The notes beneath the pieces were generated by a model. It saw nothing but the letters and a program-made list of their open reading frames with translations. It was not told where the DNA came from and did not search any database. The position numbers and the translations under genes were made by a program. A stretch of DNA of 33,381 nt from a virus: positions 1 through 33,381 of IMG/VR virus record IMGVR_UViG_3300017720_002462. One strand, given 5' to 3'. Below are positions 1-33,381 of the stretch, one piece after another (positions within the stretch are counted from its first letter, which is position 1; each line of letters starts with the position of its first letter).

Positions 1-87
1 AAGAAGAAGAAATGTTAATTTCCTATCTCTAACCATAGTCCTAAGGACGGTTCTAAACCAAGTTCGTTTTACTTTTCTATTTTTCAT
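1..87 (-). CDS. Start of a truncated basic protein (left window edge)
   Basis: An ORF opens with ATG at 85-87 and stays open to the window edge, giving 29 residues that begin MKNRKVKRTWFRT. Its start codon overlaps the TGA stop of the preceding gene as ATGA, the same coupling seen at many junctions here. The visible part is very basic (K/R at about 10 of 29 positions) with no recognisable motif. The product is unknown and the rest lies outside the window. Confidence 0.55.
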   Translation of the reverse strand, partial: MKNRKVKRTWFRTVLRTMVRDRKLTFLLL

Positions 88-434
88 TTTAATTCGTCAA
101 ATATAATATCAATATCACCTGGATCATCAATAATATTCTGGTAATATTTTGACCATAATTTGTGATCATCAACTAAACATGATTTACATATTTGTTTTCT
201 AGTTACTGTACTTAATAATTCATCATAAGCTAGTAATTCTGCTTCAAATGCAGGTGGTAATTCTAATTTACCCCAATCGGAATTAACACCCCAAATTAAA
301 TTACGATTTATTTTTCTAGCTGTAGCTATCATATTAATTTTTTCTTCCATCCATTCAATTAAAGGAGTATCGGCAGCAAAAACAGCTGGTAATGTAGTTG
401 GTTTACTACACCAGGCACAAGTTTTATTGCTCAT
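84..434 (-). CDS. Hypothetical protein with two CxxC pairs
   Basis: A 116-aa protein whose only recognisable feature is a pair of CxxC motifs, C6/C9 (CAWC) near the N-terminus and C83/C86 (CKSC) about 75 residues later. Four cysteines in this arrangement would be compatible with a single zinc site joining the two ends of the chain, but that is inference. The stretch between them is mainly helical and the C-terminus is acidic. The start overlaps the end of the upstream oxygenase gene by 11 nt, so the two are probably translated from one message. I do not recognise the family. Confidence 0.75.
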   Translation of the reverse strand: MSNKTCAWCSKPTTLPAVFAADTPLIEWMEEKINMIATARKINRNLIWGVNSDWGKLELPPAFEAELLAYDELLSTVTRKQICKSCLVDDHKLWSKYYQNIIDDPGDIDIIFDELK

Positions 435-1029
435 TTTGCCACTTTTTAACTGTCTTTAAATCAATAAAATAACCAAAACTAAGTAATATTCTAGGTTTAT
501 CACCTGCTACCCTTGTTGTATAATGTTTATCAATGCCAGCAATACATCTCCATACTTCATTTTCTTTAACATCATATTCTACATCACTTATAACTGGGTT
601 ACCACCAACTGTTGGTTTAGATATTAACACATTAAATCTAACATGAACTACATCATCCAAATAATCATAAGGCAAATCTTCATTTAGTGATTTATCTGGT
701 CCTTCAACATTAAAATTAGCATCATTATGTTCATGTACTTGATGTCCTTTAGTTGAATAACAAATTATAAACCCATAATTAGGTTCAATTTGAGTATTCC
801 AAGGTAATTTATATACTTCTAATATTTCAGTAGCAATTCTATCTAATTCAATATAGGGGAATTTAGCTTCAGCTAATTCATCCTCTATTATATGTAAATA
901 ATCTTTAGCACGAACATTTCCCCCATGTTCTGGTTCGTCTGTAATATATTTTTCTCTATTATCTTTAATTGATATCCAATCTAAGATAGGTTGAGTTAAT
1001 TTATTGGGTATAATGTATTGACTATTCAT
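424..1029 (-). CDS. Putative 2OG-Fe(II) oxygenase
   Basis: A 201-aa protein with the signature of a double-stranded beta-helix 2-oxoglutarate/Fe(II) dioxygenase. An HxD pair is at H101/D103 (HEHNDANF), a distal histidine at H169 (DKHYTT) and an arginine at R180 (DKPRILLSFGY) that would bind the 2OG carboxylate. Known members of the superfamily hydroxylate proteins, nucleobases or small molecules; the substrate here is unknown. The gene overlaps the next upstream gene, also an oxygenase of different sequence, by 8 nt. The pair is not an obvious tandem duplication, because sequence is shared only around the metal ligands. Confidence 0.75.
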   Translation of the reverse strand: MNSQYIIPNKLTQPILDWISIKDNREKYITDEPEHGGNVRAKDYLHIIEDELAEAKFPYIELDRIATEILEVYKLPWNTQIEPNYGFIICYSTKGHQVHEHNDANFNVEGPDKSLNEDLPYDYLDDVVHVRFNVLISKPTVGGNPVISDVEYDVKENEVWRCIAGIDKHYTTRVAGDKPRILLSFGYFIDLKTVKKWQNEQ

Positions 1030-1666
1030 TTTTATTTACTATTCTTTCTCCATCCCTACCAGTAAAATACCAGTAATTATTTTGAAAATCGTGATCTTCA
1101 TTTAATATTTTATTTAATTTTGATCCAGTTACTAAATTACCACTTATAGATATTCTATTTTCATTAGAAGCATTTCTAGTTACAAAATGTAAAATTTCCC
1201 TTGAGAAAAAATAAATAGTACCAGGTTTGCAATCTATTTCCCACATAATTCTATTTTTATCTGCTTGGCAATGAAAGATTAAATTACCAGCATTTTCAGG
1301 CATATGAGGATAATAAACCCAAGATAATCCTCTAACATTATCTTCATGTGAATGAATCATTGTTTGTTCACCTGGAGGTGTAAAATGACCCCATATTTCA
1401 GTTACTTCCATAGCATTATCCATATTAAAAATGCTATCAACAATTTTATTTATACCTGAACCTATTATATCAAAAGTTGCATTTGTTAATGGTACATCTT
1501 CATAAAATGTATGTTGCATGTCAACATCTTTATGAGAAGGTCTTGATTCATTTAATTCATTACCTGGGTTTTCCCTAGTTGATGTAATTTCATTTATAAG
1601 CTTTTCATTATCTAATTCAAGCTCATGTTCATAATAAAATAAACCGTTAATTAATTTTAGACTCAT
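1022..1666 (-). CDS. Putative 2OG-Fe(II) oxygenase, second copy type
   Basis: A 214-aa protein of the 'putative 2OG-Fe(II) oxygenase' type common in marine T4-like phages. The HxD is H107/D109 (HSHEDNVRG), followed by a strand pair (LSWVYYP) and the distal histidine H160 in a PGTIYFF...LHFV segment, with R171 in NENRISISGN. All four expected ligands are present, so the enzyme is probably active. The N-terminal 70 residues carry no motif I know. It overlaps the downstream oxygenase by 8 nt and the upstream small gene by 20 nt. A role in modifying a protein, nucleotide or sugar is possible; the sequence does not say which. Confidence 0.8.
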   Translation of the reverse strand: MSLKLINGLFYYEHELELDNEKLINEITSTRENPGNELNESRPSHKDVDMQHTFYEDVPLTNATFDIIGSGINKIVDSIFNMDNAMEVTEIWGHFTPPGEQTMIHSHEDNVRGLSWVYYPHMPENAGNLIFHCQADKNRIMWEIDCKPGTIYFFSREILHFVTRNASNENRISISGNLVTGSKLNKILNEDHDFQNNYWYFTGRDGERIVNKNE

Positions 1667-1883
1667 CTTCTATTATTTGGGCGTCTTCAACTTCCCTGCA
1701 AATTAATAATTTATCACCTTCTCTTAATACATGGTTACCACCATGAAAATCAACATATAATCCTAATAATTTTTGATCAATCCTTGAATCGTGTTTCTTA
1801 GGAATAATCATTTGTTGTACTTTATATGCTTTTAATACTTCAAATAACCTATCGTTAACATATTTAAGATAAGTTCCGTACAT
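1647..1883 (-). CDS. Hypothetical protein, 78 aa
   Basis: A small protein starting MYGTYLKYVND, lysine-rich in the first half and acidic at the C-terminus. I see no metal-binding cysteines, membrane segment or family motif. Its ATG overlaps the TAA of the Smr gene by one base (TAATG) and its 3' end overlaps the downstream oxygenase by 20 nt, which supports translation as part of this operon. Confidence 0.65.
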   Translation of the reverse strand: MYGTYLKYVNDRLFEVLKAYKVQQMIIPKKHDSRIDQKLLGLYVDFHGGNHVLREGDKLLICREVEDAQIIEDESKIN

Positions 1884-2116
1884 TATATAATTTCTTTATC
1901 ATTTACATACATTACACCAGGGTTATTAGGTGGAATATAATAATCAAATTTGTGGGGTCCAAGTATTTCGTTAATTATTTTTTTCTGTAATTCAGGTGAT
2001 TTACCTGTTACAATTTTTATATCAATCATTTTATAAACTGAATTAATTAGTAGATATTCTTCTACCTTAATTAGTGCATCCTTATGGTTTAAACCATGAC
2101 AATCTATTTCAAACAT
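1883..2116 (-). CDS. Smr-domain protein (MutS2-type Smr nuclease domain)
   Basis: A 77-aa stand-alone Smr domain. The opening strand carries the DCHGL motif (residues 5-9, equivalent to the family LDLHG), followed by an amphipathic helix (KDALIKVEEYL) and the strand-turn IKIVTGKS (33-40), the family's second conserved block. Smr domains of MutS2 and eukaryotic relatives bind or nick DNA or RNA. Here the domain is the whole protein. The usual glycine after the TGKG turn is serine. Whether this copy is a nuclease or only a nucleic-acid binder cannot be told. It is coupled by 1-nt overlaps to genes on both sides. Confidence 0.8.
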   Translation of the reverse strand: MFEIDCHGLNHKDALIKVEEYLLINSVYKMIDIKIVTGKSPELQKKIINEILGPHKFDYYIPPNNPGVMYVNDKEII

Positions 2117-2226
2117 TATTTACCTAATTGCTGTTGTAATTTTTGTATTTTTAATTTAATTTTTTGAGTTTGAGGTTTAATTAATTTTAACCTTACTATC
2201 TCACTACTAAGTTCTTTCGTAGTCAT
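2116..2226 (-). CDS. Small lysine/glutamine-rich helical peptide, 36 aa
   Basis: An ORF beginning MTTKELSSEI and ending QQQLGK fills the gap between the cupin and Smr genes. It overlaps the cupin 3' end by 20 nt, and its TAA shares one base with the Smr ATG. Spaced Leu/Ile and Gln/Lys residues suggest a single amphipathic helix or short coiled coil. The fit into the overlap pattern is the main evidence that it is translated. Function unknown. Confidence 0.5.
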   Translation of the reverse strand: MTTKELSSEIVRLKLIKPQTQKIKLKIQKLQQQLGK

Positions 2227-2548
2227 CTTCTAATCTTATTATGTCATCTTCACCAAAATACGTTCCTGTTTGTACTTCAATAAAAACAACTGGTTCGTGT
2301 GTTTCATTCCAAGCTCTATGTTTAGCACCTAAAGGAATACTAATTGATTCCCCAGATGATCTAAATACTCTATCATCATCTAAAATAATAGTTAATAATC
2401 CACTAACAACTGTCCATTGTTCTCTTCGTTTATCATGATATTGATATGATAATCTACTATAAGGGTTAACTGTAATACGTTTTACTTTAACATCTTTAGT
2501 ATCAAGTAATACTTCATATTTACCCCATGGTCTATGTTCTGTTTCCAT
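2207..2548 (-). CDS. Mannose-6-phosphate isomerase-type cupin
   Basis: A 113-aa cupin matching the C-terminal isomerase domain of bifunctional ManC/type II phosphomannose isomerases. It opens with RPWGKYEVL (residues 6-14), has the metal-binding cupin stretch LSYQYHDKRREQW (33-45), then GESISIPLGAKHR (66-78), IEVQTGTYFGEDDI and a terminal EDDYER. The pyrophosphorylase half of ManC is absent. Known relatives interconvert fructose-6-P and mannose-6-P in the cytoplasm to feed GDP-mannose synthesis. It sits one base after the glycosyltransferase at 2550 and heads away from rmlB/rmlC, so it likely belongs to the same sugar-nucleotide operon. Confidence 0.85.
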   Translation of the reverse strand: METEHRPWGKYEVLLDTKDVKVKRITVNPYSRLSYQYHDKRREQWTVVSGLLTIILDDDRVFRSSGESISIPLGAKHRAWNETHEPVVFIEVQTGTYFGEDDIIRLEDDYERT

Positions 2549-2549
2549 A

Positions 2550-3338
2550 TTAAAACCCTAAATGTTTATCTTTACAAAATTCTAAATCTACAATACTAGC
2601 TTTAATATCTAATCCTTCTATATTAAATGGATGTTTCCAAGGTTTAACTGTTCTCCAACCTGGTCCCCATTTTTCAAATAAATATTCAAAATTTTTATCA
2701 TTTGAATACGATAACTTTTTATACAATTCAGGACTATATTTTTTAGTATTCATCCCAGTTTCATAATAATCATGATCAGCACCATCACTCATTGTTCCTT
2801 CACCATGATAGTATTTAGATTCTAAATTTAACACTGTCTTTACCGGTTTTATAGCTAATCTCATTATATAGTCACTATCTTCGCCGTAACAAGGATATAA
2901 ATTTTCATCAAAGTAACCATGACTGTTTACTACAAAATCTTTAATTAAAAATAAATCAAATGAACCTAAGCCAAAATCACCTCCATTACCAAATACTAAT
3001 CCTGTTTCTTTATCTTGGGCTGCTTCATACATTTCTTTTAAAAACCCAGTACCAAAACTACAATCATGGTTGATTATAACCCAATAAGGTGAATGCATAA
3101 ATGATTTTATAATCATGTTCCAACCACCAGCACAACCAACATTATAAGGCATATGATAAACCTTTAAATTATTAATAAACTTATGTGGTTTAGATACTAA
3201 TTTATCTAGTTCATCATTTAATTCACCTGCACTATTATTAATAATAATATAATTTTCAACTGGAAAATCAACACTATTAATCTGTCGTTTTAGCCATTTT
3301 ATCTCGTTAACTATTAATGTTCCAACTACTGGTATCAT
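2550..3338 (-). CDS. Glycosyltransferase, GT2-like (GT-A fold)
   Basis: A 262-aa GT-A-type glycosyltransferase. Recognisable parts are the N-terminal Rossmann-like half (IIINNSAG at 31-38), NVGCAGGWN (66-74) as in GT2 enzymes, a metal/nucleotide-binding equivalent NHDCSFG (90-96) and the acceptor-side motif YGEDSDYIMRL (151-161) followed by H178. The usual DxD is replaced by HDC, which is unusual. It would transfer a sugar from an NDP-sugar in the cytoplasm; donor and acceptor are unknown. The start overlaps the rmlB stop as ATGA, so it may use the product of that pathway. Confidence 0.8.
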   Translation of the reverse strand: MIPVVGTLIVNEIKWLKRQINSVDFPVENYIIINNSAGELNDELDKLVSKPHKFINNLKVYHMPYNVGCAGGWNMIIKSFMHSPYWVIINHDCSFGTGFLKEMYEAAQDKETGLVFGNGGDFGLGSFDLFLIKDFVVNSHGYFDENLYPCYGEDSDYIMRLAIKPVKTVLNLESKYYHGEGTMSDGADHDYYETGMNTKKYSPELYKKLSYSNDKNFEYLFEKWGPGWRTVKPWKHPFNIEGLDIKASIVDLEFCKDKHLGF

Positions 3339-4222
3339 ATTTGTTCTTTTAAATATTCTTCTAATGTTTTTAACTTACCTAAACTCATCAAATTAGTTTT
3401 GATTGCATATTTTTTATCATGGCCCAATCTATCTTCTACAAACTTATATTTGACTTTTTTACCTAATAATTCACCTATTTTTTGTACTATTTCTTTGTTA
3501 GTCCATCTATCACCTGAACCTATATTAACTGGACCAGTATTTAATAAACTGTTATTTTGCATCATTTCAAAGATAATTCTAACATTATCTTCAACCCACA
3601 TCCATTCTCTAATTTGTTCACCATCACCATAAATTGGAATTGGAATATCATTTTTAATACTATTAAATATAGTAGGTAAAAACTTTTCACTGTGTTGATC
3701 AACTCCAAAATTATTGCACGTACGAGTAATAATATGAGGTAAATTATAAGTTCTACCTGCAGCCATAACTAGCATTTCTGCAGCTGCTTTAGTAGCTGAA
3801 TAATAAGATGATGGATTTAATCTATCATACTCAGTTGAGGGTTTATTACCTTCATTATCTCCATATACTTCATCAGTTGATATTTGAACAAATCGTTTTA
3901 ATGATGGTATTTGTCTAGCTATTTCTAGCATATTATAAGTTCCTTCTATATTTGTTTTTACAAAAGGTTTACCATCTTTAATTGAATTGTCTACATGGGA
4001 TTCAGCAGCAAAGTTAACTATATAATGGGCATTTTCACAAATATAAGCTACATTATCACAAATAGATTTTACTGCTAAATTATAGTTGCAACCATTTAAT
4101 CTGTTTTTATCAGCAGCATAAGTCATATTATCTATAATAACACACTCAGCACCTTTACTTGAAGCATATCTTACAAATGCAGAACCTATAAAACCTAAAC
4201 CTCCAGTAACAACTATTTTCAT
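3335..4222 (-). CDS. rmlB: dTDP-glucose 4,6-dehydratase (RmlB-like)
   Basis: A 295-aa short-chain dehydrogenase of the RmlB family. NAD binding is shown by GGLGFIG (7-13), the catalytic TDE by TDEVYG (116-121) and the YxxxK pair by Y141/K145 in YYSATK. The substrate-side block NNFGVDQHSEKFLP (170-183) and the GDGEQIREWMWVED segment (199-212) are typical. It makes dTDP-4-keto-6-deoxyglucose, the precursor of rhamnose and many 6-deoxysugars. It is shorter than host enzymes (about 340-350 aa), mainly in the C-terminal domain. It overlaps rmlC by 4 nt; rmlA and rmlD are not in the window. Confidence 0.9.
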   Translation of the reverse strand: MKIVVTGGLGFIGSAFVRYASSKGAECVIIDNMTYAADKNRLNGCNYNLAVKSICDNVAYICENAHYIVNFAAESHVDNSIKDGKPFVKTNIEGTYNMLEIARQIPSLKRFVQISTDEVYGDNEGNKPSTEYDRLNPSSYYSATKAAAEMLVMAAGRTYNLPHIITRTCNNFGVDQHSEKFLPTIFNSIKNDIPIPIYGDGEQIREWMWVEDNVRIIFEMMQNNSLLNTGPVNIGSGDRWTNKEIVQKIGELLGKKVKYKFVEDRLGHDKKYAIKTNLMSLGKLKTLEEYLKEQI

Positions 4223-4698
4223 TGGCCTAATTTATCTTTATCACTAATTAATATATCTGTAACATGATTTACTTTATCTATTATTACTTCTACTATTTTA
4301 GGAATAGTATGCCAAGGAATACTATGATCATGTTCAGGAGCATAATGACTATCTATTAAATAAGTAACTATTGTATCAGGTTCTAATGTAAGAAACCCGT
4401 GTGCTTTATTTTTAGGTACAAATATAGATTGTTGGTTGTTTAATTTATACCATTCTACTTCTTTAGTTTCTAAATCATATAAAAAATCAATTATACTGCC
4501 CTGTATTACTTTAACATATTTATTTTGAGCTGTTTCAAATGCTTGATAATGCATTCCTCTAAATGTATAAATTTTAGGATTAACACTAATATTAGCTTGT
4601 AACCATTTTTTTACTGATTTAGGGCCGCATTGTAAATCTATAGGTGTAAAAGAACCTCTATCGTCTATAAATGTTTTATGATTTCTTACCTTTGACAT
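4219..4698 (-). CDS. rmlC: dTDP-4-dehydrorhamnose 3,5-epimerase (RmlC-like)
   Basis: A 159-aa cupin-fold epimerase. Diagnostic blocks are DRGSF (13-17), FRGMHYQ (46-52, with the catalytic base H50), the VIQGSIIDFLYDL strand pair, PKNKAHGFLTL (95-105) and Y119. The family epimerises C3 and C5 of dTDP-4-keto-6-deoxyglucose. The usual WDDP-type ending is replaced by PWHTIP. The FRGMHYQ block argues against the related 3,4-ketoisomerase FdtA. It lies between rmlB and the cytidylyltransferase, overlapping them by 4 and 23 nt. Confidence 0.88.
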   Translation of the reverse strand: MSKVRNHKTFIDDRGSFTPIDLQCGPKSVKKWLQANISVNPKIYTFRGMHYQAFETAQNKYVKVIQGSIIDFLYDLETKEVEWYKLNNQQSIFVPKNKAHGFLTLEPDTIVTYLIDSHYAPEHDHSIPWHTIPKIVEVIIDKVNHVTDILISDKDKLGQ

Positions 4699-5134
4699 TA
4701 ACTATTTTAGGATTTTGTTTATATGTTTGTTGTGTGATTAAATCTTTTAATTTAGTAGTAGACCAACCATGTGCTCTACTTGTATATAAAACAGGTATAT
4801 TTAAATGGTCACCTGTAAATCTTTTACCTAAATAATCTTCACCTAATACTCTTAAATTGGGTTTAAAATGTTCAATCAGTCCTAATAATTCTTCTTCAGT
4901 ATTATAAACAAATACTTCATCAATGTATTGTATTGACATTAATGCCCTATATCTTTCATATAGTGGAATTACTGGTTTGTATTTATTTCTATTATATGCA
5001 GATGGATCACCATGTAAAAATACAATAAAGTGATAACAATGCTTTTTAGCATCTTCAAATGTGTAAATATATCCTGGGTGTAATAAATCGAAATTACCTG
5101 CTGTAAACCCAACAACCTTTTTTATAGCCTTCAT
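4676..5134 (-). CDS. Cytidylyltransferase-like nucleotidyltransferase
   Basis: A 152-aa protein of the nucleotidyltransferase superfamily (glycerol-3-phosphate cytidylyltransferase / RfaE C-domain type). The N-terminal strand and turn GNFDLLHPGY (13-22) align with the HxGH region, but the second histidine is tyrosine (HPGY). Later family features are present: RYRALMSIQYIDEV (61-74), LRVLGEDYL (94-102) and a WSTTKLKD (124-131) equivalent of the ISSTxIR motif. Active relatives make CDP- or ADP-activated sugars or polyols. The H-to-Y change may reduce activity. It is coupled to rmlC by a 23-nt overlap. Confidence 0.75.
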   Translation of the reverse strand: MKAIKKVVGFTAGNFDLLHPGYIYTFEDAKKHCYHFIVFLHGDPSAYNRNKYKPVIPLYERYRALMSIQYIDEVFVYNTEEELLGLIEHFKPNLRVLGEDYLGKRFTGDHLNIPVLYTSRAHGWSTTKLKDLITQQTYKQNPKIVNVKGKKS

Positions 5135-5292
5135 TTTATTCCTCCATTTTTTAATTGGTTAATAAATAATTTTATATATTCATAGTGTTTTTTCCATTTT
5201 TTACCTTCATGCTTATCACTATTTGATACCCATCTACGTTCACATTCAGATAAAACAATTTCTAATAACTTAATTAATTGATCTTTTATCAT
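5131..5292 (-). CDS. Hypothetical protein, 53 aa
   Basis: I place the start at the ATG of 5290-5292 (MIKDQLIKLLE), because it overlaps the stop of the upstream membrane protein as ATGA. A longer reading in this frame would lie inside that gene. The product is helical and charged, with basic residues in its middle (HEGKKWKKHYEYIKL). Function unknown. Confidence 0.65.
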   Translation of the reverse strand: MIKDQLIKLLEIVLSECERRWVSNSDKHEGKKWKKHYEYIKLFINQLKNGGIK

Positions 5293-5642
5293 GGAGTTTT
5301 CCAAAACACTTGTATGCTTATAAGTATTAGACAAAGTCCAAGACTTAACCAAGTTTTTAAATTAATTCCTTGATCAAAATAATGACTAACAAATGTGGCA
5401 TAAATAACCATACCACAGCCAAAGCCAATAAATCTAGCAGGCCATAATAAACCTTCCATAGCACTAACAGTATATTTAGTACCCCAAATGTAAAAGAAAG
5501 ATATAAATAAGCCAGCTGATGCTACTACTATTGTATTTTTCCTAAACCATTCCCACAAAAACTGTCCATTTAATTGGTACCATACAAAAACATGGCCAAT
5601 AAAGAAACAAGTTATTCCTATTAATAAGTGTTTTAAATTCAT
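5289..5642 (-). CDS. Small integral membrane protein, 4 TM
   Basis: A 117-aa polytopic membrane protein with four hydrophobic segments at about 4-23, 36-54, 70-88 and 96-114. Conserved-looking polar or aromatic positions sit in the loops (WYQLNGQFLWEWF, LLWPARFIGFG, GINLKTWLSL). It resembles a conserved small membrane protein I associate with marine T4-like phages, possibly related to the DMT/DUF486 type, but I cannot confirm this. It would act in the host inner membrane. Adjacent genes abut or overlap by 4 nt. Confidence 0.75.
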   Translation of the reverse strand: MNLKHLLIGITCFFIGHVFVWYQLNGQFLWEWFRKNTIVVASAGLFISFFYIWGTKYTVSAMEGLLWPARFIGFGCGMVIYATFVSHYFDQGINLKTWLSLGLCLILISIQVFWKTP

Positions 5643-5837
5643 TTATTGATTATTGTATATTTCTTTTGTTTCATCTCCCCAACCCCAATCATAAATTGCA
5701 GTTATAAATGCTATTCTAAACACATAACTTTCCCAAGGTAAATCCTCAGTTGGGTCATAATAATCTATACTAAAGCCAAATACAAAACCATCATGTGGCC
5801 ATTTAAAATTGAACTTTAATCCAAACCATTTATTCAT
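5643..5837 (-). CDS. Hypothetical aromatic-rich protein, 64 aa
   Basis: A 64-aa protein rich in Trp, Phe and Tyr (MNKWFGLKFNFKWPHDG...), likely a small beta-rich fold. It abuts the membrane-protein gene exactly and overlaps the PC4-like gene by 8 nt. No motif is recognised. Confidence 0.65.
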   Translation of the reverse strand: MNKWFGLKFNFKWPHDGFVFGFSIDYYDPTEDLPWESYVFRIAFITAIYDWGWGDETKEIYNNQ

Positions 5838-6048
5838 TGTCTTCTATATTATTTTGTAATTGAACTAATCCTTCAATTACTGATTCTAATACTTTAGGTG
5901 TAAATGTAATACCTTTTTTAGTAGGTAATCTTTTACCATCTTCAGCATCATAAAATTCTCTTACATCAACATAAGGATGACCCTCATATTCACGTAACTC
6001 AATTTGAACGTAATTTGTTTTGTTTTTTTTAATTTCTATAATATCCAT
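5830..6048 (-). CDS. PC4/SUB1-like ssDNA-binding protein
   Basis: A 72-aa protein matching the transcriptional coactivator p15 (PC4) fold. Strand residues VQIELREYEGHPYVDVREFY (14-33), the turn DAEDGKRLPTKKGITF (34-49) and a C-terminal helix (VLESVIEGLVQL) are in the expected order. The TKKG segment is the family hallmark. Known members form dimers binding single-stranded DNA and occur in several phages, including T5 and marine viruses, with roles in replication or transcription. Here it is the complete protein without extra domains. It overlaps its downstream neighbour by 8 nt. Confidence 0.8.
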   Translation of the reverse strand: MDIIEIKKNKTNYVQIELREYEGHPYVDVREFYDAEDGKRLPTKKGITFTPKVLESVIEGLVQLQNNIEDNE

Positions 6049-6053
6049 AATTT

Positions 6054-6473
6054 TTATTTTGATAATCCGTAATCACTTACTTTTCTAAACAACCATGCTT
6101 GACCAGGGCCTCCTGCTGAAGATGGTTTCATTACTACCATTTGCATACCTTTAAGGTAAAATAATAATCTATATTCATCATTACTTTTTTGAACATAAAT
6201 GTATTTTTCTTCAAGTGTAAATTTGCCTTCTGCTACTTCTTTACCTTCAGGTGTATCAGACATTCTATAAAATGTATCTCCATCATCACTATAATTCATA
6301 TATAAAACACTTGAACCATCCCAACTTTGCCATGTGCCATAAATGTTTTCATTATCAGTTCCAAGTCCAATTCTTTTTTCTTGGGCGTTAAGTGAATTAA
6401 TAAAAAGTAATGAAAAAATAAATAAAGCAATTAATGCTAATTTATCTAATGTGTCTAAATTTGGTTTTTTCAT
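6054..6473 (-). CDS. Secreted or membrane-anchored beta-rich protein
   Basis: A 139-aa protein with an N-terminal hydrophobic segment (about 12-29, ALIALFIFSLLFINS) and a Bacteroidetes-style cleavage site after LNAQ, so export to the periplasm is likely. The mature part is beta-rich, with IYGTWQSWDG followed by short alternating strands (EGKFTLEEKYIYVQK, YRLLFYLKGMQMVVM) and a terminal GQAWLFRKVS. This resembles small lipocalin-like or DUF2147-like domains, but the match is only structural and by eye. It may alter the host envelope. Confidence 0.7.
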   Translation of the reverse strand: MKKPNLDTLDKLALIALFIFSLLFINSLNAQEKRIGLGTDNENIYGTWQSWDGSSVLYMNYSDDGDTFYRMSDTPEGKEVAEGKFTLEEKYIYVQKSNDEYRLLFYLKGMQMVVMKPSSAGGPGQAWLFRKVSDYGLSK

Positions 6474-6697
6474 GATAACATTAAATTTTTATTTTCTAAA
6501 AACATCCAAAATCTTTCTAGCCATAATTCTACTCTTACACCTTCAATTTCATCTTTAGCTTTAATACCTGCACTTCGTTTTTCTCTGACAAATGCTATTC
6601 CCATATCACAATAGTCTCTAGCCTTATCTGACTCACCTAATCTATAACATTCTTTTGCCCTATCCAAGCAATAATGCAAAGTTTTTTTACCTCTCAT
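6470..6697 (-). CDS. Helical hypothetical protein, 75 aa
   Basis: A 75-aa basic, helical protein. Residues about 8-38 (YCLDRAKECYRLGESDKARDY) have the look of one TPR-like helical hairpin, followed by a long amphipathic helix. It overlaps both neighbours by 4 nt (ATGA), so it is translationally coupled. Function unknown. Confidence 0.65.
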   Translation of the reverse strand: MRGKKTLHYCLDRAKECYRLGESDKARDYCDMGIAFVREKRSAGIKAKDEIEGVRVELWLERFWMFLENKNLMLS

Positions 6698-7314
6698 AAT
6701 AAATTTTTTAAAAAGTTAAACATATAAACAAGTACAGAAACTGTTACAAATGTAATAACAGTATAACCTAATACTTTATAAGTTGATTCCATTCGTTTAG
6801 GTGATCTACCTTGATTTGATCTATATTGTCTAGGTTTTTTATATTCATTTTCTTGATTATTAAATTTTTCTAATAACCAACTTGATGATTGTACTTTTTT
6901 ACCTAAACCCCAAACCATATCTACATTCATAGAATCACAATAATCAGATTCAGGAATGTTACCTTCAACTCTATCACCACCATTACCAAATGCCATACTC
7001 ATTTTACCATCAAATTTACGTCTATAAGCTTGTACAGCTGAGTAAATACCATCACAAACCGTTTTATCTGTAGCTGATCTAGGATAAACAATAAATGTTT
7101 CAGTAACACCTTTTACTTGAGACATAATATAAGCTCTTTCACTTTCTTTCATAAATGATTGACCTTTTTTCTGTCTGAGCCAAAAATCATTATTTAAAAT
7201 AACCCATACTTCATCCGCTTGTTCTCTAGCGTGTGCAATCATTTGTAAATGACCTTTATGGACTGGATCAAATCCACCACTTACTAACATTACTTTATAC
7301 TTCTTTTTAGCCAT
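6694..7314 (-). CDS. Membrane-tethered nucleotidyltransferase (HxGH family)
   Basis: A 206-aa protein with an intact cytidylyl/adenylyltransferase domain: GGFDPVHKGH (13-22, with both HxGH histidines), a mid-domain ESERAYIMSQVKGV and an SSSWLLEKF (143-151) equivalent of the ISSTxxR motif. A basic, disordered linker (about 157-175) then leads to a single C-terminal transmembrane helix (about 181-203). Relatives include pantetheine-phosphate, nicotinate-mononucleotide and glycerol-phosphate nucleotidyltransferases; the specificity here is unclear. The tail would anchor the catalytic domain to the inner face of the host membrane, which I have not seen described for this family. Confidence 0.8.
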   Translation of the reverse strand: MAKKKYKVMLVSGGFDPVHKGHLQMIAHAREQADEVWVILNNDFWLRQKKGQSFMKESERAYIMSQVKGVTETFIVYPRSATDKTVCDGIYSAVQAYRRKFDGKMSMAFGNGGDRVEGNIPESDYCDSMNVDMVWGLGKKVQSSSWLLEKFNNQENEYKKPRQYRSNQGRSPKRMESTYKVLGYTVITFVTVSVLVYMFNFLKNLL

Positions 7315-7316
7315 GT

Positions 7317-7667
7317 TTATTGGTGATAAGATTGTGGACGTAAATCATTTTGTTTTTCTTGGTAGTATGTTTGAGCCCAATTGTATTGTTCTCTACTTAC
7401 ACCACCATCATCTTTGGTTTGTTCATTAATTACACTCATTAATCCCTCAAAGTTTAGTATTTCTTCTAAAAATTGATCTGGGTCAGCGTTTTGAACATTC
7501 ATTAACCAAGTTTGTAAGTATTTAAAGTCTTGTTTTAAACTACTTCTATCAGCAAATGTCATATATTCATGTACAAATTGATCATAGGGTTTGTTTTTGT
7601 TTTTATAATCAATGAAGCTATTTGCTTGATTAATTACAATGTCTATTTCGTCTTTAATTGAAACCAT
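7317..7667 (-). CDS. Hypothetical protein, 116 aa
   Basis: A 116-aa soluble protein, mostly helical, with a Gln/Tyr-rich C-terminus (REQYNWAQTYYQEKQND). No motif is recognised. Its 5' end overlaps the small zinc-finger gene by 14 nt and it ends two bases before the tethered nucleotidyltransferase. Confidence 0.7.
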   Translation of the reverse strand: MVSIKDEIDIVINQANSFIDYKNKNKPYDQFVHEYMTFADRSSLKQDFKYLQTWLMNVQNADPDQFLEEILNFEGLMSVINEQTKDDGGVSREQYNWAQTYYQEKQNDLRPQSYHQ

Positions 7668-7818
7668 AATTTTTTAATTGTTTTAATCTTGTTAATATTA
7701 CTATATTATTACATTCGTCACAGCATCTACCTTTAGTAGATATTGGGTCAGGATTGTGACCGAATCCTGTAAATAAATTTTTACAGATAACACAAATATG
7801 TTTAATCGTAGATGCCAT
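7654..7818 (-). CDS. Small 4-Cys zinc-finger-like protein, 54 aa
   Basis: A 54-aa ORF starting MASTIKHICVICKNLFTGFG. Cysteines C9/C12 and C33/C36 (RCCDECN) form a CxxC...CxxC knuckle of the kind seen in many small phage and bacterial proteins with the pattern C-x2-C-x-GfG-N-P...CCD-x-C-N. This was not in the longer-ORF set but the motif makes it a convincing gene. It overlaps neighbours by 14 and 17 nt. Zinc binding is expected; the target is unknown. Confidence 0.75.
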   Translation of the reverse strand: MASTIKHICVICKNLFTGFGHNPDPISTKGRCCDECNNIVILTRLKQLKNYGFN

Positions 7819-7939
7819 CTTGTATTTCTTTTCTAAGACCTTCTAACATTAACATTAAACCATGAAGATCTTTATCTGTTAAATGATCAATCATACGATT
7901 AACCTGATAGTATAGTGATTCCTTAGTTAGCTTATCCAT
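7802..7939 (-). CDS. Small helical protein, 45 aa
   Basis: A 45-aa ORF (MDKLTKESLYYQVNRMIDHL...) read as two amphipathic helices with a Leu/Met-rich core (DLHGLMLMLEGLRKEI). It fits exactly between neighbours, overlapping the upstream gene by 8 nt and the zinc-finger gene by 17 nt. No function can be assigned. Confidence 0.6.
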   Translation of the reverse strand: MDKLTKESLYYQVNRMIDHLTDKDLHGLMLMLEGLRKEIQDGIYD

Positions 7940-8219
7940 TTGTATTATATTTAGTGATTAACTTATTTATATCTTCCCTTGATTGCCATCCTATAACAGT
8001 CATTTCATCCTTTCCATTTTCATCAATAATAGCACATTCAAATGAAGCAAAACAATTTGAATCAGGGTAATCTAATCCTTTAGATGATTCACGTTGAGTA
8101 CAGTATAAACCCCTACCTGCTACAACAGATAGAAAAATATTTCCACCCAAGTCTAATGAAGCCTGAATTGATTTTTTATCAGTTACGTGGGGTCTAAATA
8201 CTAAGTTTCTAAAGTTCAT
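7932..8219 (-). CDS. Hypothetical protein, 95 aa, first gene after promoter
   Basis: A 95-aa protein with alternating strands (GGNIFLSVVAGRGLYCTQ, CFASFECAIID, DEMTVIGWQS), likely an alpha/beta or beta-sandwich fold. I recognise no family. It is the first gene after the terminator/promoter pair at 8245-8308 and starts 25 nt downstream of the conserved promoter box, with an A-rich leader and no Shine-Dalgarno sequence. It therefore heads the transcription unit running to the left. Confidence 0.7.
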   Translation of the reverse strand: MNFRNLVFRPHVTDKKSIQASLDLGGNIFLSVVAGRGLYCTQRESSKGLDYPDSNCFASFECAIIDENGKDEMTVIGWQSREDINKLITKYNTNG

Positions 8220-8244
8220 AACTCTTATTGTTTTATATGCCGTG

Positions 8245-8274
8245 AATATACGAAAGATTATTCAGGTAGCCAAA
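8245..8274 (-). promoter_or_regulatory. Phage promoter site C (TTTGG-N15-TTCGTATATT)
   Basis: On the minus strand TTTGG (8270-8274) is followed after exactly 15 nt by TTCGTATATT (8245-8254). TTTG and TATATT fit the Bacteroidetes -33 TTTG / -7 TAnnTTTG pattern with a 20-nt spacer. The start codon at 8219 is 25 nt further on. It shares the inner core CTACCTGAA with sites at 11834 and 14929 (ATACCTGAA there). Promoter function is inferred. Confidence 0.75.
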
Positions 8275-8283
8275 TTTTTTGAC

Positions 8284-8308
8284 AAAAAAAGAGCGCAAAA
8301 TGCGCTCT
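8284..8308 (-). terminator. Rho-independent terminator
   Basis: On the minus strand an 8-bp perfect stem AGAGCGCA / TGCGCTCT (8301-8308 and 8290-8297) with a 3-nt loop is followed by a run of seven T (8290-8284). It lies 27 nt after the stop of the 330-aa gene and just before promoter site C. It is the only strong intrinsic terminator I found in the window. Confidence 0.85.
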
Positions 8309-8335
8309 AATTTCCGTTTGAAATGTGCACCTGCA

Positions 8336-9328
8336 CTATCTAAATCTCTTAAATTGTTCTTTTAAATCTTCCATTTCCTTATCTTCATCTAAATCACTAC
8401 CCATTTCATAATTGGCATATAAGAATTCTTGAAAATCATCTAATCCATCTTTCATTCCTTCTGGTGTTCCATCAAATCTATCCATATAATCTGGATGAGT
8501 TTTAAAATAAGACATTACAATATCATCATCAATTACTTTTTCTCCAGTTTTAGGATTAGTATAATATTTTATAATATAATCAGCAATTGATTCTTCTTCT
8601 GATGCTTCTTTTAATTCTTTAGTAAAATCTTCACTATCACCATTTTCATCAATTTCAATACTATTTAATCTTTCACCTGCTCCTAAAAAATTATCGTAGT
8701 AACTATTTAATTCATTTGCTAAATGTTGAACAACATCATCAATATCAAATACATCATCTTCAAGTAAATCCTGGATTAAATCCATTCCTATATCCATAAA
8801 TTTCTTTTTCATTGGAATGTTAAGCAAACCTTCAATACGATCAGAAACTTCGTTACTAAGCCTTGTATTTTCAGCCATTGCTGATTTAGCATTAGCTTCT
8901 ATTTCATCTTTTTCTTTTGATTTCATTTTGTCTATTTTATTTTTTAAGTCATCTACATCGATTCCTAATTTTTTAGCTAAGTTAGTTAAATTCATATCTT
9001 CTTTCATTGAATACATTGGTGGTGGGTTTTGGATTTCTTTATCTTCTTGATCGTCTTCAGCTGTATTAGCAGATGTTTCAGCTCCATAACCAACGCCTTT
9101 AGCACTTGGGCTTGAAACTTTATCTACATTAACAACATCATCTTCGGTTTCAGCTTTATCACTTGGACCAGTAGATTCTTTTTTTAATTTTTCTTTAGCT
9201 AATAAAGCTTGAATAGCTTTTATTTTATCTCTTTCAGGATGATTTTCTAAACGATCCTTTTCCTGAGCATCAGCAAATTCTTTATCACTCATACCTTCTA
9301 ATAAATCTTGTAGATTATATTTACTCAT
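8336..9328 (-). CDS. Acidic coiled-coil protein, 330 aa (possible scaffold/structural)
   Basis: A 330-aa, strongly acidic and largely helical protein. Residues 1-50 are charged helix (YNLQDLLEGMSDKEF...), about 55-105 a low-complexity Ser/Asp/Glu linker, about 110-165 a coiled coil (LAKKLGIDVDDLKNKIDKM), and the rest acidic helices rich in DD/EE. There are no cysteines and no catalytic motif. Composition is reminiscent of phage prohead core/scaffold or internal head proteins, but no homology is claimed. It is the last gene before the terminator at 8284-8308, which suggests strong or separately regulated expression. Confidence 0.75.
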   Translation of the reverse strand: MSKYNLQDLLEGMSDKEFADAQEKDRLENHPERDKIKAIQALLAKEKLKKESTGPSDKAETEDDVVNVDKVSSPSAKGVGYGAETSANTAEDDQEDKEIQNPPPMYSMKEDMNLTNLAKKLGIDVDDLKNKIDKMKSKEKDEIEANAKSAMAENTRLSNEVSDRIEGLLNIPMKKKFMDIGMDLIQDLLEDDVFDIDDVVQHLANELNSYYDNFLGAGERLNSIEIDENGDSEDFTKELKEASEEESIADYIIKYYTNPKTGEKVIDDDIVMSYFKTHPDYMDRFDGTPEGMKDGLDDFQEFLYANYEMGSDLDEDKEMEDLKEQFKRFR

Positions 9329-9329
9329 A

Positions 9330-9608
9330 TTATTTTTTAGCTTTACGACCTTGTCTTTTTTTACCTTTAACAGCCTTTCCTACATCACCTACTTGGTTGC
9401 TTAATTCTTTAGCTGCTTCCACAACATCTTTAATTTCTTTTTTTACGTTTTTAGCTCTTCGCTTTACTTCTTTTACTCCATCTTCTACTTCATCAGGAAT
9501 AAAGTCACCATCTCTATCATTGATTTTACCTTTTTTGTAAAAACCAAAATAATAAACTGCTGCTCCGATTACTAAAACTAATACTATAATACCGATAATT
9601 GTTAACAT
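9330..9608 (-). CDS. Single-pass membrane protein with Ca-binding-like DxDxD loop
   Basis: A 92-aa protein with an N-terminal transmembrane helix (about 2-23), an acidic loop with DRDGDFIPDE (31-40) and a long basic tail of KK/KR repeats. The loop matches the DxDxDxxPDxxE calcium-binding repeat of thrombospondin type 3 and related bacterial surface proteins, here as one copy. The C-terminal helix is amphipathic and highly charged. It lies one base upstream of the acidic 330-aa gene, so the basic tail and the acidic partner might interact; this is speculation. Confidence 0.7.
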   Translation of the reverse strand: MLTIIGIIVLVLVIGAAVYYFGFYKKGKINDRDGDFIPDEVEDGVKEVKRRAKNVKKEIKDVVEAAKELSNQVGDVGKAVKGKKRQGRKAKK

Positions 9609-9647
9609 AATAAGTTGTTTTTAACGTTTGTTATAAATATATAAAAA

Positions 9648-10031
9648 TTAAGTTAAATTATATTTTTTATTCCATTGACTAATGAATGAATTACCAACCC
9701 CTAAATCTAATATTATAGCTTTTTCAGGTACACCAGGTAATTTTTTAGCTGATATAATATAATCAATATTTTTTCTAAATACTTTCATTTTAACTTTAGC
9801 ATTTGAACGATTTGATGTTTTAAATACCATTACTACAGGTGATTTACCATATGGTCTTTGATTAATATCTGGTTTTGGTTGTTTTTCTCCAGCAACAAAT
9901 TTTTGTTCTACTTTCCAACAACCATTTTCAGATTTATTTCTATCATAATACCAAGTTGAATCAGGAGTATCCATTACCCACGTATCTAATCTAACAACTT
10001 GTTCGCTTGGTCTACCTCTGTTCTCTACCAT
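9648..10031 (-). CDS. Hypothetical protein, 127 aa
   Basis: A 127-aa basic, beta-rich protein (WYYDRNKSENGCWKVEQKF, SPVVMVFKTSNRSNAKVKMKVF). No recognised domain. It overlaps the upstream 61-aa gene by 20 nt. A 39-nt A/T-only-like gap follows before the membrane-protein gene; that gap contains TATATTTA on the coding strand but no upstream TTTG at the proper distance, so I do not annotate a promoter there. Confidence 0.65.
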   Translation of the reverse strand: MVENRGRPSEQVVRLDTWVMDTPDSTWYYDRNKSENGCWKVEQKFVAGEKQPKPDINQRPYGKSPVVMVFKTSNRSNAKVKMKVFRKNIDYIISAKKLPGVPEKAIILDLGVGNSFISQWNKKYNLT

Positions 10032-10197
10032 TATATTTACCTCGTTTAGGTTTATAATCTACTAAATTATCTAATGCTTTCCAAGTTCCTTCGAAACCAG
10101 GCATATCCTTTTCTTTTTTAGCCATTATTTGTCTAAAAAGTGGACTTTCCCACTCACAGCCTTTTTGTCTTTTACTATACAACTTTTTCATTTCCAT
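10012..10197 (-). CDS. Basic hypothetical protein, 61 aa
   Basis: A 61-aa basic protein (MEMKKLYSKRQKGCEWE...), with one cysteine and a K/R-rich C-terminal tail (YKPKRGKYNGREQR). It could bind nucleic acid, but no motif shows this. It overlaps the ORFs on both sides by about 20 nt. Confidence 0.6.
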   Translation of the reverse strand: MEMKKLYSKRQKGCEWESPLFRQIMAKKEKDMPGFEGTWKALDNLVDYKPKRGKYNGREQR

Positions 10198-10276
10198 AAT
10201 ATTTGTTTAGTAATTGTTGTCTTACCTCATCAGTAATTTCGTTAATTTGATATAATTTTTCTATAAGTTCTTTCAT
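10175..10276 (-). CDS. Very small ORF, 33 aa
   Basis: ORF beginning MKELIEKLYQINEITDEVRQ and ending NEKVV, preceded by an A/T-rich leader. It is one amphipathic helix. It bridges the 61-aa and 47-aa ORFs, overlapping the former by 23 nt. Evidence for translation is only its position and its plausible composition. Confidence 0.4.
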   Translation of the reverse strand: MKELIEKLYQINEITDEVRQQLLNKYYGNEKVV

Positions 10277-10286
10277 AACTATTTAT

Positions 10287-10430
10287 TTAATCTATTGTTC
10301 CACTTGTATTATTACCTCGTTTCAAATAGTACTCTCTTTCTTTTCTTCTCTTTTCGTACTCTTCAAGGGTTATTTTTTTATTAACCTTCTTATCATCCAT
10401 CCAATCCCATTCTTTACCGCTATTAATCAT
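10287..10430 (-). CDS. Small charged ORF, 47 aa
   Basis: ORF beginning MINSGKEWDWMDDKKVNKK, with a strongly charged helix rich in E, K and R in the middle (ITLEEYEKRRKEREYYLKRG). It starts two bases after the stop of the 109-aa gene, which supports it as a real gene of the operon. No function assigned. Confidence 0.55.
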   Translation of the reverse strand: MINSGKEWDWMDDKKVNKKITLEEYEKRRKEREYYLKRGNNTSGTID

Positions 10431-10432
10431 AT

Positions 10433-10762
10433 TTAATTATTTAAAATGAATCCAATACTAGGACTCCATGATCTATCATCATCAATGTCCATTTCATGGT
10501 CATTAATTGATTTACATTTAAATCCTTTACTTAATAATGTTTCTTTAATTATCTTACGTTCCTTAGTAGTAAAATTATTATTATTTGATTTAGTAAAATA
10601 CCAACCTTCAATACCATTATAATTACCATTACCAAGTCTAGGTTGATCTGTTTTATCCATACTACCACTTGCCCAATCAACCATATAATCAATGTCAATG
10701 TTGTTTTTAGCTAATGCTTTACCTAATGTTTTAAATCTATTTTTGCTTAGTGTTTTATTCAT
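10433..10762 (-). CDS. Hypothetical protein, 109 aa
   Basis: A 109-aa protein with an N-terminal helical, basic section (LSKNRFKTLGKALAKNNIDID) and a small alpha/beta-looking C-terminal part (EGWYFTKSN, KERKIIKETLLSKGFKCKS). Unrecognised. It overlaps the upstream UVR-like gene by 4 nt (ATGA). Confidence 0.65.
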   Translation of the reverse strand: MNKTLSKNRFKTLGKALAKNNIDIDYMVDWASGSMDKTDQPRLGNGNYNGIEGWYFTKSNNNNFTTKERKIIKETLLSKGFKCKSINDHEMDIDDDRSWSPSIGFILNN

Positions 10763-11031
10763 ATTACTTTATTTAAAAATTTATTTAATTTAATTACATC
10801 TCTAATGTTAGCACACTTTTCATATTCTTCTTCATTAATAAAATATTCAAGTAAATCTTCTGCTAATTCCATTTCAGTTTGTTCTGGATCTGGGATGAAT
10901 ACCATATCTTCTACTTCATTACTATCACTTGGAATGATTTGCTCATCTTCACCCATAAGTAATCTATAACCTACATTCATTGCTTTATCTACTAATTCGT
11001 ATCCTTCCATATTATTTATCTTGGTAAGCAT
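10759..11031 (-). CDS. Small protein with UVR-like motif
   Basis: An acidic protein of 90 aa from the first ATG. Its C-terminal part LLEYFINEEEYEKCANIRDVI (about 61-81) resembles the UVR motif of UvrB/UvrC and ClpC/McsA (paired helices with a ...YEKAAxxRD... core). In the family this motif mediates protein-protein contacts. The first ATG overlaps the upstream 41-aa ORF by 20 nt. An ATG at 11008-11010 (residue 8, MEGYEL) sits one base after that ORF's stop and is an equally good start. UVR assignment is by eye. Confidence 0.65.
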   Translation of the reverse strand: MLTKINNMEGYELVDKAMNVGYRLLMGEDEQIIPSDSNEVEDMVFIPDPEQTEMELAEDLLEYFINEEEYEKCANIRDVIKLNKFLNKVI

Positions 11032-11137
11032 AAATTGATAGAAGTCCTGAGTATTTACAAATTAATTTAGGATCGACTTCTATAATATCCTCTTCAAATT
11101 CGTCTTCAAATTCGTAATGTATTCCTGACATGCACAT
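11012..11137 (-). CDS. Small acidic ORF, 41 aa
   Basis: ORF starting MCMSGIHYEFEDEFEEDI and ending SIYAYQDK, filling the gap between the 78-aa and UVR-like genes. A second ATG at 11129-11131 gives 39 aa. It starts one base after the stop of the 78-aa gene. The sequence is acidic, with no motif. Confidence 0.5.
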   Translation of the reverse strand: MCMSGIHYEFEDEFEEDIIEVDPKLICKYSGLLSIYAYQDK

Positions 11138-11138
11138 A

Positions 11139-11375
11139 TTAAAATGGTAATTCTTTATCTTCGTCTTTATCTCTAGGTTTAGAAATATCATCTAATTTTC
11201 TATTACCCATAGTACCAAATGGTTGTTCTACTATACCTGTAATATCAGAATCCTGAACATTCATTATTGCATTAATTGAATCATTAACTGCATGGCTACG
11301 TTTTCTAGCCATATAATCATTAGGAGCATAAACGTATGCTTCAAACGTAACTACGTATCTATTATCTTTACTCAT
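11139..11375 (-). CDS. Hypothetical protein, 78 aa
   Basis: A 78-aa protein, N-terminal half a likely small alpha/beta fold (YVVTFEAYVYAPNDYMARKRSH), C-terminal third disordered and charged, ending KDEDKELPF. A terminal acidic DELPF-like tail is reminiscent of protein-interaction tails of ssDNA-binding proteins, but the rest of the protein does not look like SSB. Overlaps the SWIM gene by 8 nt. Confidence 0.65.
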   Translation of the reverse strand: MSKDNRYVVTFEAYVYAPNDYMARKRSHAVNDSINAIMNVQDSDITGIVEQPFGTMGNRKLDDISKPRDKDEDKELPF

Positions 11376-11805
11376 TATTTATTTTATTTTTCATTTGTTT
11401 AACATGTTTACAATTACCACTTGATCTCCAGTAACCTGGACATGAACAATGGTATTTACCACTTTCGGGGTAATATTTAGTTTTATATTCACCTAACCCA
11501 CTCCCACTAATATGAGTTTCTATTATAGGTTGTTTTTTAACTTTTGGTTTTGGTTTAATCCAATTAATATCTTTTAATGTAGTATTTTTATCTACTTTTT
11601 CCCAAGTAGGAACTAAAAATAATTCACCACCAATTGATACTAATCCTGGAGGTAATACTTCATGTTTATATTCATATTGGAATCTACTTACCATAGTAGG
11701 ACCAAAACCAGGGCCATGTGAAAAACCTTCACCATCTGGTCTATGGATTATCCTAGTTCTTGGATTACCATATTTATTTAAATTTGTGAATTGCCATAGT
11801 GCCAT
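11368..11805 (-). CDS. SWIM zinc-finger protein
   Basis: A 145-aa protein whose C-terminus holds a SWIM zinc finger: C120-S-C122, nine residues, then C132-K-H134, i.e. the CxCx(n)CxH signature, preceded by the beta strand typical of the motif (YHCSCPGYW). The N-terminal 85 residues are Gly/Pro-rich with HRPDGEGFSHGPGFG. SWIM fingers bind DNA or proteins in transposases, SWI2/SNF2 and other factors. This is the first gene after promoter site B, 28 nt downstream, and it has an A-rich leader. Confidence 0.8.
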   Translation of the reverse strand: MALWQFTNLNKYGNPRTRIIHRPDGEGFSHGPGFGPTMVSRFQYEYKHEVLPPGLVSIGGELFLVPTWEKVDKNTTLKDINWIKPKPKVKKQPIIETHISGSGLGEYKTKYYPESGKYHCSCPGYWRSSGNCKHVKQMKNKINNE

Positions 11806-11833
11806 AACCTTTATTTTTCTTATTTACCCTGTA

Positions 11834-11863
11834 AATATACGAACAATTCTTCAGGTATCCAAG
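11834..11863 (-). promoter_or_regulatory. Phage promoter site B
   Basis: CTTGG (11859-11863, one mismatch to TTTGG), 15 nt, then TTCGTATATT (11834-11843) extended to TATATTTA, on the minus strand. It shares GGATACCTGAAG with site A. It overlaps the stop codon (11851-11853) of the 42-aa ORF and points at the SWIM gene. Confidence 0.75.
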
Positions 11864-11979
11864 CCTTTGCGCGGATGTTTTTGTTTTCTTGTGTATTTTT
11901 TTTTATTTTTAAACACATTAGGCCTTGTAGCAGCCCATCGTTCTTGTATGGTAACTATTATTTCTTGTAATTTTCCCAT
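11851..11979 (-). CDS. Small basic ORF, 42 aa
   Basis: ORF starting MGKLQEIIVTIQERWAATRP, with a very basic second half (KNKKKYTRKQKHPRKG). It overlaps the end of the PhyH-type oxygenase gene by 22 nt. Its last codons (GLDT, stop) lie inside promoter site B. The basic tail suggests nucleic-acid contact. Translation is supported only by location and the helix-then-basic-tail layout. Confidence 0.55.
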   Translation of the reverse strand: MGKLQEIIVTIQERWAATRPNVFKNKKKYTRKQKHPRKGLDT

Positions 11980-12668
11980 AATTTTTCTTCTCCTTTAGGT
12001 AATAATACATTTTTTATACCATCTCTACAAGAACAAAATTTCCATTTTATATTATGAAAACCTTCAAAATCCATTTTTTTAGTTGAGTAAACACAAGCAT
12101 ATAATGCTCTTACTTTATCAGTTGTATTATGGCCAGAACGGTGTAAAGTATTACCATCAATAGCAATCATATCACCTGCTTTAGCTTCAATTGGATCCCA
12201 TTTACCTGTATCATTATTTTTAATTTCTAATATACCTGATCCTTTAGTCATATTAGTTAATACCCACATAAAATTAATAGTTTTAAATTCGTTATTTAAA
12301 GCACCTTCAGGATCTGGTCCATATTGGTTATCATAATGTTCAGGGAATGCAAAATCTTCATGAGGTAATTTAACTACAACTTGATCATTAAACAAATATA
12401 TATCACTAGTTTCTAAAAATACTGGAACTATTTGTTGCATAAATGGAGCTATATAAGACATAAATAAAGTTTCATTTAATTTTGATGCCATTTCTAATCC
12501 TCTCCAATATTGACCTGTTCCAAATTCTCTAGGTTTTCCTAATTCACTTACTTTATCTCTTTTTAAATTAATAGATTCTTTTCTAACTCTTTTTAATTGA
12601 TGAGCTGGAATGATATCTTTAATGTGAATATAACCTTGTTTTTTGAATAATTTATTATCTAATTTCAT
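11958..12668 (-). CDS. PhyH-family 2OG-Fe(II) oxygenase
   Basis: A 236-aa phytanoyl-CoA dioxygenase-like protein. Metal ligands are H111-Y-D113 (FPEHYDNQYGPD) and H176 (GNTLHRSGHN), with R187 (DKVRALYACV) as the likely 2OG-binding arginine. GDMIAIDGNTLH (165-176) is the characteristic strand leading to the distal His. Family members hydroxylate lipids, small metabolites, sugars or antibiotic intermediates; substrate unknown here. Its start overlaps the stop of the muralytic gene by 4 nt. Confidence 0.88.
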   Translation of the reverse strand: MKLDNKLFKKQGYIHIKDIIPAHQLKRVRKESINLKRDKVSELGKPREFGTGQYWRGLEMASKLNETLFMSYIAPFMQQIVPVFLETSDIYLFNDQVVVKLPHEDFAFPEHYDNQYGPDPEGALNNEFKTINFMWVLTNMTKGSGILEIKNNDTGKWDPIEAKAGDMIAIDGNTLHRSGHNTTDKVRALYACVYSTKKMDFEGFHNIKWKFCSCRDGIKNVLLPKGEEKLWENYKK

Positions 12669-13186
12669 ATGTTTAATTTATAACCTCCAAATCTTTTTAA
12701 ATATGAAGTAATTTTTACCCCATTTCCATCTTCCATAATTTTACCTGATCTAAAATATTTTTTAACACTACCAGCTCCACCTAAATGTGCTGCAGCTAAT
12801 ATACCAGATTCTGTTACCAATGTACCATCTATTTCTTGCCCTTCAAACTTATCTATATATTTTTGTAATCGTTTTTTATTATAAAGTAAATTTTGTTGCA
12901 TAGCATATTCTTGTAAATCAGGACTATTTAAAAATGCATCTTTAGTTACTTTAATTTTTAATGTTCTTAAAGTTGATTTACCAAATTGATACTTACCCAT
13001 GTAGCCAAACCGATTTACAATATTATATCTATTACCTGATTCTTGATGTCCCAAATCATGTAAAAATAAATTCATATCTTTTACTACCTCAGTTTTAATT
13101 GGGGTTGGTTCTGGTATTTTGTTTGATGTTGGTGCTACTAATGTTGGGGTTACCATTAGCATTATAATTGAAAGTATTGTTCTCAT
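12665..13186 (-). CDS. Secreted lytic-transglycosylase-like muralytic enzyme
   Basis: A 173-aa protein with an N-terminal signal peptide (about 1-18, RTILSIIMLMVTPTLVAPT) and a lysozyme-like domain. The catalytic-region helix has HQESGNRYNIVN (47-58, with candidate E49), then GYMGKYQFGKSTLRTL (61-76) and AAAHLGGAGSVKKYFRSG (131-148), which matches the ES..GxxQ...AAHLxG pattern of transglycosylase-type peptidoglycan enzymes. It would cleave glycan strands in the periplasm during lysis or genome entry. It is exported on its own, so it may not need a holin. No lipobox is seen. Confidence 0.8.
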   Translation of the reverse strand: MRTILSIIMLMVTPTLVAPTSNKIPEPTPIKTEVVKDMNLFLHDLGHQESGNRYNIVNRFGYMGKYQFGKSTLRTLKIKVTKDAFLNSPDLQEYAMQQNLLYNKKRLQKYIDKFEGQEIDGTLVTESGILAAAHLGGAGSVKKYFRSGKIMEDGNGVKITSYLKRFGGYKLNI

Positions 13187-13187
13187 A

Positions 13188-13358
13188 TTAGAAGTTTTTT
13201 AAAAATTTACCTTTAATTGGTTTTGATTTTAGTTTACTTGCTTTTTCATCATTTTTAAGCATTTTAGTAGCTAATTTATCTAAATGCTTTGATTTTTGAT
13301 TATCATAATCATGAACTATTGCCTCATGTTTTTTATGATATGATTTTCCTTTTCTCAT
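13188..13358 (-). CDS. Small lysine-rich protein, 56 aa
   Basis: ORF starting MRKGKSYHKKHEAIVHDYDN, 56 aa with about one third Lys/His/Arg. It overlaps the HNH-gene stop as ATGA and ends two bases before the muralytic gene. High charge and no hydrophobic core suggest a nucleic-acid-binding or disordered peptide. Confidence 0.6.
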   Translation of the reverse strand: MRKGKSYHKKHEAIVHDYDNQKSKHLDKLATKMLKNDEKASKLKSKPIKGKFLKNF

Positions 13359-13975
13359 ATTCTACTTATGTATTGGTTAACTTCATCTTCATCACCATCA
13401 TCTAGTCCTAATTCTTTTAAACGTTGTAAATGATAATCATCTACTTCCCATTCAACTTGTTCACTAGTACCATAATGCTCCTGTTTTGTTTCAATTTGTT
13501 TAATATCTTTTGAATTAAAAATATCACCAACAGTTAAAAAATAATGATTATAACATAGTAATTGAACATTATCTAAGCTGTAGTTATTACTATTATTATC
13601 TTTGAAGTGTAACAAAAGCGGTACTTTATAATCTAATACTCGCCTTTCCTTAAAACCACATACAGCACATTCCTCTAATAAATATCCCTGTTCTATAAGA
13701 GCATACTTAAGTTTATTAGGATTAAAAGAAGAAGCTGCTATTCTACCTTCAATTATTTCCATCATATGAGGCATTTTTTTAGGTCCCTTTAAAAATTTAG
13801 GTACACCTTTACCTGCTTGGTTTTTATGTGACTCAAACAAATTATACAGTTTAGCATACTTCTTATAATGTTGATAAGATACATGCAAGTATCTAGCAGC
13901 AGCCATATTAGATAATGTTTTACCTTGGGCTGCAACTATCTGATCTTTGCTTAAGAATTTCTTCTTATTTGCCAT
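13355..13975 (-). CDS. HNH endonuclease-like protein with N-terminal HTH
   Basis: A 206-aa protein. Residues about 10-45 look like a helix-turn-helix (DQIVAAQ...NMAAARYLHVSYQHYKKYA), as in phage HNH homing enzymes. The HNH-like core follows: C103/C106 (CAVC), then LLHFKDNNSNN (121-131, H123), LDNVQLLCYNHY (134-145, with N136, C141, H144). This matches the ββα-metal fold with a structural zinc site. The C-terminus is acidic. It may be a homing endonuclease or a DNA-processing enzyme. It overlaps the Zn-ribbon gene by 11 nt. Confidence 0.75.
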   Translation of the reverse strand: MANKKKFLSKDQIVAAQGKTLSNMAAARYLHVSYQHYKKYAKLYNLFESHKNQAGKGVPKFLKGPKKMPHMMEIIEGRIAASSFNPNKLKYALIEQGYLLEECAVCGFKERRVLDYKVPLLLHFKDNNSNNYSLDNVQLLCYNHYFLTVGDIFNSKDIKQIETKQEHYGTSEQVEWEVDDYHLQRLKELGLDDGDEDEVNQYISRI

Positions 13976-14330
13976 CTTCGTCTTTAATAGTAAGAGGACC
14001 TACTAAATTTCTATCATCTCTATCCATATCTAGCATTTCTGCTTTTCCATTTTTGTCTAGATTTTTCATCGCATTTTCATTTCGCTGATATTGAGCAAAT
14101 TGATCATCATCCATAATAACAGTTTCAATCCAAGTGTGATCACCTTCTCCCATCATAACTGGAATACCGTGTTTTTTACCTTGGCCTTTACCATTTTCTG
14201 AACATGTAATACAAAAATTATAACCATATTGTGTTAATCTTAGTTCAGGCATATCACCGCCACATGATTTACACATAATCATTTTTAATTTGTTTTTCAT
14301 AATTGATTGATTTAATAATGTACTCTCCAT
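13965..14330 (-). CDS. Zn-ribbon protein
   Basis: A 121-aa protein with C20/C23 and C40/C43 (CKSCGG...FCITC), about 16 residues apart, consistent with a zinc ribbon reminiscent of DksA/TraR fingers. The helical DksA coiled coil is absent, and the rest is acidic and Asp/Met-rich. A start at the ATG encoding M11 (MKNKLK) would trim ten residues and is also possible. Its role is unknown. Confidence 0.65.
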   Translation of the reverse strand: MESTLLNQSIMKNKLKMIMCKSCGGDMPELRLTQYGYNFCITCSENGKGQGKKHGIPVMMGEGDHTWIETVIMDDDQFAQYQRNENAMKNLDKNGKAEMLDMDRDDRNLVGPLTIKDEDGK

Positions 14331-14354
14331 AAATATAACCGTTTAATTTTAATT

Positions 14355-14906
14355 TTAATTTTCTTTTCTACCAATACTAACTGCTCTATTATCCTTTAAT
14401 TCACGTTCAATAAATTGAATTGCATCCTTTCCTACACCTGGTAGTTGATAAATAGTAACATCAAGTGTTGTTTTACACCATTCTCCTAATCTTAAGCATG
14501 TACCTGTATGTTTAGATCCTAATGTATCATCTACTTTAATATTATAAGATGTAAAATGTTGAATCATCCTTTTAAATGGAGATAATGAAGAACCAATGTA
14601 TAAATTACGAGCCTCTTCTTGATTTTTATTACGTCTAGGTGTTAAAGTATCTTTACAACTACAAACTTTTTCATGTCTAACCCAATCATTAAGTGAAATT
14701 TTACATCTTTGAGATGGTTTAATAACATAAACACATTCAATATGTTCAGGAATTGATTTAAATAATTTTATTAATTGTTTAACTGTTGATTTGGGATTAA
14801 TATTTTTATATTTAATCCAATTTTTGCTATTTTCAAAGTGATTTAGAGCTAAATCTCTAGCTTTGTAATCTGAGCTGTTTCTTTCTCTACTAGCTTGTAT
14901 GTTCAT
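14355..14906 (-). CDS. GIY-YIG nuclease-like protein with long cysteine-containing insert
   Basis: A 183-aa protein with GIY-YIG features: V59-Y60-V61 in place of GIY, Y103-I-G105, catalytic-type R113 (SPFKRMIQH) and a C-terminal glutamate E167 (FIERELKDN). GIY and YIG are normally about 10-12 residues apart, but here the gap is about 42 and contains C68, C82 and C84 (CKISLNDWVRHEKVCSC), so there is an insertion, perhaps zinc-binding with C137/C144. The family includes homing and repair nucleases. It begins 22 nt after promoter site A. Confidence 0.75.
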   Translation of the reverse strand: MNIQASRERNSSDYKARDLALNHFENSKNWIKYKNINPKSTVKQLIKLFKSIPEHIECVYVIKPSQRCKISLNDWVRHEKVCSCKDTLTPRRNKNQEEARNLYIGSSLSPFKRMIQHFTSYNIKVDDTLGSKHTGTCLRLGEWCKTTLDVTIYQLPGVGKDAIQFIERELKDNRAVSIGRKEN

Positions 14907-14928
14907 AACCTATTTTTAACGTTGGCTA

Positions 14929-14958
14929 AATATACGAACTTCCCTTCAGGTATCCAAA
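14929..14958 (-). promoter_or_regulatory. Phage promoter site A
   Basis: TTTGG (14954-14958), 15 nt, TTCGTATATT (14929-14938), followed by TA. The first box abuts the TAA stop of the oxygenase gene (14959-14961), so it fills the gap to the GIY-YIG gene. It is the closest of the set to the TTTG/TAnnTTTG consensus. Start codon 22 nt downstream. Confidence 0.78.
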
Positions 14959-15519
14959 TTATTCTGTGGAGAAGAAAAATGTTTGGTGCATTCTGCAATA
15001 TTCATCGGTGTTGCCAAAATATTGAACAGCAGCGTGATAAAATTCACCCCTATAGATAATAGCACGATTAAATACATTGCCTACATAATCAGTAAGTTCC
15101 CAAGCAGTAAAATCTTGACCATCGTTATCTAATTGATTTTGTAGTTTTTCATCATCTGGGTATTTTCTTATTCCAGTTTTTTTATGCCTATATAATCCTG
15201 TTCCTGATTCAATAGGTGCATCCGGTGTTAAGTAAATTACACATGCCCAAGATTTACCTTGGTCTGAATGAATCCAACATTTATCTTCAGCTGTACAAAG
15301 ATTATAAGCTCCATTAGCCCAATTCCAATCTGCATCCCAATTATTAATTTTTAAACCAATAGTTTCTTCTAATTTGGTTTTTACTGTTGGGTGTCTTTCA
15401 TAATCAGATCTTTTACCTGGATGATTACCTTTTTTATCATGCCATTTTAACTTAAATGCTTGTTCCCTAACATAATAAGGATCACTATAAAAATCTTCTA
15501 CTACAAATAAATGTGCCAT
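14959..15519 (-). CDS. DUF6445-like 2OG-oxygenase-fold protein
   Basis: A 186-aa protein resembling the DUF6445 family, a 2OG-oxygenase-like fold. H84-S-D86 (CWIHSDQGKS) supplies an HxD, H162 (IYRGEFYHAAVQYFG) the distal histidine and R176 (EYCRMHQTFFF) the arginine. In the family the IYRG...H segment and terminal FFF are conserved. The function is not established; relatives are often found near halogenase or sugar-modification genes. It lies between the sugar dehydrogenase gene (1-nt overlap) and promoter A. Confidence 0.75.
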   Translation of the reverse strand: MAHLFVVEDFYSDPYYVREQAFKLKWHDKKGNHPGKRSDYERHPTVKTKLEETIGLKINNWDADWNWANGAYNLCTAEDKCWIHSDQGKSWACVIYLTPDAPIESGTGLYRHKKTGIRKYPDDEKLQNQLDNDGQDFTAWELTDYVGNVFNRAIIYRGEFYHAAVQYFGNTDEYCRMHQTFFFSTE

Positions 15520-16355
15520 TATACAATTGCTCTACCCTTCATTTTTTCCCAATCACGATTTGATCTAACCGTGTTATTAGTAGTTTGAGTAGCTTTTAAT
15601 ACATTATTAGTTATATTTTTTTCATTTGTTATCTCAATAATTGCAGATAAATCTTTAGGAAAACAATGACCGCCAAAACCAAAATCACCATCTGGTCCAG
15701 GTACACCCCAATGTGAATCACCTAATCTAGGATCTAAAGTAGCATATTCAATTATTTTATCATAATCTAAATCTAAACTTTCACATAATTGATATATCTC
15801 ATTAGCAAATGAAACTTTAGTAGCTAAAAATGTATTAGTAACATATTTAACTAACTCAGCAGTTTTAGCATCTGTCTTAATAATCCTAGGTGTTTTTCTA
15901 AACGCAGCTGAAAATATTTGTTTAATTTTAGTAGTAGCTCTTACATTTCCTCCTAATAATAATCTTGTTTGATTTTCAAAATCATCAACAGCATTTGCTT
16001 CAGTTAAAAATTCTGGGTTAAATACTAAATCTATATAAGGGTACTTTATAGAAAAATTATCAGTTGATCCAGGAACAATTGTTGATTTTATTACTACAAT
16101 TCTTCCTTCAATTCCTTTACTTGCTCTATTAATCTGATCTAATGTATCATCTAATATATCTAAATTACATGAACCATTTTTATTCATTGGTGTTGGTAAA
16201 CACACAAATATAATTTTACATCTTTCTAATACTTCAGGCAAATCACTATTACATAATTTAGCTTGAATATCATAAGTAAATACTTTATAATATTTACTTA
16301 ATTTTTGGTAAATAGCATTACCAACAAAACCTTGACCTATTATTCCTATATTCAT
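15519..16355 (-). CDS. Short UDP-glucose/GDP-mannose dehydrogenase-like protein
   Basis: A 278-aa protein with the N-terminal NAD domain (GQGFVG at 7-12, VCLPTPMNKNGS at 51-62) and central domain of the UDP-glucose/GDP-mannose 6-dehydrogenase family. Catalytic residues are visible: K170 and N174 (AELVKYVTN) and C231/K234 (GFGGHCFPKD). Host enzymes are about 400-450 aa and have a third Rossmann domain that binds the NDP-sugar; here the reading stops right after the central helix (MKGRAIV). The expected product is an NDP-uronic acid, but the truncation raises doubt. It begins the downstream end of the glycan island. Confidence 0.85.
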   Translation of the reverse strand: MNIGIIGQGFVGNAIYQKLSKYYKVFTYDIQAKLCNSDLPEVLERCKIIFVCLPTPMNKNGSCNLDILDDTLDQINRASKGIEGRIVVIKSTIVPGSTDNFSIKYPYIDLVFNPEFLTEANAVDDFENQTRLLLGGNVRATTKIKQIFSAAFRKTPRIIKTDAKTAELVKYVTNTFLATKVSFANEIYQLCESLDLDYDKIIEYATLDPRLGDSHWGVPGPDGDFGFGGHCFPKDLSAIIEITNEKNITNNVLKATQTTNNTVRSNRDWEKMKGRAIV

Positions 16356-16358
16356 AAT

Positions 16359-17381
16359 TTATTTTTTATTTTTCCAAAAACTATATATACCTTTTTCAAT
16401 TTCATAATTTTCCCATACAAATCTTTCTCTCATGGGTTGTGATTTAGCCCACTGCCACATTTTGGCTAAACCTTCTTCTAATGATGTTTTATGTTCAAAA
16501 CCTAATATATCAACTGACTTTTGCCAAGTAGGAACAGCTGTATGTACTTCATGTCTTTTTTCTAAAAATATTGTTTCAGGTCTTTTACCTGTATCTTGAG
16601 CAACAACATTTTTTAAGGCAACAGCACATTCCAATATACTATAATCAATAGTACCTCCTAAATTAATGATTTGTTTTGATGCTTTAGGTTCTAAATGAGC
16701 ATTAAATAAAGGTTCTACCGAATCATCTATATAACTAAAAGCTCTACGTTGAGAACCATCACCAAAAATGGTAATAGGTTCTTTATTTAAAATATAATAC
16801 ATCCAAATACCTAATACATTTCTGTATTTATCCCAAATATTTTGTTTAGCTCCAAATACATTATGGGGTCTAATTATACAATAATCTAATCCATGTTGTT
16901 CATTTGCTACTTCAATATCTCTTTCACACGCCATTTTTGCAATACCATATGGATCAATTGGGTTTCTAACCATATCTTCATGAAATATACCACCTTCTCC
17001 ATGACCATAAACAGCCATTGTTGACGTAAATACCAATCTTTTAACATCATTTTTTATACACTCGTTAACTATGCGTGCCGTTGCTTTTAAATTGTTATCA
17101 TAATTATATCCACGTATAAAAGGTGATAATCCTTCAGCAGCATAAGCAGCAAAATGATATACATAGTCAATTTTATGTGCTTCAAATATATTCTCAATTG
17201 GATGGTTTACTAAATCCATTTGCCAGAATTTAACATCTGGATGGATGTTTTCTTTATAACCACCACTTAAGTCATCTACACCTATTACTTTATATTCTGG
17301 TTTATTTTCAATAATCCAATCAGCTAACCTACTTCCAAGTAAACCAGCTACACCTGTAATTAAAACTGTTTTTTTATTCAT
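16359..17381 (-). CDS. NAD-dependent sugar-nucleotide epimerase/dehydratase
   Basis: A 340-aa extended short-chain dehydrogenase. GVAGLLG (10-16) binds NAD, STMAVYG (120-126) carries the catalytic Ser/Thr, and Y145/K149 (DPYGIAK) are the YxxxK pair. The FGAKQNIWDKYRNVLGIW and GDGSQRRAFSYIDD segments match UDP-glucose 4-epimerase-like enzymes. I start it at the ATG 17379-17381 (MNKKTVLITG), just before the NAD-binding fold; a 54-residue longer frame would lie inside the upstream gene. It ends 3 nt before the dehydrogenase gene. Confidence 0.88.
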   Translation of the reverse strand: MNKKTVLITGVAGLLGSRLADWIIENKPEYKVIGVDDLSGGYKENIHPDVKFWQMDLVNHPIENIFEAHKIDYVYHFAAYAAEGLSPFIRGYNYDNNLKATARIVNECIKNDVKRLVFTSTMAVYGHGEGGIFHEDMVRNPIDPYGIAKMACERDIEVANEQHGLDYCIIRPHNVFGAKQNIWDKYRNVLGIWMYYILNKEPITIFGDGSQRRAFSYIDDSVEPLFNAHLEPKASKQIINLGGTIDYSILECAVALKNVVAQDTGKRPETIFLEKRHEVHTAVPTWQKSVDILGFEHKTSLEEGLAKMWQWAKSQPMRERFVWENYEIEKGIYSFWKNKK

Positions 17382-18174
17382 ATTTAATACCTTTATATAT
17401 TTTATTATCTTTTGGGTTATGTGATAAGTTTTCAAATAATCTAGGTGGAATACCCCACTTATACATAAATATTTCAGCTGCTGGGCCTTCAGTTGCTTTA
17501 AATCTATCTCCTTCCTTACCATTTTTAGTAGCTGTACTACCAAAATGATAGAAGTGGCCTGAATGTGTTCTATAAAAAGCTATATTATTAAGATCTAATT
17601 TTAAAAAGAAATCCCAATCACAAATAAATGGTGATTGATACATAGTATCGAATCCACCTACAATCATATAATCTTTTTTATACATTGCAAATGGAAATAT
17701 TCCACCATCTCTAGTTAATATATCTTTTTCTCTTAATCTTAATTCATATTCTATAAATTCATCATATTTAAAATCTTCTGGGGTGTGTCCTAAATTTTTA
17801 ACTGGAAAGTTAAATATACCAGGCCCTATAGGTTCAATTTGATTTATAGTTAATACTTGTTTTTCTTTTAATTGCGATTCAATAATTTTATCCCAACCTT
17901 TACATAAAACATTATCGTCATTTATAATACAAATTTTTTCATTAGTAGCATTCATTACAGCTAAGTTAAGAGCTGTTTGCATACCTTGATTATTACCTAA
18001 GTCTAAAATTTTAATATCATCAATAAAGTCATCTAAAACGTCTCTAGATTCTTCTATATAACCATCTACAGCTACAATGATTTCATTTTTATTAGTTTGT
18101 TGTTCAATAGCTGATTTTAAACATAAATGCAAATAATCGGGGTTTCTATATGTTGGTATTATTAAACTTATCAT
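17374..18174 (-). CDS. Glycosyltransferase family 2
   Basis: A 266-aa GT2 enzyme. The opening ISLIIPTYRNPDYL (2-15), NQGMQTALNLAV (62-73) and INDDN (84-88), which stands for the DxD, are typical. Later KKDYMIVGGFDTMY matches the acceptor side. The start is set at ATG 18172-18174 because it overlaps the upstream TGA as ATGA; a TTG four codons earlier is less likely. It transfers sugar from an NDP-sugar donor at the cytoplasmic side. Specificity unknown. Confidence 0.85.
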   Translation of the reverse strand: MISLIIPTYRNPDYLHLCLKSAIEQQTNKNEIIVAVDGYIEESRDVLDDFIDDIKILDLGNNQGMQTALNLAVMNATNEKICIINDDNVLCKGWDKIIESQLKEKQVLTINQIEPIGPGIFNFPVKNLGHTPEDFKYDEFIEYELRLREKDILTRDGGIFPFAMYKKDYMIVGGFDTMYQSPFICDWDFFLKLDLNNIAFYRTHSGHFYHFGSTATKNGKEGDRFKATEGPAAEIFMYKWGIPPRLFENLSHNPKDNKIYKGIKYE

Positions 18175-19634
18175 ATTTTTGTCCAATCAGTTAAAGGTGA
18201 TAACCAATTAGTTTCACAGTGGGTTGAATAACCTGGAATGCTACTGACTACACCTATTTTTTTTGTATTAATTAATTCAGTAAAAAACCCATAGGAATCA
18301 GTTATTTTTTCACTTGAATATTTTTGTATTAAATCTAAATCTTCTTTAAGTCTAGAAACATAGGTAGCAAAACTCATAACTGTACTATTTGTTAGTTTCC
18401 AATGTACTGATTTTGTTCTAGATAACCTAGTAACTTCAGCATTCATTTCAATTTGAGGATTACCACCATCTTTTGCATTAATGTATTTATCTGGATGATC
18501 ATATAAAGTGGTATACATTTTATAACGTCTAATACCTTCTTTTAGGTAATTTTTTGAATTAGGTAAATGTAAAAAATCATCTTCAAGTAAATATACCATA
18601 GAATCATCATCATTTTCCTTAATAGCCAAATTTAATGCATCTCTAAATGTACCAGCTCCTGTTCCATTATCAACTTCAACTAATCTTAATTTTAAATCAT
18701 TAACAAAATCTTTTGTTTCTTGGTTTAATCTATCTCCTATTATTACTATATTTTCTCTACCAAATTCATCTATACAATTTCTTAAACAATGCTCTTTAGT
18801 TGCATTTTTTATTTTTTTCTTAGTTATGCTAGCTTCTAAGTTAGATAATCTATAATATACTTTCATAGCAATACTTTTTTCCCTTTTTCGAACTACACCT
18901 AAACCACAACTACCATAAAAACCATAATGGTAATAATTATCTTCGTCAAATGATAATTCAAATGCTTCTCTTTCATAAAATGTTTGATAATTAAAATTTT
19001 GTTTTGCACTAACAAATTGTCTAAAATCATTCGTTGACATAGGTGAAAAAGAATATTCATGGTATAAATGAAGAGCATTTGGATACTTTTTAAATAATTC
19101 ATTAGCTAAACCCTTACAAAATGCCATTTCATGACTAGCATCTGTAAATGTTAAATCAATTTGTATATTACTATCTAAATTTTTAACATATTCAATCCCA
19201 TCAATAGGATAAGTAGGAACAATAATACCATTTTTAATATACTTTTTAAAATCTGATATTATCCATTTATGGTCAGGTGCACTATTTAAATCTCCTGTAT
19301 ATAATTTACCTTCACCGTTTACTTCTAATGCTTTAGCAATTAGAGATGAACTAACCCCACTAGCAAAACCAACTTCTAATACATTTTTAGGTTTTTTAGT
19401 TCTTATATAAAAATAAATTACTTTAGCTTCATTGTAATCAATAGGCCCAGCTCCTGCCCACTCACCATCTCCATTAGATGATTCTTCAATTATTTGATTC
19501 ATTAATGTACTATTCCAATAATCATTAAATTCTGATTCAAGTTCATAGTAATTAGGAAATTCAGCCTCTAGCTGATTTACAACATCAATATTAAATTGAT
19601 ACATACCTTGTAATTCTTTAGTTTTATATGGCAT
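18171..19634 (-). CDS. Methyltransferase-glycosyltransferase-like fusion
   Basis: A 487-aa two-domain protein. Residues about 60-250 look like a class I SAM-dependent methyltransferase: motif I VLEVGFASG (85-93), an acidic LYTGDLNS (111-118) and FTDASHEM (163-170). Residues about 257-487 begin MKVYYRLSN and look like a GT-A-type transferase, with NGTGAGTFRDALNLA (323-337) and the nucleotide-binding YLLEDDF (348-354). Fusions of a methyltransferase with a transferase of this kind fit a glycan-tailoring enzyme that adds and caps a residue. The donor sugar is unknown. Confidence 0.75.
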   Translation of the reverse strand: MPYKTKELQGMYQFNIDVVNQLEAEFPNYYELESEFNDYWNSTLMNQIIEESSNGDGEWAGAGPIDYNEAKVIYFYIRTKKPKNVLEVGFASGVSSSLIAKALEVNGEGKLYTGDLNSAPDHKWIISDFKKYIKNGIIVPTYPIDGIEYVKNLDSNIQIDLTFTDASHEMAFCKGLANELFKKYPNALHLYHEYSFSPMSTNDFRQFVSAKQNFNYQTFYEREAFELSFDEDNYYHYGFYGSCGLGVVRKREKSIAMKVYYRLSNLEASITKKKIKNATKEHCLRNCIDEFGRENIVIIGDRLNQETKDFVNDLKLRLVEVDNGTGAGTFRDALNLAIKENDDDSMVYLLEDDFLHLPNSKNYLKEGIRRYKMYTTLYDHPDKYINAKDGGNPQIEMNAEVTRLSRTKSVHWKLTNSTVMSFATYVSRLKEDLDLIQKYSSEKITDSYGFFTELINTKKIGVVSSIPGYSTHCETNWLSPLTDWTKI

Positions 19635-19635
19635 T

Positions 19636-20541
19636 TTATATTTGTTTTATTTTTCCATCTAAATGGATATATTTAACATTTCTAATAATATTTTCTTTAA
19701 CATTATCATAAGGAGTTAAAATGATATTATTAGTAGATTTACTAACAGCATCATTTATACCTGCTTGATAACCAATATTAAATTTAGCTCTTGATTTAAT
19801 TAACATTTGTTGCCTTAAATTAAGGTTTAAATCAGCAAAGTTATAACGAATAGGAAATAATTTATCCCATTCAGTATCCTTTAAATCAAATTCACTATAG
19901 TAATATACGGGGGTATCTTTGTATTTCCTAGCTTCTTTTATTAAGTTTTTATCATCCCATCTACCTTTTAATTTATCAATTCGTGAAGCGAATAATAAAC
20001 AACCATAATCACCTTTAATATCAGGGTTTGGGTTTTCATCTACATCATAATATAAATGAGGTCTACAATCTATATTTTTTAATTCATCTGAAGTAAATCC
20101 AAACCTTAATAATATTTGCTCAGTTAAAGGTATATTAATATCATCAGTATAAGCTCTATCATGATCTGTAAATACTACATCAAAATCACCTGGTTCAAAT
20201 CTATGGTAGACATAAGGATTATTTTTAAATATATAATCAATATAATCTAAAGGATTATTATCACCATATTTCCATTGTCCAATTGCGTTACCAAATATTT
20301 GTTCTAAATAATTTCTTGATGGTAAAGCAAATTTAAGGTGAGGATATTTTGATTTTAATGCTTGAGGTAAACCACTAATTATAGCCCAATCACCTAAAGA
20401 AAAACATAAGCGAGTAAAAGGAAACCAACCATCATATAAATCATTAGGAAATACAGTATTTACTTCCTTTAATGGTATTCCTATTTTATCTACTTCACCA
20501 CTATTAATAACCTGATCGTTTTGTATTCTAAACTGTAACAT
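19636..20541 (-). CDS. Putative GT-B-type glycosyltransferase (heptosyltransferase-like)
   Basis: A 301-aa protein, alpha/beta throughout, with features of GT-B/GT9-like transferases: LCFSLGDWAIISGLPQAL (45-62) in the acceptor half, FALPSRNYLEQIFG, and in the C-terminal half SRAKFNIGYQAGINDAVSKS (a donor-binding loop analogue) followed by a final strand. I see no diagnostic signature, so the family call is tentative. It sits 1 nt after the sulfotransferase gene and 1 nt before the fusion gene, in the glycan island. Confidence 0.6.
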   Translation of the reverse strand: MLQFRIQNDQVINSGEVDKIGIPLKEVNTVFPNDLYDGWFPFTRLCFSLGDWAIISGLPQALKSKYPHLKFALPSRNYLEQIFGNAIGQWKYGDNNPLDYIDYIFKNNPYVYHRFEPGDFDVVFTDHDRAYTDDINIPLTEQILLRFGFTSDELKNIDCRPHLYYDVDENPNPDIKGDYGCLLFASRIDKLKGRWDDKNLIKEARKYKDTPVYYYSEFDLKDTEWDKLFPIRYNFADLNLNLRQQMLIKSRAKFNIGYQAGINDAVSKSTNNIILTPYDNVKENIIRNVKYIHLDGKIKQI

Positions 20542-21464
20542 TAATTTTTAAAATCGAAATTAAAATAATCTATATCTTCTTTATATAAATCTCCTACCAT
20601 ATTAATCATTTCATCATCATAAACATTATAATAATGAATTTCATTAGTCGAAGAATTGTAACTTTGTTTTTGAAAAGTTCTACGCTTTAAGTATTGGTCA
20701 CCTGTTATTTTTTCAGCCCAATCAAGAAATTTTTTCATTTCTGTTGTTTTGTAAATGTTATCTACAATAACTTCTCCTTTTTCATTTACAAGAAAATTTT
20801 TTTGTGGAATTAAATAAATATTTTGATCATCCCAACTACTATGAAACCCAAATCTATTCTTTTTATGCCAAGGTACATCTGCACTTGTAAATTCTTCTTT
20901 AGCTTTATATAAATTTGTTATATATTCTTTAAAACTATTTTTACCTATACTAGTGTTTACTGCCCAACCTGTTGTAACTATATCATTAGTATGATTACTT
21001 AGTTGTATTAAAATTTCCCTATTAGGATTGTATAAAGGAATTTTATTAGTAATTTCAGGAGGTGGTTTTAAATATAATTCTGTTGGGTTTTTAGATTTCA
21101 TTTTAAAAGAATGATTATCCAATTCTACTGGTCTAAGATGGTTATCACCTCCCCATTTAGTATATTTGTAAGCAGACCAAAGCCTATCCCAAGGATTTCT
21201 TATAATCGCAAACGGATTAAAATCATCCCAATTATAACCTATACTATCTGTATGGTATTTTATTACTTTAACTGGTCTATGACCATAATTAAATCTATGT
21301 GAACCTGATTCGGTGTTGTACAATATTTGTTTTAACCAAGTACCAGCAGTTTTAGGTATATGGATATGCAATAAATGATCATTAGAATGAAATTTCCATA
21401 ACCTTTCATTTATTACGGAATTTGAATCACTAAATCTTTTATATATTCCTGGTTTATTTGACAT
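20541..21464 (-). CDS. Sulfotransferase-family protein
   Basis: A 307-aa protein with the two PAPS-binding elements of carbohydrate sulfotransferases: the P-loop-like 5'-phosphosulfate motif HIPKTAGTW (35-43) and the 3'-phosphate motif AIIRNPWDRLWSAY (86-99). The catalytic histidine region follows the first motif (GHRPVKVIKYH). It would move sulfate from host PAPS to a hydroxyl of a glycan. Sulfated surface glycans are common in marine bacteria. It overlaps the GT2 gene upstream by 11 nt. Confidence 0.85.
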   Translation of the reverse strand: MSNKPGIYKRFSDSNSVINERLWKFHSNDHLLHIHIPKTAGTWLKQILYNTESGSHRFNYGHRPVKVIKYHTDSIGYNWDDFNPFAIIRNPWDRLWSAYKYTKWGGDNHLRPVELDNHSFKMKSKNPTELYLKPPPEITNKIPLYNPNREILIQLSNHTNDIVTTGWAVNTSIGKNSFKEYITNLYKAKEEFTSADVPWHKKNRFGFHSSWDDQNIYLIPQKNFLVNEKGEVIVDNIYKTTEMKKFLDWAEKITGDQYLKRRTFQKQSYNSSTNEIHYYNVYDDEMINMVGDLYKEDIDYFNFDFKN

Positions 21465-22251
21465 TTATTTTGTATTCTTCATTAGGGTCATTATCTAATG
21501 GTGTTTTATCTACACCAGCATATTTACTCCCATTAGTCCATTTATCTAATTGATGAAATCCATGTGTTCTATTACCTAATTGATCATCAAAAATAGCTTT
21601 ATATTGTCCATATTCTTTTAAAGGTGAACAATGTTTATAGTGGTGCCATAAATGAACAAACATTACTGCATCTAGATTTCTTGTTCTTGGGTGTGGAAAC
21701 CAAAAATCTTTATTAATCATGCTTTCTCTTCTCCAACTAACTTGAGATGAATCTAAATTAGTAACAGGCATAACTAATCTAGTAGTTACATCTTCTTCAT
21801 TTGGTTTTCCTTTTGTATAATTCTGTATTGTTGGGTTGTAATATTTTAATTTACAATAAGCATAATGAATTTGAGGATTATGGTTATAAAAACGGTTTAG
21901 ACTATTTAAATATGATGGTACTAAAGCATCATCATCACATAACATAAAAACAATATCAGCATCTGAATTTTGTATTGCTTCATTGGCATATTTTCCTATT
22001 TCACTACCCTGTCTATTAATTTTATCTATTACAGTATCATGAGTATTAATAAATTTAGTTTTTTTAAGAAAACTAGGTTTTAATATACTTCTTGCTATTG
22101 GTTCACCTAAATGTTCACTCCCATCATCTATAAAAGCTATTTCAAAGTTTTTATAAGTTAATTTATTAATGCTATTCAAAGCATTCCTAACCATTTCAGG
22201 TCTATTATAATAAAAAAATATAATTAAAAATTTTAAATCTTTCTTTTCCAT
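21454..22251 (-). CDS. Glycosyltransferase family 2
   Basis: A 265-aa GT2 enzyme: FLIIFFYYNRPEMVRNALNS (8-27), FIDDGSE (40-46) and the metal-binding CDDDAL (105-110) are clear. A short C-terminal domain ends with KTPLDNDPNEEYK. It is probably cytoplasmic or membrane-associated; no transmembrane helix. It overlaps the neighbour genes by 11 and 19 nt. Confidence 0.88.
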   Translation of the reverse strand: MEKKDLKFLIIFFYYNRPEMVRNALNSINKLTYKNFEIAFIDDGSEHLGEPIARSILKPSFLKKTKFINTHDTVIDKINRQGSEIGKYANEAIQNSDADIVFMLCDDDALVPSYLNSLNRFYNHNPQIHYAYCKLKYYNPTIQNYTKGKPNEEDVTTRLVMPVTNLDSSQVSWRRESMINKDFWFPHPRTRNLDAVMFVHLWHHYKHCSPLKEYGQYKAIFDDQLGNRTHGFHQLDKWTNGSKYAGVDKTPLDNDPNEEYKINVK

Positions 22252-23654
22252 ACCATTTGATATTCTTTTCTGCCTCTATTAATTTGAGTTACTCCATTAT
22301 CTCTAAAACCTAATTCAAAATATAGGTTACGAGCAAAATTATCTCCAAAAACCCATAAAGAGGCAGATTCTAGGTTTGATAACATATTAACATAAGCTTT
22401 TTTAGCATAACCCTGTTTTCTATGCCTAGGATGTATATCACACCCTAATTCAATAATTTCTTTTCCATCAATTTTAGTCATATATCTTCTAGTATAACCA
22501 ATAGGAAGTTCAATTTCAAAATACTCAGACATATGACGTAAATAATTTCCTTCGTTAGCTACATATTGTCTTTGTACTCGTGATATAATTTGATATGGCC
22601 ACAGTTTTTTATCTAAATTCTTAAACCATTTTTGAGCTTCATCTAAACCAAATACATTATTATCTTCTAAAAAATTTCTTGTTGAGTCATCATTTCTTAC
22701 TTCTAGAAACCATTTTAAATCTGCTTCGGTCATATCTCTTAAAGTAATTTCCTTATCATTTTTTGCTAATACTTGCCCATTAGCCATAACTGTTCTTATT
22801 GAACCATATTCATATGGTTTTATTGGACAATAATTTGCTTTATCACCAAAGTCTTTTATTTTATTATTATTTTGAATATCAAAAGGAACATAACATATAT
22901 CACTAATACTTTCTAATGTATGTCCGGCATTTGTAATATTATCTGTAAATATTATTTGTTCTTTAGCCCTTAATGATAGATTAGCTTTTTCTAATTCTAT
23001 TAAATTAAAATTAAATATATTATTATGATTTTTATATAATGTTTTAGCTACATTTAAAGATAAAAAACCATTGCTTACTGCTGCATGTTTTCTTGAATGG
23101 TGTGTATTAATTTTACCCACATCTTTTTTATCTACAGCTTTATGATATTTTACACTATCTATATGTTGGGCTACATAACCAACATTATCAACAAACTTAT
23201 TAAAAAATGGTTCATAAAATTTTTCATCTACTGGAATGTAATCATCTTCACATAAAAACACATAATCAGATTTACTTTTATCTTTAATTAACTGTTTTAT
23301 TGCTTTATTCCAGGCACCATAAGAATGGTTAGTATTATCATGAAATATTATTTTAATTTTATCTTCTAACCCATACCATTTAACTACTTCTAATACTTCA
23401 GCATATACTTCTTTATTATCTTGTTCTTCCCATTCATTAATAACAAAATAAATCTTATTTAAATTACTTATATTATTTTTTTTAAGAAATTTACAATGAG
23501 CGTTTACTAAATAATAATGAACAACTTGTTGATACCATGAACCATAAGTTTGAGATGGGTTCTTTGTTTTTTTAGTCTTAGGATCGTATTTAAATCTTTT
23601 TTTGGTAGATCTAGGTCCAAACCAGAAGTTTACTATATAATCAAATTTCTTCAT
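22233..23654 (-). CDS. Glycosyltransferase-GNAT acetyltransferase fusion
   Basis: A 473-aa protein of two parts. Residues 1-290 look like a GT-A-type transferase, with the EDD triad in YVFLCEDDYIP (131-141) and GAWNKAIKQL (113-122). Residues about 302-473 are a GNAT acetyltransferase: ITLRDMTEADLKWF (303-316), an acetyl-CoA motif A DIHPRHRKQGYAKKA (406-420) and DNFARNLYFELGF (438-450). I start it at the ATG 23652-23654 (MKKFDYIVN), 2 nt after the aminotransferase stop; a GTG in frame would lie inside that gene. Next to an aminotransferase, the GNAT half could N-acetylate an amino sugar. Confidence 0.85.
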   Translation of the reverse strand: MKKFDYIVNFWFGPRSTKKRFKYDPKTKKTKNPSQTYGSWYQQVVHYYLVNAHCKFLKKNNISNLNKIYFVINEWEEQDNKEVYAEVLEVVKWYGLEDKIKIIFHDNTNHSYGAWNKAIKQLIKDKSKSDYVFLCEDDYIPVDEKFYEPFFNKFVDNVGYVAQHIDSVKYHKAVDKKDVGKINTHHSRKHAAVSNGFLSLNVAKTLYKNHNNIFNFNLIELEKANLSLRAKEQIIFTDNITNAGHTLESISDICYVPFDIQNNNKIKDFGDKANYCPIKPYEYGSIRTVMANGQVLAKNDKEITLRDMTEADLKWFLEVRNDDSTRNFLEDNNVFGLDEAQKWFKNLDKKLWPYQIISRVQRQYVANEGNYLRHMSEYFEIELPIGYTRRYMTKIDGKEIIELGCDIHPRHRKQGYAKKAYVNMLSNLESASLWVFGDNFARNLYFELGFRDNGVTQINRGRKEYQMVWKRKI

Positions 23655-23656
23655 AA

Positions 23657-24853
23657 TTACCACCCTTTTCTAATGCAGTCAACTATATATTCTCTTTGTT
23701 CTTGTGTTACCCACCATCCAACTGGGATATTTACTACTTTTCCTATTGTTTTGTCTAGGTTAGGTAATTCTGTTTTGAATTCTTCTACACAGGTATGTTT
23801 ATCATTTCTTTCATGTACCTGAGATACAGCTATATTACATTCATCCATGTACTTATAAAATCCATCTCTATCATCTACTAACATAGTATAAATCCAAAAT
23901 GCTGAATCAAATCCTTTTTTTCTTTCTAATAATGTAACTCCATCTATATTTTCTAATTCTGAATCATAATAAGCAGCATTTTCTTTATGTTTGGAAATTA
24001 TATCATCTAAATGTTTAAAATTTTCCATTCCAACTGTGGCACAAACATCATTCATATGAAATTTATAACCCCATTCTTCAATATCAGCTTCACATCTAAA
24101 GTCTTTTCTATCACTATCTCTATCAATACCATACCATCTAATGAATTTACCTCTATCATGTAATTCTTTATGAGTGCTAAATAATAAACCACCATCAATA
24201 GAAGTAATATGTTTTATTGCTTGTAGAGAAAACATTGTTAAATTATCACTAGTACCAATAAATTCACCTTTATATTTAGAACCAAAGGAATGAGCTCCAT
24301 CTTCAATTACTGCTGGTGCCCAACCAAATTCACTTCTAAAACTTGTTCTAATTTTTCTTAATTTGTCTAAATCTAATGGGTAACCTCCCCAATGAACACC
24401 CATTATAACTTTTGTTTTTTTAGTAATTTTTCTTTTTAAATCATCAAGATCCATATTTAATGTTTTTGGATCTATATCTACCCATTTAATTTTAAGATTA
24501 TTAGCTAAAACAGGCCAATTTGAAGCTGTACAAGTCATTGCAGTACATAAAACTTCATCACCATCTTCTAATCCTGGCCAATTATGAGATACCCAAGCTA
24601 CACCTTGAAATACATCTTCATTCCAATGTGGTTTAGGTTTTTTTAATAAATGAAGAGCCATATGTAAAGCTGATGTACCAGCATTTAATGTTTGTATATG
24701 TTTATGACCGAAATAATTTTGTAATTGATGTTCAAATTGATCTACTTTAGGTCCTTGACCTATAAATCCACTATTAAGTACTTTTGATACTTCAGGAGCT
24801 GCTGTATCAGCCATAAAAACTTTAAATAAAGGTATTTTTTCAGATGGTTTCAT
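23657..24853 (-). CDS. DegT/DnrJ/EryC1-family aminotransferase
   Basis: A 398-aa PLP-dependent sugar aminotransferase. Family features are GFIGQGPKVDQFE (29-41), LNAGTSALHMAL (56-67), EDGAHSFGSKYKG (184-196), and the Schiff-base lysine K214 in FSLQAIKHITSIDGG (208-222). Such enzymes convert a keto-sugar nucleotide to an amino sugar using glutamate. In the classic sequence this follows a 4,6-dehydratase and precedes an N-acyltransferase; here an RmlB is 20 kb away and the GNAT is the neighbour. Overlaps the GT2 gene upstream by 14 nt. Confidence 0.92.
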   Translation of the reverse strand: MKPSEKIPLFKVFMADTAAPEVSKVLNSGFIGQGPKVDQFEHQLQNYFGHKHIQTLNAGTSALHMALHLLKKPKPHWNEDVFQGVAWVSHNWPGLEDGDEVLCTAMTCTASNWPVLANNLKIKWVDIDPKTLNMDLDDLKRKITKKTKVIMGVHWGGYPLDLDKLRKIRTSFRSEFGWAPAVIEDGAHSFGSKYKGEFIGTSDNLTMFSLQAIKHITSIDGGLLFSTHKELHDRGKFIRWYGIDRDSDRKDFRCEADIEEWGYKFHMNDVCATVGMENFKHLDDIISKHKENAAYYDSELENIDGVTLLERKKGFDSAFWIYTMLVDDRDGFYKYMDECNIAVSQVHERNDKHTCVEEFKTELPNLDKTIGKVVNIPVGWWVTQEQREYIVDCIRKGW

Positions 24854-25463
24854 AAAATTTATTTTGTTTTTCTTGTTTTTCTATTGTTTTAGGATGATAT
24901 AAAGCATATTGTTCTGCTTTAGGTAAAGGTGCATAAGTTAAAAATCCATCTAACTTTTCATGTACTTTATTTACCCACTTAATTTCAGGTTTATTTTTCC
25001 AAATTCTCCATTGATAATCAGGCCAATTAACCCACCCTTCATTTGATAATCTCCAACCCCACTTTTTAACATGCTCAGTTTTTATACCTTTAACAGTATT
25101 AACACGCGGTACTAAATATACTTCATTATTAGGATTATTTTCTAATATTTCAGGTAATGCTTCAAGTAATATAGTATGAGGTATTTCATCCGCATCAATT
25201 TGAAAAATATAATCACCTGTACATAAATCTCTTAGTGTATTTTTCCAATCAGCAAAATGTTTTTTGAAAGTTTTAGCATGATAAGTACAACAATTGTCTC
25301 CATTTAATTCAGATAATCTATCCCATACTTCAGGTGAACCATTCTTTTTATCAAATAAAATAACTATTTCATCTTGCTTACGTTTTTTATTTATAAGTAA
25401 GTTTAATAAACGAGTTATCTCATCTAATTCATTACAAACTGTAATTGCATAACTTATTTTCAT
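24840..25463 (-). CDS. Glycosyltransferase family 2 (WaaE/SpsA-like)
   Basis: A 207-aa GT2 enzyme of the short lipopolysaccharide-core type. It begins ISYAITVCNELDEITRLL, with the DxD in FQIDADEI (87-94) and the acceptor-side EGWVNWPDYQWRIWKN. It is one of the smallest glycosyltransferases here, with no transmembrane helices. A partial promoter-like box (TTCGTATATT at 25485-25494) lies 21 nt before its start. It is followed after a 14-nt overlap by the aminotransferase. Confidence 0.88.
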   Translation of the reverse strand: MKISYAITVCNELDEITRLLNLLINKKRKQDEIVILFDKKNGSPEVWDRLSELNGDNCCTYHAKTFKKHFADWKNTLRDLCTGDYIFQIDADEIPHTILLEALPEILENNPNNEVYLVPRVNTVKGIKTEHVKKWGWRLSNEGWVNWPDYQWRIWKNKPEIKWVNKVHEKLDGFLTYAPLPKAEQYALYHPKTIEKQEKQNKFYETI

Positions 25464-25466
25464 ATT

Positions 25467-25910
25467 TTACTCAGGTAATACTCCAATATACGAAAGAGCA
25501 TCCATGTACTCACGTTCTGGAAATGATTTTAATGAAGACATATCCATTTTATGTGTTTGTCCTTCTACTTTTCCTTCTTCTCCCTCTTTAAGAGGTATAG
25601 CTTTAACACCAGCCCACGTCCAAGATTGTTCATCTGCACCATTAGCAAATACCATACCAGAAGAAGGTATATTAATAGTATTTGGGATCCAAATTAAATC
25701 TGTTTCTGGATCTTTCCAAGCAATATCTTTATAAAGTTCAGGTAATGTAATTAACTGTTCATTATAAAACTCAGAACCTTCTTTCATTAGTGAATTTGTC
25801 CAAAATCCACAAGATAAACTTAAATAGTTAGTTATATCTTTATTTATTTCAACTTTGTAACATAAGTCACCTCCTGACTTAGGACAATTTATTATTTCAT
25901 CGTATTGCAT
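25467..25910 (-). CDS. Hypothetical protein, 147 aa
   Basis: A 147-aa protein with an N-terminal section of three cysteines (CPKSGGDLCYK, C9 and C17; SCGFW, C34) and a beta-rich middle (LIWIPNTINIPSSGMVFANG). It resembles small conserved proteins of marine phages of unknown role. It lies within the glycan island between a GT4 and a GT2 gene, and its last codons contain TTCGTATATT. Confidence 0.7.
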   Translation of the reverse strand: MQYDEIINCPKSGGDLCYKVEINKDITNYLSLSCGFWTNSLMKEGSEFYNEQLITLPELYKDIAWKDPETDLIWIPNTINIPSSGMVFANGADEQSWTWAGVKAIPLKEGEEGKVEGQTHKMDMSSLKSFPEREYMDALSYIGVLPE

Positions 25911-25912
25911 AA

Positions 25913-27214
25913 TTAATTTAATTTAGGTAATTCAACTTTTGTTTTTGGGTTTAAAGTAGGGATTTTTAAATCTACTTGTTTTGGAAATTCAGGAATATTA
26001 GCGTCTAATATTTTACCCACTAATTCTTTCATTTTCTCCCAACTAAAATTAGTTTTAATATAATGCCCTTGTTGTTTTGAAGGCACAATATATTTTTTAT
26101 AATTTGTATAAACATTTTTAAATGCTTTTGTAGCATGTGTTTGATCAACACTAAACCATTGGAATTGTTTTAATAACCATTTATTTGCTGCTGAATCATG
26201 TATGTGTTCTAATTTACCAGGTAATAAGTAAGCATATGCTGGATTTAAAAAATCTAATTGACCTGACCAACCTGATGCTATTATTGGTTTTTTAGATAAA
26301 CAAAATTCCATTAATGGTCTTCCATATCCTTCACCTTTAGTATGTGAAACCATAGCTTTTATTTTTGGGTGATTATATAATTCATTCATTTCAGAATTTG
26401 TAAAATCCCCTTGTAATAAATAAACATTAGGTAAATCTTCACCTCCTACTGATTGTCTAATTCCATTAACTTTATCTAATATAGCATCTCTACTCATATG
26501 ATTATCTACTCCAGTTGAAGCTTTTAATATTAAAGCAGGTTTAGCACCTTTTTTATTTTTAAATGTTTCAAGGAAATTTTTAATCATTAACCCAACATTT
26601 TTTCTATCATGACCAAGTGCTCCTTCCATCCACATCCCAACAAATAAAAAGCAAAATGATTCTTCAATTTCATTTAAATCTAATTTATTATCTTTTGTAG
26701 GTAAATGTTTGTAAATATCTAAATCTGCTCCCTCAAATACAACATGAATTGGTTTTTGATTACGTATTTTTTCTCCTGTTGGTTTATTATTTTGATCTAA
26801 TTGGTCAAATGATAAATTTTCAAATACATTTTTACTATGTTTAGAAGATACAAAGTTCATATTCATTCTATTTAACCCTTGTACCCATTCACCTTGGCAA
26901 CCTGTACTTTCAATTCCGGCTGTACATCCGATATTGAATTTTCCAACTGGTTGAAATTCATTAGGTATAGTAATTTGCATCCAAACATCAGGTTGAATAC
27001 CTTGAGGTATCGATTGAACTGCATGATCCCATAAAAATTTCCATTCAGGGTGTTTTGCACAAAATCCCCAAGTTGTATCACCCCACTTTTGTGGTAATAA
27101 TTTTACATCATATTTGTCTAACTTAATAATAGCTTTAACAATATCTCTTGCTCGTGCTCCATAACCACTATAGGTATCAAAAGGAGAACTTATATAAAAT
27201 GTAGGTTTACTCAT
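25913..27214 (-). CDS. Glycosyltransferase family 4
   Basis: A 433-aa GT-B enzyme of family 4 (Glycos_transf_1). The donor-binding domain carries VGMWMEGALGHDRKN (192-206), a long KGAKPALILKASTG stretch (222-235) and the EX7E element with E295 and E303 in GEGYGRPLMEFCLSKKPIIAS (294-314). The N-terminal domain holds SGYGARARDIVKAI (16-29). The family uses NDP- or nucleoside-sugar donors, retaining. Overlap of 1 nt with the next GT4 gene suggests a sequential pair in glycan assembly. Confidence 0.9.
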   Translation of the reverse strand: MSKPTFYISSPFDTYSGYGARARDIVKAIIKLDKYDVKLLPQKWGDTTWGFCAKHPEWKFLWDHAVQSIPQGIQPDVWMQITIPNEFQPVGKFNIGCTAGIESTGCQGEWVQGLNRMNMNFVSSKHSKNVFENLSFDQLDQNNKPTGEKIRNQKPIHVVFEGADLDIYKHLPTKDNKLDLNEIEESFCFLFVGMWMEGALGHDRKNVGLMIKNFLETFKNKKGAKPALILKASTGVDNHMSRDAILDKVNGIRQSVGGEDLPNVYLLQGDFTNSEMNELYNHPKIKAMVSHTKGEGYGRPLMEFCLSKKPIIASGWSGQLDFLNPAYAYLLPGKLEHIHDSAANKWLLKQFQWFSVDQTHATKAFKNVYTNYKKYIVPSKQQGHYIKTNFSWEKMKELVGKILDANIPEFPKQVDLKIPTLNPKTKVELPKLN

Positions 27215-28656
27215 TAGTATATTAATTTATGGTTTAAAAATTTTCCTCTATATTCAGTTAGATTAGTAATAATCATTTTAGGTTTTGGTTGCCATTTGTT
27301 AAATAATTCTTCAAATGCTTCCATTACTCTATATCCTTGATGATCTGCTGTAAATCCAGCTTCATCACCAATTGCCCAATCTCTACCTGCTTTTCCTCTT
27401 CTATCTCTTTCTTCAGGAGATAAATTATAAATTTCTGTTAATCTATCAACTGCATCTTCCCATCTACATCTATCATCAAAAATATAAGGTGTAGGAGGAG
27501 ATCCTTGTATTGATCTCGAAGATGGATAAACTGGGAATGCCCATTCTCCATGTTCTTTATAAGTACCTCTATGGTTAGAAGGTACATCAGGACATGGTGT
27601 AAACCATTTACCATTTTTATCTACAAATCTCATTTGATCTTGCATTCCACCTGTAGTATTAGCTATAATACAAGTACCTGATAAAATAGCTTCAGTAATT
27701 GTTAATCCCCAACCTTCATTAGAAGTTAATAACATTTGGACATCTGCTAAATTATATAGATAATTTAATTCATTTCTATTTAATTTTGCCGTTGAAAATA
27801 TTACATGATTTGGATACTTTTCACCAAATAAATATTCATTAACCTTAGCTAAATTTGTACCATGATTTGATGAAACCTCAGTATGAAGAATTAATCTACA
27901 ACTTTCTGCTTCTTCTGGTGGTAACGAATCTAAAAAGGTCCTAAATGCTAACATAGTATCAGGAATTTGTTTTCTTCTTATATTCCTTGAATTAAAGAAA
28001 GCTATAAATTTAGTTTTTTCATCATCTTTACCTAATACTTTTTTTCTAAAATCTAAATATTTTTGATCTTTTTTATCAACTGGAAAGAAATGATCATGAT
28101 TTAATCCGTGAGGAACATATTTAAATATTTTCTTTTTATCTTCTCCAACTACTAATTTATTTATGTTAACAGTTTGTTTTGAAATACCCATTAATAAATC
28201 ACAAGATTCATAGAATGGTTTATTGTACATTGGAGCTGGATAGTCATCCCAAATATTTAAATAAGTAATTGGAATTGATTTTCTAATTTCATGTTCCATT
28301 TGAAATACCCAGGTAAAGTATCTAGGATCAGTAATAAGCAAGATAGCATCTGGTTTTTCTTGTGCTATTACTTGTCTTAAAATATCACCATTTCCATATC
28401 CATCAACACACCATAAAAAACATGAAGCATCTTTTATATTTGCTTCTTTATTACAGTCGTTGCTTAGATCAAGTCTTTTACCTTTATCTGGATGTTTAAC
28501 TGCTCCAGCTAACTGTACCCAATTATAATGGTGACATGTTTTTAATACAATTTCTTTACCTACAGTTGCTACACCTGAGGTTACTCTTATATCATCAGTG
28601 ATTAATAATATTTTCTTCCTTTTATCTTTAGGAAGATGCTTATAACTTTTATTCAT
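27214..28656 (-). CDS. Glycosyltransferase family 4
   Basis: A 480-aa GT-B enzyme of family 4, with N-terminal KKILLITDDIRVTSGVATVG (14-33), VPHGLNHDHF (181-190), FIAFFNSRNIRRKQ (217-230) and EX7E residues E314 and E322 in NEGWGLTITEAILSG (313-327). It is the first gene of the glycan island in transcription order after the small RHH-like gene. A 27-kb region later the same phage encodes the sugar-nucleotide enzymes that may supply its donor. Confidence 0.9.
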   Translation of the reverse strand: MNKSYKHLPKDKRKKILLITDDIRVTSGVATVGKEIVLKTCHHYNWVQLAGAVKHPDKGKRLDLSNDCNKEANIKDASCFLWCVDGYGNGDILRQVIAQEKPDAILLITDPRYFTWVFQMEHEIRKSIPITYLNIWDDYPAPMYNKPFYESCDLLMGISKQTVNINKLVVGEDKKKIFKYVPHGLNHDHFFPVDKKDQKYLDFRKKVLGKDDEKTKFIAFFNSRNIRRKQIPDTMLAFRTFLDSLPPEEAESCRLILHTEVSSNHGTNLAKVNEYLFGEKYPNHVIFSTAKLNRNELNYLYNLADVQMLLTSNEGWGLTITEAILSGTCIIANTTGGMQDQMRFVDKNGKWFTPCPDVPSNHRGTYKEHGEWAFPVYPSSRSIQGSPPTPYIFDDRCRWEDAVDRLTEIYNLSPEERDRRGKAGRDWAIGDEAGFTADHQGYRVMEAFEELFNKWQPKPKMIITNLTEYRGKFLNHKLIY

Positions 28657-28666
28657 TAATTTTTGT

Positions 28667-28855
28667 TTAAAGTTCTATGTTAGTTTGGTTAGTTATTTGT
28701 TTTCTAAAATTTTCGTCTGTAAGATACAAAAACAAACTACGGTCAGCAAGTTTTTGGAATGAGAATTTTCTCTTTACACATTCAATTTTAAAATTTTCGA
28801 ATAAGCCAGCTTGAACTTTTACACTTGTAAGTGTCATTGGTTTTTTAATATTCAT
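28667..28855 (-). CDS. Possible ribbon-helix-helix-like small protein, 62 aa
   Basis: A 62-aa protein with a strand MTLTSVKVQAG and two helices (FENFKIECVKRKFSFQKLADRSLFLYL), the layout of ribbon-helix-helix/Arc-type DNA-binding proteins. No residue-level signature secures this. It begins after a 51-nt A/T-rich gap that is the largest nuclease-to-island gap; the gap carries TTTTGATAT and TATAAATG on the coding strand but no clear match to the promoter consensus. Confidence 0.6.
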   Translation of the reverse strand: MNIKKPMTLTSVKVQAGLFENFKIECVKRKFSFQKLADRSLFLYLTDENFRKQITNQTNIEL

Positions 28856-28906
28856 AATCTTAATTATTTAATAACATTTATATTTAATTATACATATATC
28901 AAAATA

Positions 28907-29878
28907 TCAATAGATTATCCCTTCTCCACATAATTCTTGTTCTTCTTTATAAGGACAAAAAGTACAATTCCATTTTGAAGGGGATTTGATATACTCTCTT
29001 TCTTTAATGTTTCCACTACTATTAAAACATTCTTTTATAAAATCATTAATAGCAGTTTTTGCTCTATTTAACTTTATTTTTCCACTTGGGGGAGTAAAAG
29101 TTTGTACTCTATATGCTTGGTGGGGTGACATAATTTTATCATCATCCCAATCTAATACTTTCCTTTTTACAATAAAAAATTCAATTTCTATTTTATCTAA
29201 TGGTATGTTGTATTGTTCAGAAAAGAATTGTTTATATAACAATAATTGAAATTGTTTACTTTCATCTTTTTTAGCAAATTTATTCCATCCTTTAGTACTG
29301 GTTTTTATGTCGATTATCTTAAATGTCTCTGTTGCTTCATGGTATGTTACAACATCTAAGTACCCCATATATAATACGTTATTATACATTTTATTTGGCG
29401 CGATTACAATTGGTACTTCACAACCTACTAAATAAGTACCTTTTTTACTAAAATATCTGCTACGTTTTTTTTTAAACCAATCTAATATAGCTACCCCATC
29501 TTCAAAAAATTCCCTCATTTCAACTGCATCTGAAAAATGGGAATTATTATTTTTTTTATATTGGGTTTGATATTCACCAATAAATTTTTCTTGAAAATAT
29601 TCTTTAATATCTATTTCTCTATCAGCAGCCGCAAATGATTTATCATATGCTATATCTAAATAATGTTGCATTGCTTCATGAACTGCTGTTCCAAATACAG
29701 TATGAATAGAAGAAGTAAATCTTTTAATTTTATCTTTATATTGTAACTTCCACCTATGAGGGCATCCTCTAAAAATAGACATTTGAGAATAAGATATATT
29801 CTTTTGAAAAGCAAAGTTTATCTCTTGAGGAGGATTATTTTTAATCTCCTTTACAATATGAGGTAGTTTTTTAGGCAA
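28907..29878 (-). CDS. Cas4/RecB-type PD-(D/E)XK nuclease with Fe-S cysteines
   Basis: A 323-aa nuclease. Motifs in order: SYSQMSIFRGCPHRWKLQY (29-47, with cysteine C39), FGTAVHEAM (62-70, H67/E68), GYLDVVTYH (172-180, D175), IIDIKTSTKG (188-197, catalytic D190/K192), and Q209/Y215 (FQLLLYKQF). C305, C308 and C317 (CTFCPYKEEQELC) with C39 make a 4Fe-4S set as in Cas4 and AddB. Such phage enzymes are thought to process or recombine DNA. The only start that keeps the N-terminus is TTG at 29876-29878, three bases after the upstream stop. Confidence 0.88.
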   Translation of the reverse strand: MPKKLPHIVKEIKNNPPQEINFAFQKNISYSQMSIFRGCPHRWKLQYKDKIKRFTSSIHTVFGTAVHEAMQHYLDIAYDKSFAAADREIDIKEYFQEKFIGEYQTQYKKNNNSHFSDAVEMREFFEDGVAILDWFKKKRSRYFSKKGTYLVGCEVPIVIAPNKMYNNVLYMGYLDVVTYHEATETFKIIDIKTSTKGWNKFAKKDESKQFQLLLYKQFFSEQYNIPLDKIEIEFFIVKRKVLDWDDDKIMSPHQAYRVQTFTPPSGKIKLNRAKTAINDFIKECFNSSGNIKEREYIKSPSKWNCTFCPYKEEQELCGEGIIY

Positions 29879-29881
29879 AAT

Positions 29882-30340
29882 TTATTTTTTCCATTTATCA
29901 CGTCCTACTAATAAACCAATTATTCCATAATTAGCTATATCAATAAACGTATCTTCCATTCCTTCTCCTTTAACATAATTTTTACCATTACTAAGAAGAT
30001 TTTTTAACCTTGAAATTTTATCAGTTAATCTAATACATAAACCAGTAAGTGAAAATTTCTTATCTGCTTCATCTTTTAAATCACCACCCAAGGCAATATT
30101 ATTTAAACCATAATCCATATGCTTACGAGCAAACATCTCATACATTTCACCTTGTATTTGTTTAAATTCCTTAGATAATTCTGGGTATGATGTTTCAAAT
30201 ACTTCGATTACTCCTAAACCAGCAATAATATTTTCTTTTTCAATTTTTTTAGCTGCAGAAGTAGCCATTGCAGTTGCGGCTGTAGCATCAAATTCTGCTT
30301 CGCTAACTAATTCAAAATGTTTTTTTACTGAATCTCCCAT
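29882..30340 (-). CDS. DUF1599/MazG-like protein
   Basis: A 152-aa protein matching the DUF1599 (nucleotide-modification-associated domain 1) layout. ARKHMDYGLNNIA (71-83) is followed by LTGLCIRLTDKISRLKNLL (98-116) and EDTFIDIANYGIIGL (129-143), which gives the helix bundle with E/D ligands of MazG-like NTP pyrophosphohydrolases. Such a protein may bind or hydrolyse modified nucleotides. It lies between a 74-aa gene and the Cas4-like nuclease. Confidence 0.75.
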   Translation of the reverse strand: MGDSVKKHFELVSEAEFDATAATAMATSAAKKIEKENIIAGLGVIEVFETSYPELSKEFKQIQGEMYEMFARKHMDYGLNNIALGGDLKDEADKKFSLTGLCIRLTDKISRLKNLLSNGKNYVKGEGMEDTFIDIANYGIIGLLVGRDKWKK

Positions 30341-30565
30341 CTATATAACTTGTTTTCCTGGTTGGAAATATTTTTCTAATATCTCTAATCTTTCATGTGC
30401 GCCCGCAAAAGTTTTTAATGCTTCTTGAGCATTTTTATAAAAATCTTCTGTTGTGTGATCACCAATCCCTACTGGGTTATTTGATAATAGATCAATACTT
30501 AATAGTGCTTTTGCTTTATCCGCTGTTGCAGCTGAATGGAGCATTTGATATAATTTTTCGTTCAT
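30341..30565 (-). CDS. Helical hypothetical protein, 74 aa
   Basis: A 74-aa protein, helix-rich, with KAKALLSIDLLSNNPVGIGDHT as its most characteristic segment. It resembles short conserved proteins seen beside clamp-loader genes of marine phages, but I cannot name the family. Promoter site F lies 45 nt upstream of its ATG inside the clamp-loader small-subunit gene, so it may start a transcript of its own. Confidence 0.7.
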   Translation of the reverse strand: MNEKLYQMLHSAATADKAKALLSIDLLSNNPVGIGDHTTEDFYKNAQEALKTFAGAHERLEILEKYFQPGKQVI

Positions 30566-30978
30566 TTTAATAAGGGTTTTATTTGTTTTTTTTCTAATCC
30601 TATACTCATCAATATACGAAGGACTTCGTCATTCCCCAAAAAATCTAAATATTCTTTTACTTCAGTTTTTGAACATTCCCAATAACTGCTTAAATGATTA
30701 AGTAACTCATCATTGTGTTTTTTAATATTAGACTTAATATATTTATTCCATTTATTATTTTTTGGAATATATTCTCTATAAATTGAGTATATTTCTTCTT
30801 TATTTTGAGGGTTTATTCTTTGTGCCTCATTAACTAAATCTAAATAGTCTACATTCATAGACATAAATCTATGAATCATATAACTATTCCAAAGTTCCCA
30901 GTCTTTATCTGAAAATGATGAAGGATTGGCTTTAATAGAATTAATCTGTTTTAACCAATCCCAAACATTTTTAATCAT
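30562..30978 (-). CDS. 62: Clamp-loader small subunit (gp62-like)
   Basis: A 138-aa helical protein that fits the gp62 family of marine T4-like phages: DWELWNSYMIHRFMSMNVDYL (26-46), IYREYIPKNNKWNKYIKS (66-83) and the C-terminal CSKTEVKEYLDFLG segment. It pairs with the gp44-like ATPase two genes upstream to load the sliding clamp. The T4 gp62 is larger (187 aa); shorter forms are known in marine phages. It overlaps its downstream neighbour by 4 nt. The call rests on family pattern and position. Confidence 0.7.
   Translation of the reverse strand: MIKNVWDWLKQINSIKANPSSFSDKDWELWNSYMIHRFMSMNVDYLDLVNEAQRINPQNKEEIYSIYREYIPKNNKWNKYIKSNIKKHNDELLNHLSSYWECSKTEVKEYLDFLGNDEVLRILMSIGLEKKQIKPLLK
30611..30640 (-). 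promoter_or_regulatory. Phage promoter site F (inside gp62-like gene)
   Basis: TTTGG (30636-30640), 15 nt, TTCGTATATT (30611-30620) on the minus strand, inside the last fifth of the gp62-like gene. It lacks the ATACCTGAA core. It is 45 nt upstream of the 74-aa gene. Exact spacing identical to sites A-D makes chance unlikely. Confidence 0.6.
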
Positions 30979-30979
30979 A

Positions 30980-31258
30980 TTATTTTTCAGATAAAACGCT
31001 TTCGTCTGCTAATTCCTCTCTTAATTCTGGTGGTAACCCATCAGCTAATATTTTGTCATTATAGGGATCTATAAAGACTGGAATTGGCATAATTGCATCA
31101 TTATCAGTACCAGCTACATACTTAGAAATTTTTCTAAGAATAACTGATGATTTCCAAATGTTTGTTCCCTTAGAGTTAATAACTCCTTTAGTAGCTTTTA
31201 AATCTACATTTACTTGGGGTTGTTGAGGTTGTTGACCTCCGGCGTTTCCTGCTTTCAT
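30980..31258 (-). CDS. Conserved-looking hypothetical protein between clamp-loader genes, 92 aa
   Basis: A 92-aa protein starting MKAGNAGGQQPQQPQVN. After a Gly/Gln-rich head come KGTNIWKSSVILRKISKYVAG (30-50) and a loop AIMPIPVFIDPYNDKILADGLPPELREEL. I recall proteins of this pattern between clamp-loader genes in marine phages, without known function. It is two bases downstream of gp44 and one base upstream of gp62. Confidence 0.7.
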   Translation of the reverse strand: MKAGNAGGQQPQQPQVNVDLKATKGVINSKGTNIWKSSVILRKISKYVAGTDNDAIMPIPVFIDPYNDKILADGLPPELREELADESVLSEK

Positions 31259-31260
31259 AT

Positions 31261-32175
31261 TTATTTATTATTGATTAAATTATTGATTAAACTCATTATA
31301 TTAATTTCCTTATCAATTCGGAAATTAGCTTTATATTGATGGTCATTAACTAACATAGCTACTGTACCTTCTTTACCAGGCATATATTTACTTGCGCTTT
31401 CATATAAAGATCTAAATAAATCTTCATAATCATCTGTATTAGCATTAGCAATTATTTGTCTAATATTTTTAAAATTTGGTTTTGATTTACCTAATTCATC
31501 TATTACTTCATATATGTATTTAGATGAAACTAAAAGTGATTTATCTAATTTAAGTTCATTATTAACTGTATTAGCTTGAATTGCATTAATGCATTTTCTT
31601 AAATCAGGATAAAACTGTAATACTATGGCACCTAAACTATCCATATCAAATACAATTTTTTCTAAATCCATAATCCAAGATAAATGATAAGCAACTTGCT
31701 TTTTATTTGGTGGAACTACTTTAAGTACTTGACATCTAGATTGTAGAGGATCTATAATTCTTTCTACATAATTACAAGTTAAAATAAATCTTGTAGTTCT
31801 AGAAAATGTTTCTATTATGTTTCGGAGCGATGCTTGCGCTTGAATCGTAAGAAAATCCGCCTCGTCCAAGATAACAACCTTGAGGGGCTTAAATGAAGCA
31901 ACCGATGCGAAACTAGAGACTTTATCCCTAATAGTTTCGATCCCACGCTCGTCAGAAGCGTTAATATAAATGTGATCACAATCTAAATTTTTAATTATTA
32001 ATTTTGCTAATGTAGTTTTACCTGTACCAGCTGGTCCATAAAATATAAAATTTTGAATATCATTATTATATAATTGGGATGCAATGGAGGATTTTAAACT
32101 CTCATTACCAACATAATCTTTTAATTTTACTGGTCTGTATTTTTCTACTAGTAAGCTATGATTAGTATTCTCCAT
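31261..32175 (-). CDS. 44: Clamp-loader large subunit ATPase (gp44-like)
   Basis: A 304-aa AAA+ ATPase of the clamp-loader family. Walker A is GPAGTGKT (47-54), Walker B VVILDEAD (100-107), INASDERG (71-78) and the arginine-finger SRC motif at 146-148 (PLQSRCQVLK). Together with the gp62-like protein it opens and closes the sliding clamp around primed DNA. T4 gp44 is 319 aa. It overlaps the upstream 88-aa gene by 14 nt. A 140-bp block in its middle (31821-31960, covering residues 72-119) has far higher G+C than the rest, though the encoded protein remains a normal family sequence. Confidence 0.92.
   Translation of the reverse strand: MENTNHSLLVEKYRPVKLKDYVGNESLKSSIASQLYNNDIQNFIFYGPAGTGKTTLAKLIIKNLDCDHIYINASDERGIETIRDKVSSFASVASFKPLKVVILDEADFLTIQAQASLRNIIETFSRTTRFILTCNYVERIIDPLQSRCQVLKVVPPNKKQVAYHLSWIMDLEKIVFDMDSLGAIVLQFYPDLRKCINAIQANTVNNELKLDKSLLVSSKYIYEVIDELGKSKPNFKNIRQIIANANTDDYEDLFRSLYESASKYMPGKEGTVAMLVNDHQYKANFRIDKEINIMSLINNLINNK
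31821..31960 (-). other. GC-rich, recoded tract inside the gp44-like gene
   Basis: By direct count, 67 of these 140 bases are G or C (48%), against 18 of 80 (23%) in 31741-31820 and 16 of 60 (27%) in 31981-32040. Codons such as CTC, GCG, TCG, CGA, CGT and AGG, rarely seen elsewhere here, cluster in it. The tract encodes residues 72-119 and includes Walker B. It may be an imported or co-converted segment; its origin is inference. Confidence 0.85.
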
Positions 32176-32428
32176 AAATCGAATATTGTTTAATTGGTTC
32201 AGCTTTTACTTCTTCTTCAGTTGTAGAAATAGCATATAACTCACTTTTAAGGGGAGCCAATCTATACTCCCCTTTAAAGCCAGTCTTTACCATATAAGCT
32301 TCTAAGGTATCAGTAAGCGTTTTATGGATAGCACCATCTGGTTCATTAGCGATTAATCTCCATTTATCACCAGGTGGTACTCTGCGAGCACTTAAAATAT
32401 TCTCTTCTATAACCTTCTTTTTTGCCAT
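32162..32428 (-). CDS. Hypothetical protein, 88 aa
   Basis: An 88-aa basic protein with MAKKKVIEENILSARRVPPG at its start and a small alpha/beta look (DKWRLIANEPDGAIHKTLTDTLEAYMV). No motif. It overlaps the gp44 start by 14 nt. A promoter box ends only 5 nt upstream of its ATG, so a leaderless or near-leaderless transcript would be expected. It contains a strong inverted repeat (32244-32279). Confidence 0.65.
   Translation of the reverse strand: MAKKKVIEENILSARRVPPGDKWRLIANEPDGAIHKTLTDTLEAYMVKTGFKGEYRLAPLKSELYAISTTEEEVKAEPIKQYSIYGEY
32244..32279 (-). repeat. Intragenic inverted repeat (hairpin)
   Basis: Arms of 13 bases (32244-32256 and 32267-32279) pair at 12 positions around a 10-base loop and include a GGGG/CCCC core, unusual in this AT-rich sequence. 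It lies within the 88-aa gene about 70 nt upstream of the gp44 start. There is no T run after it, so it is not a typical terminator. Confidence 0.65.
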
Positions 32429-32433
32429 ACTAT

Positions 32434-32463
32434 AATATACGAAATTATTTGTTAACCTCCAAA
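32434..32463 (-). promoter_or_regulatory. Phage promoter site D
   Basis: TTTGG (32459-32463), 15 nt, TTCGTATATT (32434-32443) on the minus strand. It overlaps the last codons and stop of groEL (TAA at 32452-32454) and sits 5 nt before the 88-aa gene's ATG. It shares the two boxes but not the ATACCTGAA core. Confidence 0.6.
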
Positions 32464-33381
32464 TCCTGGTTGAGGAACTGCATTATTTTCATGTCCTCTT
32501 TCTTTAAATTCATCGGAATCTTTATCTTCAATAATAGTACATTCAGTAAGTAATACTGTTCCAGCAACTGAAGATGCATTTTGTAATGCTAATCTGGTTA
32601 CTTTAGTAGGATCAATTATACCTGCTTCTTTATAATCTATTACTTTTCCTTCATCTATATGAATTCCTGCCCAATGATCATTACCTGAATCTACTAGTTT
32701 ATATTTACCTAGTAATTGTGCTTCAGTTGAATCATAACCAGCATTAAGTAATATTTGTTCAAATGGTTTTCCACATGCTTTATAAACAATTTTTGCACCT
32801 TCATTGTTTACATTTATATCTTCTCTTGCATAAAGTAAAGCAACTCCACCTCCTGGTAATATTCCTTCTTCAATAGCAGCTTTTGTTGCATGTAAAGCAT
32901 CATCAACCCTATCTTTTCTTTCATTCATTTCAGTTTCTGTAAATCCACCTACATGAATAATAGCGACACCACCTACAAATTTAGCTAATCTATTTTGTAA
33001 TTGTTCAGTTTCATATGGTGTTTTAGATTTTGTAACTTGAGCTTGTATTTCTTCAATACGCGATTCAATTGTTTCAATATCTCCTTTACCATCAACTATT
33101 GTAGTTTGTTCTTTTTCTATAGTAACTACTCTAGCTTCACCAAACCAATCCCAACTAAATTTATCGAGCTTCATTCCTTTTTCTTTACTGAATACTTGTC
33201 CTCCAGTAGTAATAGCAATGTCCTCTAGAATTAGTTTTCTTCTATCTCCAAAATCAGGAGCTTTTACAGCACAAACACTTAATGTACCTCTCATTTTATT
33301 AACAATAAGAGTAGCTAATGCTTCATTATCTATATCTTCAGCAATTATTAATAATGATTTACCTTGAGCACCTACTGCTTC
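32452..33381 (-). CDS. groEL: Phage-encoded chaperonin GroEL (3' part)
   Basis: About 309 residues of a GroEL-type chaperonin, open to the right window edge; the 29 codons before the internal Met at 33294 continue the same frame. Family blocks: VKAPDFGDRRK, IATTGG-like start of apical domain, LAKFVGGVAIIHVGG, KDRVDDALHATKAAIEEGILPGGGVAL (with the ATPase aspartate D of VDDALH and GGG nucleotide loop) and GIIDPTKVTRLALQNASSVAG. It ends GFGG rather than a long GGM tail. Phage GroELs are thought to help fold capsid or tail proteins. groES is not in the window. Downstream gene has its own promoter site D. Confidence 0.93.
   Translation of the reverse strand, partial: EAVGAQGKSLLIIAEDIDNEALATLIVNKMRGTLSVCAVKAPDFGDRRKLILEDIAITTGGQVFSKEKGMKLDKFSWDWFGEARVVTIEKEQTTIVDGKGDIETIESRIEEIQAQVTKSKTPYETEQLQNRLAKFVGGVAIIHVGGFTETEMNERKDRVDDALHATKAAIEEGILPGGGVALLYAREDINVNNEGAKIVYKACGKPFEQILLNAGYDSTEAQLLGKYKLVDSGNDHWAGIHIDEGKVIDYKEAGIIDPTKVTRLALQNASSVAGTVLLTECTIIEDKDSDEFKERGHENNAVPQPGFGG

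Follow-up and report, generated by a model that had tools for sequence, protein, structure and literature searches.

An unusual GC-rich tract in a clamp-loader gene

The window, that is, the whole stretch of DNA analysed here (33,381 nt), is a 33.4-kb virus contig with 28.5% G+C, from a phage group that we take to be marine, judging by the sample series. On its minus strand, at 31261-32175, lies an intact gene for a gp44-like sliding-clamp-loader ATPase of 304 amino acids (PHROG 168 clamp loader, E = 9e-74; Pfam AAA, E = 6e-17), an uninterrupted ORF whose codon 1 is at 32175. It is adjoined by an 88-aa gene and, at 32452-33381 (minus strand), the window contains a phage-borne GroEL-like chaperonin gene (Pfam Cpn60, E = 3e-29), which in relatives has a likely GroES-like gene beside it. 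In four related loci (L110 and L113-L115) an FkbM-like methyltransferase ORF, named by eye, replaces the usual 88-aa gene upstream of gp44.

G+C over 140 bp reaches its maximum for the record within gp44, at 31823-31962 (minus strand), about codons 72-118, with 47.9% against the record mean of 28.5%; the Walker B motif (VILDEADFLT) is at about codons 101-110. The contrast of this tract to the 400 bp on either side is 0.21, the next best value in the record being 0.127. The runner-up in G+C itself (42.9%, 32252-32391) lies in the 88-aa gene, and a clade of relatives has that stretch together with either of the two tract alleles described below. Across about 1.06 Mb of related loci, a stronger local contrast occurs only at a pair of tRNA-like genes in L086, their tRNA identity judged by eye. 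Third codon positions end in G or C in 22 of the 47 tract codons (GC3 = 0.47) but in only 18 of the remaining 236 (0.076; P = 6e-13, binomial), and 47-codon stretches in the window's other genes never exceed 0.298. The G+C scan and GC3 both confirm the sharply bounded jump of about 140 bp that had been predicted from the sequence.

The reading frame is intact through the tract, and the encoded peptide, NASDERGIETIRDKVSSFASVASFKPLKVVILDEADFLTIQAQASLR (47-48 residues), is the same as that encoded by AT-rich relatives, which bears out the original prediction of synonymous recoding with a normal clamp-loader protein kept. In AT-type relatives, G+C at the tract is 0.29-0.45 versus 0.24-0.33 in their flanks; amino-acid composition explains part of the rise, and codon choice adds to that. 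The shared GC haplotype extends a little beyond the GC signal, from about codon 66-70 to 117-125; its edges vary among recipients, and its approximate outer limit in the window is 31813-31980 (minus strand, codons 66-121). The edges are genuine: contigs from three other metagenomes (L092, L103, and L109) carry a gene identical to the window's gp44 across both of them, so that an assembly chimera, which had been raised as a check, is ruled out.

Two alleles among related phages

A viral-contig scan with the gp44 protein gave 80 loci. The gene is uninterrupted in these, and the tract falls into two classes, either AT-rich (G+C 0.30-0.45) or the same GC-rich DNA. Comparison at the nucleotide level, also proposed with the original prediction, shows that the GC pattern is not universal: the nearest non-identical relative (L002, 93% protein identity) carries the AT-rich allele, and equally close relatives encode the same peptide by that allele. 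This bears on the idea that the codons are kept for RNA structure or an overlapping element. Nucleotide diversity is low among GC alleles, as such a constraint would have it, but most relatives, the 93% sister included, do without these codons, and folding of the tract gives z-scores of 0.01 and -0.86 on the two strands, with no structure signal. We consider this explanation, already disfavoured, hardly credible.

Searching with DNA patterns taken from the tract brought up further copies, the left pattern alone occurring in 35 stretches. GC copies are 95-100% identical over about 180 bp, while the rest of gp44 shows only 72-90% protein identity (the window's own population excepted). Over 35 diagnostic sites, full GC copies match at 31-35 and everything else at 22 or fewer; the intermediates L046, L045, L017, and L032 appear to be GC copies that are older or partial. 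Since GC copies were deliberately searched for, they are over-represented in the tree set. The full GC allele occurs in none of the about 120 motif hits that make up a less biased set; it is therefore in the minority, and concentrated in the clade around the window.

Horizontal spread of the GC allele

We built separate trees of the tract and of the flanking codons from 83 gp44 genes, and the two phylogenies conflict. The GC allele forms one clade in the tract tree (SH-aLRT 99), with one change, whereas the flank-codon tree needs 11 allele changes, at least 9 of them on strongly supported branches. Monophyly of the GC carriers is rejected on the flanks (p-AU = 1e-60); on the tract, the data reject pairing L002 with L103, which is of the window's type, as sisters (p-AU = 0.002). 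The tree does not by itself orient the changes; that diversity is low within the GC clade suggests that the GC allele was gained. Synonymous-codon differences follow the same division: GC-GC pairs differ at 7% in the tract against 34% in the rest of gp44, GC-AT pairs at 66% against 36%, and AT-AT pairs at 40% against 36%. The single GC clade of the tract tree, set beside the 11 changes of the flank tree, therefore shows that the tract is one recoded allele that spread by short homologous gene conversion into at least about nine lineages, leaving the protein unchanged. This claim is independent of the donor, of any nuclease, of the host, and of the allele's ecological frequency.

A scan along gp44 found 146 divergent pairs that are nearly identical in codons 73-112 when GC alleles are included; among AT alleles alone, none of 1830 pairs shares these codons between divergent phages. 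An allele-independent recombination hotspot is thus not supported, and the spread is allele-specific. Elsewhere, genes about +1900 to +2100 from gp44 are another frequently exchanged segment, with exact 40-mers common to 125 of 2158 divergent pairs.

The main rival to a selective explanation is plain mosaicism, in which an allele recently acquired from a GC-richer phage would simply drift in a highly recombining population, without selection or nuclease. Recombination is common in this group, synonymous distance in gp44 windows correlating only weakly with that in the rest of the gene (rho 0.2-0.5); other segments, such as the gene near +2000, are shared too, and T4-type genomes are known mosaics (PMC2993671). 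However, AT alleles had the same opportunity to be shared between divergent phages, yet none is shared in codons 73-112, and 30-codon near-identity among divergent pairs is confined, peaking at 165 pairs in codons 71-100 and reaching at most 25 where the 30 codons start before codon 61 or beyond codon 91. On balance we find drift of this kind possible but unlikely.

Within the GC clade we count 10 changes from GC to AT and two from AT to GC, as expected of GC-rich DNA decaying in an AT-biased genome. This excess, together with a GC3 of 0.5, indicates a GC-richer donor. None was found in phage, plasmid, and prokaryote collections, and the viral-contig matches have AT-rich flanks. Of the recombination with a GC-richer relative that was originally suggested, the recombination is thus strongly supported by the conflict between tract and flanks, but the donor was not found. 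Some relatives have another GC-rich stretch, near -8.2 kb, which reflects normal synonymous diversity and is a different phenomenon.

A probable conversion focus at Walker B and nearby endonuclease genes

Within gp44, the sisters L117 and L046 diverge sharply at codons about 88-121 and nowhere else, their gp44 flanks agreeing at 0.95-1.00 and the tract windows at 0.85-0.88. This difference is a recent sister-pair conversion spanning those codons; the contrast between the window and its sister L002 is less clean. In a more distant clade (L110, L111, and L118; 64-67% protein identity), an identical DNA run occurs at codons 101-110, with little else so dense. The span of the one and the position of the other suggest, from sequence comparison, that the Walker B core is the probable conversion focus (31843-31875, minus strand; codons 101-111, VILDEADFLT and the next codon), its DNA being largely common to the three distant loci.

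Upstream sequence was long enough to show neighboring endonuclease genes in 183 of 232 loci, and homing-endonuclease-like genes are found just 5' of gp44 in four relatives. L038 and L063 have the same HNH endonuclease gene (171 aa, -514 to -1 upstream of gp44; endonuclease VII-like PHROG 1035, E = 6e-14), which sits as an insertion between gp44 and the 88-aa gene and has few relatives on viral contigs. L168 has a GIY-YIG-like ORF (197 aa, -610 to -19; GIY-YIG by eye, NUMOD3 by Pfam) directly before gp44, with the typical make-up of a free-standing homing endonuclease, and L165 has an HNH-type ORF at -858 to -240. A further HNH-type ORF lies at +2439 relative to gp44 in L175. Several endonuclease families have settled at the gp44 locus; from the genes beside gp44 in these four relatives we conclude that the spot is repeatedly visited by such elements. 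The GC allele is absent from all four, and among the loci surveyed no endonuclease gene is linked to it.

Breakpoints around these genes differ. The 5' part of gp44 in L165, to about codon 112, diverges more from the sisters L153 and L194, which have no such gene, than does the part just after, a pattern that is suggestive, but not conclusive, of co-conversion ending near Walker B. In contrast, L038 is nearly identical to L030 from nt 92 of gp44 onward. With its breakpoint near nt 90, its HNH gene seems to have homed without involving the tract, the putative enzyme cutting elsewhere, and the breakpoints do not support the L038/L063 gene as the driver of the tract. The window's own HNH gene (13355-13975) is rejected in that role, as it is a conserved gene that occurs with both alleles. 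When GIY-YIG, HNH_3, and LAGLIDADG_3 profiles were run against 40 records, the sole match was a weak, below-cut-off GIY-YIG hit (E = 0.02) to an ORF of the window at 14355-14906 (minus strand), which is absent from the 39 related records.

The tract might alternatively be the footprint of a now-lost homing intron or intein in gp44, with co-converted exons left behind. Inteins of the related archaeal replication factor C occupy conserved sites, one of which (site b; PMC2814812) corresponds to 31954-31959 (minus strand; codons 73-74, the Ala/Ser of NA-SDERG) and so lies inside the tract. This position is unoccupied in the window and in all relatives read, and about 230 gp44 relatives, GC or AT, are interrupted by neither an intron nor an intein. 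Intein-junction patterns at NA-SDERG and DEADFL-T, which assume a C-terminal HN, gave 0 matches. The original prediction was therefore right that gp44 now has no intron or intein, while its suggestion of a co-conversion relic is unsupported; we regard such a relic as very unlikely.

Discussion

Cleavage by free-standing endonucleases causes local co-conversion and marker exclusion in T4 (PMC2988022), and 17 silent changes shielded phiKZ gp178 from an intron endonuclease (PMC11620839). With these precedents for cleavage-driven conversion and for protection by silent changes, we prefer, tentatively and at a little short of an even chance, to read the GC tract as an allele that resists a nuclease and was copied in when breaks around the Walker B codons were repaired. 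The GC allele would have come once from a GC-richer, unsampled relative. A putative free-standing homing-type nuclease would cut the ordinary AT-rich allele close to the codons for Walker B, and the GC allele, lacking the recognition sequence, would spread. In a mixed infection the cut AT allele would be repaired from the uncut GC allele, about 100-180 bp would be copied, and the recipient would become resistant, with no need for the nuclease gene to move along with the tract. The data are compatible with escape from a nuclease, which is our preferred cause. The recoding of 140 bp counts against it in exceeding the width of one recognition site, and this width must therefore come from conversion by a recoded donor, which our searches did not find.

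Escape from a host defence that targets the conserved Walker B region, be it CRISPR spacers or some other sequence-specific system, would fit equally well the allele-specific spread and the exchange of synonymous codons in a segment that is essential and conserved, recombination swapping in the target-free version. But one spacer can be evaded by a point change, with no need of 140 bp, and the allele, being identical wherever it is shared, would become a target in its turn. We think this improbable.

Whatever its cause, the tract lets one follow a single synonymous allele as it passes sideways among divergent wild phages. Taken a step further, the preferred reading of nuclease resistance would make it a natural, protein-neutral form of mobile immunity: a nuclease would fail to recognize some 140 bp of silently recoded DNA, and the cuts it makes in competitors would copy the tract into them. 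If this were true, and we put it forward as a doubtful though possible extension, the tract would spread through a wild phage population while encoding nothing of its own. It has been proposed, in a review of T4-type genomes that noted no experimental evidence for it, that homing enzymes may mobilize DNA lying far from their own genes (PMC2993671). With the two alleles and the endonuclease genes next to gp44, a cleavage assay could address that question.

Three known systems invite comparison. The archaeal replication factor C, with its intein sites a-c, is a homologous AAA+ clamp loader whose conserved sites draw homing elements, and the position of site b falls in our tract; unlike it, the phages studied here have no intein at the sites read (PMC2814812). 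The T-even phages resemble our case in that conversion is short, localized to one site, and takes place between related T4-type phages, the uncut allele replacing the cut one (as we presume for the tract), and here too free-standing endonuclease-like genes adjoin the target gene in some relatives, none of which carries the GC allele (PMC2988022). The two differ in that our tract carries no endonuclease gene, that the cutting enzyme is putative, and that one recoded allele recurs in many wild lineages. The third is the interference between phiPA3 gp210 and phiKZ gp178 and its rescue by gp178-m17 (PMC11620839). That recoding was made in the laboratory, whereas ours is natural and the enzyme it would evade is a presumed one. 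What they share is the principle that silent codon changes in an essential phage gene can stop an endonuclease and leave the protein as it was.
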